DNA of 64,000 bases from Jatrophihabitans sp. GAS493 (lineage in GTDB: Bacteria > Actinomycetota > Actinomycetes > Mycobacteriales > Jatrophihabitantaceae). The DNA lies in contig NZ_LT907982.1 in assembly GCF_900230215.1 (NCBI RefSeq), positions 2,418,001 through 2,482,000 of the forward strand, given 5' to 3'. The translations under genes and the position numbers were made by a program. Position 1 is the first letter of the stretch; each line of letters opens with the position of its first letter. Below, in pieces: positions 1 to 64,000 of the stretch. Under the pieces are notes generated by a model. That model searched no databases and was not told the DNA's origin. It saw nothing but the letters and a program-made list of their open reading frames with translations.

Positions 1-954
1 GAGGGCCAGCCGGGAGAGCTCGTCGTGATCGACGCCGAGCAGCTCGCAGGTCGCATCGAGCACCCGAGCGGCATTGAGGGTTGCGATGAGGGGGAGGAAG
101 CTACCGGTCGCCGAGGCGAAGCCGGAGACCGTGCCGCTGGCGTCGGCCACCGGGGTCGCACTCACCGCGCAGACCACGCCGGACGTGCCGATGGAGATAA
201 TCACATCCCCCTCCACCGCTCCGAGACCGAGGGCGGCGGCGGCGTTGTCCCCACTGCCCGGTCCCAATACCGCCGTCCCGCCCAGCGATGCCCGGAGTCG
301 ACCAGCCGGCTGCGCCGGTCCGAGTACCGTGGGCAGCCGTACGTCGTGGCCGAGCGCGAGTTCGACGATGTCGTGGCGGTACTCACCGCTGCGCGGTGAC
401 CAGTACCCGGTGCCGCTCGCGTCGCCGCGGTCGGTGGTCAGACTCTCCAGACTCTCAGGACCCTCAATACCCTCAGCGCCGGCCAGTCGCCAGGTGAGCC
501 AATCGTGTGGCAGGCAGACCGCAGCGGTGCGGGCGGCGTTGGCCGGCTCGTGATCCTGCAGCCATCGCAGCTTGGTGACCGTGTAGGACGCGACCGGAAC
601 CGAGCCCACCGCATCGGCCCACGCCTGGGCGCCGCCGAGGTCGCTGATCAGGTCGCGGGCGGCCCCCGAAGAGCGGGTGTCGTTCCAGAGCAGCGCATCC
701 CGGACCACCGCGCCGTCGGCATCGAGGCAGACCATGCCGTGCTGCTGGCCGCCGACCGAGATCGCGGCTACATCCTGCAGGCCACCGGCGTCGGTGATCG
801 CCATCTGCAGCGCGACCCACCAGTGCTCGGGATCGATGGCGGTCCCGTCCGGGTGCGAGGCTCTTCCCTCCCGCACCAGCGCACCGGTGGCCGCATCGCG
901 AATGACGACCTTGCACGACTGCGTCGAGGAGTCGACGCCGGCGACCAGCGTCAT
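1..954 (-). CDS. xylB: Xylulokinase, C-terminus cut by window edge
   Basis: Phosphorylates D-xylulose with ATP to xylulose-5-phosphate, feeding the pentose phosphate pathway in the cytosol. The 318 visible residues run from ATG at 954 to the window edge without a stop. Visible FGGY-kinase features are the N-terminal phosphate loop GVDSSTQS (residues 6-13), the substrate motif GGQQHG (68-73), a catalytic Asp in GSGDNAA (about D236) and a following IGTSG loop. About 150-170 C-terminal residues are missing compared with the usual 480-500. It starts 2 bases after the xylA stop, so the two are almost certainly co-transcribed and translationally coupled. Identity is well supported by motifs and by the xylA neighbour. 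Confidence 0.95.
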
Positions 955-956
955 CG

Positions 957-2159
957 TTAGGAGCGCTCTCCGAGGATGTGCTCCATCGCCAACTGGTGCA
1001 GACGCACGAAGCCGAAGCCCCGCTCGGCGGCCTTGGTGGCGTCGAAGTCCTCGTAGGCACTGGTATCGGCGAGCAGGTCGGCGACCGTCTCACCCGGGTT
1101 GAGGGTGGGGGTGCCGAGCGTGCTCACGCCGGCCATTTCGCGGGCCTCGATCACCTCGGGGTCGGCCCGGTAGGCTGCCGCCCGCTCCTTGAGCATCAGG
1201 TACATGCTCATGTTCGCCGCGGCCGAGTCCCAGACGCCGGTCATGTCCTCGGTGCGGGACGGCTTGTAGTCGAAGTGGCGGGGCCCATCGTAGGTCGGGC
1301 CGCCGTCAGCGGCGCCGTTCTCGAGGAGGTCGACCAGGAAGAACGCGTTGATCAGATCACCGTGACCGAAGACGAGGTCCTGGTCGAACTTGATGCCGCG
1401 CTGGCCGTTGAGGTCGATGTGGAAGAGCTTCTTCGACCAGAGCGCCTGCGCGATTCCGGCGGCGAAGTTGAGACCGGCCATCTGCTCATGCCCGACCTCC
1501 GGGTTCACCCCGACCATGTCGCCGTGCTCGAGTTCGGCGATGAAGGCGAGGGCATGTCCGACGGTCGGCAGCAAGATGTCACCGCGGGGCTCGTTCGGCT
1601 TCGGCTCGAGCGCGAACCGCAGGTCGTAGTTGCGGTCCTTCACATACGAGGCGAGCAGGTCGATGCCCTCGCGGTAGCGGTCCAGAGCGGCACTGACATC
1701 CTTCGCCCCGTCGTACTCGGCGCCCTCGCGGCCACCCCAGAACACGTAGGTTTTTGCGCCTAGTTCGGCCGCCAGATCGATGTTGCGGATGACCTTGCGC
1801 AGCGCGAAGCGGCGAACCGATCGGTCGTTGCTGGTGAAGCCACCGTCCTTGAAGACCGGGTGGGTGAAGAGGTTTGTGGTGAGCATCGGCGTCTGCAGGC
1901 CGGTCTCGGTCAGAGCGTCCTTGAAGCGGGCGATGAGCCGGTCGCGCTCGGCCTCGCTGGCGTCGAAGGGGATCAGGTCGTTGTCGTGGAAGGTGATGCC
2001 CCAGGCGCCCATCTCGGCGAGGCGGTGCACCGACTCGACGGGGTCGAGTGCCGGGCGGGTGGCGTCTCCGAATGGATCCTGGGCCCGCCACCCGACCGTC
2101 CACATTCCGAAACTGAACTTGTCAGCCTTAGTCGGGGCCTTCGTCGGGGTCTTCGTCAT
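957..2159 (-). CDS. xylA: Xylose isomerase
   Basis: Converts D-xylose to D-xylulose (and glucose to fructose) using two divalent metal ions. The 400-residue protein has the family's catalytic and metal residues: H58 in HDNDL, E185 and K187 in ALEPKPNE, E221 and H224 in [11 protein letters not shown], and D249, D259 and D261 in the HIDLNGQRG...FDQDL stretch. These sit at a constant +4 offset from the well-known Streptomyces enzyme (181/183/217/220/245/255/257), so it should be active. The ATG has an AGAAGG ribosome site 7 bases upstream. It is the first gene of a leftward xylA-xylB operon, divergent from a sugar ABC transporter, with its own promoter and a candidate operator in the shared spacer. 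Confidence 0.97.
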
Positions 2160-2177
2160 GGTGTCGCCTTCTTTTGT

Positions 2178-2229
2178 TTAGGGACTCAACTAATGTGCCT
2201 ACAGTAACCCTCGGGGCGGTGTCGAGCAA
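2178..2229 (-). promoter_or_regulatory. xylA promoter with overlapping ROK/XylR-like operator
   Basis: Reading leftward there is TTGCTC (2229-2224), a 17-base spacer, then TACTGT (2206-2201), a good sigma-70-type promoter. Transcription would start near 2194. Directly there lies an imperfect palindrome, TTAGTTGAGTCCCTAA (2193-2178), whose TTAG...CTAA ends resemble operators of XylR/ROK repressors. A ROK regulator at 5984-7180 is the obvious candidate binder. Promoter geometry is seen in sequence; the operator assignment is inference. Confidence 0.5.
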
Positions 2230-2258
2230 GGGTGGATTCCTTCGAACATAGCCAAGCC

Positions 2259-2292
2259 TTGCGTTTCGTGAATGAATCCTTCGTATAACGAA
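2259..2292 (+). promoter_or_regulatory. Candidate transporter promoter with TTCGT-ATA-ACGAA palindrome
   Basis: A perfect inverted repeat, TTCGT/ACGAA around ATA, spans 2280-2292 and contains TATAAC (2284-2289), a possible -10 box for the rightward transporter operon. TTGCGT lies 19 bases upstream (2259-2264). A regulator bound here would cover the -10. The binder is unknown; IclR, GntR or ROK proteins use sites of this size. Confidence 0.35.
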
Positions 2293-2330
2293 TTGGTTGC
2301 AGTGTCGTCTGGGTCACCAACTCGTGGGAT

Positions 2331-2349
2331 ATGTTGTCGCCCACAACAT
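2331..2349 (+). promoter_or_regulatory. Perfect 7-bp inverted repeat, operator-like
   Basis: ATGTTGT and ACAACAT form a perfect inverted repeat around a 5-base centre (CGCCC), 73 bases before the binding-protein start codon. It could be an operator or a leader RNA stem. It differs from the xylA-side palindrome, so two regulators or two site classes may act on this spacer. Confidence 0.4.
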
Positions 2350-2422
2350 TCATTCCTGATCGAGACCCAGCACGCCCCGTGGTTGGGGTCGATCACATGC
2401 CCCGCGAAAGGCGGTAGTGCCC

Positions 2423-3532
2423 ATGCGCAAGAGCGTCATTGGCCTCGTCACTGGTGGTATGGCCGTAGCACTCGTGCTCACTGGCTGTAGCAGCGACAAG
2501 AATTCCAGTTCTTCCGGATCGTCTGCATCCGGTTCGACAGCTTCGGTCAAGGGCAAGGTCGGTGTGATCCTGCCGGACACGCAGTCCTCCGCTCGCTGGG
2601 AGAGCTTCGACAAGCCGCTGCTCACGAAGGCCTTCGCCACGGCCGGCGTCAGCGCTGACATCCAGAACGCACTTGGTGACAAGAGCAAGATGATCACCAT
2701 TGCCCAGTCGATGATCACCGAGGGCGTCTCCGTCCTCGCGATCGTCAACCTGGACAGCACCACCGGTTCGCAGATTCAGGCGACCGCCAAGGCCGCCGGC
2801 GTCAAGACGATCGACTACGACCGTCTCACCCTCGGTGGTTCGGCCGACTACTACGTCTCCTTCGACAACGTGAAGGTGGGCGAGCTGCAGGGCCAGGGCC
2901 TGGTCGACTGCCTCAAGGCCAAGAACGTCACCAAGGCGAAGGTCATCGAGCTCAACGGCTCGCCGACTGACAACAACGCGACTCTCTTCGCCCAGGGTTA
3001 CAACTCGGTGCTCGACCCGCTGTACGCCAGCGGCACCCTCGTCAAGGCCGGCAACCAGAGTGTTCCGAACTGGGACAACGCCCAGGCCGGCACCATCTTC
3101 GAGCAGCTGCTGACCGCAGCCGGCGGCAAGGTTGACGGCGTTCTCGCCGCCAACGACGGCCTCGGCAACGCTGCGATCACCGTGCTCAAGAAGAACCACC
3201 TGCAGGTTCCGGTCACCGGACAGGACGCCACGGTCCAGGGTCTGCAGAACATCCTCGCCGGCGACCAGTGCATGACGGTCTACAAGCCGATCGCGGATGA
3301 GGCCAACGCTCTGGCGGCACTGTCGATCTCCCTGCTCAAGGGCGAGACCGGCAAGACCACCGGCACCGTTCACGACGCCACGGGTAACCGCGACGTTCCG
3401 TCGGTGCTGCTCACCCCGGTCGCGGTGAACATCGCCAACGTCTCCAAGCCGGTCAGCGACGGGTTCGTCAAGGCCTCTGAGCTGTGCACCGCGGCCTACG
3501 CGGCGGCCTGCACCAAGGCTGGAATCTCCTAA
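2423..3532 (+). CDS. Sugar ABC transporter substrate-binding lipoprotein, XylF/ChvE-like
   Basis: A 369-residue lipoprotein that should capture a pentose or related sugar outside the membrane and deliver it to the ABC permease. A positively charged start, a hydrophobic stretch and the lipobox LTGC (Cys22) form a type II signal; a Ser-rich linker follows. The mature part has the periplasmic-binding-protein type 1 opening GVILPDTQSSARW, typical of the xylose/multiple-sugar subgroup. ATG 2423 is preferred because it is 8 bases after GGCGG; an in-frame GTG at 2417 is the alternative. It is the first gene of the rightward operon and is followed by a strong hairpin. Xylose as ligand is inferred from xylAB next door. 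Confidence 0.85.
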   Translation: MRKSVIGLVTGGMAVALVLTGCSSDKNSSSSGSSASGSTASVKGKVGVILPDTQSSARWESFDKPLLTKAFATAGVSADIQNALGDKSKMITIAQSMITEGVSVLAIVNLDSTTGSQIQATAKAAGVKTIDYDRLTLGGSADYYVSFDNVKVGELQGQGLVDCLKAKNVTKAKVIELNGSPTDNNATLFAQGYNSVLDPLYASGTLVKAGNQSVPNWDNAQAGTIFEQLLTAAGGKVDGVLAANDGLGNAAITVLKKNHLQVPVTGQDATVQGLQNILAGDQCMTVYKPIADEANALAALSISLLKGETGKTTGTVHDATGNRDVPSVLLTPVAVNIANVSKPVSDGFVKASELCTAAYAAACTKAGIS

Positions 3533-3574
3533 TCAGCTGCTAGTCAGCTGTTAGCACAGGAGCTGCTTTAAGCC

Positions 3575-3613
3575 GAGTGGCGGGGATCGGAGTGATTCCG
3601 GTCCCCGCCACTC
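3575..3613 (+). terminator. Strong intercistronic hairpin after the binding-protein gene
   Basis: A 16-base arm (3575-3590, GAGTGGCGGGGATCGG) pairs with 3598-3613 with one G-T type mismatch and a 7-base loop. No U-run follows, and the ATPase gene starts about 105 bases on. In sugar ABC operons such hairpins commonly act as partial terminators or 3'-end stabilisers, so that binding protein is made in excess. Confidence 0.6.
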
Positions 3614-3719
3614 TGCGTCTAGACCAGACTTCGTGACACCGAGGGGTATGCGCACTCGGTAGGAACGACGTGGGTGTACAACGGGAACAAATGCCCATCT
3701 TCCAAGGCGAGGAGTTTCG

Positions 3720-4499
3720 ATGCCTGATCCGATTCTGCAGTTGCGCGGAGTAAACAAAAGCTTCGGCCCGGTCCATGTTCTGCACGACGTGGACTTCGCC
3801 GTCTACCCAGGCGAGGTGACGGCTCTCATCGGTGACAACGGTGCCGGCAAGTCGACCCTGGTCAAGTGCATCGCGGGTATCTACCCCGTGGACAACGGGG
3901 AGTTCCTCTTCGAGGGGAACCCGGTGCACATCCACGGCCCGCGTGACGCCTCAGCGCTCGGCATCGAGATCGTGTACCAGGATCTCGCCCTCTGCGACAA
4001 CCTGGACATCGTTCAGAACATGTTCCTGGGTCGCGAACTGCGCACGAAATTCGGATCGATCGACGAATCGACGATGGAGCTGCAGGCTCGTGAAACGCTG
4101 GCCAGCCTCTCGGTTCGAACCGTCAAGTCGGTTCGCCAGCTTGTAGCCAGCCTCTCCGGTGGACAGCGGCAGACAGTGGCCATCGCCAAGGCCGCGCTCT
4201 GGAAGTCGCGGGTCGTCTTCCTCGACGAGCCCACGGCGGCCCTCGGCGTTGCGCAGACCCGGCAGGTCCTCGACCTCGTCCGCCGGCTTGCCGACTCCGG
4301 CGTCGGCGTCGTGCTCATCTCGCACAACATGAATGACGTCATGGAGGTCTGTGACCGCGCAGACGCCTTGTTCCTAGGCCGGATCGCGGCGGAGGTGGAG
4401 ATCAAGAACAGTTCGACGAGTCAGCTGGTCGAACTCATCACCTCCGGGCGCTCCGGAGATCTCGGCCTCTCTGCGGCCACCGCGAACGCGAGCATGTGA
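3720..4499 (+). CDS. Sugar ABC transporter ATP-binding protein, single-domain (XylG/FrcA-like)
   Basis: Energises sugar uptake by ATP hydrolysis on the inner face of the membrane. The 259-residue protein has one nucleotide-binding domain: Walker A GDNGAGKST (38-46), Q-loop YQD (about 86-88), signature LSGGQ (145-149), Walker B VVFLDE (165-170) and switch His202. Classical XylG/RbsA proteins carry two such domains in about 500 residues; this one has one, like FrcA, and would work as a homodimer. An AAGGCGAGGAG ribosome site precedes the ATG. It lies between the binding-protein and permease genes, the permease starting 19 bases after its stop. Confidence 0.92.
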   Translation: MPDPILQLRGVNKSFGPVHVLHDVDFAVYPGEVTALIGDNGAGKSTLVKCIAGIYPVDNGEFLFEGNPVHIHGPRDASALGIEIVYQDLALCDNLDIVQNMFLGRELRTKFGSIDESTMELQARETLASLSVRTVKSVRQLVASLSGGQRQTVAIAKAALWKSRVVFLDEPTAALGVAQTRQVLDLVRRLADSGVGVVLISHNMNDVMEVCDRADALFLGRIAAEVEIKNSSTSQLVELITSGRSGDLGLSAATANASM

Positions 4500-4518
4500 G
4501 AGGACTGACCACACAGCC

Positions 4519-5973
4519 ATGACTGAATCCGAAAAAGAACTCATCAACGCCGGTTCCAGCAACGCCACCGCCGGTTCGGCTCCCACCGTCGCCGCATCGG
4601 ACTTCGCCAATGACGTCGGCGCCAAGAACATCGGCGAGGCATTCCGGAACTACCAGCAGAAGGTGCGCGGCGGTGACGTCGGAGCATTGCCGGCCGTCAT
4701 CGGTGTGCTGGTGCTGGTCGCCATCTTCTACACGGCCAACAACCTCTTCCTCTCCAAGGCGAACTTCGCCAACTTCCTGACCCAGGCCGCGCCGTACGCC
4801 ATCCTGGCCATGGGCACGATCTTCGTGCTGCTCCTCGGCGAGATCGACCTGTCGATCGGAACCGCCAGCGGTGTCGCCGCGGTGACGATGGCGCTCAGCC
4901 TGAACCACAAGGGTGATCTGAACGCCGCGCTCGGCACCACGACCTACGTCGTGTTGCTGGCGTTCTTCGTGCTGTCCGCGGCAATCACGGTGATGTACCG
5001 GCTCTGGATTCCACTGGCGATCATCGTGGCCGGAATCATCGTCATCGTCACCAAGCTGGACCAGTACCAGCTGCTGGCGATGTTCGTGGCGATCGCGGTC
5101 GGTGTCGCCATCGGTACCTTTATCGGGTTCCTGGTTGCCCATGTCGGTATTCCGTCCTTCATCGTCACGCTGGCCCTCTTCCTGGCCTTCCAGGGTGTGT
5201 TGCTGAAGTTCATCGGAGCGAGCAACGCGATTCCGACGAGAAACTTCGACCTGGTCAACAACATCGAGAACGGCAACATGAGCATCGGCCTCTCCTGGAC
5301 GCTCTGGTTCCTGTCGATGGCGATCTACGCCGCGTTCACGATTGGTCGCTCACTGCAGAAGCGCAAGCGGAATCTCACTGGCGAGCCGCTCGACCTGGTC
5401 ATCCTGCGGGCCGCGCTGATCGCCGTCACGACCGGTCTGGCCGTCTACGTGCTCAATCAGAACCGCGCTCGAAGCGTCTTCGCCACCCTCGAGGGCGTGC
5501 CCTGGGTGATCCCGATCGTCGCCGCCGTCTTCGTGCTGTGGACGCTCGTCACCACCAAGACCCGGTACGGCCGCTACATCTATGCCACCGGTGGCAACAC
5601 CGAAGCGGCCCGGCGAGCCGGCATCGACGTACGTCGTATCCGGCTGTCGGTCTTCATCATCGCCTCGGGCATGGCCGGCCTGGCCGGCATCATCGGTGCC
5701 TCGAAGCAGGGCGGTGTTCCGTCGGACTTCGGCGCGCACACCGATCAGCTCTACGCCGTGGGCGCCGCCGTCATCGGCGGAACCTCGCTCTTCGGCGGGC
5801 GAGGCAAGATCCGCGACGGCATCATCGGTGCGCTCGTTATCGCCATGATCCCGAACGGACTCGGGCTGAAGGGCCTCGGCCCGGAGTACGAGTACATGAT
5901 CACCGGTGGATTCCTGCTCCTCGCGGCCAGCGTCGACGCGTTGTCGCGTAAGCGCGCCACAGCTGCGAAGTAG
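4519..5973 (+). CDS. Sugar ABC transporter permease (XylH-like)
   Basis: Forms the membrane channel of the sugar importer. At 484 residues it is longer than most family members (about 320-420). It opens with a hydrophilic, probably cytosolic stretch of about 55 residues and then has roughly ten membrane segments. The family hallmarks are clear: the GEIDLSIG-type loop near residue 110 and the C-terminal VGAAVIGGTSLFGGRG stretch. It follows the ATPase gene closely and is followed after 10 bases by the ROK regulator, so all four probably form one operon with the regulator last. Confidence 0.92.
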   Translation: MTESEKELINAGSSNATAGSAPTVAASDFANDVGAKNIGEAFRNYQQKVRGGDVGALPAVIGVLVLVAIFYTANNLFLSKANFANFLTQAAPYAILAMGTIFVLLLGEIDLSIGTASGVAAVTMALSLNHKGDLNAALGTTTYVVLLAFFVLSAAITVMYRLWIPLAIIVAGIIVIVTKLDQYQLLAMFVAIAVGVAIGTFIGFLVAHVGIPSFIVTLALFLAFQGVLLKFIGASNAIPTRNFDLVNNIENGNMSIGLSWTLWFLSMAIYAAFTIGRSLQKRKRNLTGEPLDLVILRAALIAVTTGLAVYVLNQNRARSVFATLEGVPWVIPIVAAVFVLWTLVTTKTRYGRYIYATGGNTEAARRAGIDVRRIRLSVFIIASGMAGLAGIIGASKQGGVPSDFGAHTDQLYAVGAAVIGGTSLFGGRGKIRDGIIGALVIAMIPNGLGLKGLGPEYEYMITGGFLLLAASVDALSRKRATAAK

Positions 5974-5983
5974 CTGGACGCAC

Positions 5984-7180
5984 ATGCTGCGCTCAGCTGC
6001 ACGCCCGGACGACATAAGACGTCACAACCTGGGCCTGCTGCTGGAGGAGATCCATCGCCACGGTGAGTTGTCGAGAGCCGAGCTGACCCAGCGGCTCGGC
6101 CTCAACCGCTCCACCATCGGCGTTCTGGTTGCTGATCTGACCGAACTCGGACTCGTCTCCGAGTTCGTGCCCAGCCGCGGAGATCGGGCCGGCCGGCCAT
6201 CGCACATGGTCGGCCCGAGCGATGACGGCCCGTTTGCCGTCGCCGTCGACATCGAGGTGGACCGGGTCGCCAGCGCCGCAGTCGGCCTCACCGGGCAGGT
6301 TCTCGACCGGCTCGAATCGGCTCTCGAGCCGAGCGAACGGGGCGCCTCGCACGTGGCGGGGGTGATCGCGACGCATATCGACTCGTTGATCGCCGGCGCG
6401 GCGGGGGAGTCCTGGCCCGTCGGCGTCGGAGTGAGCGTCCCCGGAACGGTGACCCGCGATGGACTGTCGATCTCGCTCTCGCCAAACCTGAATTGGCGCG
6501 ACCTGGCGTTCGCCGCGATGATCACCGACCGCCTGCGCGAGCATCAGCCGGTGCAGTTGCCGATCGAGCTCGGCAACGATGCCGACCTCGGTGTGATGGC
6601 CGAGCACCTGCGAGGTGCCGCCCGGGACTGCGAGGACGTCGTCTACCTCACTGGACGTATCGGGGTGGGCGCCGGAATCGTGACCAACGGGGTGGCGCTG
6701 CGCGGCCACGACGGGCGGGCCGGCGAGATCGGCCACGTGGTGCTCGACCCGGCCGGGCCGCTGTGTCACTGCGGCAATCGAGGCTGCGCCGAGACCTACA
6801 TCGGTCAGGCCGCGGTGCTGGCCACCGTCGGGCAGAAGGCCGGCACGGCGGCCAGTGCAGCCTGGCTGCTGTCGATGGTGCGTGGCGGCGACGAGACCGC
6901 GATCACCGGGTTGCGTTCCATCGCCAACCCGCTCGGACGCACCCTGGCCAACCTGGTGAACGTGCTCAATCCACAGCGGGTGGTGCTCGGCGGGCTGCTC
7001 GCCGCCGTCATCGAAGTGGCCCAGCAGGACGTGGAGGCGGCGCTGAACAAGCATGCCTTCGACACCGCGCACGGATCGCTGCAACTCTGCGGGGCCGGCC
7101 TGGGACAGGACTCCTCGCTGATGGGGGCGGCCGAGCTGGCCTTCAAGGGCCTGTTGGCTAACCCGTTCAGCCGCCCCTAG
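5984..7180 (+). CDS. ROK-family transcriptional repressor, candidate XylR
   Basis: A 398-residue ROK protein that probably senses xylose or a related sugar and represses the flanking xyl genes. An N-terminal winged helix-turn-helix (about residues 15-60, with NRSTIGVLV as recognition region) is followed by the ROK/actin-like fold and the zinc motif CHCGNRGC (261-268). The ATG at 5984 lies 10 bases after the permease stop. It sits immediately downstream of the transporter and in the same module as xylAB. Ligand and target sites are inferred, not read from sequence. Confidence 0.88.
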   Translation: MLRSAARPDDIRRHNLGLLLEEIHRHGELSRAELTQRLGLNRSTIGVLVADLTELGLVSEFVPSRGDRAGRPSHMVGPSDDGPFAVAVDIEVDRVASAAVGLTGQVLDRLESALEPSERGASHVAGVIATHIDSLIAGAAGESWPVGVGVSVPGTVTRDGLSISLSPNLNWRDLAFAAMITDRLREHQPVQLPIELGNDADLGVMAEHLRGAARDCEDVVYLTGRIGVGAGIVTNGVALRGHDGRAGEIGHVVLDPAGPLCHCGNRGCAETYIGQAAVLATVGQKAGTAASAAWLLSMVRGGDETAITGLRSIANPLGRTLANLVNVLNPQRVVLGGLLAAVIEVAQQDVEAALNKHAFDTAHGSLQLCGAGLGQDSSLMGAAELAFKGLLANPFSRP

Positions 7181-7184
7181 GGCG

Positions 7185-8252
7185 TCAGCTCGGCCAGCGG
7201 CCGCGTTCGTACTGCGGCGGCCAGGCGATGCTGTCGCCTAGCTCATGAGCGGCGCGCTGGGGCCAGGACGGGTCGCGCAGCAACACCCGAGCCAGTTCGA
7301 TCGCGTCGGCCTGTCCGTCGGCCAGGATCTGCTCGGCCTGCGCCGGCGCGGTGATGAGTCCGACCGCCGCCACCGCGATCCCCGCCTTGCTGCGGATCGC
7401 CTCGGCGAACTCCACCTGGTAGCCCGGCCCCGGCGCGATCCGTTGCCGGGGATCGAGGCCGCCGCTGGAGACGTCGATGAGGTCGACTCCGAGATCGGCC
7501 AGCCGCGCGGAGACGGCGATGCTCTGCTCCAGGTCCCAGCCACCCTCCACCCAGTCGGTGGCCGAGAGACGCACGAAGAGTGGATTGTCCGCCGGCCAGA
7601 CTTCCCGCACCGCGGCGGTGATCTCCAGCAGCGCGCGGGTGCGCCCGGCGAAGTCGCCGCCGTAGCGGTCACTGCGCCGGTTCGACAGCGGGGAGAGGAA
7701 CTGGTGCAGCAGGTACCCGTGGGCGGCGTGCAGCTCGGCCACCTCGAAGCCCGCCTCCAGGCTGCGGCTCGCGGCGGCGGCAAAGATCGACGGCAGCTCG
7801 GCCACCTCGTCGGTGCTCAGTTCGCGGGGAGCAGGCCAGTCGCCGAAGCCCAGCGCCGACGCCCCGACCGTCTGCCAGCCACCCTCGGCCACCGGTATCG
7901 GACCATGCCCCTGCCACGGGCGGCCGGTCGAGGCCTTCCGCCCGGCGTGAGCCAACTGAATCCCGGCGACCGCGCCCTGGGCCTTGATGAAGTCGGTGAT
8001 GCGCCGGTAGTCGACGGCCTGCTCGTCGTTCCAGATGCCGGCGTCGAAGGGCGAGATGCGCCCCTGCGCGGTCACGGCCGTCGCCTCTGAGATCACCAGG
8101 CCGGCACCGCCACGGGCCAGCGACCCGAGATGCACCAGGTGCCAATCGGTGGGGTGCCCGTCGACCGAGGAGTACTGGCACATCGGGGCGACCCAGGCGC
8201 GGTTGCGGAAGGTTGTCGCCCGAAGGGTATAGGGCGTGAAGAGTTCGCTCAT
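7185..8252 (-). CDS. NADH:flavin oxidoreductase, old yellow enzyme (YqjM class)
   Basis: FMN-dependent ene-reductase of 355 residues that likely reduces activated C=C bonds with NAD(P)H. It begins MSELFTPYTL and carries the class signature region WVAPMCQYSS near the N-terminus, the substrate-binding H-x2-H pair in LHAAHGYLLHQFLSP, and the flavin-binding barrel C-terminus. The ATG at 8252 is preferred because the family opens here; upstream codons in this frame run back through folC. It converges with the ROK gene (4-base gap) and is divergent from folC by 57 bases. Physiological substrate unknown. Confidence 0.88.
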   Translation of the reverse strand: MSELFTPYTLRATTFRNRAWVAPMCQYSSVDGHPTDWHLVHLGSLARGGAGLVISEATAVTAQGRISPFDAGIWNDEQAVDYRRITDFIKAQGAVAGIQLAHAGRKASTGRPWQGHGPIPVAEGGWQTVGASALGFGDWPAPRELSTDEVAELPSIFAAAASRSLEAGFEVAELHAAHGYLLHQFLSPLSNRRSDRYGGDFAGRTRALLEITAAVREVWPADNPLFVRLSATDWVEGGWDLEQSIAVSARLADLGVDLIDVSSGGLDPRQRIAPGPGYQVEFAEAIRSKAGIAVAAVGLITAPAQAEQILADGQADAIELARVLLRDPSWPQRAAHELGDSIAWPPQYERGRWPS

Positions 8253-8295
8253 GATCTCTGCAACCGCGTGAACACCGGGTTGCTTCCGCTGTCCG

Positions 8296-8309
8296 TAGAA
8301 TTGCCCGAC
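8296..8309 (+). promoter_or_regulatory. Leaderless-type -10 box of folC
   Basis: TAGAAT (8296-8301) lies 8 bases before the GTG start codon, so transcription would begin at or next to the start codon. No ribosome site is visible. Confidence 0.5.
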
Positions 8310-9677
8310 GTGGCCAAATCTGAAGCAGAGAAGTACGCCGGTCTCCGGCAGCGGGTCGAGGCCGAGATCAACTCGCGCTGGGGCGAGGGGCGGATGGACC
8401 CGACGAAGGAGCGCATCGTCGCCCTGCTGGATCTGCTCGGCGAACCGCAGCGGGCCTACCGCGCGATTCACATCACGGGAACCAACGGCAAGACCAGCAC
8501 AGCCCGCATGATCGAGGAGTTGCTGCGCGCCTTCGGTCTGCGCACCGGCCGCTTCACCAGCCCGCATCTGTCGCGGATCAATGAGCGGATCGTGCTCGAC
8601 GGCGAGGAGATCTCCGACCGCACCTTCGTCGACGCCTACGCCGACATCGCGCCCTACATCGACATGGTCGACGCTCAATTCGACATAAAACTAAGCTTCT
8701 TCGAGATCATGACCGCCCTGGCCTACGCCGTCTTCGCCGATGCTCCGGTCGACGTCGCGGTGGTCGAGGTGGGTCTCGGCGGCGAATGGGACGCCACCAA
8801 TGTGATCGACGCCGAGATCGCGGTGATTACCCCGATCGCGCTGGATCACGTCCAGGTGCTCGGGGACTCGGTCGAGAAGATCGCCCGCGAGAAGGCCGGG
8901 ATCATCAAGGCCGGGGCCACGGCCGTGCTGGCCGCTCAGCCGAACGAGGCGGCGGCCGAGCTGGTGCGCCGCAGCGTTGAGGTGGAGGCCGCTGTGGCTC
9001 GCGAGGGCCTGGAGTTCGGGGTCCTCGACCGGCAGATGGCGGTCGGGGGACAGGTCATCGCACTGCAGGGGCTGGGTGGGGAGTACCGCGACGTCTTCCT
9101 GCCGCTGCACGGAGCCCATCAGGCGCAGAACGCCGGTCTGGCCCTGGCGGCCGTCGAGATCCTCTTCGGCGCAGGCGCGCAGCAGGGACCGATCGACATC
9201 GACATCGTCCGCGAGGCGTTCGCCGCGGTGGCCTCGCCCGGCCGGTTGGAGACGGTACGAACCGCGCCGACGGTGATCCTGGACGCCGCGCACAACGTCG
9301 CCGGGATGACGGCCAGCGTCGAGGCGATCAGCGAGGAGTACGACTTCCGCCGCCTCATCGGGGTCGTCGCCGTCCTGGCCGACAAGGACGCCACCGGGCT
9401 GCTCGAACTTCTCGAACCGGTCCTGGACGAGATCGTGGTGACCCAGAACAGCTCGAGCCGGGCGCTGGACGCCGACGACCTGGCGGCCGACGCGGTGCCG
9501 ATCTTCGGCTCGGACCGGGTCACCGTCGAGCCGCGCCTGGACGACGCCATTGAGACGGCCGTCCGGCTGGCCGAGGAGAACGCCGACGGCATCCTGGCCG
9601 GCGCCGGCGTGCTGATCACCGGGTCGGTGGTGACGGCCGGGGAGGCGCGGACGCTGCTCGTCCGCGACGAGTCATGA
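8310..9677 (+). CDS. folC: Bifunctional folylpolyglutamate/dihydrofolate synthase
   Basis: Adds glutamates to folates (and may ligate glutamate to dihydropteroate), keeping one-carbon cofactors in the cytosol. The 455-residue protein has the Mur-ligase P-loop TGTNGKTS (56-63), the FTSPHL motif shortly after it, and the C-terminal region with ILDAAHNVAG. GTG 8310 was chosen because the protein opens there with the usual VAKSEAEKYAGL-type helix and a -10 box sits 8 bases upstream. Its stop overlaps the next gene's start by 4 bases (ATGA). In many actinobacteria valS precedes folC; here an oxidoreductase does. Confidence 0.93.
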   Translation: MAKSEAEKYAGLRQRVEAEINSRWGEGRMDPTKERIVALLDLLGEPQRAYRAIHITGTNGKTSTARMIEELLRAFGLRTGRFTSPHLSRINERIVLDGEEISDRTFVDAYADIAPYIDMVDAQFDIKLSFFEIMTALAYAVFADAPVDVAVVEVGLGGEWDATNVIDAEIAVITPIALDHVQVLGDSVEKIAREKAGIIKAGATAVLAAQPNEAAAELVRRSVEVEAAVAREGLEFGVLDRQMAVGGQVIALQGLGGEYRDVFLPLHGAHQAQNAGLALAAVEILFGAGAQQGPIDIDIVREAFAAVASPGRLETVRTAPTVILDAAHNVAGMTASVEAISEEYDFRRLIGVVAVLADKDATGLLELLEPVLDEIVVTQNSSSRALDADDLAADAVPIFGSDRVTVEPRLDDAIETAVRLAEENADGILAGAGVLITGSVVTAGEARTLLVRDES

Positions 9678-10114
9678 CCGAGGACCCGATCGAGGCGACC
9701 GGAGCGACGCCCCCGACGCCCCCGACGCCCCCGACGCCCGAGCAGATCGAGGCCCGGGCCAGACGTGCCGACAAGTCCACCCGCGGTGCGCTGGCCGCGG
9801 TGCTCTGCCTGGAGGCCTTCTGCGTGCTGCTCGTTCCGCGGGCGATCGCCCAGACGGATGTCGGCCTCGGGGCGGGCAAGACCTGGACGCTGGTCGGGTT
9901 TGCCCTCGTGCTCATCCTGGCCGGATTCATGCAGCGGCGCCCCTGGGGCATCGGACTCGGGTCATTTCTGCAGCTGCCGCTGATCGCAACCGGAGTCTGG
10001 ACGAACGCGTTCTTCGTCATCGCCGCCCTCTTCATCGGGATCTGGCTCTATGTGCTGAACATCCGGCGCGAGCTCGTCGGAACCCCAGGGGATTGGCGCA
10101 TTCTGATCAGCTGA
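9674..10114 (+). CDS. DUF4233 family membrane protein
   Basis: A 146-residue protein with a Pro/Thr-rich N-terminus (four TPP repeats, about residues 12-22) followed by about three membrane segments. A DUF4233-type protein between folC and ndk is a standard actinobacterial arrangement and the basis for the call. Translation is coupled to folC by an ATGA overlap. Function is unknown. The TPP stretch is encoded by a 9-base tandem repeat and may vary in length between strains. Confidence 0.75.
   Translation: MTEDPIEATGATPPTPPTPPTPEQIEARARRADKSTRGALAAVLCLEAFCVLLVPRAIAQTDVGLGAGKTWTLVGFALVLILAGFMQRRPWGIGLGSFLQLPLIATGVWTNAFFVIAALFIGIWLYVLNIRRELVGTPGDWRILIS
9706..9741 (+). repeat. 9-bp tandem repeat inside coding sequence
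   Basis: Three exact copies of GACGCCCCC and a fourth partial copy encode the TPP repeats of the DUF4233 protein. Copy changes would keep the frame. Confidence 0.8.
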
Positions 10115-10139
10115 CCTGACTAGTCCCGCCCCGGCAGCT

Positions 10140-10174
10140 TTGTCCCGGACGCGGGCGCAGATAGCCTTCCTAGC
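10140..10174 (+). promoter_or_regulatory. ndk promoter, leaderless type
   Basis: TTGTCC (10140-10145), a 16-base spacer and TAGCCT (10162-10167) lie 7 bases before the GTG start. This geometry predicts a transcript starting at the start codon. Confidence 0.6.
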
Positions 10175-10600
10175 GTGACCGAACTCGAACGCACTCTCAT
10201 CCTCGTGAAGCCCGACGGCGTCGCCCGTGGCCTGGTCGGGCAGATTCTGGCCCGGATCGAGGCCAAGGGCTATACGCTCGCCGCCCTCGAACTACGGGTG
10301 GCGACCCAGGGTGAGCTGGCCGCGCACTATGCCGAGCACCAGGGCAAGCCGTTCTATCAGCCGCTGGTCGACTTCATGTCCTCCGGTCCGGTGGTGGCCA
10401 TCGTGGCCGAGGGGAACCGGGTCATCGAGGGTTTCCGGTCGCTGGCCGGAACCACCGAACCGACGGCTGCTGCGCCGGGAACGATCCGCGGTGACCTCGG
10501 TCGCGACTGGGGCGTTGCGGTCCAGCAGAACCTGGTGCACGGCTCCGATTCGTCGGAGTCGGCCGCCCGCGAGATCGGGATCTGGTTTCCGGCGCTCTAG
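10175..10600 (+). CDS. ndk: Nucleoside diphosphate kinase
   Basis: Transfers the gamma-phosphate of ATP to NDPs through a phospho-histidine, balancing nucleotide pools. The 141 residues match the usual family size. It opens TLILVKPDGV and carries the catalytic histidine H122 in NLVHGSDS, and the APGTIRGD nucleotide-binding turn (about 100-107). The GTG at 10175 has no ribosome site but a well-placed -10 box. The folC-DUF4233-ndk order is common in actinobacteria. Confidence 0.95.
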   Translation: MTELERTLILVKPDGVARGLVGQILARIEAKGYTLAALELRVATQGELAAHYAEHQGKPFYQPLVDFMSSGPVVAIVAEGNRVIEGFRSLAGTTEPTAAAPGTIRGDLGRDWGVAVQQNLVHGSDSSESAAREIGIWFPAL

Positions 10601-10611
10601 CGTCTCTGCGT

Positions 10612-10638
10612 CACACTAGTCACACCAGTAACACCAGT
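10612..10638 (+). repeat. Three 9-bp near-identical tandem repeats
   Basis: CACACTAGT, CACACCAGT and AACACCAGT follow one another directly downstream of ndk, in the 202-base spacer before mreB. No hairpin potential is obvious. The rest of the spacer shows only a weak TACGAT box at 10704-10709. Confidence 0.6.
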
Positions 10639-10802
10639 CCCAAAAACCTCAAATGTCACCTGAAACCCGCGCGTCGCAACCGTCTCGTTGGTCACCTAGA
10701 CCATACGATCGCTTGACGACCAGTGGGGTGCCAGCCGGGCAGCGCTCTGGGTCGCCGGCACGTCAGTGCACCAGCTGATGACTGAGGTTAAGGACCAATT
10801 CC

Positions 10803-11873
10803 GTGGCGTTCACCCCGCTCGCACGACTGTCGTTGGTGACCCAACGCAGCGGTGAGATTCTCGGTGGAGACCTCGCCGTCGACCTCGGCACCGCGAACAC
10901 GCTGGTCTACGTGCGCGGGCGCGGAATCCTGCTCAACGAGCCCTCCGTGGTGGCGGTGGATACGACAACCAATGCCGTCGTCGCGGTGGGGGTCGAGGCG
11001 AAGCGGATGATCGGGCGCACCCCCGGACACATCCGCGCGGTCCGTCCGTTGCAGGCCGGGGTCATCGCGGACTACGACATCACCGCCGAGATGCTGCGCT
11101 ACTTCATCCGCAAGGTGCTGCGCCGCCCCAGCATGTTCACCGGGCCGCGCGTCGTCATCTGTGTGCCGTCCGGGATCACCAACGTCGAGCAGCGAGCAGT
11201 CAGCGAGACCGCCTACGCCGCCGGAGCGCGGCGGGTGCACATCATCAGCGAGCCGATGGCCGCCGCCATCGGGGCCGGCCTGCCGGTGAACCAGCCAGCT
11301 GGGTCGATGGTGATCGACATCGGCGGCGGCACGACCGAAGTGGCGGTGATCGCGCTCGGCGGCATCGTCGCCAGCACCAGCCTGCGGGTAGCCGGCAATG
11401 CCCTGGACGAGGCCATCGTCGAGCACATCCGGGCCGAGTTCTCGCTGCTCATCGGCGAGCGCACGGCGGAGGAACTCAAGATCTCAGTCGGATCGGCCTT
11501 CCCGGTCGCCGGCCCCGCCCGCGCCGAGATTCGCGGCCGGGACATCGCCAGTGGGCTGCCCCGTAATGTGACGGTGGCTGGTGACGAGCTGCGTCGCGCC
11601 ATGGACGTGCCGATCAGCCGGATCATTGGCGCCGTGCGGGCCACCCTGGACCGCTGCCCGCCCGAGCTGGCCGGAGACCTCGTCTCGCGCGGCGTGGTCC
11701 TCACCGGCGGCGGCGCCCTGCTCCGCGGTCTGGCCGCCCGGGTTCAGCACGAGATCGGGATCCCGGTGCTGGTCGCCGAACGCCCGCTGGATTCGGTCGT
11801 GCTCGGCACCGGGACCGTGGTCGAGCACTTCGACGCACTGCAGAAGGTCGTCATCGACGGCCCCCGACGGTGA
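10803..11873 (+). CDS. mreB: Rod shape-determining protein MreB
   Basis: Actin-like ATPase that forms membrane-bound filaments guiding lateral wall synthesis. The 356-residue protein has the phosphate-1 motif DLGTANTLVYV near residues 26-36, phosphate-2 in DIGGGTTEVAVI, and a typical C-terminal VLTGGGALLRG adenosine motif. A GTG start follows an AAGGA ribosome site. It heads a tightly packed mreBCD-mrdA-rodA operon, so a promoter is expected in the 202-base upstream spacer. Confidence 0.96.
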   Translation: MAFTPLARLSLVTQRSGEILGGDLAVDLGTANTLVYVRGRGILLNEPSVVAVDTTTNAVVAVGVEAKRMIGRTPGHIRAVRPLQAGVIADYDITAEMLRYFIRKVLRRPSMFTGPRVVICVPSGITNVEQRAVSETAYAAGARRVHIISEPMAAAIGAGLPVNQPAGSMVIDIGGGTTEVAVIALGGIVASTSLRVAGNALDEAIVEHIRAEFSLLIGERTAEELKISVGSAFPVAGPARAEIRGRDIASGLPRNVTVAGDELRRAMDVPISRIIGAVRATLDRCPPELAGDLVSRGVVLTGGGALLRGLAARVQHEIGIPVLVAERPLDSVVLGTGTVVEHFDALQKVVIDGPRR

Positions 11874-11877
11874 CTCC

Positions 11878-12723
11878 GTGCGGCGGCTGAGCGCACGCCA
11901 GCGTCTCGCTGCTCTGGTGCTGGCGGCGCTGAGCATCTGCTTCATCACCCTCGACGTCACCGGTGGGTCGCTCGCCGGCGCGCACAGCGGTGCCCAAGGC
12001 GCGCTCGGTTCCCTCTACCGCGGGACGGACTCCGTGCTCGGGCCGGCCCGTCGACTCCTGCAGGGACTTCCGCACGCCGGCACGAACGCCGGCAAGGTTC
12101 AGCAACTCCAGCGGGAGAACGCGGCGCTGCGCTCGCAGTTGGTCAACGACTCGACCGACGCCGCGATGGCCGCGCAGCTATCCCGGCTGCAGGCCCGCGC
12201 CGACACACTCGGCAAGAAGGTGCTGCCGGCCCGGGTCACCGCGTTCGGACCCGGCCAGGGCTTCGAGTGGACCATCACGCTCGGGGTCGGAAGCTCGGAC
12301 GGGGTCGCGGTCGACCAGACCGTCACCGACGGTGTCGGGCTCGTCGGACGGGTACTGAGAGTCAGCGCGGACTCCTCGGTGGTGCTGCTGGCCGCCGATC
12401 CCGGCTCCGGGGTCGGCGTCCGCGACGTCCGCTCCGGGCAGCTCGCGGTGGCCACCGGAGTGGGGGCGGCCGGCTTCACGCTGAGCCCGCTCAATCCGGT
12501 CGCCGACCTCAAGGTGGGCGACGAGCTGCGCACCGGGCCGGTCGGCGAGAGCACCTTCGTCGGTGACATCCCGCTGGGCACGATCACCGCGGTCCGGGTC
12601 AGTGCCGACGGGGCCACCACCGCCAAGGTCCGCCCGGCCGCCTCACCCACCGCCGTCGATCTGGTCGGCATCATCCTCACCGACGGTGCCGCCACCTCCT
12701 CGAACGAGCTGGCCCCGCGATGA
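11878..12723 (+). CDS. mreC: Rod shape-determining protein MreC
   Basis: Links MreB to periplasmic wall enzymes. The 281-residue protein has one N-terminal membrane segment (about residues 9-28), a coiled coil (about 75-115, QQLQRENAALRSQL) and the beta-barrel MreC domain. GTG 11878 is 4 bases after the mreB stop and gives the expected short cytosolic N-terminus; longer in-frame readings run through mreB. Its stop overlaps the mreD start (ATGA). Confidence 0.93.
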   Translation: MRRLSARQRLAALVLAALSICFITLDVTGGSLAGAHSGAQGALGSLYRGTDSVLGPARRLLQGLPHAGTNAGKVQQLQRENAALRSQLVNDSTDAAMAAQLSRLQARADTLGKKVLPARVTAFGPGQGFEWTITLGVGSSDGVAVDQTVTDGVGLVGRVLRVSADSSVVLLAADPGSGVGVRDVRSGQLAVATGVGAAGFTLSPLNPVADLKVGDELRTGPVGESTFVGDIPLGTITAVRVSADGATTAKVRPAASPTAVDLVGIILTDGAATSSNELAPR

Positions 12724-13289
12724 CCATCCAGCGACTGGCCGCCGCCGCGGCCGCCATCCTGACCGCGCTGCTGCTGCAGGCGACCGTCATCGGCCCGATC
12801 TCGCCGTGGGTGCCGATCAGCCTCCCGGCGGTGCTGGTGGCCGCCATCGGGCTGCGCTGCGGCGCCGGAGCCGGGATCTCCGTCGGCTTCTCGGCCGGCC
12901 TGCTGGCCGACCTCGGTTCGGCCCATCCGGTGGGCGTCCTCGCGTTGACCTGGATGGGTCTGGGGATCGTCTGCGCCGCGGTCGCCGAGATGCTGCGCGG
13001 CCGGCGCGCCCAGATCCTCTTCGTAGCCCTCGCCGCGGCGCTGGCCTCCAGCCTGGCGGCCGGTGTCCTGGTCATCATCGGCACGACTGGTGCCGCCCTC
13101 ACCTCCATTCTCACCGGATTCCTGCCGCTGCTCGTGGGTGACCTGCTGCTGGCTGCCATCGTCACTCCGCTGGTGAATCGGGCCGCCTCCGCCGAGTCGC
13201 TGCGCCGGGTCGGAGCCGCCTCCGGTCAGCCCGCCGCGGGGGCATCGAGGGCATCGACGCCCCGCTACAGCCCCGGGTGGCCGGGATGA
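12720..13289 (+). CDS. mreD: Rod shape-determining protein MreD
   Basis: A 189-residue integral membrane protein with about five to six hydrophobic segments, working with MreB and MreC in the elongasome. Identity rests on hydrophobic profile, size and position; the sequence itself is weakly conserved in this family. The start overlaps the mreC stop and the end overlaps the mrdA start, both as ATGA. The last 35 residues are polar and Ala/Ser/Pro-rich, probably cytosolic. Confidence 0.88.
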   Translation: MTIQRLAAAAAAILTALLLQATVIGPISPWVPISLPAVLVAAIGLRCGAGAGISVGFSAGLLADLGSAHPVGVLALTWMGLGIVCAAVAEMLRGRRAQILFVALAAALASSLAAGVLVIIGTTGAALTSILTGFLPLLVGDLLLAAIVTPLVNRAASAESLRRVGAASGQPAAGASRASTPRYSPGWPG

Positions 13290-15442
13290 GCGGGATGGTG
13301 CGCTCGACCGATCCGAGCCTGCGGCGGCTCGGTCTCATCGGCGTTCTGGTGATCACGCTCCTGGCGACGCTGCTGGCCCGGCTCTACTACGTGCAGGTGC
13401 TCGACCCCAACAAACCCCAGCAGACGGCCGGCCTGCTGCACGACGGGGCGATCGTCATCCCTGCTCCGCGTGGGGAGATCGTCGACTCGACCGGCGTCGC
13501 GCTGGTCACCAACCGCTCGACGCATGTGATCACCGTCGACGGCGAGACGCTTCGCGAGTCCGCCGACAAGGGCGCGGCCGTCCTGCAGCGGCTCGGCACT
13601 CTGCTGCAGCAGAGTGTGACCTCGCTCGGGCAGGAGATCACCCCGTGTGGAGTCACCGTGCCAGCCCCGTGCTGGACCGGCGAGCCGTTCCAACCGGTGC
13701 CCATCTCGACCGACGCCCCGACGGCCGCGGTCCTGGCGATCAGCGAGCACCGTGAGCTCTACCCGGGCGTCGCCGTGAGCACTCAGACCGTCCGTGACTA
13801 CCCCGGTGGGTCGCTGGCCGCCCATGTCCTCGGCTATTCGGGCGCGGTCAGCGCCGACGACCAGAAGGCCAATCCGAAGCTGCAGGACGCTGACACGATC
13901 GGGCGCAGCGGCCTGGAGGAGGAGTACGACAGCGTGCTGCGCGGGGTGGACGGGGAGCAGCTGGTGAACCTGGACGCCCGCGGTTATTCAGTGGGCACCG
14001 ACAAGACGATCGCCCCCCAGCAGGGCGACACCCTGGTCACCAGCATCAACGCCAAGCTGCAGACCCTGGTCGAGAAGTCCCTGGCCGACGAGATCGCGGC
14101 GGCCCGCAAGAAGGGGAAGCCGGCCACCTCCGGCGCACTGGTCGTGATGGACCCCAACACCGGCCGGATTCTCGCGATCGCCAGCTACCCGACCTATGAC
14201 CCGCAGGTCTTCGTCGGCGGCATCTCGGTCGCCGACTACAAGGCCCTTACCGCGGCCGGCTCCGGGGACCCGCTGGTCGGACGAGCGATCGCCGGGCAGT
14301 ACGCCCCGGGCTCCACCTTCAAGCTGATCACCTCCTCCTCGCTGGTCACCAACAAGGAGATCAGCACCGACGGCCGCTACCCGTGCCCCGGCTCGCTGAG
14401 CGTCGACGGTCGCGTGAAGACCAACTACGACTCCGAGAGCTTCGCCTACCCGCTGACGCTCAAGCAGGCCCTGCAGGTCTCCTGTGACACGTTCTTCTAC
14501 GCCCCCGAGGCGAATGAGTACTACGCCGACCAGGACCGCATCGATCAGGGGAAGAAGCCGACCGAGCTGCTGCAGAAGATGGCCGCGGCCTACGGCGTCG
14601 GCACCGCCCCCGGCGTCGACCTCCCCACCGACGAGCAGGCCACCGGCAGCTACGCCGACCGCGAGACGCGGCTGGCCAACTGGAACGCCAACAAGGCCGA
14701 CTACTGCCAGGCGGCCAAGGCCGGCTACCCGGACGAGCCCAACCCGACCCAGCGGGCCTATCTCACCGAACTGGCGAAGGAGAACTGCAGCGACGGCTTC
14801 CGCTACCGCGCCGGTGACAACGCCGACATGGCCATCGGTCAGGGCGAGACCACGGTCTCACCGCTGCAGCTGGCCGCGGCCTACTCGGCGATGATCAACG
14901 GCGGCACGCTCTGGAACCCGACGCTTGGCTGGGGCATCGTCAACTCGGCCGGGAAGGTCGTCAAGACGATCAACCCGACCGTCAAGAACAAGCTTCCGGT
15001 CAGCAAGTCGACGCTCACCTACTTCGCGGACGCCCTGCATTTTCAGGCGAATCACTCGGTCTCCGGAGCCTTGGCCTTCGACGATTCGCCCTATCAGACA
15101 CAGATCGGCGGCAAGACCGGTACCGCCGAGGTGGAGGGGAAACTCGACACGTCCTGGCTGGCCTCCTGGGGGCCGATCAGCGTCGACTCGAAGGGCACCA
15201 ACCACGCCAAGTACGTGGTGGTCGGCATGATCGAGCAGGCCGGGACCGGCGCCAGCGCGGCCGCGCCGATGGTGCGCCAGGTGTACGACGGCCTCTTCGG
15301 GGTCGACCAGCCGAAGGTACTGCCCGGCGGCAATGCGCCGACCAAACTCCCCAAGATCACGCCGAACGCCCTCGCCACCGCGGCCCAGGCCGCATCGGCC
15401 GACGCCGTCCTGCCGAAGTCCCCGCGGGTCGGGGGTAACTGA
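13286..15442 (+). CDS. mrdA: Penicillin-binding protein 2 (elongasome transpeptidase)
   Basis: Class B PBP that cross-links new peptidoglycan along the cell body together with RodA. The 718 residues comprise an N-terminal anchor (about 12-30), a dimerisation/pedestal region and a transpeptidase domain with catalytic S343-x-x-K346 in GSTFK, SxN-equivalent SCD at 399-401 and K610-T-G in GGKTGTAE. ATG 13286 overlaps the mreD stop as ATGA; a GTG 9 bases earlier is possible but less likely. An insert of about 75 residues between the SCD and KTG motifs, rich in Asp and Lys, is longer than in E. coli PBP2. Confidence 0.95.
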   Translation: MSGMVRSTDPSLRRLGLIGVLVITLLATLLARLYYVQVLDPNKPQQTAGLLHDGAIVIPAPRGEIVDSTGVALVTNRSTHVITVDGETLRESADKGAAVLQRLGTLLQQSVTSLGQEITPCGVTVPAPCWTGEPFQPVPISTDAPTAAVLAISEHRELYPGVAVSTQTVRDYPGGSLAAHVLGYSGAVSADDQKANPKLQDADTIGRSGLEEEYDSVLRGVDGEQLVNLDARGYSVGTDKTIAPQQGDTLVTSINAKLQTLVEKSLADEIAAARKKGKPATSGALVVMDPNTGRILAIASYPTYDPQVFVGGISVADYKALTAAGSGDPLVGRAIAGQYAPGSTFKLITSSSLVTNKEISTDGRYPCPGSLSVDGRVKTNYDSESFAYPLTLKQALQVSCDTFFYAPEANEYYADQDRIDQGKKPTELLQKMAAAYGVGTAPGVDLPTDEQATGSYADRETRLANWNANKADYCQAAKAGYPDEPNPTQRAYLTELAKENCSDGFRYRAGDNADMAIGQGETTVSPLQLAAAYSAMINGGTLWNPTLGWGIVNSAGKVVKTINPTVKNKLPVSKSTLTYFADALHFQANHSVSGALAFDDSPYQTQIGGKTGTAEVEGKLDTSWLASWGPISVDSKGTNHAKYVVVGMIEQAGTGASAAAPMVRQVYDGLFGVDQPKVLPGGNAPTKLPKITPNALATAAQAASADAVLPKSPRVGGN

Positions 15443-16638
15443 TGGTGCTGCTGCGGGATCCGATGGCGCCGCTGACCCGCGACGTCGCGCCGGCCATGCG
15501 CCGCAGCATCCGGGTCCGCCCGGACTGGGTGCTCATCGGCACCGCGCTGACCCTCTCGCTGATAGGGGCGATCCTGGTCTGGTCGGCCACCCGAACTCGT
15601 CTCGAAGAGAGCGGGCAGAACCCGCAGAGCTACCTCTACCGGCATCTGTTCAACATCGTCGTCGCCGCCGTCCTGCTCTTCGTGACCTCGCGGCTGGACT
15701 CCCGGCTGCTGCGTCTGCTCGGTCCGGTGATCTACGTGCTGAGCCTGCTCGGTCTGATGGCTGTCTTCGTGGTCGGCTCCACCATCAACGGCGCCCATGC
15801 CTGGATCCGGCTCGGCGGCGGTTTCGAGATCCAGCCGGCCGAGTTCATGAAGCTGGGCCTCATCATCGGGATGGCGGTCACCTTCGCGCAGCGGGCATCC
15901 GGGCGGATCAGCGGCAGCGAGGAGTATCCGGCCAGCTCACCGCGCACGTCCGACATTCTGATCTGCCTCGCGTTGGCCGCGGTGCCGCTCGGGTTGATCA
16001 TGCTGCAGCCCGACCTCGGTTCGGCGATGGTGCTTTCGGCGGCTGCCTTCGGGCTGCTCATCGCGGCCGGCGTCCGGGCTCGCTGGACGATCGGTCTCAT
16101 CCTGGTCGGCGTGCTCGGGGCGATCCTGGCCGTCAAGGGCGGTGTACTGGCCGAGTATCAGCTGGCCCGCTTCGGCAGCTTCACCCACCCGAACCTCGAC
16201 CCGCAGGGCGCCTCCTACAACGTCACCCAGGCCCACATCGCGATCGCCCACGGCGGGCTCTGGGGGGCTGGGCTCTTCCACGGGCCGCAGACGCGCGGCG
16301 CCTTCGTCCCCGAGCAGCAGACCGACTTCGTCTACAGCGTGGCCGGTGAGGAGTTCGGGCTGGTCGGGGCCGCCGTCATCATCGGACTATTCGGGTTGCT
16401 CTGCTGGCGGGCGCTGCGCATCGCGGCGCGGGCGGACATGATCGGACGCCTGGTGGCGGCCGGCGTGGTCTGCTGGATCGCCTTCCAGGCCTTCCAGAAC
16501 ATCGGGATGAACCTCGGACTGACCCCGGTGACCGGTCTGCCGCTGCCGTTCGTCTCCTACGGCGGATCGTCGATGTTCGCCCAGGGGATCGCCCTCGGGC
16601 TGCTCATCGGCATCGACCGGCAGGCCCGTCGAAACTGA
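15442..16638 (+). CDS. rodA: Rod shape-determining SEDS glycosyltransferase RodA
   Basis: Polymerises lipid II into glycan strands with PBP2. The 398 residues form about ten membrane segments with the SEDS hallmarks: FVPEQQTDF, GEEFGLVGA and the C-terminal LPLPFVSYGGSS motif. The start shares one base with the mrdA stop (TGATG), so the two partners are translationally coupled, as expected for a one-to-one complex. It is the last gene of the mre operon. Confidence 0.95.
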   Translation: MVLLRDPMAPLTRDVAPAMRRSIRVRPDWVLIGTALTLSLIGAILVWSATRTRLEESGQNPQSYLYRHLFNIVVAAVLLFVTSRLDSRLLRLLGPVIYVLSLLGLMAVFVVGSTINGAHAWIRLGGGFEIQPAEFMKLGLIIGMAVTFAQRASGRISGSEEYPASSPRTSDILICLALAAVPLGLIMLQPDLGSAMVLSAAAFGLLIAAGVRARWTIGLILVGVLGAILAVKGGVLAEYQLARFGSFTHPNLDPQGASYNVTQAHIAIAHGGLWGAGLFHGPQTRGAFVPEQQTDFVYSVAGEEFGLVGAAVIIGLFGLLCWRALRIAARADMIGRLVAAGVVCWIAFQAFQNIGMNLGLTPVTGLPLPFVSYGGSSMFAQGIALGLLIGIDRQARRN

Positions 16639-16678
16639 AAGACGAAACCGAATGGGGATCGGAAGCCCGCCAGCCCGG

Positions 16679-16692
16679 TAGCCTTGATACCC
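16679..16692 (+). promoter_or_regulatory. Leaderless-type -10 box of radical SAM gene
   Basis: TAGCCT (16679-16684) sits 8 bases before GTG 16693, in a 54-base spacer without a ribosome site. Confidence 0.5.
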
Positions 16693-18618
<1,926 letters not shown>

Positions 18619-18619
18619 A

Positions 18620-19126
18620 CTATTCGGCGAGTTCCTCGTCGAGGTTGACGTCCGGGGAGTGCACCCGGTCCGGGTGCAGGAAGACGAAACGCTTGTAGGC
18701 CCAGAAACGGAAGATCGTGCCCAACCCGATCGTGAAGAGGTTCACGATCTGGATGACCGCACGGTCGTGCGTGGTGTTCTCGTCGAACCCGAGCGGGTAG
18801 GAGAAGAACCAGATCACGACGAGGCTGGCCAGCAGCACGACGACGTTGATGGCCAGGAAGAAGCCGGCCTCCCGGCGCAGGCCGGAGCGGGCGCGGTGGG
18901 AGAAGGAGAAATACCGATTCCCGACATAGGTGATGATCGTGGCCAGGATCGTCGAGATGATCTTCGCCTTGATGCGGCCGTGCTCGAGCAGGAAGTGAAA
19001 CGTGCCGAGATCAACGATCAGGCCGATGGCCCCGACCACCCCGAACGAGGTCATCTCCTTCAGCAGAATTCGCCACGAGTCGCGGATGCGTTGACTCAGC
19101 GAGTGCTGGTGGGTTGGCGGGGTCAC
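18620..19126 (-). CDS. GtrA-family membrane protein
   Basis: A 168-residue protein with four predicted membrane segments and the family's GNRYFSFSH and FRFWAYKRFVF stretches after the second and fourth segments. GtrA-like proteins are thought to help move polyprenyl-linked sugars across the membrane during glycosylation. GTG 19126 has a TAGAGT box 9 bases upstream. A GtrA gene beside purK-purE, divergently arranged, is also the mycobacterial arrangement (Rv3277 region, from memory). Substrate unknown. Confidence 0.85.
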   Translation of the reverse strand: MTPPTHQHSLSQRIRDSWRILLKEMTSFGVVGAIGLIVDLGTFHFLLEHGRIKAKIISTILATIITYVGNRYFSFSHRARSGLRREAGFFLAINVVVLLASLVVIWFFSYPLGFDENTTHDRAVIQIVNLFTIGLGTIFRFWAYKRFVFLHPDRVHSPDVNLDEELAE

Positions 19127-19141
19127 AGTCGATGGACTCTA
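19127..19141 (-). promoter_or_regulatory. Possible leaderless-type -10 box of gtrA-like gene
   Basis: Leftward TAGAGT (19141-19136) lies 9 bases before the GTG start, slightly longer than the spacing at the other leaderless candidates. Confidence 0.35.
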
Positions 19142-19181
19142 CCTGCTCGCCTTGGGTGCCCGGCTGTGCGCTGAATCGACA

Positions 19182-19241
19182 GTGCCGACGTGTGCCGACG
19201 TGTGCCGACCTGTGCCGAGTTCTGCCCGCCGGTGCCGACCG
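19182..19241 (+). repeat. Decamer tandem array upstream of purK
   Basis: Units of 10 bases based on GTGCCGACGT: two exact copies (19182-19201), a third with one change, a fourth with two changes, one degenerate unit and a sixth close copy (19232-19241). The 10-base period places units on one face of the helix. It ends 24 bases before the purK -10 box. Confidence 0.7.
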
Positions 19242-19265
19242 TGTGGGCCCGCGCTGGGCCCCGAC

Positions 19266-19278
19266 TAGGCTCACAGGC
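19266..19278 (+). promoter_or_regulatory. Leaderless-type -10 box of purK
   Basis: TAGGCT (19266-19271) lies 7 bases before GTG 19279; no ribosome site is visible. Confidence 0.55.
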
Positions 19279-20451
19279 GTGGATGAGCGCACCGGATTGC
19301 CCGTGGTCGGAATGGTGGGGGCGGGCCAGTTGGCCCGGATGACCCATCAGGCCGGCATCCCGCTCGGGCAGTCGCTGCGTCTGCTGGCCGATTCGCTGGA
19401 CGACGGTGCGGCCCTGGTTGCCCGCGACGTCGTCGTCGGGGATTACCACAGCCTGGAGGACCTGCTGCGCTTCGCCGAGGGCTGCGATGTGGTCACCTTC
19501 GATCACGAACACGTAGCCAATGATCACGTCCGCGCGCTGGCCGAGGTGACCTCCGTCCAGCCGAGCGCCGACGCCCTCCGTTACGCCCAGGACAAGGCGC
19601 AGATGCGCCGGCGCCTCACCGAACTCGGGGTGGCCGCGATGCCCTGGATCGACCTCAGTGCAGAGGCTGACCCGCGCACCTCGCTGCTCTCCTTCGGCGG
19701 CCGGGTCGGCTGGCCGCTGGTGCTGAAGGCGACCACCGGCGGTTACGACGGAAAGGGCGTCTGGGTGGTCGATTCGATCGACGAGGCGCAGCCGCTACTC
19801 GACTCCGGGACATCCCTGCTGGCCGAGGCGAAGGTCGAGATCAAGCGTGAGTTGGCCGCGGTGGTCGCCCGCTCCCCGTTCGGCCAGGGAGCGGCCTGGC
19901 CGGTGGTCGAGACGGTGCAGCGGGACGGAATCTGCGTGGAGGTCATCGCCCCTGCGCCCGGGCTGGACTCCGACCGGGCCGACGAGGCGCAGGCGCTGGC
20001 CCTGCGGATAGCGGTCGAACTCGGCGTCACCGGGGTTCTCGCCGTCGAACTCTTCGAGACGTCCAGTGGCGCGTTGCTGGTCAACGAGCTGGCCATGCGC
20101 CCACACAACTCCGGGCATTGGAGTATCGAGGGCTCCCGGACGTCGCAGTTCGAGCAGCACCTGAGGGCCGTCCTCGACTACCCGCTCGGCGCGACGACAC
20201 TCACCGCGCCGGTCGTGGTGATGGCCAACCTGCTGGCCGGGGCAGATGATGTCATCCCGAAGCGCATCGACGAGCGGGTGCACCACTGCATGGCGAGGTG
20301 GCCCGACGTGAAGATCCACCTTTACGGCAAGGGGTTTCGTCCCGGACGCAAGGTCGGCCACGTGACCGCGCTGGGCGAGGACCTGGCCGAAGTGCGGGGG
20401 CGGGCCGTCGCCGCCGCGGACTACCTGGTGAATGGGGACGTGACCGCGTGA
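19279..20451 (+). CDS. purK: 5-(carboxyamino)imidazole ribonucleotide synthase
   Basis: ATP-grasp enzyme that carboxylates AIR with bicarbonate to N5-CAIR in purine synthesis. The 390 residues start with a nucleotide-fold loop [11 protein letters not shown] and include the ATP-grasp lysine region [17 protein letters not shown] and the C-terminal [13 protein letters not shown] signature. GTG 19279 fits the family start and the -10 box; longer readings run through the decamer repeats. The stop overlaps the purE start as GTGA. Confidence 0.95.
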
Positions 20452-20951
20452 GTGCCAGAGTTGCCGTGATCATGGGAAGTGATTCGGACTGGGAGGTGAT
20501 GAGCCAAGCGGCCGCCGCCCTGAACGAGTTCGACGTGGAGCACGAGGTGTCAGTGGTCTCCGCGCACCGCACCCCGCAGGTGATGGCCGAGTTCGCCCAG
20601 GCCGCCGCCGGACGCGGGATCCGGGTCATCATCGCCGGAGCCGGCGGGGCGGCGCATCTGCCCGGGATGGTCGCCTCGATGACGACGCTGCCCGTGATCG
20701 GCGTACCGGTGCCGCTGAAGTACCTGGACGGCATGGACTCGCTGCTGTCGATCGTTCAGATGCCCGCCGGGGTGCCGGTCGCGACCGTCTCGATCGGCGG
20801 TGCCCGCAACGCCGGGCTCCTCGCCGTCCGTATCCTGGCCACCAGTGACGAGCTGCTGGCCGGCAAGATGCAGGTTTTCCAGGACGTCCTAGCTGAGAGC
20901 GCCCACAGCAAGAACGCCGCCCTGGCCGAGCTTCTCCGTACGCTGCCTTAG
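20448..20951 (+). CDS. purE: N5-carboxyaminoimidazole ribonucleotide mutase
   Basis: Converts N5-CAIR to CAIR, the step after PurK. The 167-residue protein has the class I signature GSDSDW (10-15), SAHRTP (about 43-48) and the [11 protein letters not shown] loop. The GTG overlaps the purK stop by 4 bases (GTGA). Its stop shares one base with the start of the hydrolase-ABC gene, so that gene is read from the same message although it has no purine role. Confidence 0.96.
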
Positions 20952-23650
20952 TGACCTCCCCGCGCCCGAGACGCTTCAGCGGGGCCGGTCTACGCGTCCG
21001 GCTTCGCAGCGGGCGCAACCGGGTGCTCCCCGCCCTGCGCCGTCATCGCGGCTGGAGTATCGCCGGTGCGGTGCTGATCGTCGCGCTACTGGTGGCCGGG
21101 ATCGTCTCCGCTGTGACCGCTCCGGCCGCCATCCGTACCCGCAGCGCGATGCTCCCCGGTACCCCCGAGGCCACCGGTGTCGCCGCAGGCCTGCCGGTGA
21201 AGCTCGACACGACCCTGTACTTCCCCGACTCCTCCTCCCCGGCTCCGGCTGTCCTGCTGGCCCACGGACTGGGTGGCACCAAACGGGACCTCAACTCGCA
21301 GGCCGAGGCCCTGGCCAAGGACGGCTACGTGGTGCTGGCCTACACCGCCCGTGGTTTTGGCGCCTCCGGCGGGCTGGTGCATCTGGACGCGCCGGCCTAC
21401 GAGGTGGCCGACGCGAAGCTGCTGGTCTCCTATCTGGCGACGCTGCCGCAGGTGCGCACCACCGCGCCCGGTGATCCGGTGGTGGGAGTGGCCGGCGCCT
21501 CCTACGGGGGTGGCCTGGCCCTGATGCTGGCCGGAAGTGATCCGCGCATTGACGCCGTTGCCGCCGACATCACCTGGAACAGCCTGCAGAACTCGCTCTT
21601 CCCCAACGGGGCCGGCACCCAACCCGGGGTCTTCAAGAAGCTCTGGACCGGCTACCTCTTCCAGTCCGCGCGGGGCACCGGCCCGCTGGCTGAGCGCTCC
21701 GCGGCCTGTGGGCGGGTGGCGGCCGAGGTCTGTGCCGCGTTCCAGCAGGCCGGCCAGAGCGGCGTCCCGAGCGCTGCCACCAGCGCCCTCCTGAACGCCT
21801 CCAGCCCGGCGTCGGTCGACGCTCGGATCACGGCCCCCACGCTGCTCAGCCAGGGGGAGCAGGACTCGCTCTTCCCGCTCACCGAGGCCGACGCCAACGC
21901 CCGCGCCATCGCGGCCAACGGCACGACGGTGCGGGTCATCTGGCGGGCCGGCGGCCACGACGGCGGCGGGGCCGGGGAGGGGAGCGCCGCGGCTGTGCAG
22001 GACTGGTTCGACGCTCACCTGAAGGGCGTCGGGACGGCCGATACCTCCTTCGAACTGGCCGAGCAGGGCTCGGCGTTGTCGAGTTCCTCCGGGCGCCGGA
22101 TCAACCAGACGCTGCGGGCTGAGGCCGGGTACCCCGGAGTACACGCACCACCCGCGCCGACCAGCACCTTCACACTCAGCAACAAGACGCAGACGATCAG
22201 CGCTCCGGCCGGTGGTAACCCGGCGGCGGTGTCGTCGCTGCCCGGTCTAGGCAGCCTGCTGGAGCAGGCCTCGGCCCTGAGCGGCGCTGCCGGTGTGGGC
22301 ACCGATCTCGGCCTGGGTGCCGTCGCCGGGCAGAACGCCGTCTTCGAATCGGCGGTGCTCAAGCAGCGGCAGCGAATCGCCGGGGCGTCCAGGGTGCGGC
22401 TGAAGGTGACGCCACTGGGCAGCACCGACGCAACCCTCTTTGTCTCCTTGGTTGATCTCTCCGCGGACGGGTCGACGCGGACCCCGGCCGCGCTCACCCA
22501 ACCGGTGCATCTGACCGGCCTCACGCCAGGCGTCGCCACCAGCGTCGATGTGCAACTGCCGGCCATCGTCACCGATATCGCCTCCGGTCACCGGATGCAG
22601 GTGCTGGTCGCCACCACCGATCTGGCCTATCAGCTGCCGACCGACCCCCGCGAATACCGCATCGAGCTGGCCGGCGACTCCGGGCAGCTCACCGTTCCCG
22701 GAATCGACGCTGAAGTCGTCCGCTCCGGATCGGCCCTGCCGTGGCTTATCGTCGGGATCGTCGCCATGCTGCTGAGCATCGGCTGGGCTGTCGTGCGAGG
22801 GGTTCGCCGCCGCCGGGCCGACACTCCGGTACCCGGACTGCAGGGCACGCCCATCTCGGTCCGCAATCTGGTCAAGGAGTACAGCGACGGGTACCGGGCC
22901 GTCGACGGCCCTAGTTTCACCGTGGAACGGGGGCAGGTCGTCGGCCTGCTCGGGCCGAACGGGGCCGGGAAGACGACGACACTACGGGTCCTGGTCGGGT
23001 TGATCCGCCCGACCAGCGGCGAGGTGCACGTCTTCGGCCATCTCGTGACGCCGGGCGCCCCGGTGCTGTCGCGGCTCGGGGCCTTCATCGAGGGGCCCGG
23101 GTTCCTGCCGCATCTCTCCGGGCGCGAGAACCTGCACCTCTTCTGGGCGGCCTCGGGCCGGGATGAGAAGTACGCCCAGTTCGAGACGGCGCTGGAGATC
23201 GCGGGTCTCGGGTCGTCGGTCGACCGAAAGGTCAAGACCTACAGCCAGGGCATGCGGCAGCGGCTGGCCATCGCGCAGGCGATGCTCGGGCTGCCGGAGC
23301 TGCTGGTGCTGGATGAGCCGACGAATGGTCTCGACCCGCCACAGATCGCTGAGATGCGCGAGGTGCTGCGCAGTTACGCCGAGACCGGACGCACCGTCGT
23401 CGTCTCCAGTCACCTGCTGGCCGAGGTGGAGCAGACCTGCACCCACGTCGTCGTCATGCACAAGGGGCAGCTGGTGGCCGCCGGTTCGGTGGCCGACATC
23501 GCCGGGGCCGGGGGTACGCAGCTCGCCGTCGCCGATCCGTCGGAGGCTGAGCGGGTGCTGGCTGCGGCCGGTATCGCCACCCGGCAGGTCCCTGTCCGGC
23601 GAGCGCTGGAAGACGTATTCCTGGACCTCGTCGGAGGCGATGACGCATGA
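20951..23650 (+). CDS. Fusion of extracytoplasmic alpha/beta hydrolase and ABC ATPase
   Basis: An 899-residue protein in two functional halves. Residues 34-55 form a membrane anchor, then comes an X-Pro dipeptidyl-peptidase/S15-like alpha/beta hydrolase with the LLAHGLGGTK oxyanion region and nucleophile S184 in GASYGG, followed by a beta-rich C-terminal domain. A second membrane segment (about 595-617) leads to a cytosolic ABC domain with Walker A GPNGAGKTT (668-676), a YSQGMRQRL signature and LLVLDEPT Walker B. It is coupled to purE upstream and to a permease downstream (ATGA). It presumably drives an exporter tied to an external hydrolase; the substrate is unknown. Confidence 0.85.
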   Translation: MTSPRPRRFSGAGLRVRLRSGRNRVLPALRRHRGWSIAGAVLIVALLVAGIVSAVTAPAAIRTRSAMLPGTPEATGVAAGLPVKLDTTLYFPDSSSPAPAVLLAHGLGGTKRDLNSQAEALAKDGYVVLAYTARGFGASGGLVHLDAPAYEVADAKLLVSYLATLPQVRTTAPGDPVVGVAGASYGGGLALMLAGSDPRIDAVAADITWNSLQNSLFPNGAGTQPGVFKKLWTGYLFQSARGTGPLAERSAACGRVAAEVCAAFQQAGQSGVPSAATSALLNASSPASVDARITAPTLLSQGEQDSLFPLTEADANARAIAANGTTVRVIWRAGGHDGGGAGEGSAAAVQDWFDAHLKGVGTADTSFELAEQGSALSSSSGRRINQTLRAEAGYPGVHAPPAPTSTFTLSNKTQTISAPAGGNPAAVSSLPGLGSLLEQASALSGAAGVGTDLGLGAVAGQNAVFESAVLKQRQRIAGASRVRLKVTPLGSTDATLFVSLVDLSADGSTRTPAALTQPVHLTGLTPGVATSVDVQLPAIVTDIASGHRMQVLVATTDLAYQLPTDPREYRIELAGDSGQLTVPGIDAEVVRSGSALPWLIVGIVAMLLSIGWAVVRGVRRRRADTPVPGLQGTPISVRNLVKEYSDGYRAVDGPSFTVERGQVVGLLGPNGAGKTTTLRVLVGLIRPTSGEVHVFGHLVTPGAPVLSRLGAFIEGPGFLPHLSGRENLHLFWAASGRDEKYAQFETALEIAGLGSSVDRKVKTYSQGMRQRLAIAQAMLGLPELLVLDEPTNGLDPPQIAEMREVLRSYAETGRTVVVSSHLLAEVEQTCTHVVVMHKGQLVAAGSVADIAGAGGTQLAVADPSEAERVLAAAGIATRQVPVRRALEDVFLDLVGGDDA

Positions 23651-24615
23651 CCGAATCCAACGGCGTCCTGCCAACGGCCCACGGCGGTACCGGGCACAAT
23701 GGCACCGAGACCGCGGCCACCCGCCGCGGCGTGCACGACCGGCTGGCCTCCATGCCCGTCTCCACGGAGTTGGAGTCGCTGGCTACCGTCACACCCACGA
23801 AGACGCTGCCGCTGCGGGTGGAGGCCGTCCGTCAGCTCAAACGCCGCCGTACCCAGCTCAGCTTCGCCGTCGTGCTGCTGCTGCCGATCATCATGGCGCT
23901 GGCCTTCAAGGTCGGTGGGGCCGGCGACAGCACAGACGGCAGCAGCTCCGCTCTGGTCGGGCTGGCGACGGTGGGTGCCGGCAACTTCGCGCTCTTCGCC
24001 GAGTTCGCGTCGGTGGGCTTCCTGCTGGTCGTGATCGTCGCCCTCTTCTGCGGCGACACGGTGGCCAGCGAGGCGAGCTGGTCGTCGCTGCGGTATCTGC
24101 TGGCGATTCCGGTGCCCCGCTCCCGACTGCTGCGGCAGAAGCTCATCGTCGCGCTCACACTGAGCCTGGGCGCGAACGTGCTGCTACCGATCTGGGCGTT
24201 CCTGGTCGGCGGGGTCTTCTTCGGCTGGGCGCCGGCGCGGTCACCGGTGAGTGGCACCTTCACCACCTCCGAGGCGCTGACCCGGCTGGCCATCGTCGTC
24301 GGGTACGCCAGCATCCAGGCGCTCATCGTGGCCGCCCTGGCGTTCCTGCTGGGCGTGGTCACCGACGCCCCGCTGGGCGCCGTTGGCGGCGCTGTGATGC
24401 TTTTCGTGGTGAGCAACATCCTCGACTCCATCACCGCCCTTGACCCGTATCGGCGCTTCCTGCCGACGCATTTCCAATACGCCTGGCTGGACGCACTCGG
24501 GCCGACGGTGAGTTGGGCCGATATGACGCGCGGGACCGGGCTCGCCCTCGTCTACTCAGCGGTCTTCTTCGCGCTGGCCTGGTGGAAGTTCGAGGGCAAA
24601 GACATCACGAGCTGA
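23647..24615 (+). CDS. ABC-2 type transporter permease
   Basis: A 322-residue membrane protein with about six hydrophobic segments after a polar N-terminus of about 65 residues. Features typical of ABC-2 permeases include the SEASWSSLRYLLAIPVPRSRLL coupling region (about residues 140-160). Its start overlaps the stop of the hydrolase-ABC fusion (ATGA), so the two almost certainly form one transporter. It converges with the next gene after 12 bases. Confidence 0.85.
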   Translation: MTESNGVLPTAHGGTGHNGTETAATRRGVHDRLASMPVSTELESLATVTPTKTLPLRVEAVRQLKRRRTQLSFAVVLLLPIIMALAFKVGGAGDSTDGSSSALVGLATVGAGNFALFAEFASVGFLLVVIVALFCGDTVASEASWSSLRYLLAIPVPRSRLLRQKLIVALTLSLGANVLLPIWAFLVGGVFFGWAPARSPVSGTFTTSEALTRLAIVVGYASIQALIVAALAFLLGVVTDAPLGAVGGAVMLFVVSNILDSITALDPYRRFLPTHFQYAWLDALGPTVSWADMTRGTGLALVYSAVFFALAWWKFEGKDITS

Positions 24616-24627
24616 GTCGCGACCCGT

Positions 24628-25086
24628 TCACGCCGGCATCGGCAGACCATCGCGCTCGTCGTCCCAGGCGACGGCGCTGATCCGCCAGCCAGCTGAGGTG
24701 CGAACGAATTGCAGGGTCTTCATGCCTCTCGCGGCGAACGGTGTCCCGTCCTGGATGCCGGATTTTGCATAGCTGCCGAAGTACTGGGCGATGTCGCCAA
24801 AGATGTCGATCTGGCCGTTCAGTTCCCACTCGCTGAAGTCGACCAGGGTGCCGCCGGCCAGTAGCGCCTGCCGGGGCGCGATGAAGCTCTCCACGCCGTA
24901 GACGGCGGGCTCGCCACCACCGGTTCGGACGATCACCGCCTCGGCGAGGAAGGTCGCACGCAGCGCCTGCAGGCGGGCGACGCTCTCCGGGCCGGAGCGG
25001 AAGGCGGCGAAGAACGTCCGCACTATGCCGGCGATCTCGGCCCGGTCGGCGGCGGCGGACCGGCTCGTCTGGTCGTCGCTGGGCAC
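24628..25086 (-). CDS. NTF2-like (SnoaL/DUF4440-type) protein
   Basis: A 152-residue soluble protein with the NTF2-like pattern of an N-terminal helix (residues 10-50) followed by a beta-rich half ending in RTSAGWRISAVAWDDER. Such domains bind small molecules or act as small enzymes, and the family is too broad to assign a role. It stands alone: a 145-base spacer with a hairpin separates it from ugd. It is convergent with the ABC permease. Confidence 0.7.
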   Translation of the reverse strand: MPSDDQTSRSAAADRAEIAGIVRTFFAAFRSGPESVARLQALRATFLAEAVIVRTGGGEPAVYGVESFIAPRQALLAGGTLVDFSEWELNGQIDIFGDIAQYFGSYAKSGIQDGTPFAARGMKTLQFVRTSAGWRISAVAWDDERDGLPMPA

Positions 25087-25139
25087 GTCTTCGATCCTAG
25101 CGACGGGTGGGCGCGGCCGCTTTTCCGTGAGCGCTCTGC

Positions 25140-25183
25140 GCGTGGAATTGCCGGTCTCCTCGCGAAAACCGGCAACTCCACGT
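25140..25183. repeat. Long intergenic palindrome, possible terminator or REP-like element
   Basis: Arms 25140-25155 and 25168-25183 pair over about 15 bases (GTGGAATTGCCGGT against ACCGGCAACTCCAC, one wobble) around a 12-base loop. It follows the ugd stop on the minus strand. There is no U-run. Its form resembles dispersed palindromic elements. Confidence 0.55.
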
Positions 25184-25231
25184 CAAAAGCCGCTGATACC
25201 AACCCGCGACGCTTGACCCACGTGGCCTTAC

Positions 25232-26554
25232 TTACGGGCGGCCGAGCGCCCGGTAGTGGAAGCCGGCGTCGCGCCAGGTAACCGGGTTCAGGATGTTGCG
25301 GCCGTCGACCAGTCGCGGCTCGCGCACCATGGTGGCGACGGTGGCCGGGTCGAGGGCCCGGAACTCCTGCCATTCGGTGAGCAGCAGGGTGAGGTCGGCG
25401 TCGGTGAGCGCCTCGCGCAGCGAGCTGGCGTAGGTGAGCTCGGGGTGCGCCCGGCGCGCGTTCTCCATCGCCTCCGGGTCATAGACGACGACGTCGGCCC
25501 CGAGCTTGTGGATCGACGCGGCCACGTCCAGGGCGGGGGAGTCGCGGATGTCGTCGGAGTTCGGCTTGAAGGCCGCTCCCAGCACCGCGACACGCTTGCC
25601 CTGATAGTCGCCGTCGACCAGTTCCAGGCCGAGGTCCACCGTGCGGGCCCGGCGCCGCAGGTTGATCTGATCGACCTCACGCAGGAAGGAGACGGCCTGA
25701 TCCACCCCGAGCTCGCCGGCGCGGGCCATGAAGGCGCGGATGTCCTTGGGTAGGCAGCCACCTCCGAAACCAAGCCCGGCGTTGAGGAATCGCTTGCCGA
25801 TGCGCTCGTCATGGCCGATGGCACCGGCCAGCGCAACGACGTCGGCTCCGGTCACCTCACAGATCTCGGCCATGGCGTTGATGAAGGAGATCTTGGTGGC
25901 CAGGAACGAGTTGGCGGCGACCTTCACCAGCTCGGCGGTGGCGAAGTCGGTGATGACGACCGGGGTACCCGACTCGATGACCGGCTCGAAGGCCGCCCGC
26001 AACTGCTTCTCCGACCACTCCGAGTGGACACCGAAGACCAGGCGATCCGGGCGCAGCGTGTCCTGGACGGCGAAGCCTTCACGAAGGAACTCCGGGTTCC
26101 AGGCCAGTTCGACCTCATCGCACGGGGCGAGCCCCTTGATGAGCTTCTCGATGCGAGCCGCAGTGCCGGCCGGAACGGTGGATTTGCCGACGACCAGGGC
26201 GCGGCGGGTGAGCAGCGGGGCCAGCGAACTGAAGGCAGCGTTGACGTATGTCATGTCGGCCGCATCCGACCCCTTGGTCTGCGGGGTCCCCACACAGACG
26301 AAGTGGACGTCGGCGAAGTCGGCTACTTCCTGGTAGGAAGTGGTGAAGCGCAGCCGCCCGCTGTCCAGGTGCTTGGCCAGCAGCTCCGGCAGACCGGGCT
26401 CGAAGAACGGGATGCGGCCGGCCCGCAGGGTCTCGATCTTGCTCTCGTCCACATCCAGGCCGATCACGTCGTACCCGAGTTCGACCATGCAGACCGCGTG
26501 GGTTGCGCCTAGATATCCGGTGCCGATTACCGATAGCTTTGGTCGGTCAGTCAC
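25232..26554 (-). CDS. ugd: UDP-glucose 6-dehydrogenase
   Basis: Oxidises UDP-glucose twice with NAD+ to UDP-glucuronate. The 440 residues show the N-terminal Rossmann motif GTGYLGATHAV, the active-site Cys loop GFGGGCLPKD and the C-terminal nucleotide-sugar domain. GTG 26554 is preferred because AAAGGAAG lies 7 bases upstream and the protein then opens VTDRPKLSVIG; a TTG ten codons earlier is also open. The product is the substrate of the UDP-xylose synthase at 46259. Divergent from pgi across about 250 bases. Confidence 0.95.
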   Translation of the reverse strand: MTDRPKLSVIGTGYLGATHAVCMVELGYDVIGLDVDESKIETLRAGRIPFFEPGLPELLAKHLDSGRLRFTTSYQEVADFADVHFVCVGTPQTKGSDAADMTYVNAAFSSLAPLLTRRALVVGKSTVPAGTAARIEKLIKGLAPCDEVELAWNPEFLREGFAVQDTLRPDRLVFGVHSEWSEKQLRAAFEPVIESGTPVVITDFATAELVKVAANSFLATKISFINAMAEICEVTGADVVALAGAIGHDERIGKRFLNAGLGFGGGCLPKDIRAFMARAGELGVDQAVSFLREVDQINLRRRARTVDLGLELVDGDYQGKRVAVLGAAFKPNSDDIRDSPALDVAASIHKLGADVVVYDPEAMENARRAHPELTYASSLREALTDADLTLLLTEWQEFRALDPATVATMVREPRLVDGRNILNPVTWRDAGFHYRALGRP

Positions 26555-26714
26555 GTAAAGTCTTCCTTTGCTCAGCTGGCTCAAACGAACTCATAACGTC
26601 TTGACGACGGACCCGGCGGCCTGCCACCGGTCGAAGCCGACCCGGCCGCCCCGTTGGAATTGGTCCAAGCGATAAGGCTAACCCGTGTCGCATGGCCAAT
26701 TGGCCGCCCCTGGA

Positions 26715-26728
26715 GTGAAAGCGCTCAC
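26715..26728 (+). promoter_or_regulatory. Possible Crp/GlxR-type half-site pair
   Basis: GTGA-N6-TCAC lies in the ugd/pgi divergent spacer, 79 bases before pgi, matching the core of actinobacterial Crp sites. Only eight fixed bases are involved, so about one such match per window is expected by chance. Confidence 0.2.
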
Positions 26729-26806
26729 GGCCTACTGAAATGCTATGTGCAGGATGCACCGATCCTGCCGCGCGCACCAAGACCGTCGAGAACCGAGGTT
26801 GATCGC

Positions 26807-28453
26807 ATGTCGAGTCCGCAGACGTTGCCACTCCGTGACCGCCCGGCTTGGGCCCGGCTGGTCCACCACCACGCCGAGATCGGGTCCAGGCACCTGCGTG
26901 ACCTCTTCGCCGAGGATGCCGGCCGTGGAGAGCGGTTGGCCGTCGAGGCTGAGGGGATCTACCTCGACTACTCCAAGAACCGCATCACCGACGAGACCGT
27001 AGCCCTGCTCATCGATCTGGCCCGTGAATCCGGTCTCGGCGCGCGGATTGAGGCGATGTTCACCGGCGAGAAGATCAACGTCACCGAGGACCGGGCGGTG
27101 CTGCATACGGCGCTGCGCGCCCCGGCCGGCGCCCGGATCTACGTCGACGGCATCGATGTGGTTCCGGCGGTGCACGAGGTGCTGGGGCGGATGCGCGAGT
27201 TCACCGACCAGATCCGCAGCGGTCGCTGGCTCGGCTACACCGGTAAGCCGATCCGCAGCGTCGTCAACATCGGTATCGGCGGCTCCGACCTGGGGCCGGT
27301 GATGGCCTACGAGGCGCTGCGTCACTACAGCGCCCGCGAGCTGACCTTCCGCTTCGTCTCGAATGTGGACGGGACCGACTTCGCCGAAGCCACCGCCGAC
27401 CTGAACCCGGAGGAGACGCTCTTCATCATCTCCTCCAAGACGTTCACCACGCTGGAGACGATGACCAACGCCCGCACCGCGCGGGAGTGGGCGCTGGCCA
27501 CGTTGGGCGACGACGCGGCGGTCGCGCGCCACTTCGTCGCCGTCTCGACCAACGCCGAGGCCGTCTCGGAGTTCGGCATCGACGTGATGAACATGTTCGG
27601 CTTCTGGGACTGGGTCGGTGGACGCTACTCGATGGACGCCGCCATCGGGCTGTCGACGATGCTCGCGGTCGGTGCCGACGCCTTCGGGGAGCTGCTGGCC
27701 GGGTTCCACGCGATGGACGAGCACTTCCGCACCACCCCGCTGGAGACGAACCTGCCGGCGATCCTCGGCCTGCTCACCGTCTGGTACAGCGACTTCTTCG
27801 ACGCCCAGACCCAGGCCGTGCTGCCGTATGACCAGTATCTGAAGCGCTTTCCGGCCTACTTGCAGCAGCTCACGATGGAGTCGAACGGCAAGTCGGTCAC
27901 ACTCGCCGGCGGCCAGGTCGACTACGAGACCTCGCCGGTCTACTGGGGTGAACCGGGGACCAACGGTCAGCACAGCTTCTATCAGCTGATCCACCAGGGT
28001 ACGAAGCTCATTCCGGTTGATTTCATCGGCTTCACGCACTCGCTGAACCCGCTCGGCAACCACCACGATCTGCTCAATGCAAACGTCTTCGCCCAGGGCG
28101 AGGCACTGGCCTTCGGCAAGACCGCCGAGCAGGTCGCCGCTGAGGGCACCGCGGAATGGCTCGTCCCGCACCGGGTCTTCGCCGGGAACCGCCCCTCCAA
28201 CACGCTGCTGCTGGAGCGACTCACTCCCTTTGCCCTCGGCACCCTGATCGCCCTCTACGAACACAGTGTCTTCGTCCAGGGCGTCGTGTGGAACGTCAAC
28301 TCCTTCGACCAGTGGGGCGTCGAGCTCGGCAAGGTGCTGGCCAAGAAGGTGGCCGACGAGCTGAGCGCGCCGGACGAGCCGGAACTCAGTCATGACAGCT
28401 CCACCAATGCCCTCATCCGGCGCTATCGAGCCGCAACCGCCGGCCAAGACTGA
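26807..28453 (+). CDS. pgi: Glucose-6-phosphate isomerase
   Basis: Interconverts glucose-6-phosphate and fructose-6-phosphate. The 548 residues are the usual length. Family features are [38 protein letters not shown] and [18 protein letters not shown], the last near the C-terminus being a PROSITE-type signature. The ATG at 26807 is preceded by GAGG at 8-11 bases. gnd follows after 80 bases in the same direction, joining glycolysis and pentose phosphate enzymes. Confidence 0.96.
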
Positions 28454-28533
28454 TCCGTGCCGGAGCGAGATCTCTCCGCCCCCGAATTAGCACCGAATCC
28501 ACGACCGATGCGAGACGAAACTAGGAGTACGAC

Positions 28534-29550
28534 ATGCAGTTAGGAATGGTCGGTCTAGGCCGAATGGGAGCCAACATCGTTCGTCGCCTGATGCGCGACG
28601 GGCACGAGTGCGTGGTCTTCGACGTCAGCCCGGACGCGGTGGCGAAGCTGGGTGACGAGGGTGCCGTCGGCGCCTCGAGCATGGAGGAGTTCGTAGCCAA
28701 GCTCACCGGCCCCAAGGTCGTCTGGGTGATGATCCCGGCCGGTATCACCGGCCGCACGGTCGACCAGCTGGCCGAACTCCTCGGCGAGGGCGACATCATC
28801 ATCGACGGTGGCAACAGCCGCTACCACGACGACATCCGACGCGCCAAGTCCCTGAAAGAGAAGGGCATTCACTACGTAGACGTCGGAACCAGTGGCGGCG
28901 TCTTCGGTCTCGAGCGTGGCTTCTGCCTGATGATCGGCGGCGAGGACGAGGTCGTCAGCCACCTCGACCCGATCTTCAAGACGATCGCTCCGGGCAGCGG
29001 AGACGCCGAGCGCACCCCCGGCCTCAGCGGCGAGTTGAGCACCGCGGAGCAGGGTTACCTGCACTGCGGCCCGAACGGAGCCGGGCACTTCGTCAAGATG
29101 GTCCACAACGGCATCGAGTACGGCATGATGGCCGCCTACGCCGAGGGCCTGAACATCCTGCACAAGGCCAACATCGGTAAGGATTCGATGGAGGCCTCGG
29201 CCGAGACCAGCCCGCTGGAGTTCCCCGAGTTCTACCAGTACGACATCGACACCGCCCAGGTCGCCGAGGTGTGGCGGCGCGGCAGCGTAGTGGCCTCCTG
29301 GCTGCTGGATCTGACCGCCACCGCACTGGCGCAGAACCCGACGCTGGAGGGTCTGGGCGGGCGAGTCTCCGACTCGGGGGAAGGGCGCTGGACGATCGAC
29401 GCCGCCATCGACGAAGGGGTGCCGGTCCCGGTGCTGGCCGCATCGCTCTTCCAGCGGTTCAGTTCGCGGGGCGAGGCCCTCTTCGCCGACCAGTTGCTCT
29501 CGGCCATGCGCCAGCAGTTCGGCGGCCACCACGAGCTGCCGACGAAGTAG
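28534..29550 (+). CDS. gnd: 6-phosphogluconate dehydrogenase, decarboxylating, short (GndA/YqeC) type
   Basis: Oxidatively decarboxylates 6-phosphogluconate to ribulose-5-phosphate with NAD(P)H production. The 338-residue protein is of the short class (about 300-340) rather than the 470-residue class. It has the Rossmann loop [23 protein letters not shown], the YVDVGTSGG substrate loop and catalytic-region [16 protein letters not shown]. It follows pgi and ends at a strong terminator. Cofactor specificity cannot be read with certainty. Confidence 0.92.
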
Positions 29551-29570
29551 CGAGCGGCAGGACGTGCGCA

Positions 29571-29598
29571 GGGCCCGACACCGGCTGGTGTCGGGCCC
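29571..29598. terminator. Perfect 12-bp hairpin between convergent gnd and glyA
   Basis: GGGCCCGACACC (29571-29582) and GGTGTCGGGCCC (29587-29598) pair perfectly around GGCT. It lies 21 bases after gnd and 21 bases after the glyA stop on the other strand, so it can serve both genes. Confidence 0.85.
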
Positions 29599-29619
29599 TT
29601 CGGCGTTCGGTGGCCAAGC

Positions 29620-31110
29620 TCAGCTCAGGTCGAGCCCCGGGTAGAGGGGGTGGGCGTCCAGAAGCTCCGACGCCGCCGCCTGGGTGCGGGCCGCGAGGCC
29701 GTCGGTGAGGGTGTACTTCGCCTTCGAGGCACCCCCGTCGGCGGTGGCGGTCGGGGTGGCCGCGGAGAGCACGTCCACGATCAGTTCGGCCACCCGGTCC
29801 AGGTCGTCACCGGTGAAGCCGCGGCTGGTCAGCGCCGGGGTGCCGAGGCGTACGCCGGAGGTGTACCAGGCACCGTTCGGGTCGCGCGGGATCGCATTGC
29901 GGTTGGTGACGATGCCCGACTCGACCAGCGCCGACTCGGCCTGCCGGCCGGTCAGCCCGAAGGAGGTGACGTCCAGCAACACCAGGTGATTGTCGGTGCC
30001 TCCGGTAACCAGCCGGCCGCCTCGCGAGCTCAGACCCTCGGCCAGCGACACGGCGTTGTCGGCCACCGCCTGGGCGTAGTTTGCGAACTCGGGCTGGCGG
30101 GCCTCGGCGAGCGCGACGGCCTTGGCGGCCATCACCTGACCGAGCGGACCCCCCAGCACCATCGGGCAGCCACGGTCGACGGCGTCGGCGTATTCAGGCT
30201 GGCAGAGCACCATGCCGCCACGGGGGCCACGCAGTGACTTGTGCGTCGTCGTCGTGGTGACGTGGGCGAACGGCACCGGGTTGAAATCGCCGGTGAAGAC
30301 CTTGCCGGCCACCAGCCCCGCGAAGTGGGCCATGTCCACCATCAGCGTCGCGCCGACCTCATCGGCGATCTCGCGCATGGTTGCGAAGTTGACCCGACGC
30401 GGATAGGCCGAATAGCCCGCGATGAGGATCAATGGCTTGAATTCATGGGCCATTCGCCGGACCTCGGCGTAGTCGAGCAGCTCGGTCTTGGGGTCGGTTC
30501 CGTAGGAGGACTGGTGGAACATCTTGCCCGAGATGTTGGGGCGGAACCCGTGGGTGAGGTGCCCGCCGGCGTCCAGCGACATGCCGAGCATCCGCTGATC
30601 GCCGAGGGCACTGCGCAGGGCGCTCCAGTCGGCGTCGCTGAGGTCGTTGACGTGCTTGGCCCCGGCCGCGGCCAGTGCCGGCGACTCGATCCGCTGAGCG
30701 AGGATGGCCCAGAAGGCAACCAGGTTGGCGTCGATGCCCGAGTGGGGCTGAACGTAGGCATGCGGGGCGCCGAAGAGCGCCTTCGCATGCTCGGCGGCCA
30801 GCGACTCCACCGTGTCGATGTTCTGGCAGGCGGCGTAGAAACGATGCCCGATGGTGCCTTCGGCGTACTTGTCCGACAGCCAGCTGCCCATCGTCAGCAG
30901 CACGGCCGGCGAGGCGTAGTTCTCGCTGGCGATGAGCTTCAGCGAGGAGCGCTGGTCGGCCAGTTCGGCCCGGATCGCGTCGGCGATCTTCGGCTCGACG
31001 GCACCGATCACCTGCAGCGCGTTCCGGTAGGCGGCGCTGGCGGCCTCGCCGTCGAAGGGCTGGGCGAAGGCGTTGGCGATCGCGGTGGATGGTGGGGTGG
31101 TCTGTGTCAT
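29620..31110 (-). CDS. glyA: Serine hydroxymethyltransferase
   Basis: PLP enzyme interconverting serine and glycine while charging tetrahydrofolate with a one-carbon unit. The 496 residues are longer than the common 415-430 class and match a long actinobacterial subclass with an insert after residue 150 ([15 protein letters not shown]). The PLP lysine is K291 in [22 protein letters not shown] and HVQPHSG-like motifs lie near the N-terminus. An AGAGGCG ribosome site precedes ATG 31110. A ZTP riboswitch lies about 95 bases upstream. Confidence 0.95.
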
Positions 31111-31205
31111 TTGCGCGCCTCTCGTGATTCACCGGCTGGTTCACCGGTGGGATGCGGGCGACTCCGCGGCGGAGCCCCCTCGCGTTGACTGATCGAGTTG
31201 GTGGA

Positions 31206-31284
31206 GGGCACCCAGGCGCGCGGCTCATGCTCAGGTCGCTCCCCGGTGGTCGACCCACCTTAGAAAATGCGCCAGTTACGACCC
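31206..31284 (-). ncRNA. ZTP (pfl) riboswitch upstream of glyA
   Basis: Read leftward, the RNA has GGGUCGUAACUGGCGC (31284 down), the P2 hairpin GGUGG-gucga-CCACC, the conserved GGGGAGCGACC and, after a linker, GCGCCUGGGUGCCC. P1 pairs GGUCG with CGACC (31234-31238). The pseudoknot pairs GGCGC (31274-31270) with GCGCC (31219-31215). These are the conserved elements of the ZTP-sensing pfl RNA, which controls folate and purine genes including glyA. A TAAGCT -10 box at 31297-31292 would start the RNA at about 31285, just before P1. Confidence 0.92.
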
Positions 31285-31393
31285 GACGACGAGCTTACCG
31301 GCCCGACCGAAGCGAGTGGAAATCACCTGTGAATACTGTGACTGATCGATTCAAGGCGGACTCCGATCGCCGCGGATCGCGGTGAAGTCGACA

Positions 31394-31399
31394 TATACT
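31394..31399 (+). promoter_or_regulatory. Consensus-like -10 box of the 31455 gene
   Basis: TATACT is the best -10 match in this spacer and faces right; the start codon is 55 bases on, after GGGG. No clear -35 was found at 16-18 bases. Confidence 0.4.
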
Positions 31400-31454
31400 T
31401 CCGCTTGGCGTCGGCGTCCCCAGAGCGCGCGACCGCAAACGATGACGGGGGTAC

Positions 31455-33584
31455 ATGCGCGCGACTGAGCGGCGTGACGGCGCACCGTCGCCCGACCCGA
31501 CGCCAGACCCAGTGCTCGCCCCGGGAGCGCTGGCGCAGACGGTTCCCGCAGACGCGCAGAGTGACCGTCTCGGTACGCAAGTTCTCGCCCGCTACCTCTT
31601 CGCCTCCCCGGATCTGCTGGCCGTGGCGCTGGCCGGGTTCAGCGTGCCGGCAATGGTGCTGCTACTGCTCGGTCACTTCTCAGCCGGACTCGTCATCCCC
31701 GCCGGAGCGCTCGGCGCGGCCGGATCGGTAGCCCTGGTGCGGGCGCCGAGCGGGGCCGTGACCGGTCGGGACGTTCGCCTCACGCTGGTCGCGCTGGCGC
31801 TGGTCATCGTCTGGGTCGTAGTCAACGCCCGGTTCTCGGCCGAGAACGTCTTCGCGACCCGTGATCCGGCCACCTATAACCTCACCGCGCGCTGGCTGAT
31901 GGATCATCAATCGCTCTCCATCCCCACCCACTCGCAGATCTTCGGACCGCCCAAGAACTCCGACGCGACCTCGGCCGGCTTCGGCTCGGCCGCCCAGGGT
32001 GGCATCCTCTACGCCCAGGGCAACCACCTACTGCCGGCGCTGATGACCGTCGGTGGCTGGCTATTTGGCTTAGCCGGGATGCTCAAGGCCAACGTCGTGC
32101 TCGGCGGGGTCGCCCTCTTCGTCTTCTTCGGGTTCGCTCGACGCATCGTGGGGCCGGTCTTCGGGCTGATCGCGATGGCTGCCATGGGTGTCTCGATCCC
32201 GATGCTCTTCGTCAGCCGGGACTCCTACACCGAGGTGCTGGCGCTGCTGTTGCTGATGGGCAGCCTCTCACTGCTGCACCGTGCCCTGCTCACTCGGCGC
32301 TGGATCGATTTCGCGGCCGCCGGCCTGGTGGCCGGGGTCTCCGGGGCCGTTCGCATCGACAGCACGGCCAGCATGTTGTCGCTGATCGTGGCGGCGATCG
32401 TCATCGCCGCCGTCGCCCCGCCCGACCGTCGACGAACCACCGTCGGACAGTTGGCCCTGCTCATCGGCGCCGGTGCCGTGCCGATGTTCATCGGCTGGTT
32501 GGACGTGACCCGACTGTCCTACGGCTACTACCGCGACCAGCGTCCGCATATTCTGCTGCTCTTCGCCGCCGCCTTCGCGTTGGTGGTTATTGCCGTTCCG
32601 GTCGTGGCGTTGGCCTGGTCCCGATCCGCGCAGGCGTTCATCCGCTCGGCCGACCGGCGGGCACAGCTGGCTACCGTGATGTCCCTCGTGGTGCTGCTGA
32701 CGGCGGTTGTCCTGTGGAGCCGTCCCCTGTGGATGACGACGACGTCGGTGCGGAACCTGTCGCTGGAGGATGTGCAGCGGCAGCAGGGCGTTCCGGTGGA
32801 CGGTTCGCGCCTTTATAACGAGTACACACTGGAATGGCTGGCCGTTTACTACGGGTGGCCAGCGCTCGTGTTGGGTCTCGGTGGGTACGTCACGCTGATC
32901 AACCGCACGCTGCGCCGGCCCCAGTTGACCCTCGTCCCTCCGGTCTGCATGGGGCTGTCGATGTCCGGGCTGTACCTGTGGAACAGCCAGATCACTCCGG
33001 ATCAGCCGTGGGCGATCCGGCGATTCGTGCCCGTCGTCCTGCCGCTGATGATCGTCGCGGCCTGCGCGCTGCTTCAGTTGCTGGCGCGGCGCTGGCGGCG
33101 GATCCGTCCGGCTGTGCTCGCCGCCGGTGCGCTGCTGTTGATCGGTATTCCGCTGGCCATCTCACTGCCGGTGCGCAGCCTGCGCGAGGAGGCGCCGCAA
33201 CTGCGCCAGGTTCAGGCAATCTGTGATGCCTTGGGTGACGACGCCGCCGTGCTGATGATCGACGAGACGGCGCGCGTCAGCTATTCGCAGACGCTGCGTT
33301 CCTACTGCGGAGTGCCCACCAACTCGGTGAAGGACGTGAGTACCAGCACGCTGAGTGAGGTGAACGCGAACGTGACGGCCTCCGGTCGGCGCCTCTATGT
33401 GATGGCCACCGATCCCACCGCCTTCCCCGGTATCGACTCCTCGGCACTGAAGCCGCTCTCCAGCGTCGAGATGACTCGCTGGCCGAGTCTGATCAACAAG
33501 GTGCCAACCTCTCCCGCCCGCAGCGAGGTGAGCGTCTACCTCACCACCGTCGACGAGCAGGGGCACCCCGTCGCGCTCAGTTGA
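31455..33584 (+). CDS. Large polytopic membrane protein, GT-C-like, function unknown
   Basis: A 709-residue protein with a polar N-terminus (1-45), about a dozen membrane segments through residue 580 and an extracytoplasmic C-terminal domain of about 120 residues. RDPATYNLTARWLMDH (about 135-150) after the early segments has the acidic-loop look of GT-C glycosyltransferases such as PMT/ArnT relatives. The ATG at 31455 follows a weak GGGG ribosome site. Its stop overlaps the end of the opposing TIGR03089 gene by 8 bases. A role in moving sugars onto wall polymers is inferred from the neighbouring wall genes. Confidence 0.65.
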   Translation: MRATERRDGAPSPDPTPDPVLAPGALAQTVPADAQSDRLGTQVLARYLFASPDLLAVALAGFSVPAMVLLLLGHFSAGLVIPAGALGAAGSVALVRAPSGAVTGRDVRLTLVALALVIVWVVVNARFSAENVFATRDPATYNLTARWLMDHQSLSIPTHSQIFGPPKNSDATSAGFGSAAQGGILYAQGNHLLPALMTVGGWLFGLAGMLKANVVLGGVALFVFFGFARRIVGPVFGLIAMAAMGVSIPMLFVSRDSYTEVLALLLLMGSLSLLHRALLTRRWIDFAAAGLVAGVSGAVRIDSTASMLSLIVAAIVIAAVAPPDRRRTTVGQLALLIGAGAVPMFIGWLDVTRLSYGYYRDQRPHILLLFAAAFALVVIAVPVVALAWSRSAQAFIRSADRRAQLATVMSLVVLLTAVVLWSRPLWMTTTSVRNLSLEDVQRQQGVPVDGSRLYNEYTLEWLAVYYGWPALVLGLGGYVTLINRTLRRPQLTLVPPVCMGLSMSGLYLWNSQITPDQPWAIRRFVPVVLPLMIVAACALLQLLARRWRRIRPAVLAAGALLLIGIPLAISLPVRSLREEAPQLRQVQAICDALGDDAAVLMIDETARVSYSQTLRSYCGVPTNSVKDVSTSTLSEVNANVTASGRRLYVMATDPTAFPGIDSSALKPLSSVEMTRWPSLINKVPTSPARSEVSVYLTTVDEQGHPVALS

Positions 33585-34320
33585 TGAGCTGCGCGTGCTC
33601 CTGTTCAGACCGCCGGGCCAGCGTGGCCGGGTCGGCGTTCGCGACATAGACCACGGAACCGCCCAGCACCAGCGGCAGCACGAGAGTGTCGACCAGTCGC
33701 TCGGCACTGTTCTCAGTCGCCTCGTCGGGGACGGCGAAGAGCAGCCGGGCTGCGGGTGAGAGTCCGAGGTCGCCGATGCGAGCCGCCGCCCGATCGAGCA
33801 CTTCGGCGGCGGTGAGCTCTCCGAGGCACGGTGCGTGGGCAGTGGCGGCCGTCCGGACGCTGCCCCAGGAATCCGGTTGGGGACGGGCGGCGGCAACGAA
33901 GTCCTCGGTGCCGGCCGGGGCGTCCGGGCCGAAGCTGCGGGTGAGCGAGCGTGGATTCACCGCGAGGATCTCGGCCGCATCGCGGCATTCGGCGACTGTG
34001 TCAGGGACGGCGAAGGCGACGTCGGCGTCCACATCGTCGGGGCCGGATGCCGTCCTCAGACTGAGGCCGGCGCTCCAGCAGCCCAGCATGACCGCCACGC
34101 TGAGCCAGTCGGTTCGCAGGGCGACTTGCGCCACCGAACCCGGCCCGAGGCCGAGCGAATCGCCGAGCAGGAAGTGCGTCTTGGCCACCCAGTTGGCCAG
34201 AGATTTGGCCGACAGCTCGGCGCGTTCCCCGGTCGCCTCGTCGTAGAAGCTGACGAACGGGAGCGACGGTTGCCTGGCCAGCACCCGGTCGAAGAGCGCC
34301 GATGGGGTCGTTGGCGGCAT
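33577..34320 (-). CDS. TIGR03089 family protein
   Basis: A 247-residue protein resembling the N-terminal part of acyl-CoA/AMP-forming synthetases (FVSFYDEATGERAELSAKSLANWVAKTHFLL) but too short to carry the whole adenylation domain, as is normal for the TIGR03089 family. Function is unknown. ATG 34320 shares one base with the stop of the LCP gene upstream, so they are coupled. The mycobacterial Rv3267-Rv3268 pair shows a similar neighbourhood (from memory), hinting at a wall-related role. Confidence 0.75.
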   Translation of the reverse strand: MPPTTPSALFDRVLARQPSLPFVSFYDEATGERAELSAKSLANWVAKTHFLLGDSLGLGPGSVAQVALRTDWLSVAVMLGCWSAGLSLRTASGPDDVDADVAFAVPDTVAECRDAAEILAVNPRSLTRSFGPDAPAGTEDFVAAARPQPDSWGSVRTAATAHAPCLGELTAAEVLDRAAARIGDLGLSPAARLLFAVPDEATENSAERLVDTLVLPLVLGGSVVYVANADPATLARRSEQEHAQLIN

Positions 34321-35996
34321 CAGTTGATGCAGGCGCCGGTGGCGGCGGCGTTGGGAGTCGGGCTCGGCTTCGGGGTCGCCGACGCGCTGCTGGAACCGCC
34401 CGAGGTGGCGGTGCCGCCCACGGAGGCGCCGTCACTGCCGAGCAGCAGCGTCACCTGCGACACCGACGACGTCTCCTTCAACGCCGCGCCCGGGATGTGC
34501 GCAGCCACGGCCTGAGCCTGCGCCTCGTCCCCGGAGGGATACTCCACGGTGGTGGCGCGAGTCGTCGTCGTGGCCGAGCCGACACTGCTGACATTGAAGC
34601 CGAGCGCGCTCAGGGCAGCACCGTTACTGGTCGCCGCACCGTTGGCGGCACCGGCATTGAGGACGGTCAGCGTGACGCTGGACGGCGTCACCGTGCTGCT
34701 CGGCTTCGGAGTCGGGGTCGGCTTCGCCTTGGCGGCATCGATGCTCTGCGCGAAGGCCCGCACCGTGGCGGGGTCGACCTCCACGACGCTCTGGTTCCCC
34801 TCCATCCCGGTGCCGTTGGTCGGGATGGTCTGGGTGTTGATGTTCCCGGCGGCCAGGCCCTGGAACTGACTGGCCAGCTTCGTCAGCTGCAGGCTCTCAT
34901 CCATCGTGAGCGAGGAGGTGACTGCGGTGATCAACTTGTTCAGGGTGAACGGGTTGAGCAGGGTTCCGGCGCTGCTGATCTTCTGGAACGCGGCCGAGAT
35001 GAAGTACTGCTGCCGCTTGATGCGGTCGAAGTCGCTGGCCGGCAGCCCGTGCCGCTGCCGGACGAAGGCCAGGGCCTGGGTGCCGGAGATCGTCGACTTG
35101 CCGGCTGGCAGGTCGATGCCCGAGTAATGGTCCTTGGCCGCCTTGCAGAGGTTGACGGTGACGCCGCCGATCGCCTTGCTGATGCGGTAGAAACCGATGA
35201 GGTCGACCTGGACGTAGTGGTCGATGTGCAGGCCGGTGAGGTTCTCGATCGTCTTCACCATGAGCTGCGCGCCGGTGGCCTTGTCGCCGTGGCCGTCGCT
35301 CACCCCGTCCGGGTAGGCCGAGTTGAGCTTGCCCATGCCGTGGCCCGGGATGCTGACCCAGGAGTCACGGGGGAGCGAGATCACCGAGGCCGACTTACCG
35401 TCGGCCGGAGCGTGCAGGATCATCATCGTGTCGGTGTTGTAGCTGCCGCCGTCTTTATTGGTTCCGAGCGCCTTCAGCTCGGCCGCGGTGGCCGTGTCGC
35501 GGTCGTCGTTGCCGACGATGAGGATGTTCTGGTCCGTCCCGTCGACATCCGGGGCGGCGCTGGCGCCGGCCTTGCCGCCGACACTGGAGGCCGGGATCGC
35601 GTCGAGGCGGCGGATGTTGCTGTTCAGGCCCTTCCAGGTGTACCAGGCATAGCCGCTGCCGAGGACGATCGCGACGGAGAGCAGAGCCGAGATGGTCATC
35701 GCTCCCAGCGTGGCGCCGCGGCGCAGATCGGCACTGGGATTGCGGTTTGTGCTGCGCTTGGCACTACGGCTGCCGGGACGCCCACTGGGTTGGCTCGCCG
35801 ACGACCGGGCCGGCTTCGCCGCCGCCGGTTGGGCCGCGGCGGCCGCCGCCCGCTGCTCGGCGCGCCCGGCCCGCCGACCGCGCGGATGCAGCTCTGGCGG
35901 GAGCGGCGGAGGTGGGGAGGCCTGCCCGGCGTCCGGGCCCGGAGTCTCCTCGGGGCGCCAACCGTAGAAGGGCGGTTCGCCGCCGTGTGAAGTCAC
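34320..35996 (-). CDS. LCP (LytR-CpsA-Psr) family wall glycopolymer ligase, copy 1
   Basis: Transfers polyprenyl-linked polymers to peptidoglycan outside the membrane. The 558 residues comprise a long cytosolic Pro/Ala/Arg-rich N-terminus (1-95), one membrane segment (about 100-120), the LCP catalytic domain with NTDTMMILH, SLPRDSWV, RQRHGLPASDFDRIKRQQ, and a LytR_C domain (about 430-510). The arginines in the last motif are the pyrophosphate-binding residues of the family. A Ser/Pro-rich tail follows. GTG 35996 has a leaderless-type -10 box. Paralogous to the next gene. Confidence 0.92.
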   Translation of the reverse strand: MTSHGGEPPFYGWRPEETPGPDAGQASPPPPLPPELHPRGRRAGRAEQRAAAAAAQPAAAKPARSSASQPSGRPGSRSAKRSTNRNPSADLRRGATLGAMTISALLSVAIVLGSGYAWYTWKGLNSNIRRLDAIPASSVGGKAGASAAPDVDGTDQNILIVGNDDRDTATAAELKALGTNKDGGSYNTDTMMILHAPADGKSASVISLPRDSWVSIPGHGMGKLNSAYPDGVSDGHGDKATGAQLMVKTIENLTGLHIDHYVQVDLIGFYRISKAIGGVTVNLCKAAKDHYSGIDLPAGKSTISGTQALAFVRQRHGLPASDFDRIKRQQYFISAAFQKISSAGTLLNPFTLNKLITAVTSSLTMDESLQLTKLASQFQGLAAGNINTQTIPTNGTGMEGNQSVVEVDPATVRAFAQSIDAAKAKPTPTPKPSSTVTPSSVTLTVLNAGAANGAATSNGAALSALGFNVSSVGSATTTTRATTVEYPSGDEAQAQAVAAHIPGAALKETSSVSQVTLLLGSDGASVGGTATSGGSSSASATPKPSPTPNAAATGACIN

Positions 35997-36008
35997 TGTT
36001 CCAGATTA
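35997..36008 (-). promoter_or_regulatory. Leaderless-type -10 box of LCP copy 1
   Basis: Leftward TAATCT (36008-36003) lies 6 bases before GTG 35996. Confidence 0.5.
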
Positions 36009-36130
36009 CCGGGGTGCCTCGCAGAATCCCCGGGGCACTTGGGCTGCGTTCAGGTGGGCCCGATCGAGCCCGCGTCCGCAGCGGTATCCGTAGCTGGGTC
36101 TGAGCGGCGCGAAGACCGAGGCCGAGTTGG

Positions 36131-37690
36131 CTAATTGATGCAGCTAACGGCGGCCGAGGTGGTGGCCTTTTTGGCGGCTGTCGTTGAAGAAACGCTGGCG
36201 TGCATGCTGGTGGCAGCGCTAGGTGGGGTGCTCGGTGCGGTACTCGGTGCCGCGGCTACGCCCTTCGCCACCACGCCGTTCTCTCCGAGGACCAGAGTGA
36301 CCTTCTTCACAGAGTCGGTGAGGACCAGTTTTGCGCCCGGTGTCGCGTTCGCGACCGCCTTCGCCTTCCCCTGCAGGCCCTCGGGGTACTCCACGCTGGT
36401 CTGTGGAGTGAGGTCCGTCGAGTCGATCGTCTCGACGTGGAAGCCGAGCCGCTTCAGCGCGGTGCCGTTCTCGGCGGCGAGGCCGGCGATCGAGGTCCCG
36501 TTCAGCACGTCGACCGACACGCTGCCGGGTGCGGCGGCCGGGGCGGCCGAGAGCGCCGAGTCCGCAGCCTTGCCCTGCAGGGTCCGGATGAAGCTGGGCA
36601 GCGCCGCGGTGTTGATCGCGACGATCGAGGTCTCCACGCCGTCCGGGTAGATCGTCTGTGAGCCATCGTTCGGGATGGTGGCGAAGGTGATGTTGCCGGC
36701 GGACATGTTCTGGAACTCGCCGGCCAGCGATACGACGTTCAACGCCGGGTCGATCAGCAGCGACGTGCTCACCGCCTTGAGCAGATCACGCAGCTTGAAC
36801 GGGTTCAGCAGCACGCCCGCGGTGGCGACCTTCCTGAACGCGGCGGAGAGGAAGTACTGCTGCCGTTTGATCCGGTCGAGATCACCTTGGGGGAGGCCGT
36901 GGCGCTGGCGGACGAAGGCCAGAGCCTGGGTTCCCATGATCACCGAGTGACCCGCCGGCAGATTGATCCCGGAGTAGCCGTGGCCGTTGGCATCGGAGTC
37001 GGTCGATGGATTCTGGGCCGCTCTGAGACAGACGTCCACACCGCCGATGGCGATGCTTATCCGGTAGAAGCCGAGGAGATTGACCTGCATGTAATGGTCG
37101 ATGTGCAGACCGGTGAGGCCGTTGAGGGTCTTGATCAGCAGGATGATTCCGGCGCTCTCGCTCGCCGTCTCGTCCGCGCCCTTGCCCTTCGCCGTGCTGT
37201 AGCCGTCACCGTAGGCCGAGTTGATCTTGCCCTTCCCGAAGCCCGGGATATCGACCCAGGAGTCGCGGGGGATCGAGACGACCGTCGCCTTCCCGCCCTT
37301 GGCCGGCACGTGCAGGATCATCATCGTGTCGGTGTTGACGCTGCCGCCGTCGTCGGTGGTTCCAAGTGCCTTCAGCTCCGCTGCGTTGGCCCCGGCTCGG
37401 CTGTCGTCGCCGATCAGCAGGATGTTCTGGTCCGCGCCGTCGGCGTCGGCGCCGGTCAGGGCCGGGACCGCAGCACCGTGGCCGATATCTGAGTTGAACT
37501 TCTGATAGCTCGCCCAGGCGATGCCGCTGGCCACCAACGTGACGAGTGAGATGAGGGCCACGACTGCGCGAATACCGGCGCCGAGCGTGCTGTGACTACC
37601 GACTCCCGCCGGGCGCGGGCCCAACTGGTCGGGAGTGTCCAGCGGGGCTTCGACACCGGCCTGGGGGAGGTCGTGGTTCCGGTCGGACAT
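36131..37690 (-). CDS. LCP (LytR-CpsA-Psr) family wall glycopolymer ligase, copy 2
   Basis: A 519-residue paralogue of the preceding LCP protein with the same plan: short cytosolic N-terminus (about 40), one membrane segment, LCP domain with NTDTMMILH, SIPRDSWVD and RQRHGLPQGDLDRIKRQQ, then LytR_C (about 400-470) and a Ser/Ala/Thr-rich tail. The catalytic arginines are intact. It has its own leaderless-type promoter and is separated from copy 1 by 134 bases, so the two need not be co-regulated. It diverges from rmlB. Confidence 0.92.
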   Translation of the reverse strand: MSDRNHDLPQAGVEAPLDTPDQLGPRPAGVGSHSTLGAGIRAVVALISLVTLVASGIAWASYQKFNSDIGHGAAVPALTGADADGADQNILLIGDDSRAGANAAELKALGTTDDGGSVNTDTMMILHVPAKGGKATVVSIPRDSWVDIPGFGKGKINSAYGDGYSTAKGKGADETASESAGIILLIKTLNGLTGLHIDHYMQVNLLGFYRISIAIGGVDVCLRAAQNPSTDSDANGHGYSGINLPAGHSVIMGTQALAFVRQRHGLPQGDLDRIKRQQYFLSAAFRKVATAGVLLNPFKLRDLLKAVSTSLLIDPALNVVSLAGEFQNMSAGNITFATIPNDGSQTIYPDGVETSIVAINTAALPSFIRTLQGKAADSALSAAPAAAPGSVSVDVLNGTSIAGLAAENGTALKRLGFHVETIDSTDLTPQTSVEYPEGLQGKAKAVANATPGAKLVLTDSVKKVTLVLGENGVVAKGVAAAPSTAPSTPPSAATSMHASVSSTTAAKKATTSAAVSCIN

Positions 37691-37703
37691 GCACCCGAGG
37701 CTA
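37691..37703 (-). promoter_or_regulatory. Leaderless-type -10 box of LCP copy 2
   Basis: Leftward TAGCCT (37703-37698) lies 7 bases before ATG 37690. Confidence 0.55.
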
Positions 37704-37769
37704 GCCCGGTAGCGGCGGCGATCCGGTCAAGCGCGCCGACCGGGGGTGGGCATCTGGAATACTCCTCGC

Positions 37770-38753
37770 ATGCGTATTTTCGTCACCGGGGCCGCGGGCT
37801 TCATCGGCTCTCAATATGTCCGTGATCTGCTCGCCGGGGCCTACCCGGCTTACGCCGACGCCGACGTCACGGTCTACGACAAGCTCACCTACGCCGGAAA
37901 TCTGGCGAACCTGGCGTCCGTGCAGGACAACCCTCACTACACCTTCGTTCAGGGTGACATCTGTGACCCGATCGCGCTGGATGCCGCGCTGCCCGGGCAC
38001 GACGTGCTGATCAACTTCGCCGCGGAGACCCACGTCGACCGCTCGATCACCGGCGCCGCTGACTTCGCCGTCACCAACTTCCTCGGCGCCCAGCAGATCT
38101 TCGACGCCGCCCTCCGCCACCGGGTCGGCCGGGTCGTGCACGTCTCCACCGACGAGGTCTACGGCTCGATCCCCGAGGGCAGTTGGCGCGAGGATCACAT
38201 CCTGGAACCGAACTCGCCGTACTCGGCGGCCAAGGCCGGCGCCGACCTGCTGGCTCGCGCCTACGCCCGCACGTATGGCCTGAACGTCTCCGTGACGCGC
38301 TGCAGCAACAACTACGGACCCTTCCACTTCCCCGAGAAGGTCATCCCGCTCTTCGTCACCAACCTCATCGACGGCAAGTCGGTGCCGCTCTACGGCGACG
38401 GACTCAACGTCCGCGATTGGCTCTTCGTCGCCGACCACTGCCGGGGCATCCAGCTTGTCGCCGAGAAGGGCAACGCCGGGGAGTTCTACAACATCGGCGG
38501 CGGTCGTGAGCTCTCCAACAAGGAGCTGACTCAGCAGTTGCTGGACGCGACCGGCCGGGACTGGAGCGCCGTCACCTACGTCGAGGACCGTCTCGGTCAC
38601 GATCGTCGCTACTCGGTCGACTACAGCAAGACGGCCGAACTGGGCTACGCCCCGCAGGTGACGTTCGAGGAGGGCCTGGCCCTCACCGTCGACTGGTATC
38701 GCAACAATCGAGCCTGGTGGGAACCGCTGAAGGCTCGCGCGGCGCTGGCGTAG
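37770..38753 (+). CDS. rmlB: dTDP-glucose 4,6-dehydratase
   Basis: Second enzyme of dTDP-L-rhamnose synthesis. The 327 residues have the NAD loop GAAGFIGS, the HFAAETHVDRS-like FAAETHVDRSI stretch, catalytic VSTDEVYGS with YSAAKAGAD, and the CSNNYGPFHFPEK signature. ATG 37770 gives the family N-terminus MRIFVTG; an upstream GTG adds eight unlikely residues. rmlD follows after 3 bases. rmlA and rmlC are not in this window. Confidence 0.95.
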   Translation: MRIFVTGAAGFIGSQYVRDLLAGAYPAYADADVTVYDKLTYAGNLANLASVQDNPHYTFVQGDICDPIALDAALPGHDVLINFAAETHVDRSITGAADFAVTNFLGAQQIFDAALRHRVGRVVHVSTDEVYGSIPEGSWREDHILEPNSPYSAAKAGADLLARAYARTYGLNVSVTRCSNNYGPFHFPEKVIPLFVTNLIDGKSVPLYGDGLNVRDWLFVADHCRGIQLVAEKGNAGEFYNIGGGRELSNKELTQQLLDATGRDWSAVTYVEDRLGHDRRYSVDYSKTAELGYAPQVTFEEGLALTVDWYRNNRAWWEPLKARAALA

Positions 38754-38756
38754 TCG

Positions 38757-39656
38757 ATGCCGACCGACGCGGAAATTGCTGCCAAACGCTGGCTCATCAC
38801 CGGCTGTCTCGGGCAGCTGGGGCATGACCTGGAACTGATTCTCACGGCCGCCGGGGCCACCGTCCTAGCGACGGACCGCCCGGACCTCGACATCCTGGAT
38901 TCGGCCGCGGTCTCGGCGGCCGTCGCTGACTTCAAACCAGACGTCGTGCTCAACGCCGCGGCCTACACCGCCGTCGACGCAGCTGAGAACGACGAGGACA
39001 ACGCTTACCGGATCAACGCGACCGGCCCGGCGATCCTCTCCGCCGCCCTCGCCGCGCACGGCGGCCGACTGATCCACGTCTCGACCGACTACGTCTTTCC
39101 CGGAGACGCCACGCGGCCCTACGAGGTGGCCGATCCGACCGGTCCGGCCACCGCGTACGGTCGCACCAAGCTGGCCGGTGAGGTCGCCGTCCGCGAATTA
39201 CTGCCGGACAACTCTTATGTAGTGCGCACCGCGTGGGTCTACGGAGCCAACGGGGCGAACTTTGTGAAGACGATGGCCCGGTTGGAGAAGACGCGCGACA
39301 CCGTGACCGTCATCGACGACCAACGCGGTTCACCGACGTGGACCGCCGACCTGGCCGCCGGACTCATCGAACTGGCCCTCTCCGATGCCGCGCCAGGGCT
39401 TTATCACTGCACCGGCAGTGGCGAAACGACGTGGTTCGACTTCACCCGGGCGATCTTCGCCGAACTCGGCGCCGACCCGGAACGGGTGCGGCCCACGACA
39501 TCGGCGGAGTACGGCAGCGCCACGCCACGCCCGAGTTACTCGGTCCTCTCCGACCGAGCATGGGTGGAGGCCGGTCTCACCCCGATGCCGCAGTGGCGCG
39601 ACGCGCTCTCCAAGGCATTCGAGCAGCACCGCGAAGCTTTCCTGCCGGCTGAGTAG
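38757..39656 (+). CDS. rmlD: dTDP-4-dehydrorhamnose reductase
   Basis: Last step of dTDP-L-rhamnose synthesis, reducing dTDP-4-keto-L-rhamnose with NAD(P)H. The 299-residue protein has the GCLGQLGHDL nucleotide loop, the NAAAYTAVDAAE stretch, catalytic STDYVF and Y-x3-K in AYGRTKLAGE, and VRTAWVYG. It is coupled to rmlB. The rhamnose product is the donor for WbbL at 54202, which starts the linker between peptidoglycan and the wall polymer. Confidence 0.94.
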   Translation: MPTDAEIAAKRWLITGCLGQLGHDLELILTAAGATVLATDRPDLDILDSAAVSAAVADFKPDVVLNAAAYTAVDAAENDEDNAYRINATGPAILSAALAAHGGRLIHVSTDYVFPGDATRPYEVADPTGPATAYGRTKLAGEVAVRELLPDNSYVVRTAWVYGANGANFVKTMARLEKTRDTVTVIDDQRGSPTWTADLAAGLIELALSDAAPGLYHCTGSGETTWFDFTRAIFAELGADPERVRPTTSAEYGSATPRPSYSVLSDRAWVEAGLTPMPQWRDALSKAFEQHREAFLPAE

Positions 39657-39671
39657 GGGGCTTAGGCGCGA

Positions 39672-40532
39672 CTAGTTCGCGAAGGCGGTGACCAGCCAGG
39701 AGGCGGCCGCCAGCCAGACACCGTCCGGTCGCTGCCGGGCCGCGAACGCGGCACGCAGATCGGCCCGCGCTCGCGCCGCGGCGGCGGGGTCCGCCTCGGC
39801 CAGTTCGGAGGCGGTGCTCGGATCGGAGAGCTCAAACGCGAGGGCGTCATCCGCATCGCTGCCCACGCGCAGTGGCTCATTCAGCTGGCTGATTTCGATA
39901 CCGCGCCACCCCGCTCGGCTGAGGAGCGTCCGCACGTACTCAGGATCGGCGAGCGCGAACGGCCCGCTCGGTCGCGCCACCGGCGCCGGCGATCCCAAGT
40001 GAGGGGCGAGTGCATCGAAGGCTACCGTCCAATTCTCGTTGCGCGCTCGTTCCGCCCAGCAGACGAAAGCCAGTCGCCCATTGGGTCGCATCGCGGCACG
40101 GACGTTGGCGAAGGCGGCGGTGTGATCGGCAAAGAACATCACCCCATACCGACTGATCGCCAGGTCGAACGAGGCGCCACCGAAGTCCATCGTCTGCACA
40201 TCAGCCACTTCGAAGCGGACGTTTGCCCGGCCCGCGTCGGCGCCCCGGGAACGAGCCTGGCCGATCATCGCGGCCGAGATGTCGACGCCGAGCGCCGTAC
40301 CGGCTCCGGGCGTGACCGCCTGCGCCGCACGCAACGTGGTGCTGCCGCAACCACAGCCGATATCCAACACTTGCTCCCCCGGGCCGGGCGCGGCAGCCGC
40401 TAACAGCGCCTCACCGTGGCGGGCGAGCAGCGCGTCGAACCGGTCGTCGTGATCGGCCCAGAAGCGGGCTACGGGGCCATTCCAGTCAATGCCGTTCGCC
40501 GCCTGGGCGGGTGCCTGATCGCTCTCCTCCAT
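39672..40532 (-). CDS. Class I SAM-dependent methyltransferase
   Basis: A 286-residue methyltransferase with motif I VLDIGCGCGSTTLRAAQ (about 56-72), an acidic post-I ALGVDIS and the RYGVMFFADH post-II region. It belongs to the UbiE/Methyltransf_11 class; the substrate is not identifiable. The TAGCGT box 6 bases before ATG 40532 overlaps the stop codon of the upstream gene. It converges with rmlD after 15 bases and may be unrelated to the glycan genes. Confidence 0.8.
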   Translation of the reverse strand: MEESDQAPAQAANGIDWNGPVARFWADHDDRFDALLARHGEALLAAAAPGPGEQVLDIGCGCGSTTLRAAQAVTPGAGTALGVDISAAMIGQARSRGADAGRANVRFEVADVQTMDFGGASFDLAISRYGVMFFADHTAAFANVRAAMRPNGRLAFVCWAERARNENWTVAFDALAPHLGSPAPVARPSGPFALADPEYVRTLLSRAGWRGIEISQLNEPLRVGSDADDALAFELSDPSTASELAEADPAAAARARADLRAAFAARQRPDGVWLAAASWLVTAFAN

Positions 40533-40544
40533 TCCCCGACGCTA
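40533..40544 (-). promoter_or_regulatory. Leaderless-type -10 box of methyltransferase
   Basis: Leftward TAGCGT (40544-40539) lies 6 bases before ATG 40532, overlapping the end of the upstream gene. Confidence 0.45.
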
Positions 40545-41159
40545 ACCCACTCCGCCCAGCCGATTCGCGAGAACCACGAGCCGTAGAACGCTCCCGTCGC
40601 GCGCGATGGCGAGTCTGACGGTGTCACCCCAGCGAGCCTTCCTCGCCTCGAGGGCGGGGACGCGCCGGGCCGGTACGGACGCCGCCCGGCCGTCCTCGAC
40701 TGCGATGTAGTCGACGTAGTCTTCGGCGTAAGTGAGCGATCCGCCCAGAGAACAGAGGAGGACGACGACGCCCTCACTCTGCGATGCTTCTCTCCGGTTG
40801 CGCGCCTTGCGTACCAGGACTGCGACCACCAGGAATGGGCTCGCCAGTGCCCACACGAAGACCGTGGTGCCGAGTAGCAGCCAGAGATAGTCCGAGCGCG
40901 ACACTCTGAGATCCAGGGCGTGGTTGATCAGGGGCGCAACGGCGGCGGCCAGCATCAACCCGAGCAGCACGCCGACGCCGACCCGGGCCAGCGTCACCGA
41001 GGTCGAGGCTGTTGGCGGCCAGACGATTTCGACTCGTCGCTGCGACTCTCCGGGTACCGGGACCGATTGGGGGCGGTCGGCGAAGGTGTGAGTGCCCACA
41101 GCGTTCGCAATCAGCGCGTTGCCAACGTCGGGATGCTCACGGTCGTGATTTTGATGCAC
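40542..41159 (-). CDS. Small membrane protein, function unknown
   Basis: A 205-residue protein not recognised from sequence. Residues 1-55 are polar, two membrane segments follow (about 58-80 and 95-115), then a soluble C-terminal half with GGSLTYAEDYVDYIAVEDGR resembling a small beta domain, as in DUF3592-type proteins. GTG 41159 is preceded by a GGGGGTGG ribosome-like stretch. No coupling to either neighbour beyond direction. Confidence 0.55.
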   Translation of the reverse strand: MHQNHDREHPDVGNALIANAVGTHTFADRPQSVPVPGESQRRVEIVWPPTASTSVTLARVGVGVLLGLMLAAAVAPLINHALDLRVSRSDYLWLLLGTTVFVWALASPFLVVAVLVRKARNRREASQSEGVVVLLCSLGGSLTYAEDYVDYIAVEDGRAASVPARRVPALEARKARWGDTVRLAIARDGSVLRLVVLANRLGGVG

Positions 41160-41246
41160 TCACCCACCCCCGCCCGGTCGGATAATTACCAGGCACCCTA
41201 GCGCGCTCCTGCCGTGGGTTCGGCTATCGGAACGTCACAAGTCAGC

Positions 41247-41855
41247 TCAAGTTGCTCGCGCGGCGATGGCGCCGTAGATCCGGTCCGGTCGTGCCGGGAT
41301 TCGCTGTTGCAGGCGCTCAACCTCGGCAAAGCCCGCCTGCGCCAGGTGTTGGGCGAGTACGTCGGCCGGCCAACGGTAGGCGGTGAGGACCTTGTGGTCG
41401 AACTCGGCCACGTGGTCGTCGCTGTCGAAGAAGCCGACGACCAGCGTTGCGGAGGAAGCGAGGAGCCGTCGGAACTCGGTGAGCATCGCGACCAAGTCCG
41501 GCGGCGGAAGGTGAATGGTGGAGTACCAGGCGAGAATGCCGGCCGCGGCGTGTTGCGCACCGACTGACTCCGTCATCGAACCGAGCCGATAGGTCGGACC
41601 CGGATGATGTGTTCGCGCATGGGCGATGAACTCCGGCACCAGGTCGACGCCAGTCACGTCGACGCCTAGGGAGTACAGGTAGCCGCTCCAGTAGCCGGGG
41701 CCGCAGCCGAGGTCGAGCACCGGGCCGGGTACGCCAGCCAGGTGCCGCCGGATGAAGGCCAGGTCGTCGGCATTCGCCTGCCATTCGCCGTCGAAGAGAT
41801 CGATATACTGCTCGGCTAGTGACGAGTACGCCTGGCGGACCGGCTCGTGGTACAC
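41247..41855 (-). CDS. Class I SAM-dependent methyltransferase
   Basis: A 202-residue methyltransferase with motif I VLDLGCGPGYWSGYL (about 46-60), acidic VTGVDLVPEF and a WYSTIHLP post-II motif, close to the Methyltransf_25/11 families. Substrate unknown. GTG 41855 has TAAGGT 6 bases upstream, giving a leaderless-type start. Divergent from the PPOX gene by 53 bases, with the two promoters nearly back to back. Confidence 0.8.
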   Translation of the reverse strand: MYHEPVRQAYSSLAEQYIDLFDGEWQANADDLAFIRRHLAGVPGPVLDLGCGPGYWSGYLYSLGVDVTGVDLVPEFIAHARTHHPGPTYRLGSMTESVGAQHAAAGILAWYSTIHLPPPDLVAMLTEFRRLLASSATLVVGFFDSDDHVAEFDHKVLTAYRWPADVLAQHLAQAGFAEVERLQQRIPARPDRIYGAIAARAT

Positions 41856-41867
41856 GGCGACACCTTA
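41856..41867 (-). promoter_or_regulatory. Leaderless-type -10 box of methyltransferase
   Basis: Leftward TAAGGT (41867-41862) lies 6 bases before GTG 41855. Confidence 0.5.
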
Positions 41868-41896
41868 TGTCGTCGTTTCGAGTTCTGTGCAGTGGC

Positions 41897-41908
41897 TAAG
41901 GTTGCGGA
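41897..41908 (+). promoter_or_regulatory. Leaderless-type -10 box of PPOX gene
   Basis: TAAGGT (41897-41902) lies 6 bases before ATG 41909, mirroring the divergent methyltransferase promoter. Confidence 0.5.
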
Positions 41909-42319
41909 ATGTTCAATGACGCAGCACGGGCCCTGCTTGAATCCAACGCGATCGCCCAGTTGATCACCATCAACGGTGACGGCAGCCCGCAAGTCAGCGG
42001 TGTGTGGATCGCGCTGGACGGTGACGAGTTGGTGGTCGCATCGCTGCCGAAGCGGATCAAGGTTCGCAACGTCGAGCGTGATCCGCGGGTCGCACTGGTA
42101 GTCCAGTCGCCGACCAAGAGCGAACGCGGACTGGACGAGTACTTGGTAGTGCACGGCACTGCGAGCGTGACCGAGGGAGGCGGGCCGGAGCTCCTGCAGC
42201 AGTTGGCCCGAACCTACATGGGCCCGGACGTGGTCTTCCCCGGGCCGGGAGCCCCGCCCGGCTACATCTTCCACATAACGCCCAACAAGGTTCTCGGCGA
42301 AGGCAACTGGTCGAGCTAG
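41909..42319 (+). CDS. PPOX-class F420-dependent oxidoreductase/F420-binding protein
   Basis: A 136-residue split-barrel flavin/deazaflavin protein. The opening (ALLESNAIAQLITINGDGSPQVSGVWIALDGDELV) and KRIKVRNVERDPRVALVVQ match the TIGR03618-type F420 PPOX family common in actinobacteria. It would use F420H2 made through FbiA/FbiB encoded further right. Substrate unknown; some members simply store or chaperone F420. Converges with the broken HNH gene after 5 bases. Confidence 0.85.
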   Translation: MFNDAARALLESNAIAQLITINGDGSPQVSGVWIALDGDELVVASLPKRIKVRNVERDPRVALVVQSPTKSERGLDEYLVVHGTASVTEGGGPELLQQLARTYMGPDVVFPGPGAPPGYIFHITPNKVLGEGNWSS

Positions 42320-42324
42320 CCCGG

Positions 42325-43657
42325 TTACGCCGCGAGGGCGTGGATAAGTTGCGCCAGTTGACGTTCTGGCGTGGCTTGGTGTTCCGGGATTGGTGTGCCG
42401 GGTGGGTCGGGGGGTTGGCTTCGGTAGTGGTGTCCGGTCGGGGTGGTGGTGATGACCTCTCCCGGGTGGTTCGGGTTGGGGTGTTGGTCCCAGTCGGGGG
42501 CTTGTTTGGCGTGGTTGCAGGCTTCGCATAACCCTTGGGCGTTGTTGATGCTGGTCGGCCCACCGTCAGCCGCCGGTTGGATGTGGTCGGCGTGGCGGAT
42601 CGGGGCGTCGCACCACGGGGTGCGGCAGGTTTGGTCACGCAGCAACAGGAACTGACGCTGATTCGCGGTGAACAACCGGGACTGGGTCTCCAGCGCCGCT
42701 AACTGGTGGGTGTCAGGGTGGGTGTAGAGGCGGCGCAGGAACACCCCCGTCTCCCCGCTGGGATCGGTCACCATCCGGCGGGCGAGCCCGGCGGGGATTG
42801 TCCCGGCCCCGATCTGGTGCGCCGGCTCGTCGGCACCATCACCACTGATGAGGAGGGCCTGGTCGGTGATGATCAGGTTCACCGCGACCGGAACATCCAC
42901 GGCACGGGCTTGCCCAGTGAGACGTTCGACGAAGGTGTCAGCCATCACCTGACCCCGGCTACGAGCCTCCGCACCGACCCCGACCACGGTGGAGGCATGG
43001 GAGTGAAGCGCGGCGTAAGAGGCGACACCCTGCGATACCGGCAGCAGGGCACTGACCCGGACCATGCAGTCCGGCGCCGGGCGAATCGACACCCGCCGGT
43101 CCTGCTCAGCTTGGGCCAACCGGTCAACGTAGCCGTGGGGGGTCGAGGCGGTAGGCGATCTTCTTGACCAGGTCCAGGGCCTGACGGTGGCCCAACGGCT
43201 CCAACCGGGGCGCGACCTCCGCGTCGACGGCCGCTCGGTGTTCCGGACGCAGCCAGCTGGTCTGCCCAACGATCTGCAGCACCCTCCACTCCGGCACAGC
43301 GCCGGACGCCAGCCGCTCGAAGGTGGCGGGGAGTTCCGTGGTGAGGGTGACCGCTTGGTTGATATAGCGGGTGGCCTGGTGGGGCGATATCCGCCGGGCC
43401 AACCCGACCTGCGCCGCCACCCCGCGACCGACCCGCTCCGCCGCCACCCCAGCTGCGACGTGACCGGCTCGCTGCGACACCACGAACGCCGCCGTTGCCC
43501 GGGCCTGCGCGGCGGCCGCCGCCGCTTTGATCTCCTCCAACAACCGGATCTGATCGATCAGCTCCGCATCACCCGCCGCCGGGCCGGTCTGGGCCAACAC
43601 CTGCTTGATCGCAGCGAGACTCTCCGTCGGTGACTGCACCTGAGCAGAGGAGAACAT
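42325..43657 (-). pseudogene. DUF222-HNH endonuclease gene with frameshift
   Basis: A DUF222-HNH (13E12 repeat-like) protein split over two frames. The N-terminal frame runs from ATG 43657 to a stop at 43124, ending AYRLDPPRLR. The second frame continues from about 43140 with HGYVDRLAQAEQDRRVSIRP to the HNH domain: ADHIQP and NNAQGLCEACNHAKQ, with WCDAP. A run of six G (43137-43142) is the break; removing one base restores AYRLDPHGYVDRL. The whole would be about 443 residues. Such genes are multi-copy and mobile-element-like in actinobacteria. A sequencing error in the homopolymer is possible. Confidence 0.85.
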
Positions 43658-43694
43658 GTGTTCGAGTCTACCCGAAAAACAGGTGAGACAACAA
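43658..43694 (-). promoter_or_regulatory. Promoter of DUF222-HNH gene, leaderless type
   Basis: Leftward TTGTTG (43694-43689), an 18-base spacer and TAGACT (43670-43665) lie 7 bases before ATG 43657. Geometry is close to ideal. Confidence 0.6.
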
Positions 43695-43708
43695 GAGGCT
43701 GCAGCCGA

Positions 43709-43733
43709 TTTCCCCATATTTGATAAGGGGAAA
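43709..43733. terminator. 7-bp hairpin in AT-rich spacer
   Basis: TTTCCCC (43709-43715) and GGGGAAA (43727-43733) pair around an 11-base AT-rich loop. It lies after the stop of the leftward glycosyltransferase (43794) and before the HNH promoter, so it may end that operon. Confidence 0.4.
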
Positions 43734-43793
43734 CTATTCTAAGGACCGGGCTGGCGTGAGTCGTTCAGGGTCCGACGCGGGTCTAGTTTCGCG

Positions 43794-44492
43794 TCACGCG
43801 ACGCGGCGCGTCCGTTCGCGGAGCAGGATCCAGATCGCCTCGACCCCGTCGCGCCAGGTGAGCTTCTTCCCCTCCTCGCGGCTGCGGGCGCGGTAGGTGA
43901 TCGGCACTTCGTACGGTCGTAGGCCGCGACGCAGGATCTTGCCGGTCACCTCGGCCTCCATGCCGAAACCGGCCGAACGGATGTCCAGCGAACGGTACAG
44001 ATCGCGCGGCATCAGTTTGAAGCACGTCTCCAGGTCACTGATGTAGCAGTTGAAGAGCACGTTCGCCGCGAGCGTCACGCCGCGGTTGCCCAGAACGTAG
44101 AGGTACGAGTACGCGTTGTGGCTGCCGAAGGTGCGGGTGCCGTAGACGACGGTGGCCTCGCCGTCGAGGACGGGCTGGAGCAGGCCTGGGATCTCGTTCG
44201 GCCGGTACTCCAGGTCGGCGTCGCAGATGATCACGTAGTCACCGGTGGCGATCTCGGCGGCAGCCCGGATCGCGGCGCCCTTGCCGGCGTTGCTCGGCTG
44301 CAGCTGAACCCGGACCTGCGGGTCGGTCTCGATGTCGGCGTAGAGCGCACGGGTTCCGTCGGTGCTCCCGTCGTCGACGATCACCAGTTCGATCTCGCAC
44401 GGGTAGTTCACCGACAGGACGTCCTTGACGGCCGTCTGCAGCGTTGCCAGTTCGTTGTAGACGGGCATCAGAATCGAGAGTTTCACAGCCAC
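43794..44492 (-). CDS. Family 2 glycosyltransferase, dolichyl-phosphate-sugar synthase-like
   Basis: A 232-residue soluble or peripheral GT2 enzyme with LSILMPVYNE, VDDGSTDGT, the metal motif DAD in IICDADLEY and a Q/R-x2-RW-like acceptor region. It lacks C-terminal membrane segments. It resembles polyprenyl-phosphate mannose/glucose synthases that charge the lipid carrier used by GT-C enzymes. Such an enzyme is encoded 3 bases upstream of it, in the same leftward operon (uxs, membrane protein, GT2). Sugar donor unknown. Confidence 0.85.
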   Translation of the reverse strand: MAVKLSILMPVYNELATLQTAVKDVLSVNYPCEIELVIVDDGSTDGTRALYADIETDPQVRVQLQPSNAGKGAAIRAAAEIATGDYVIICDADLEYRPNEIPGLLQPVLDGEATVVYGTRTFGSHNAYSYLYVLGNRGVTLAANVLFNCYISDLETCFKLMPRDLYRSLDIRSAGFGMEAEVTGKILRRGLRPYEVPITYRARSREEGKKLTWRDGVEAIWILLRERTRRVA

Positions 44493-44495
44493 AGC

Positions 44496-46262
44496 CTACG
44501 GGAGCGGCACCTGGCACAGGAGCACGTCGGCCACCGGACGGGGAGTGCAACCGGTTATCTCCACCGCCGCCGCCGCGACCAGGTCGCGGTGCTGAAGCTC
44601 GGACGTCAGCACGATGTAGCGCACGCCAGTCGTCGCGGCCGAGATGCGGGCCAGTGTCACGTCGCTGCCGGCCGGCAGGCGCCCGGTGTCGTCGGTCTCC
44701 TGCAGGACGGTGGCGTACTTGGGCAGACCGACGAGGTAGGCCGGAGTCCCGTCCACCGAGAAGACGCTGTACCCGCCGACCATCTTGAAGCGGAAGTCAC
44801 TCTGGATCTGCCAATACATGACCTGCGCCGAGGCGTTCGGCTCGGCCCGAAGCGGCAGCACCAGGGTCGCGGAGCCCGCCGGGATCGCCTTGACGCCGGA
44901 GCCGGAGAAGAAGCTGGACTGGGCCAGGTTGAGCATGCCGTCGTAGCGTTGGGCCGGAAAGAGCGTCAGCAGAGCGAGCGCCGCTGCGCCGCAGCCGATC
45001 AGGTAATTGCGGCGACGTTGGATGGCGGCCAACCCGAACGCGATCACCAAGGCGACCAGGAACGTGGTGGCCAGGGTGATCCGGACCGCGACCAGGCTCT
45101 CCAGCAGCGGCAGATGTTCGATCACCAGCTGCCACGGCCCGGCGACGTCGGTCCGGCGGCCGTTGATGTAGATCACCGCACCGAAGCTCAACGCGACGCT
45201 GGCCACTGCGGTGATGAGCCACCAGATCGCGAAACGGGTGCGTCGAATGACGAGCAGCCCCAGTAGCGCGGCCATGAACGCCAGCAGCGGCCAGCCCAGG
45301 TACCCGGTGTTCTCCACGCCGCCGGCCGGGTAGGTGTAGTTGGCCGCGATGTCGGCTGAGGTGGCGAATCGTTGAAGCGCGCTGGGGGTTACCAAACCGG
45401 CCACATCCAGCGACTGGTAGCCGGGGATCCCCTCGTTGAGGGTCAACGGACCGTAGAACTGGTACCCCAGCGGGATCGCGAGCAGCACGACGGCCACCGG
45501 TATCGCCCAGGCCAGGCCGATCACGGCGTACCGAAGCCGGTCCCGCAGCACGTCGAGGTTCAGCACAACCGCGATGACGGTCGCGATGACGGCGATGATC
45601 GCCACGATCGCCACCACCTCTTCGGAGACGAGCATGGCGACGGCGACGAGGCCGCCGAGCTGACACCCGATCCGACGCGGATTGCCCGGTTGGGTAACGA
45701 AGAGCTGATAGCCGAGGTAGAAGATCAGCGGCAGGGCGGGGGCGGCGAAGGTGAGGTGCAGGTGCCCGGCCTGACCGACGAAGAACGGCCCGAAGCCGTA
45801 GAGCGTGGCGCCCAGCGCGCTGGCCAGCGGATGCCCGCTGAGCCGCCGGAAGACCAGGTAGGCGCAGGTCGCGGAGAGCACCGGGGCCAGCAGCATCATC
45901 AGTCCGGCGGTCGCCACGGCGCCGATCAGCGCGGTGAGCGGCGCCATGAGCGTGGAGACGATGATCAGCGCCGTGTTCCACATGACGTTCAACCCGGTTG
46001 GCGTGTTCATGGCGTCGCTGAAGAGCGGATTCTGCAGGTGCCAGAGAGAGTGCTGAACGGACTCGAAGTACCAAGCGAAGAGGACGCCGTCAGCCCCGCC
46101 GGGGAGGCTTCGGGTCGGGTGCGCCAGGAACTCGGAGAAGGCGATGCAGGCGAAGAGGAACCAGAGCGCCGGGGGCAGCCAGTAGCTACTCCAGAATCGA
46201 GGCCAGCTCCACTCCCGCCGGACCGGCGCATCGCCGAGGTCGTCGCCGACGGCAGTGCTCAC
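44496..46262 (-). CDS. Large polytopic membrane protein, GT-C/YfhO-like
   Basis: A 588-residue protein with about twelve membrane segments and an extracytoplasmic C-terminal part of about 100 residues. The loop after the first segment, [38 protein letters not shown], has the conserved acidic residue and layout of GT-C glycosyltransferases. GTG 46262 overlaps the uxs stop as GTGA. A GT2 predicted to charge polyprenyl phosphate follows 3 bases after its stop. The pair would make and use a lipid-linked sugar outside the membrane; donor and acceptor are unknown. Confidence 0.7.
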
Positions 46263-47266
46263 GTGGCGGCCTTCGACTTCGGGTCGCCGCGGCCCGGGAG
46301 GGCAGCGTCGCCGGCCCCGCTGTCGAGGACACCACTGCTGGTGAACCACTCGACGGTGCGTCGCAGCCCGTCGACCACCTCGGTGGCCGGGCTCCAGTCG
46401 AGCAGTTCGCGGGCCAGCGTGATGTCCGGCTGGCGCACGGTCGGATCGTCCTGGGGGCGCGGTATGAACTCGATCGGCGAGTCGGAGCCGCAGAGGTCGC
46501 GAATGAGCTGGGCCAGCGCCAGCACGCTCAGTTCATGTGGATTGCCGATATTCACCGGGCCGGAGATGTCGCTCAGGGCAAAGCGCAGGATTCCGTCGAT
46601 CAGGTCGTCCACGTAGCAGACCGAGCGGGTCTGGGAGCCGTCGCCGGCCACCGTGATCGGCTCCCCGGCCAGCGCCTGCCGGATGAACGTCGGGATCGCC
46701 CGTCCGTCGAAGGGGCGCATCCGCGGGCCGAACGTGTTGAAGATCCGGACCAGGCCGGCGTCGACTCCGTGGGTGCGTCGGTAGGCCATGGTCAGGGCCT
46801 CCCCGAAGCGCTTCGCCTCGTCGTAGACCCCGCGTGGGCCCACCGGGTTCACGTGCCCCCAGTAGCTCTCCGGCTGGGGGTGAATCTGCGGGTCGCCGTA
46901 GGTCTCCGAAGTCGAGGCCAGGACGAAGCGGGCGCCCTTCTCCTTCGCCAGCCCGAGCGCATGCAGAGTGCCGATCGAGCCAACCTTCAGGGTCTCGATC
47001 GGCAGCTGCAGATAGTCGATAGGGGAGGCCGGCGAGGCGAAGTGCAGCACCAGGTCGACGGCCGGGCCGACATGGATGAACTCAGTCACATTCGTCCGGA
47101 TGAGGTGGAAATCCTCGTGCTCGACCAGATGGCTGACGTTGGCCGGCGAGCCGGTCGAGAAGTTGTCCAGGCAGAGCACCTGATATCCCCGCTCGAGCAG
47201 CTGCTCGCAGAGATGGCTGCCGAGAAAACCCGCACCCCCAGTAACCACCGCGCGCTTCTGTGTCAT
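46259..47266 (-). CDS. uxs: UDP-glucuronate decarboxylase (UDP-xylose synthase)
   Basis: Decarboxylates UDP-glucuronate to UDP-xylose (or the 4-keto intermediate). The 335-residue SDR enzyme has [11 protein letters not shown], the UXS hallmarks [20 protein letters not shown], catalytic STSETYGDP and Y-x3-K in [11 protein letters not shown], with FNTFGPRM and the Arg-containing [13 protein letters not shown] loop. Its substrate is made by Ugd at 25232. It is the first gene of a leftward three-gene operon and is coupled to the membrane protein (GTGA). Divergent from a GT2 across 179 bases. Confidence 0.92.
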
Positions 47267-47445
47267 CAGCTCTCTCTTGAAACTAGTAGTTCTGGTCGGT
47301 CCGTCGTCGCCGGCGGGCAGTGGCTGGTGAGCCGCCTATCAAGCGCGTCCAGCGATTTTGTCACGTGGACCTTGAGGCATTGCCTAGACTGTCCAGGTCG
47401 TCACGCCCATCCGGTGGCCGTGCCCGTCTAATCGAGGTTGAAGAG

Positions 47446-48378
47446 TTGTCTGAGCAAGGACTGGGTGTCGCGCACGCCCGCAGCGTGCCGAACACCCTGG
47501 ATGTGACCGTCGTTCTGCCGTGTTACAACGAGCAGGATCATGTCGAGGCCGAGCTGGAGCGTATCGATGCCGCCCTTGCCGCCAGCGGATTCTCCTACGA
47601 GCTGCTGGTCATCGACGACAAGTCAACGGACAACACGCTAGCGGTACTTCGAGCGGCCGCCAGCCGGTATCCGCACATGCGAATCCTGGCCTTCCGCCGC
47701 AACGGCGGTTCGGGGACCGCGCGCCGCATCGGAACCCATGAGGCCGCCGGTCGCATCGTCGTGTGGACCGACGCCGACATGACGTACCCGAACGAGCGCA
47801 TCCCGGAGTTCGTGCAGTACCTGCTGGACAACGAGGATGTAGACCAGGTCGTCGGTGCCCGCACCAGCGAGCAGGGCACTCACAAGTACCTGCGAGTGCC
47901 GGCCAAATGGGCCATCCGTAAGGTCGCCGAGTCGCTCTCTTCGACCAAGATTCCAGACCTCAACTCCGGCCTGCGGGCGTTCCGCCGTGAGGTTTCGCTG
48001 CCTTACCTGCGCCTGCTGCCCCCCGGCTTCTCCTGCGTGACGACCATCACGATGTCCTTCCTCTCCAACCAGCACGGTGTCGACTACCTGCCGATCGACT
48101 ACGCGAAGCGGGCCGGGGTGAGCAAGTTCCACTTCTTCCGCGACGCCTACCGCTACATCCTGCAGGTGCTGCGGATGGTTATGTACTTCAACCCGATCAA
48201 GGTCCTGATGCCGCTGGCGCTGTGGATCATCGGGATCGGCGTGATCAAGGGCATCGTCGACATGTTCCACTACCATTTCCGGTTGACCACGAACGCGGTG
48301 TTGTTGATCTTGGCCGGATTGATTATCGGCGCTATTGCACTCCTCGCGGATCTGATCGTCCGGTCGCGCGACGAGTGA
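47446..48378 (+). CDS. Membrane-anchored family 2 glycosyltransferase
   Basis: A 310-residue GT2 with VVLPCYNEQ, VIDDKSTDNT, a DAD motif in WTDADMTYP and two C-terminal membrane segments (about 243-264 and 275-298), the plan of GtrB/ArnC-type polyprenyl-phosphate glycosyltransferases. The start is uncertain: TTG 47446 follows GAGG by 8 bases and is preferred; an in-frame GTG lies 126 bases upstream, but this would include a probable promoter (TAGACT at 47385-47390). The neighbouring genes suggest surface glycan assembly. Confidence 0.85.
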   Translation: MSEQGLGVAHARSVPNTLDVTVVLPCYNEQDHVEAELERIDAALAASGFSYELLVIDDKSTDNTLAVLRAAASRYPHMRILAFRRNGGSGTARRIGTHEAAGRIVVWTDADMTYPNERIPEFVQYLLDNEDVDQVVGARTSEQGTHKYLRVPAKWAIRKVAESLSSTKIPDLNSGLRAFRREVSLPYLRLLPPGFSCVTTITMSFLSNQHGVDYLPIDYAKRAGVSKFHFFRDAYRYILQVLRMVMYFNPIKVLMPLALWIIGIGVIKGIVDMFHYHFRLTTNAVLLILAGLIIGAIALLADLIVRSRDE

Positions 48379-48526
48379 GCCCGCGTCGGCGCCGGCACGC
48401 AGGATCCCGGGGGCGCCCGGCGGTAGGATGACGTCGGGCGCGCACCCAGCTTCCCGAACCGCGCACCGTGCCTGCCCGCGCCGCGGTCGCCGCGGTTCCC
48501 GACATCTATTTCGAGGTTAGGTGGAA

Positions 48527-49348
48527 GTGAGCGATCTGGACAGCGGCTCGGCCCGGCGCCCGCAGTTGGCGTACTCGGAGCTGCAGGAGAAGACCAAGGA
48601 CGAGGCCAAACGCCGACGCAAGGCCGAGAAGATCGTCGCGGTGCTGCAACACTTCCTGGGACGGACCGACCTAAGTGGGCTCACCTCAGTAGACATCGGG
48701 TGCTCGACGGGCTACACCGCCGACGCCTTGCACGAGGCTGGCAGCACTGTGATCGGCCTCGACATCGACGTCCCCGGGCTGGCGCACGCCGACTCCCTGT
48801 TCGGTCAGCAGGCCACCTTCCTGTGCGCGGACGGTGCGGCGCTGCCCTTCGCCGACGCCTCAGTGGACATCGTGGTGTTCAATCACATCTACGAACACGT
48901 CGTGGACCCGGATCGGGTGCTCTCCGAGATCCGCCGCGTGTTGAGTCCGAACGGTTCGGCCTACTTCGCATTCGGGAACAAGCGCGGCGTCATCGAGCCG
49001 CACTATCGCTTGCCATTTCTGTCCTGGCTTCCGAAACGGGCCGCTGACCGATACGTGTCTGCAACTGGCCGCGCTGATGACTACTACGAACAGTTCCGGA
49101 CCCGGCCGAACTTGATCCGCATGTGCGCCGGCCTGAAGCTGTGGGACTACACCTACACAGTGCTGGCCGACAGTGAGCGCTTTCACGCTCGCGACATGGT
49201 TCCGGCCCGGCTGGCGGCGATACCGCCGGCGGCATTTAAGGCGCTCGCGCCCGTGATGCCGACCTTCGTCTGGGTCGGTACCCCCGGCGACTGGGAGCCC
49301 GCTGGGTCCCCAACTCGTGAGCGCCCCAGACTCATCTCCACGCCCTGA
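48527..49348 (+). CDS. Class I SAM-dependent methyltransferase
   Basis: A 273-residue methyltransferase with a Lys/Arg-rich helical N-terminus (20-50), motif I VDIGCSTGYTADAL (about 57-70), VIGLDIDVPG, and FNHIYEHV at the post-II position, of the Methyltransf_11 class. GTG 48527 is 10 bases after GAGG; GTG 48521 is also possible. It lies within the glycan cluster and could methylate a sugar or lipid carrier product. TAGGAT at 48423 is a possible -10 box. Confidence 0.8.
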   Translation: MSDLDSGSARRPQLAYSELQEKTKDEAKRRRKAEKIVAVLQHFLGRTDLSGLTSVDIGCSTGYTADALHEAGSTVIGLDIDVPGLAHADSLFGQQATFLCADGAALPFADASVDIVVFNHIYEHVVDPDRVLSEIRRVLSPNGSAYFAFGNKRGVIEPHYRLPFLSWLPKRAADRYVSATGRADDYYEQFRTRPNLIRMCAGLKLWDYTYTVLADSERFHARDMVPARLAAIPPAAFKALAPVMPTFVWVGTPGDWEPAGSPTRERPRLISTP

Positions 49349-49420
49349 CAGCTCCGGCCGACTCCGATCCGGCCACTCGTGTGACGACTTCCGCGGCGCC
49401 AGTCGCGACGACCGGGGTCG

Positions 49421-49455
49421 CCTGACCCGGCGGCGCCCTACCATAAGCTGTCGTA
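49421..49455 (+). promoter_or_regulatory. Promoter of GT4 gene, leaderless type
   Basis: CCTGAC (49421-49426), a 17-base spacer and TAAGCT (49444-49449) lie 6 bases before GTG 49456. Confidence 0.5.
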
Positions 49456-50562
49456 GTGTCCCGGGTTCCCGTCTTTCTCACACGCAAGTTTCCGCCCTCG
49501 GTGGGCGGCATGGAGACCCTAGCCGCCGGCGTGTGGCGATCATTGCAGGCGGCCAGGGCCGACTCCGTGCTCATCGCGCACGGCGGCTCAAACCGTGGTC
49601 TGCCTCTCTGGCTGCCGAGGGCCCTGATTCGGTTGGTCCAAATGGCCGCGCACCGGGAAGTCGGCCTCGTGCTGACCGGTGACGCCCTGATGTACGCATT
49701 GGCCTCGCCGCTGCTTCGGCTGTTCCGGATCCGGCACGACACGATGATCATGGGTCTGGACGTGACGTACGACAACCGGTTGTACCGCGCCCTGGTGCAC
49801 CCCCAGTTGCGCCGGGCCGAGCACGTGGTGGCGATCAGTGCGGCAACTGCAGCCCAGGCGCGACGGTTCGGGGTGCGAGCTGACCACATCACGGTGCTTC
49901 GACTGGGAATGGTCGTGCCAAGCGTGTCGGCCGCGGACCGCGCGGTGGCCCGGGAGACGCTGCACGTGCGACTCGGTCTCAGCTCATCGGATCAAGTCGT
50001 GCTCACCCTAGGCCGCCTGGTTCGTCGAAAAGGAGCGGCCTGGTTCGTGAGCGCGGTGTTGCCGAGTTTGCCGCCGTCCGTGCACTACGTTCTGGCCGGC
50101 GACGGCCCCGAGGCGGAACGGATCGCCGACTCCGCAGCGGCGGCGGGCGTGGCCGACCGCGTCCACCTCCTGGGGCGGGTCGACGACGACGAACGCGAAC
50201 AGCTGATGTGCGGCGCGGACCTGTTCGTGCAGCCCAATGTCGCCGTTCCTGGCGACATGGAGGGCTTTGGGTTGGTGACCATCGAGGCCGCCATGCGGGC
50301 GACGCCGGTGGTCGCCGCCGACCTCGAAGGCATCTCAGACGCGGTGGTTGCGGACGAGACCGGAGTGCTTCTCCCGTCCGCCGACGCCGACCGTTGGATC
50401 GGCGAGCTCACTGGTTTGCTGGCCGATCCAACGGGGCTCGCTGAGCGAGGAGCACGCTATGCCGTGGGCGCCGCCGCGCGTTACTCGGAGGGCCAGATGG
50501 GCGATGCACTATGCCGGGCACTGGGCTTGCTGCCAGCCCAGCGAGGCGACGGTGGACGGTGA
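49456..50562 (+). CDS. Family 4 glycosyltransferase
   Basis: A 368-residue GT-B enzyme. The N-terminal domain opens VFLTRKFPPSVGGMET, a typical acceptor-site glycine loop. The C-terminal domain has LTLGRLVRRKG and the E-x7-E motif in MEGFGLVTIEAAM. Retaining nucleotide-sugar transfer to a lipid-linked acceptor on the cytosolic face is expected. It has its own leaderless-type promoter. The donor sugar cannot be told from sequence. Confidence 0.87.
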   Translation: MSRVPVFLTRKFPPSVGGMETLAAGVWRSLQAARADSVLIAHGGSNRGLPLWLPRALIRLVQMAAHREVGLVLTGDALMYALASPLLRLFRIRHDTMIMGLDVTYDNRLYRALVHPQLRRAEHVVAISAATAAQARRFGVRADHITVLRLGMVVPSVSAADRAVARETLHVRLGLSSSDQVVLTLGRLVRRKGAAWFVSAVLPSLPPSVHYVLAGDGPEAERIADSAAAAGVADRVHLLGRVDDDEREQLMCGADLFVQPNVAVPGDMEGFGLVTIEAAMRATPVVAADLEGISDAVVADETGVLLPSADADRWIGELTGLLADPTGLAERGARYAVGAAARYSEGQMGDALCRALGLLPAQRGDGGR

Positions 50563-50741
50563 CAGTTACCGGGACGGGAAACGCTGTACCGATGCTGGCG
50601 GTAAGCGCTTGTCTTCGCGCAGACGCCTGCTTCCTACGACGTGAATTAGTAGGCTCGGGTGGCCGACCAGGATCGCGCCGATGCCGGGGTTTGCCTGGCT
50701 GGTCTCATGTCCCGAAGTCGTTGGCATGCCTGCGACCACGT

Positions 50742-50754
50742 TACGATGCACGCA
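50742..50754 (+). promoter_or_regulatory. Leaderless-type -10 box of flippase-like gene
   Basis: TACGAT (50742-50747) lies 7 bases before ATG 50755; TTGGCA lies 15 bases upstream of it. This box helps choose ATG 50755 as the start. Confidence 0.4.
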
Positions 50755-51864
50755 ATGGGACACGTCAACGCAGCCGAGGAACCCGGTCTGGGCAACAGGG
50801 GCGATGCCGCCGATGATGGGCCGATAGGAGGCGCTGCGGCCCATGACGGTTCCGCCCAAGACACGACGGCTGAAAGCGCGGTCGAGGGCGCCGGGGCCGT
50901 CCGTGGCCGGCTAGATCGCCGGCGGGCGACGGCCGGCGTTGCTGTCATTGTCGTGGTGGCCATCGCGGCGGGGTGGGCCCTCTTCAGCCAGCGCAAGGCG
51001 TTCATCGCCGGCGTGCGGGTGATGGGGTATCTGCCATTGCTCGTCAGCCTGCCGGTGGCGATTGTTGCGGTCTTCGCCACCTTTCTGTCATGGAACGAAG
51101 TGCTCCTTGGGCTGGACGTCCGGCTTGGGTTCCGCAGTGCAGCGAAGGTCTTCTTCGTCAGCCAGCTCGGAAAGTATCTGCCGGGATCCGTCTGGCCAGT
51201 TGCGCTTCAGATGCAGGCTGGCTACGAGCGCGGCGCCAAGCGACGCACCATGCTCGCGGCCAATCTGATCACGCTTGTGCTCAATTGCACAGTCGGGCTA
51301 ATCATCGGCGGGCTGAGTCTGTCAGTCGCCCAGCCCAAGGTGCTCGGTCACTACTGGTGGTTCGGCTTCGCGTTGTTAATCCTTCTTCCGCTGCTTCATC
51401 CGCGGGCCCTCCCGAAGCTGATCGACCTCCTGTACGGCCTAATCGGCAAGGAGCCGCTGGGCGAGAGCGTCCGACCGGCCTCCATGCTGCGGTCGATGGG
51501 TTGGTGCGCGCTTTGCTGGTTCGCCCTCGGAATCCATCTCGCCATACTCTGTGCAGCCTTCGGCCCGCTCTCGGCGGCCGACATCGCCGGCTGCCTGGCG
51601 GCGATGGCTCTGGCGGTCACCCTCGGTGTTCTCTTCATCCCGGCACCGGCCGGCGCCGGGATCCGCGACGTGACCCTGGGGGTGGTGCTCGGTTCCGTGC
51701 TCGCCAATGGCGGCCAGATATTGGCGGTCGTCGTCGCCTCCCGATTAGTGCTCGTCGTCACCGACCTGCTCCTCGCCCTGATCGCCGCCGTGGTGCCGTC
51801 GGGGGCCAAGCCCACCGCTTCCGGTTCGGTCTCCCAGGCGCCCGGGCAGCCGACTGACGGGTAG
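50755..51864 (+). CDS. Lysylphosphatidylglycerol-synthase-TM/flippase-like membrane protein
   Basis: A 369-residue protein with a polar N-terminus of about 55 residues and seven or eight membrane segments, including GKYLPGSVWPVALQ and IPAPAGAGIRDVTLG, hallmarks of the LPG_synthase_TM/AglD2 (UPF0104) family. Members act in glycolipid or polyprenyl-sugar transport or synthesis. ATG 50755 is chosen for its -10 box; GTG 50659 and ATG 50746 are alternatives in the same frame. It lies between two glycosyltransferases, consistent with a transport step for lipid-linked sugar. Confidence 0.75.
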   Translation: MGHVNAAEEPGLGNRGDAADDGPIGGAAAHDGSAQDTTAESAVEGAGAVRGRLDRRRATAGVAVIVVVAIAAGWALFSQRKAFIAGVRVMGYLPLLVSLPVAIVAVFATFLSWNEVLLGLDVRLGFRSAAKVFFVSQLGKYLPGSVWPVALQMQAGYERGAKRRTMLAANLITLVLNCTVGLIIGGLSLSVAQPKVLGHYWWFGFALLILLPLLHPRALPKLIDLLYGLIGKEPLGESVRPASMLRSMGWCALCWFALGIHLAILCAAFGPLSAADIAGCLAAMALAVTLGVLFIPAPAGAGIRDVTLGVVLGSVLANGGQILAVVVASRLVLVVTDLLLALIAAVVPSGAKPTASGSVSQAPGQPTDG

Positions 51865-51872
51865 GCAAACTA

Positions 51873-52982
51873 GTGCGTCTCGCAATCCTGCTTGAGCAGG
51901 CTCTATCGCCGGTCCCCGGCGGCACCGGACGCTATTCGGTCGAGCTGGTTAAGGCCCTCGTCGGCACCGCCCGGGCGGACGATTCGGTGAGCACCTGGAC
52001 CGCCGCCCACCGCGACCTCACCGCCGCCTTCGTGGCCGGCGCGGCGGGGCCGCACCGCGTCGCGCTGCCTCGTCGTGGCCTGATCGCCGCCTGGAGCCGG
52101 GGGGTCGGCCCGCGCCCGCGGCACGCTGACCTGGTCCACGCGCCGACCCTGCTCGTTCCGCCCCGTCCGCGCAGCGGCCGGTTGGTGGTGACCATCCACG
52201 ACGTCGTTCCGTGGACGCACCCGCAGACGCTCACCCCGCGCGGGGTGGCGTTTCATCACGCCATGGCCGCCCGGGCCGCCGACTATGCCGACGCGATAGC
52301 GGTGCCGACCCAGGCGGTCGCGGCCCAACTGCTGGAGCACGTCCCGGGGTTGACCGCCGAGCGGATCAGCGTCCTCGGTGCCGGTGTGAGTGACTCCATC
52401 CGCCTCGACCCGACCCCTGAGCGGACGGCGGACGTGATCGCGCGCCTGCGGCTGCCGCAGCGGTATCTGCTGAGCCTGGCTACGCTCGAACCGCGCAAGG
52501 GCCTGGACGTGCTGCTGGAGGCGCTGGCCGCGACCGCATCGCCCTTGCCGCTGCTACTGGTCGGCCAGCCCGGATGGGGTGGGCTCGACGTCCCGGCGAT
52601 GGCCGCCCGCCTCGGGCTCGGCCCCGATCGGGTGCGGGTCCTGGGCCGCATCGAGGATGCCGACCTCGCCGTGGTGCTGCGTCAGGCCACCCTGCTCTGC
52701 GCCCCGAGCCGGGCCGAGGGTTTCGGCCTGCCCATCGCCGAGGCGATGGTGGCCGCAACTGCGGTCATCTGCTCCGACGATCCGGCACAGGTCGAGGTTG
52801 CCGGCGGGGCGGCCCGGGTCGTGGCCCGCGAGGACCCGGCCGCGTTGGCCACCGCGATCGCCGAGCTCGATGGTGATGATTCCCACCGCTCCCGCTTGGA
52901 GGCGCTCGGACGGGCCCGTTCGGCCGATTTCGACTGGACGGCCGTGGGAGCACGGGCCTGGGAGCTCTACCGGCGGCTCTGA
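51873..52982 (+). CDS. Family 4 glycosyltransferase
   Basis: A 369-residue GT-B enzyme with an N-terminal SPVPGGTGRYSVELV acceptor loop, the VVTIHDVVPW stretch, SLATLEPRKGLDVLLEAL and the E-x7-E motif in RAEGFGLPIAEAM. It closely resembles the next glycosyltransferase in plan, a mannosyl/rhamnosyl-type subgroup. The start is GTG 51873, 8 bases after the flippase-like gene's stop, so they are probably co-transcribed. Donor unknown; GDP-mannose from the ManB nearby is a candidate. Confidence 0.88.
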   Translation: MRLAILLEQALSPVPGGTGRYSVELVKALVGTARADDSVSTWTAAHRDLTAAFVAGAAGPHRVALPRRGLIAAWSRGVGPRPRHADLVHAPTLLVPPRPRSGRLVVTIHDVVPWTHPQTLTPRGVAFHHAMAARAADYADAIAVPTQAVAAQLLEHVPGLTAERISVLGAGVSDSIRLDPTPERTADVIARLRLPQRYLLSLATLEPRKGLDVLLEALAATASPLPLLLVGQPGWGGLDVPAMAARLGLGPDRVRVLGRIEDADLAVVLRQATLLCAPSRAEGFGLPIAEAMVAATAVICSDDPAQVEVAGGAARVVAREDPAALATAIAELDGDDSHRSRLEALGRARSADFDWTAVGARAWELYRRL

Positions 52983-53077
52983 GTGGCCAGGGCGGAGGAT
53001 TCGAGGCGGGGAAGGGTTGATCGGCGCCCCGGTAGGATCGACCGGATAAGTTTCGTCGATTAGCTGGGAGCAATGCC

Positions 53078-54205
53078 GTGCTGCGCGTGCTGATCGACGC
53101 AACCGCCGTGCCCGCTAATCGGGGCGGAGTGGGGCGCTACGTCGACGAACTGGTGCCGGCGCTGACCAGGCTCGGAGTCGGCACCCAGGTCGTCTGCCAG
53201 CCGGCTGACGCTGAGTTCTACGCGGCCCGCAGCGCGCTGGCTCCGCTCACCGCGGGGCGGTTGGCGGCCCATCCGGCGGCTCGACTGCTCTGGGAGCAGA
53301 TCGAGCTTCCCCGCCTCGTCTCCCGCGTTCGCCCGGACGTCCTCCACTCGCCGCACTACACCGAACCGGTCTTCTCCCGGGTGCCCGAGGTGGTGACCCT
53401 GCACGACGCCACCTTCTTCACCGATGAGGCGCTCCATTCGCGGGTGAAGGGCCCCTTCTTCCGATCCGCGACCCGACTGGCCCTGCGCCGCGCGGCCGGC
53501 TGTGTGGTCCCCTCGCAGGCCACCGCCGACGAGCTGGTGCGGGTGGCCGGGGCCGACCCGGCGCGGCTGCAGGTGGCGCACCACGGCGTCGATTCGCAGT
53601 CCTTCCAGCCACCGTCCCAGCAGCAGCGGCGAGCCGCCGCCCTGGCCGTCGGGCTGGCCCCCGAGCAGCCGTATGTGGCCTTCCTCGGCACCCTGGAGCC
53701 CCGCAAGAACGTGCCCGCGCTCATCGCCGGGTGGTCACAGGCGGTCGCCTCGCGGCCGAACCCGCCGGCCCTGGTGCTGGCCGGCGGCGTCGGCTGGGAC
53801 GAGACGATCGACGCCGCGGTAGCCGCCGTCGACTCGCGGCTGAGCGTGCTGCGCCCGGGCTACATCCCGCTGGAGCACCTGGCCGGCTTCCTCGGTGGGG
53901 CGCAGGTCGTCAGCTACCCCAGTCTCTTCGAAGGGTTCGGGTTGCCGGTGCTGGAGGCGATGGCCTGCGGCAGCGCGGTGCTCACCTCCCGGCGCGGGCC
54001 ACTGCCGGAGGTCGGCGGGGATGCCGTCGCCTACTGCGAAGTCGACGCCGCCTCCATCGCCACCGAGCTGGCGGCCCTGCTGGACGACCCGCAGCGGCGG
54101 GCCGACCTCGGCGCGGCGGCCACCGCTCGGGCCGCCACCTTCAGCTGGAGCGACTGCGCGGCCAAGCACGTGCTGGCCTACGAGCGTGCCCTGGCGGCGG
54201 CATGA
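53078..54205 (+). CDS. Family 4 glycosyltransferase
   Basis: A 375-residue GT-B enzyme with the opening LRVLIDATAVPANRGGVGRYV, VVTLHDATFF, LGTLEPRKN and E-x7-E in FEGFGLPVLEAM. It is of the same subgroup as the preceding gene and may be its paralogue. GTG 53078 has GGGAG 7 bases upstream. Its stop overlaps the wbbL start as ATGA. That coupling suggests it acts next to WbbL in the linker or a following step of the wall polymer. Confidence 0.88.
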   Translation: MLRVLIDATAVPANRGGVGRYVDELVPALTRLGVGTQVVCQPADAEFYAARSALAPLTAGRLAAHPAARLLWEQIELPRLVSRVRPDVLHSPHYTEPVFSRVPEVVTLHDATFFTDEALHSRVKGPFFRSATRLALRRAAGCVVPSQATADELVRVAGADPARLQVAHHGVDSQSFQPPSQQQRRAAALAVGLAPEQPYVAFLGTLEPRKNVPALIAGWSQAVASRPNPPALVLAGGVGWDETIDAAVAAVDSRLSVLRPGYIPLEHLAGFLGGAQVVSYPSLFEGFGLPVLEAMACGSAVLTSRRGPLPEVGGDAVAYCEVDAASIATELAALLDDPQRRADLGAAATARAATFSWSDCAAKHVLAYERALAAA

Positions 54206-55113
54206 GCCAACAGCCCGCACAGCCAGACACGCCCGACGTGACGGTCATCGCGGTCACCTTCGACCCGGGTGCCTCGCTCACCGCCTTCCTGGATTCCTTG
54301 ACGACGGCCGGCGGTCCGGTGGCCGCAGTCGTGCTAGCCGACAACGGCGAGGGCGACCAACTCGACCCGGTGGTGGACTCGGCGCAGCAGCGTCCCGGGG
54401 TGCGTGTGGTGCGCACCGGCTCGAACCTGGGCTACGGCCGGGCGGTCAACATCGCGGCCGCTACCATCGACACGGAGTTCGTCGTCGTCGCCAACCCGGA
54501 CGTGGTGTGGAGCCCGGGCTCCCTCCAGACCCTGCTGGAGGCGGCTCGGCGCTGGCCCCGCGGTGGGTCGTTCGGACCACGTATTTACACCGAATCCGGA
54601 CTCGTCTACCCCTCGGCTCGGGCCCTTCCGTCGCTCGGCCGCGGAATCGGTCACGCGGTCTGCGGATGGTGGTGGCCGTCCAATCCGTGGACGACCAGTT
54701 ACCGCAACGAGCGCCGCGCGCTGGGGGAGACCCCGGTCGGCTGGCTCTCGGGCGCCTGCCTGCTGCTTCGCCGCAGCGCATTCGAGGCGATCGGTGGCTT
54801 CGACGAGGCGTACTTCATGTATTTCGAGGACGTCGATCTGGGCGATCGACTCGGCCGCGCCGGGTGGCAGAACGTCTACGTGCCCGACGCTGAAGTCACT
54901 CATATCGGCGCTCATGCCACCTCCCGGGACCCGGCTCGGATGGCGACCGAACATCACCGCAGCGCCTGGATCTACCTCAGCCGCCGGTACGCCGGGCTGC
55001 GCTGGGCGCCGGTCCGTCTGGTGCTGAGGGCCGGCCTGAGGCTACGGTCGGCCCTCTCCCGGCGAGCCCCGTCGGTGGCCGCCGGCGCGCGTCCGAACAA
55101 TCCGGGGAAGTAA
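54202..55113 (+). CDS. wbbL: Rhamnosyltransferase WbbL (GlcNAc-PP-decaprenol linker)
   Basis: Family 2 enzyme of 303 residues expected to transfer L-rhamnose from dTDP-rhamnose to GlcNAc-diphospho-decaprenol. It resembles mycobacterial WbbL through long stretches: VAVTFDPG, LADNGEGD, SNLGYGRAVN, VANPDVVWSPGS, YPSARALPS, NPWTTSYRNER, VGWLSGACLLLRR and the FMYFEDVDLGDRLGRAGW block carrying the catalytic acidic residues. ATG 54202 overlaps the previous stop. The guanylyltransferase follows after 69 bases, as in mycobacteria. dTDP-rhamnose comes from RmlB/RmlD at 37770-39656. Confidence 0.9.
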   Translation: MSQQPAQPDTPDVTVIAVTFDPGASLTAFLDSLTTAGGPVAAVVLADNGEGDQLDPVVDSAQQRPGVRVVRTGSNLGYGRAVNIAAATIDTEFVVVANPDVVWSPGSLQTLLEAARRWPRGGSFGPRIYTESGLVYPSARALPSLGRGIGHAVCGWWWPSNPWTTSYRNERRALGETPVGWLSGACLLLRRSAFEAIGGFDEAYFMYFEDVDLGDRLGRAGWQNVYVPDAEVTHIGAHATSRDPARMATEHHRSAWIYLSRRYAGLRWAPVRLVLRAGLRLRSALSRRAPSVAAGARPNNPGK

Positions 55114-55182
55114 TCGAAGTAACGGCGAGTGGTCCGTCGGAGCACGGAAAGTAGGAAATGATAGTGAGGTTCGCGCCAACTA

Positions 55183-56301
55183 GTGGAAGGTAGCGATTCG
55201 TTGATCGAGACCAGAGACATCGCCGATAGCGACCGTAGCGTCGACGCGGTCGTTCTCGTCGGCGGAAAGGGCACCCGGCTTCGACCGCTGACTCTCTCCG
55301 CGCCCAAGCCGATGCTGCCGACGGCCGGTGTGCCGTTCGTGGCTCACCTCCTCGCCCGCATCCGGGACGCCGGGATCAGTCACGTCGTTCTCGGCACGTC
55401 CTACAAGGCGGAGGTCTTCAGCGAGTACTTCGGCGACGGTTCGGCGTTCGGGCTGGAGATCGAGTACGTCTTCGAATCGGAACCGCTCGGCACCGGCGGG
55501 GGTATCCGCAACGTCGCGTCCCACCTGCGCGGTGACACGGCGATCGTCTTCAACGGCGATGTCCTCTCCGGCTGCGACCTGCCGGCGCTGCTCAAGACGC
55601 ACCGTGACGCCGCCGCCGACCTCACCCTGCACCTCACCCGGGTCGGCGACCCGCGCGCCTTCGGTTGCGTGCCGACCGACTCCGACGGCCGGGTGACCGC
55701 CTTCCTGGAGAAGGACCCCAATCCGGTGACCGATCAGATCAACGCCGGCACCTACGTCTTCCGGCGCGAGATCCTGGAGCAGATCCCGACCGGACGCCCG
55801 GTCTCGGTGGAGCGGGAGACCTTCCCCGGTCTGCTCGCGGCCGGAGCGCTGGTGGTCGGGCACATCGAGTCCAGCTACTGGCGTGACCTCGGCACCCCGG
55901 CTGACTTCATCGCCGGCTCCGCCGACCTGGTCCAGGGACGTATCGCCTCCTCGGCCCTCCCCGCGCCGGCCGGGGACGCGATCGTGCTCCCCGGGGCCAA
56001 GGTGGCCGACGACGCCAAACTCGTCGGCGGCACGGTCGTCGGCGCCGACTGCATCGTCGAATCCGGCGTCACGCTCGACGGCGCGGTGCTCTTCGATGGG
56101 GTTCGTGTCTGCAGCGGCGCCCAGGTACGCAGTTCGGTGCTCGGGTTCGAGAGCAGCGTCGGCCCCTCCAGCGTGCTGGACGAGGCGGTCGTGGGCGACC
56201 GGGCGCAGATCGGCGCGAACATCGAACTCCGCGCCGGTGCGCGGGTCTGGCCGGACGCGGTGCTGGCCGATGGCAGCCTGCGCTTCTCCTCCGACGGCTG
56301 A
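55183..56301 (+). CDS. manB: Mannose-1-phosphate guanylyltransferase-like nucleotidyltransferase
   Basis: A 372-residue enzyme likely forming GDP-mannose from mannose-1-phosphate and GTP. The N-terminal nucleotidyltransferase domain has VLVGGKGTRLRPLT (about 26-39), KPMLPTAG and FNGDVLSG. The C-terminal third (about 265-360) is a left-handed beta-helix of hexapeptide repeats. Position next to wbbL matches mycobacterial Rv3264c. GTG 55183 is used; TTG 55201 is possible. A different NDP-sugar specificity cannot be ruled out from sequence. Confidence 0.85.
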   Translation: MEGSDSLIETRDIADSDRSVDAVVLVGGKGTRLRPLTLSAPKPMLPTAGVPFVAHLLARIRDAGISHVVLGTSYKAEVFSEYFGDGSAFGLEIEYVFESEPLGTGGGIRNVASHLRGDTAIVFNGDVLSGCDLPALLKTHRDAAADLTLHLTRVGDPRAFGCVPTDSDGRVTAFLEKDPNPVTDQINAGTYVFRREILEQIPTGRPVSVERETFPGLLAAGALVVGHIESSYWRDLGTPADFIAGSADLVQGRIASSALPAPAGDAIVLPGAKVADDAKLVGGTVVGADCIVESGVTLDGAVLFDGVRVCSGAQVRSSVLGFESSVGPSSVLDEAVVGDRAQIGANIELRAGARVWPDAVLADGSLRFSSDG

Positions 56302-56349
56302 GGGCTGGACGGCTGTGCGTCGGCGCGACCCTAAGCCGGTGACTGCGCC

Positions 56350-57273
56350 GTGACCATGACCGACCTGCGTCTGGAGCGGAGCTGGTCGCCCGGGCGCCCG
56401 GTCGATATCCGGGCGACGCTGGCCCCGCTTCGCCGTGGAGCCGGCGACCCCGCCCATCGCGTCGACGACACCGGCGTCTTCTGGCGCGCCTTCAACGCAC
56501 CGACCGGTCCGGTGACCCTGGCGCTGCGGCCGAGCGGCAACGGGGTGTCGGCCACCGCGTGGGGATCGGGAGCCGAGTGGGCGCTGGAGGCTGTTCCGGC
56601 GCTGCTCGGGGCCGGTGATGACTGGTCCGAGCTGGATCTCAGCACTCAGCCGCGGCTGGCCCGGCTGCTGCGGGGACGACCCGGGCTGCGACTGACGCGC
56701 ACCGATCGAGTCTTCGACACGCTGGTGCCGACCATCCTGGAGCAGCGGGTCACCGGCGGCGAGGCCCGCAGTTCCTGGCGGGCGCTGCTCTACCGTTACG
56801 GCTCACCCGCGCCGGGACCGAACGAGGCACTTCGGGTCCCGCCGACCCCGGCGACGATCCTGCAGGTGCCGACCTGGCAGTGGCACCGCTTCGGGGTCGA
56901 TCTGCAGCGGCAGCGGGCGATTCGCGCCGCGGCCACCGTCGCGCCGCGCTTGGAGGAGGCGGTCACCATGTCCGACGCCGACGCGCTGCGCCGGCTGCGG
57001 GTGGTGCCGGGGATCGGTGCGTGGAGCGCGGCCGAGACCGCTCAGCGCGCCCTCGGCCACGCGGATACGGTGAGCGTCGGCGACTTCCACCTGCACGACC
57101 TGGTGGTCTTCGCCCTCTCCGGTGAGGCTCGCGGTGACGATGAGCGGATGCTCGCCCTGCTGCAGCCGTGGGCGGGGCACCGGCAGCGGGTGGTACGCCT
57201 GATCGAACTCTCCGGTGTCCGGAAGCCGAGGTTCGGGCCGCGGTACGCGCCGCTGGACACCCGCTCCATGTGA
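56350..57273 (+). CDS. DNA-3-methyladenine glycosylase II-like (AlkA) protein
   Basis: A 307-residue HhH-GPD base-excision enzyme removing alkylated bases. The helix-hairpin-helix is VVPGIGAWSAAETAQRAL (about 218-235) and the catalytic aspartate is D245 in VSVGDFHLHD. FDTLVPTILEQRVTGGEA matches the conserved helix before the active site. No iron-sulfur cysteines are present. GTG 56350 or ATG 56356 may start it. It converges with the serine hydrolase gene after 4 bases and is unrelated to the glycan cluster. Confidence 0.87.
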   Translation: MTMTDLRLERSWSPGRPVDIRATLAPLRRGAGDPAHRVDDTGVFWRAFNAPTGPVTLALRPSGNGVSATAWGSGAEWALEAVPALLGAGDDWSELDLSTQPRLARLLRGRPGLRLTRTDRVFDTLVPTILEQRVTGGEARSSWRALLYRYGSPAPGPNEALRVPPTPATILQVPTWQWHRFGVDLQRQRAIRAAATVAPRLEEAVTMSDADALRRLRVVPGIGAWSAAETAQRALGHADTVSVGDFHLHDLVVFALSGEARGDDERMLALLQPWAGHRQRVVRLIELSGVRKPRFGPRYAPLDTRSM

Positions 57274-57277
57274 CGCC

Positions 57278-58129
57278 TCAGCCCAAGAGTCCCAAGACGG
57301 CATCACTCAGTTGTGGCCAGGCCTGCGCGGCCCAGCCACCGAAGGGCCGGTCGGCCAACGCCACCAGCGCCAGTCCGGCCCGTGGGTCGACCCAGAACAT
57401 CGTGCCACTCTGACCGAAATGCCCATAGGTTTGCGGCGAATTCTTCGCCCCGGTCCAGTGCGGTGATTTCTTCGCCCGCAGCTCGAAGCCGAGGCCCCAG
57501 TCATTGGGGTCCCGCATGCCGTAGCCGGGGAGGACCCCGCGCAACCCCGGATACTGCGCGCTCGTCGCCTCGGCCAGGGTGCTGGGGTGCAGCAACGTGC
57601 GCGGGTTCAGCAGTTCTCGCAGGACGGCGGAGAGATCGGCGACCGTGGAGCGGCCGTCGCGGGCCGGGGACCCCTCCAGGACTGTGTCGGTGAGGCTCAG
57701 CGGCACCGCGACCGCCTCGTGCAGGTAGGCCGGAAAGGCCATTGTGGTCGCCTCCGCCACCAGCTGCCCGATGAGGTCGTAGCCGACGTTGGAGTAGACC
57801 CGGCGCTGCGCGGGCGGGTATGAACGCAGCAGTCCCTCCGGCGCCACGCCGGAGGCGTGCGCCAGCAGATGACGCAGGGTGGCCCCGGGGAGCAGTTGCT
57901 CCTCGGCCGGGTCGTCGAGTGAGAGCGCCTCCTCCTCGACGGCCACCAGCGTCGCCAGCGCACTCAGCGGTTTGGTCACCGACGCCAGCGCAAAGACCCG
58001 ATTCACGTCGCCAGCGGTGGCGATCACGCCGTCGCCGTCCACCAGGGCGGTTGCGGCCGCACCGACCGGCCAGTCGTCGATCCGCTGCAGCACCTGCTGG
58101 GCGGCGGCCGGGTTGATGCCTGCGCTCAC
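57278..58129 (-). CDS. Beta-lactamase-family serine hydrolase
   Basis: A 283-residue class C/esterase-type serine hydrolase with S50-V-T-K53, Y112-S-N114 and H237-F-G239, the three motifs of the beta-lactamase/DD-peptidase/EstB group. There is no signal peptide, so it should act in the cytosol as an esterase or amidase. GTG 58129 overlaps the fbiB stop (GTGA), so it is translated from the F420 operon; longer starts run into fbiB. Substrate unknown. Its coupling to F420 genes is unexplained. Confidence 0.85.
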
Positions 58130-59514
58130 CAGGCCTCGAGTCGCTCGCGGGCCAGCCGGATCAGCGCCGGTAGTTCGGCCGAGCTCCCGTCCGGCAGGTC
58201 GTCCCAGGAGAACCAACGAAGATCGAGGGATTCGTCGCTGATCGTCGGCTGGGCGCCTTCGGGTGCGATGGCCAGGAAGCGCACGTCGAAGTGGCGCGTC
58301 GGCAACCCCAGCGAACAGGTCAGCGGGTGCAGGTCGAGCCCGAGCGGTACTGGGTCGAAGGAGAGGGCACCGATCCCGCTCTCCTCGCGGGCCTCGCGGG
58401 CCGCGGCGTCGAGGAGGGTCTGGTCACCCGGTTCACAGTGGCCGCCGACCTGTACCCAGAGCCCAACCCGCGGATGCAGGGTGAGCAGCACGGTGCGTTG
58501 GGTCGGATCCATCACCAGCGCGCTGGCGGTGAGGTGGCCCGGTACGCAGTGCCGCCAGGTCGCGTCCGTGCGGGCGCCGAGGAATCCGAGAAAAGCCTGC
58601 TGTAGCAGGGAATCCTCGCGGGTCACCGGAACCATCGCCGCGATCGTGCGGACCGCATCGACGTGCAGCGCCGGGGCGGCCTCCATCCCCACTCCGACGT
58701 CCTCGCGCCCGAGCTCGATCGCCTCGGCCGTGCCCAGCCGGAAGAGGTCCTCGTCCGCGCCTCGGATGAGGGTGCGGCTACCGGCTCCGTCGTCGGGTAG
58801 CTCGCCGTCCACGGCCAGGCCGCGCACGATGGCGATCGGCACTCGCGTCAATTTGCCCTTCACCAGGTCGGCCGCGGCGGCGATCTCGTCGGCCACCGCC
58901 ACCTGGGTGACCTCGAGCAGATTGCCATAGTCGTCCAGCTGCCCGCGCTCGTCGTTCACCGCACGCAGTCCGGCGACGCCGATGGCGGCGTCGGTGATAC
59001 CGGCCCGCCACGGTCGCCCCATCGAGTCGCTGATGATGACCGCGACGTTCACCCCGAGCTGGCTCTGGATCGCCTTGCGAAGACCGTCGGCCGAGCCGTC
59101 GGGGTCCAGCGGCAGCAGTGCCAGTTCGTTGCGGGCGACGTTGGAGGCGTCCACGCCGGCGGCCGCCAGCACTAGACCGTGCCGGGTCTGGGAGATGCGC
59201 AACGGTCCGCGCTGGGCGACCACCCGCACCGTCTCGCCGTCGATAGCGGCCTGCCGGGCCGCCTCCCGCTCGTCCGGGTCGGCCGTCTCCAGGGTGATGA
59301 GTCGCCCCTCGACTTTGGAGATGGCCTTTGAGGTGACCACCAGCACGTCACCGTCCTGAAGGGGTGGCGCATACACGGCGATCAGGGCGGCTAGGTCGTC
59401 GCCGGGACGGATCTCACCGAACCCCAGCACGGGGAGGATCTCGACCCGCGAACTCGCCGCGCCCCGGTGCGGGTCGACGGAGTGCTGGTCAGTTGTCCGG
59501 TCGTCGCTGCTCAT
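58126..59514 (-). CDS. fbiB: F420-0:gamma-glutamyl ligase fused to NUDIX hydrolase
   Basis: Adds glutamates to F420-0 (CofE activity) in coenzyme F420 synthesis. Of 462 residues, about 22-270 form the CofE domain ([50 protein letters not shown]). Residues about 300-455 form a NUDIX hydrolase with the box at 357-381 (GGHCEPGD...[10 protein letters not shown]). In mycobacterial FbiB the C-terminal domain is a flavin-binding nitroreductase-like domain that reduces dehydro-F420; here NUDIX takes that place. It overlaps fbiA (ATGA) and the serine hydrolase (GTGA). Confidence 0.92.
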
Positions 59515-60470
59515 CGGGCCGCCGAAGTCAGTCCGGCCACGGCGAAGGCGTCGCGCACCATCTGCGCGGTGGCCTCGTCGTCGCTCATCAGCAGTGGCGT
59601 CGGCAGTACCGATACGCCGGGAATATCAGCTGATTCTCCGGATTGGATGAGCCACCCGTCCAGCACCCCGTCGGCGCTGCGAGCGCCGTAGTGGCGCCCG
59701 ACGCCCTCCGCACTGACCTCGACGCCGATCGCCGGTAGGCAGGAGTCGGCCATCCCGCGAACCGGAGCGTTGCCGATGATGGGGGAGAGTCCGACCACGG
59801 GCGCGGCGCTGGCTCGCAGCGCCTCCCGCATGGTGGGGACGTTCAGGATCGTCCCGATGCTCACCACCGGATTGCTGGGTGCGATGAGCAGGATGTCGGC
59901 GTCGGCGATCGCCGAGAGCACGGCCTCGGTCGGTTTGGCGTCCTCGAGACCGATCTGCACGAAGCTCTCCGCGGGGAGTTCAGCGCGATGCTTGATCCAC
60001 CACTGCTGAAAGTGGATGGCGCGCCGCGCCCCGTCCAGCTGGACGACGACGTGCGTCTCGCAGCGAGCGTCGGTCATGGGCAGCATCCGGATACCGGGCT
60101 GCCAGCGGTCGCAGAGCGCACCGGTGACGTCGGTGAGGGAGTAGCCGGCATCGAGCATCTGGGTACGGACCAGATGCGTGGCCAGGTCGAGGTCGCCCAG
60201 ACCGAACCAGCTCGGCTCCGCGCCGTAGCGTGCCAACTCCTCCTTGACCCGCCAGCTCTCGTCGGCCCGTCCCCAGCCGCGTTCGGTGTCAGTGCCGCCG
60301 CCGAGGGTGTACATGACACTGTCCAGGTCGGGACAGATCCGCAGCCCATGGAGGGTGATGTCGTCTCCGGTGTTGATGACTGCGGTTATCTGGGCGTCGG
60401 GGTAGGCCCGGCGGACGCCGCGGAGAAATCGGGCACCCCCGATGCCGCCGGCGAGAACTGTTATCTGCAC
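59511..60470 (-). CDS. fbiA: 2-phospho-L-lactate/PEP transferase FbiA (CofD)
   Basis: Joins the deazaflavin Fo with the nucleotide-activated phospholactate or phosphoenolpyruvate moiety to give (dehydro-)F420-0. The 319 residues include [16 protein letters not shown] at the start, NTGDD, the [13 protein letters not shown] substrate loop, GDLDLATH and [17 protein letters not shown] 60470 is chosen because it gives the family N-terminus and TAGCTT lies 7 bases upstream; an in-frame TTG precedes it. First gene of the F420 operon. Confidence 0.94.
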
Positions 60471-60483
60471 GCATTCCAAGCTA
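60471..60483 (-). promoter_or_regulatory. Leaderless-type -10 box of fbiA
   Basis: Leftward TAGCTT (60483-60478) lies 7 bases before GTG 60470; it decides the start codon. Confidence 0.5.
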
Positions 60484-60532
60484 CGCGAGACGCGGGCGGC
60501 GACCGATCAGGGTGCGCCCCGGATGACCGGAG

Positions 60533-61171
60533 CTAGCGCTTCACTGCCGCCAGCAGGCCGTCGCCGACCGGCAGCAGGGCGGCGAGGAGACGATCGTCCT
60601 CCCGGACCGCCCGCCCCAGCTCCCGCTGCGCCACCGCGTCGGAATCCCGGGCCGAAGGGTCGGCGACCCGGTCCTGCCAGAGCGCGTTGTAGAAGACCAC
60701 CACGCCGCCACTGCGCAGCAGCCGCACCGCCTGCTCGTGGTAAATGCCGTTGGAGCCGGTGTCGGCGTCGACGAAAACCAGGTCGTAGGCGGCGTCGGTC
60801 AGGCGGGGAAGCACCTCGGCCGCCGAACCGTTGATGAGCCGGTAGCGGGTGGTGGCGATGCCGCGCTCGGCGAAGGCCTCTTTGGCCGCCCGCTGGTGCT
60901 CGGCCTCGACATCGACGGTGGTGAGAATCCCCTCCGGGCGCATGCCGCCGAAGAGCCAGAGTCCGGAGACGCCGGCGCCGGTACCGACCTCGACGACGGC
61001 CCTGGCCGCAGAGGCCGCGGCCAGCACCTGCAGCGCGGCACCGGCGGCGGAGCTGATGGGTTCGCATCCGAGTTCGGTGGAGCGAGCGCGGGCCGAGTCG
61101 ATCACCTCGGTGGTATCGGGCCAGTTCTCCACGAAGGTCAGACTGTTCTCACCCAGCATTGCGTCGGCCAT
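60533..61171 (-). CDS. O-methyltransferase (catechol/caffeoyl-CoA type)
   Basis: A 212-residue SAM-dependent O-methyltransferase with motif I VVEVGTGAGVSGLWL (about 59-73), ILTTVDVEAEHQRAA and the metal-binding FVDADTGSNGIYHE stretch. ATG 61171 is preferred: TAGCAT lies 8 bases upstream and the family N-terminus follows; upstream in-frame codons give a non-homologous extension. It resembles the O-methyltransferase divergent from sigE in mycobacteria (Rv1220c, from memory). Natural substrate unknown. Confidence 0.88.
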   Translation of the reverse strand: MADAMLGENSLTFVENWPDTTEVIDSARARSTELGCEPISSAAGAALQVLAAASAARAVVEVGTGAGVSGLWLFGGMRPEGILTTVDVEAEHQRAAKEAFAERGIATTRYRLINGSAAEVLPRLTDAAYDLVFVDADTGSNGIYHEQAVRLLRSGGVVVFYNALWQDRVADPSARDSDAVAQRELGRAVREDDRLLAALLPVGDGLLAAVKR

Positions 61172-61185
61172 AGTTGACGATGCTA
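61172..61185 (-). promoter_or_regulatory. Leaderless-type -10 box of O-methyltransferase
   Basis: Leftward TAGCAT (61185-61180) lies 8 bases before ATG 61171. Confidence 0.5.
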
Positions 61186-61223
61186 TCCGCCACCACCGGC
61201 TTTTCCGTGCATCGTCAAGGGTG

Positions 61224-62603
61224 TCAGCGCATCGAATCGATGAGCATCTCGATGTCGGCCACACTGGTGCGCGGATTGACGATCGCGAATCGCGTGCAGA
61301 CCCGTCCGTGATGCTTCGTCGGCGTCACCAGCGCCACCTGCTCCTCGAGCAGTCGAGCACTCCACTGCGTGTACTGGCTGTCATCCCAACCGATGCGTTC
61401 GAAGATCAGCACCGACAGATCCGGCTCGACGAGCAGTCGCAGGTGGGGTGCGTCGCGGATCAGTTGCGCCCCGCTGCGGGCCACGTCGAGGGTGTGCTCC
61501 ACGGCGTCGCGGTAGGCGTGCGTGCCGTGTACGGCGAGGGAGAACCAGAACGGCAGGCCACGGGCTCGACGGCTGAGTTGGATTGAGAAATCCGACGGAT
61601 TCCACTCGCCTTCGATGGTGACCGGGTCGAGGTAGCCGGCCCGCTGGGTATGTGCGGCGTGGCCCTGCCGCGGGTCCCGGTAGACCAGCGCGCAGGAGTC
61701 GAAGGGGGCGAAGAACCACTTGTGCGGATCGACGATGAAGGAGTCGGCCCGCTCGACGCCGGCGAAGAGTGACCGAGCGCTCGGCGCGGCCAGAGCGGCC
61801 CCACCGTAGGCGCCGTCGACGTGCAGCCACCAGCCGTGCTCGGCCACCACGTCGGCGATGCCGTCGATGTCGTCGACCACGCCCAGGTTCGTGGTGCCGG
61901 CGGTGGCGACGACGGCGAAGATCCCGTCGGCGGCGGCCGGTGACAACTCCGCGATCACCCGGCGCAGCGTCGAGCCGACCAGACGCCCGCGCTCGTCCCC
62001 GGGAATCTCGATGACGTCGACATCCATCACCACCCGCAACGCATGCTTCACCGACGAGTGCGTCTCTGCGGTGACGCAGACGGCCCACCGCTCGGGGCGG
62101 ACTCCGCTGCGCCGGCTCAAGGCCCATTCCCGGGCCGCCACCAGTGCGGAGAGGTTTCCCACCGTGCCCCCCTGCACGAAGACGCCGCCCGCCTCCTCCG
62201 GGAGGCCGACGAGGTCGGCGATCCAGCGCAGCGCCTGATTCTCGGCATAGACCGCGCCGGAGCTCTCCAGCCAGGAGCCGCCGTAGATGCTGGACGCGCC
62301 CAGCAGCATGTCGAAGGAGACCGCCGCCTTCGTGGGGGCACTCGGGATGAAGGAGAGGAAGCGCGGGTGATCCACCGAGATGCAGGCCGGCCCGAGCACG
62401 TCCGCCCAGAGTCGTAACGCCTCGGCGCTGCCGAGTCCCTCCGCGGTGACCGTCGCCCCGGCGGCGGCGGCCAGTTCGGCCGGCGAGGCGGGGCGATCCA
62501 GCGGGGCGTCCATCGCCAATCGATCCAGGCAGTAGTCGCTGAGCGCCTGCGCGGTGGCCTCGCTGTCGGGGGTGGACATGTGCATCGCTTCATAACCGGA
62601 CAT
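61224..62603 (-). CDS. PLP-dependent group II amino acid decarboxylase
   Basis: A 459-residue decarboxylase of the aromatic-L-amino-acid/diaminobutyrate group. The PLP lysine is K295 in VDPHKWFFAP; other hallmarks are HPRFLSFIPSAPT near residue 79, GGTVGNLSAL (145-154) and HVDGAYGG with the PLP-ring aspartate. It would make a biogenic amine such as tyramine, tryptamine or a diamine; the substrate is not determinable here. ATG 62603 is supported by a -10 box; ATGs at 62585 and 62579 are in frame. It sits between the O-methyltransferase and sigE. Confidence 0.88.
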   Translation of the reverse strand: MSGYEAMHMSTPDSEATAQALSDYCLDRLAMDAPLDRPASPAELAAAAGATVTAEGLGSAEALRLWADVLGPACISVDHPRFLSFIPSAPTKAAVSFDMLLGASSIYGGSWLESSGAVYAENQALRWIADLVGLPEEAGGVFVQGGTVGNLSALVAAREWALSRRSGVRPERWAVCVTAETHSSVKHALRVVMDVDVIEIPGDERGRLVGSTLRRVIAELSPAAADGIFAVVATAGTTNLGVVDDIDGIADVVAEHGWWLHVDGAYGGAALAAPSARSLFAGVERADSFIVDPHKWFFAPFDSCALVYRDPRQGHAAHTQRAGYLDPVTIEGEWNPSDFSIQLSRRARGLPFWFSLAVHGTHAYRDAVEHTLDVARSGAQLIRDAPHLRLLVEPDLSVLIFERIGWDDSQYTQWSARLLEEQVALVTPTKHHGRVCTRFAIVNPRTSVADIEMLIDSMR

Positions 62604-62615
62604 GAAGACAGCCTA
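62604..62615 (-). promoter_or_regulatory. Leaderless-type -10 box of decarboxylase
   Basis: Leftward TAGGCT (62615-62610) lies 6 bases before ATG 62603. Confidence 0.5.
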
Positions 62616-62736
62616 GGTTCGGCGGCTCTCACACGCAGTGCACAGGAACGTCTCATCGTTGTGTCAGGACCGCCGCGGGAAGATATGTGCAGACAGATGC
62701 AGGCCCCCAGGCCCCGGCCGGTCCAGAAGCGGGATT

Positions 62737-62762
62737 GGAACTCGGAGCAGGAATGGGACGTT
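62737..62762 (+). promoter_or_regulatory. ECF-type (SigE/SigH-like) promoter of sigE
   Basis: GGAAC (62737-62741), an exact 18-base spacer and GTT (62760-62762) match the GGAAT/C-N18-GTT pattern of actinobacterial ECF promoters. The sigE start is 88 bases downstream. Autoregulation by SigE, or control by a SigH-like factor, is the natural reading. Confidence 0.6.
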
Positions 62763-62850
62763 CGTCCTGTTAGTTGAACTCGTAGATGAACGTCGTAGTT
62801 GAAGTTCGCAGAGCAGCCGCGGTTTCGTGGCTGCGAGAAGGGAACATCGC

Positions 62851-63540
62851 GTGAACGACCGAGCTGTGGATCTGACGGCCGACCCAGCCGCCGAGACGCT
62901 GGCCGACCCGGGCGTGCCCAACAACTGGACGCCGCCCAGCTGGGATGAGGTCGTGCGTGAGCATGCCGATCGGGTCTACCGATTGGCCTACCGGCTCTCG
63001 GGCAACCGGGCCGATGCCGAAGACCTGACGCAGGAGACATTCGTCCGGGTGTTCCGGTCGCTGGCCCAGTACTCACCCGGCACCTTCGAGGGTTGGCTGC
63101 ACCGCATCACCACCAACCTCTTCCTGGACATGGTGCGTCGCCGGCAACGGATCCGCTTCGACGCGCTCCCCGAGGATGCCGGTGAACGGCTGGCCTCCAA
63201 CTCGGCCGGCCCCGAGCAGGCCTACGCCGAACTCCACCTCGACCCGGAGATCGAGCGGGCCCTGGACGCGCTCCCGGCCGACTTCCGCGCGGCCGTGGTG
63301 CTCTGCGACCTGGAGGAGCTCTCCTACGAGGAGATCGCCGCCACCCTCGGAATCAAGGTCGGAACTGTTCGCTCGCGTATTCACCGGGGCAGGGTTCTGC
63401 TGCGTGAGGCGCTGGCCCATCGCGCCCCGGGCCTGCGCCCGGCCGAGCCGGGCGTGACAGAGTTTGCCGGCGAGCTCGAGTCCGAACCCGCCGCACCGGC
63501 ACCGGCCCGCGCAGAAGGGCTTCAGGGTGCACTTCGATGA
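62851..63540 (+). CDS. sigE: RNA polymerase ECF sigma factor SigE
   Basis: Extracytoplasmic-function sigma factor for envelope stress. The 229 residues have region 2 (about 35-105; [39 protein letters not shown]) and region 4 (about 130-190; [24 protein letters not shown]). The N-terminal [21 protein letters not shown] is strikingly like mycobacterial SigE. GTG 62851 follows GAGAAGGGA at 9 bases; GTG 62827 is an alternative. The last 40 residues are a Pro/Ala/Glu-rich tail. Coupled to the anti-sigma gene (ATGA). Confidence 0.92.
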
Positions 63541-64000
63541 ACTTCGCTCCCCAACATCTCTCCGACGAAGCGGTGGCCGCCTGCGCTGACTCCGCTTTGA
63601 ACGCGCCGGCGCGCCTGCGGGCTGAGCGGCATCTGGCCGGTTGTGCCGAATGCCGCCGGGCCGTGCAGGAGCAGCAGGAGGCGGCCCGGGTGCTGCGCCG
63701 GGCGGTCGCGCCGGCGCTGCCGTCGGGCCTGATGCAGCGGCTGCGGGACGTGCCGCAGACGACCGAGCTGCCGCCGAACGACTTCACCCTCTCGCCGGAG
63801 GGGAATGCAGTCTTTCCGACCTTCAAGCCGTCCGGCTCCGGGTCCCGGGCGTCGGCACCGCCGCCACCGCCGCACCACTCCGTCCGCCGCCACTCCCGAG
63901 CGCTGCTGTTCACCGCGGCCGCCTTCGTCTCGGTGAGCGCCGCCAGCGTTGCCGTTGCCGCGGTGCCCTCGCAGGTTGCCCAGGACGCGCCGGCGCCGTC
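63537..64000 (+). CDS. rseA: Zinc anti-sigma factor (RseA-like), C-terminus cut by window edge
   Basis: Binds and silences SigE until envelope stress. The visible 154 residues contain the ZAS motif H32-x3-C36-x2-C39 in [10 protein letters not shown] preceded by the [10 protein letters not shown] helix, a Pro/Ser/His-rich linker (about 85-120) and a membrane segment (about 123-143) running toward the window end. The membrane segment indicates a membrane-bound anti-sigma factor; the mycobacterial RseA is cytosolic by comparison. ATG 63537 overlaps the sigE stop. The extracytoplasmic part is not seen. Confidence 0.88.

Follow-up and report, generated by a model that had tools for sequence, protein, structure and literature searches.

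The glyA locus and its leader

The window, a stretch of 64,000 nucleotides from Jatrophihabitans sp. GAS493, carries on its minus strand a serine/glycine hydroxymethyltransferase gene, glyA, behind a leader that contains a ZMP/ZTP (pfl) aptamer, two hairpins, and the ribosome site. The features to which we refer below, in the order of transcription, are the following (positions are those of the window).

31292..31297, minus strand: -10 element TAAGCT, with the transcript start inferred near 31285, at the P1 5' strand (direct reading, and box position in 55/61 leaders)
31203..31289, minus strand: ZMP/ZTP (pfl) aptamer, RF01750 (56.9 bits, full model)
31286-31278 with 31239-31231, minus strand: P1 strands (RF01750 alignment)
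31270..31273, minus strand: J1/2 segment GGCG, the 5' strand of the pseudoknot (alignment with the conserved ACUGGCG block)
31259-31255 with 31249-31245, minus strand: P2 strands (RF01750 alignment)
31214..31221, minus strand: GCGCGCCU, P3 loop, containing CGCC (31218-31215), the 3' strand of the pseudoknot; put forward as the anti-SD strand (alignment and RNAfold)
31154..31183, minus strand: leader hairpin A, around GGCUCCGCCGCGGAGUC (RNAfold); no U-run after it; differs in the sister species
31130..31149, minus strand: leader hairpin B, around CACCGGU and GCCGGUG (RNAfold); no U-run after it; differs in the sister species
31113..31124, minus strand: glyA ribosome site CGAGAGGCGCGC (RNAfold and complementarity); identical in the sister species, L010
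29620..31110, minus strand: glyA, 496 amino acids, PRK13580 type (NF010094, 847.8 bits, cut-off 735)

When the whole 64-kb window was searched with cmscan, RF01750 was the only Rfam family above its cut-off, and its minus-strand match at 31289-31203 (56.9 bits versus 39; E-value of 1.4e-06 for the window and 2.4e-8 for the genome) covers positions 1 to 86 of the 86-position model, that is, its full length. The genome as a whole holds this one RF01750 match, at the glyA leader. P1-J1/2-P2, P3, and the GGCG:CGCC pseudoknot are all present; 19 of the 21 listed pairs are standard, the others being a G-G pair at the outermost position of P1 and an A-G pair at the second position of P3. Score, architecture, and the one-carbon target gene glyA all agree with RF01750 membership, and the element upstream of glyA is, as judged from its sequence, confirmed as a ZMP/ZTP riboswitch aptamer. 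An earlier, sequence-only reading had assigned the element to this class at 31284-31206, with serine hydroxymethyltransferase as the target. The covariance model supports the class and extends both boundaries slightly, the gene downstream is indeed glyA, and the conserved blocks named in that reading (P1, P2, GGGGAGCGACC, and the pseudoknot strands) are all legible on the minus strand.

The ZTP riboswitch class was reportedly validated by Kim et al. in 2015. In the available text of PMC2864571, glyA is among the commonest pfl-associated genes; since it is already published as a pfl target, the window riboswitch adds a new member to a known class. Thus, both class and target are known already, the aptamer, of a type known to sense a folate-stress signal, is ordinary, and its annotation is routine. 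Of 150 genomes sampled from the order, 67 contain RF01750, as do 12 of 24 from the family. Among the 57 of these 150 genomes with NF010094 above cut-off, it lies directly upstream of the NF010094 gene in 37, by hand tally.

For comparison, ZTP leaders were collected with a regular-expression filter for the aptamer core, which dropped 4 of the 86 loci L001-L086 (L025, L043, L053, and L059) and 39 of the 80 loci L095-L174, the latter being glyA loci from named genomes and the best 80 of at least 580. The 123 loci kept, some of which represent one genome twice, were clustered to 61 representatives. One RF01750 match, at a contig edge in G123, was left out of the fetched loci, and the start codons of seven loci were reassigned by rule. 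By cmscan, RF01750 is above cut-off in 41 of the best 80 glyA loci; filter and cmscan disagree at L124 and L150 (matched by cmscan yet filtered out) and at L164 and L166 (kept without a cmscan match).

Promoter and spacer

The box TAAGCT, at 31297-31292, sits 22 nt before CTGGCG. A TANNNT box 18 to 24 nt before CTGGCG occurs in 55 of the 61 representative ZTP leaders versus 0.5% of 2072 background windows, and this near-fixed distance to P1 suggests that the window transcript probably begins at P1. The proposal that TAAGCT is a -10 box right before P1 is matched by comparable boxes in most representatives; a consensus scan of 31000-31400 found no paired -35/-10 sigma-70 consensus.

Counted from the end of CGCCTGGG, the aptamer-to-start spacer is 100 nt, the longest among the 61 representatives (median, 34); the 95 bases given previously are correct by the end point used there. 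Hairpins A and B are predicted by RNAfold to use neither P3 nor the pseudoknot strand. A scan for terminators of the U-run type found no terminator-like site in the spacer, in keeping with the earlier remark that no clear U-run terminator is seen; its sole match lies inside the aptamer, at 31288-31270. Taken together, scan and RNAfold show no hairpin of this type between the aptamer and glyA that would share sequence with P3 or the pseudoknot strand.

The leader also holds a 34-codon frame at 31211-31107 on the minus strand, with a GTG (31211-31209) at P3 and a TGA that overlaps the glyA ATG (ATGA). We considered this frame as a conserved leader peptide and rejected it: the sister-species spacer is 2 nt shorter, and there the frame continues in frame into glyA.

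The ribosome site is complementary to the aptamer

The glyA ribosome site reads CGAGAGGCGCGCAAAUG, and within it AGGCGCGC (31120-31113) is a perfect 8-nt complement of GCGCGCCU (31221-31214), the segment that includes the 3' pseudoknot strand. In RNAfold, whose energies and folds come from a pseudoknot-free model, the resulting SD:aptamer helix is part of the minimum-free-energy (MFE) fold of the leader (-80.4 kcal/mol), with pair probabilities of 0.93-0.99, and it is extended in the predicted OFF state by pairing of CGAG (31124-31121) with CUCG (31197-31194).

How unusual is this pairing? The aptamer-dependent cost of opening the glyA SD is 3.8 kcal/mol with a hand-set SD core, or 3.3 kcal/mol under the rule used for controls, because that rule chooses another SD core. 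The leaders of 146 other genes of the same genome, defined by ORF rules on 464 kb without annotation and placed behind the same aptamer, gave -0.18 +/- 1.8 (s.d.) kcal/mol; two of the 146 reach the higher glyA value, and three reach the lower one. Under a separate protocol, glyA SD occlusion was 4.9 kcal/mol, reached by none of 25 chimeras. Duplex energy by itself is only moderately unusual in this GC-rich genome, the glyA value being reached by 5 of 147 leaders with glyA counted among them. Masking the aptamer leaves a cost of 5.2 kcal/mol for opening the glyA SD (the controls average 6.2), so an ON state that is wide open is not predicted.

Within the 22 bases preceding the start, the motif AGGCGC occurs in 5 of 14 same-family glyA genes; the rate among control genes is 1 of 146 (p 1.4e-5 by Fisher's test, uncorrected for relatedness), and of the 51 other ZTP representatives one has it before its start. 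Two of the five glyA genes belong to one genus, and two more (L093 and L094) stand behind apparently damaged aptamers.

A proposed translational switch and its rivals

Based on the aptamer, the position of the promoter box, the gene, the complementarity, and the predicted fold, all of which are shown here, we posit with a probability of roughly 0.58 that the glyA 5' leader is a ZTP/ZMP riboswitch that starts at P1 and acts as a translational ON switch via SD capture. The ligand, the direction of control, and the translational level are inferred for this leader. In this model, transcription would initiate at P1, and a shortage of 10-formyl-THF would cause ZMP/ZTP to build up and bind the aptamer. 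In the ligand-bound state, the GGCG:CGCC pseudoknot and P3 would be held, leaving the ribosome site, about 100 nt farther along, free, and GlyA would be made. In the ligand-free state, AGGCGCGC at the ribosome site would capture GCGCGCCU, with CUCG:CGAG pairing alongside, and translation would be blocked. The OFF fold is computed to be far more stable than the ON fold (-79.1 versus -61.2 kcal/mol, before the pseudoknot term of about -5 and the ligand term), which suggests that the choice between the two would be kinetic and made during transcription; with the aptamer finished about 100 nt ahead of the ribosome site, there would be room for such a choice.

That control may act on translation had been suggested from the sequence. 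This suggestion is favored but not proven: the perfect complement between the ribosome site and the pseudoknot segment, the pairing in the MFE fold, and the spacer free of terminator-like sites all argue for it. A transcriptional ZTP switch is unlikely; in it, transcription without ligand would be stopped either by a leader hairpin (31183-31154 or 31149-31130) or by the action of Rho on leader RNA that is not translated. The switches of Clostridium beijerinckii (PMC10085676) and Thermosinus carboxydivorans (PMC7337938) are transcriptional, as far as the accessible parts of both papers describe them, and the unusually long leader here does contain two stable hairpins; however, neither hairpin is followed by a U-run, both are predicted to leave P3 and the pseudoknot strand unused, and the spacer yields no terminator-like site in a scan for terminators of the U-run type.

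A second rival keeps control at translation but has the SD hidden by local leader pairing (CGAG:CUCG and its neighbors), with the aptamer not pairing with the SD directly. The cost of SD opening that persists when the aptamer is masked and the lack of any general excess of aptamer-SD pairing across 61 leaders are consistent with such an arrangement, but the perfect 8-nt complement of the aptamer segment and the 3.3-3.8 kcal/mol that the aptamer contributes point the other way, and we consider this rival quite improbable. Least credible is the idea that the element is an aptamer-like remnant whose function has been lost, to which we give very little weight. Two members of the same family do have sub-threshold ZTP aptamers before glyA, at L093:323-406 (+) and L094:327-226 (-), with 27.8 and 26.7 bits against the cut-off of 39; both are apparently damaged, the pseudoknot strand being changed in L093 and P2 being disturbed in L094. 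The window aptamer, by contrast, scores 56.9 bits with its conserved blocks preserved, and its sister-species counterpart has hardly changed, whereas the hairpins of the two leaders differ.

Comparison with other ZTP systems

Relative to RF01750 as a class, the window leader has the full aptamer, the conserved blocks, and the glyA target in common (to the extent covered by the text of PMC2864571 at hand); we see no difference in the aptamer, and the 100-nt distance to the start codon sets the window at the far end of the 61 leaders. For C. beijerinckii, the portion of PMC10085676 available describes strand displacement that proceeds through P3 and the pseudoknot; there and in T. carboxydivorans (PMC7337938, likewise a partial text), P3 and the pseudoknot face competition from a strand farther downstream, as we propose here. 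Unlike in those two transcriptional switches, the proposed competitor in the window is the ribosome site itself, and the spacer has no terminator-like site. In the excerpted text of PMC7484762, the decision of the Fusobacterium ulcerans ZTP switch is under kinetic control. The ZTP mechanisms described in the literature that we found are transcriptional, although this coverage is partial and says little about what is in print overall; for a Pectobacterium ZTP switch, a translational lacZ fusion was used, and the part of the source at hand does not state the level of control.

The switches of Streptomyces, Micromonospora, Actinoplanes, and Blastococcus share with the window the aptamer class, the PRK13580-type glyA, and the placement of the TANNNT box (55/61 combined representatives). 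Their spacers, in contrast, span 26-57 nt in the kept loci versus 100 nt in the window; their ribosome sites are mostly of the GGAGG or AGGAG type, and general aptamer-SD pairing is not supported across the 61 representatives.

How far does the pairing extend among relatives? Two leaders of the window architecture were found, and they are nearly identical. In the sister species, the ribosome site is unchanged, the only base that differs in the aptamer lies at the end of P1, and the leader hairpins are more divergent; the aptamer effect there is 1.1-3.7 kcal/mol, depending on the folded length, and at one folded length the SD:aptamer pairing probability is about 0.003. The effect is 2.0-3.3 kcal/mol in L005; L008, whose ribosome site is likewise GGAGGCGC, shows an effect of about zero. 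Across the 61 representative leaders, there was no excess of aptamer-dependent SD occlusion over chimeras (Mann-Whitney p 0.15); the 90% level was reached or exceeded by 9 of them. Pairing of the SD to a strand used in the ligand-bound state is thus predicted in the window, weaker in the sister species, and not in excess among the 61. By eye, Streptomyces and Micromonospora leaders had seemed to pair GCCU-GGG-CCN with the SD, but folding of the 61 leaders did not support general SD sequestration by an aptamer strand in actinobacterial ZTP leaders, and we rejected that idea. In three leaders of genes that by eye resemble folD (L038, L042, and L073), the ribosome site is covered by a hairpin that follows the aptamer directly, e.g., CTCCTCAC and GTGAGGAG.

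The predicted translational coupling, whose full form is seen only in this genus, is plausible. If true, it would mean a translational ZTP switch whose ribosome site mimics a pseudoknot strand; the sensor is ordinary, and the coupling alone would be a little unusual.

Relatives without the switch

Among the best 80 of at least 580 glyA loci, 39 lack RF01750 above cut-off and 41 have it. A search 4-9 nt ahead of the start codon placed a TANNNT box at 6-7 nt in 28 of the former and in none of the latter; that spacing makes these 28 loci look leaderless. Within this sample, the leaderless-looking PRK13580-type glyA genes (28 loci within L098-L172) come mainly from Mycobacteriaceae and Nocardioidaceae, together with two Acidimicrobiales, and the 39 loci without a switch include three from Streptomyces (L149, L164, and L166) with a recognizable aptamer 3' end below cut-off. 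On a quick GlyA tree of 70 rows, comprising the window and 69 of these best 80 of at least 580 loci, and with good support for 20 of its 67 inner branches, switch versus leaderless takes two changes, or five if "other" is scored as a third state. Since so few changes suffice, the contrast is a lineage pattern rather than many independent events, and we do not count it as independent evidence.

A broader joint reading combines these observations, and we regard it as possible rather than probable. The genus glyA ribosome site would be a copy of the aptamer's 5' pseudoknot strand, and one 8-nt segment would either close the sensor when ligand is present (ON) or bind the ribosome site when ligand is absent (OFF), i.e., the strand exchange of transcriptional switches shifted to translation. 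Among close GlyA relatives, moreover, a TANNNT promoter would start transcription either at the aptamer or at the AUG, riboswitch-controlled and leaderless glyA being alternative states.

Within the same best 80 of at least 580 loci, the GlyA of Nocardia otitidiscaviarum (L157), which has a ZTP switch, groups with Streptomyces (a 12-row fork with a support of 99), and this grouping suggests that gene and switch may have been transferred together.
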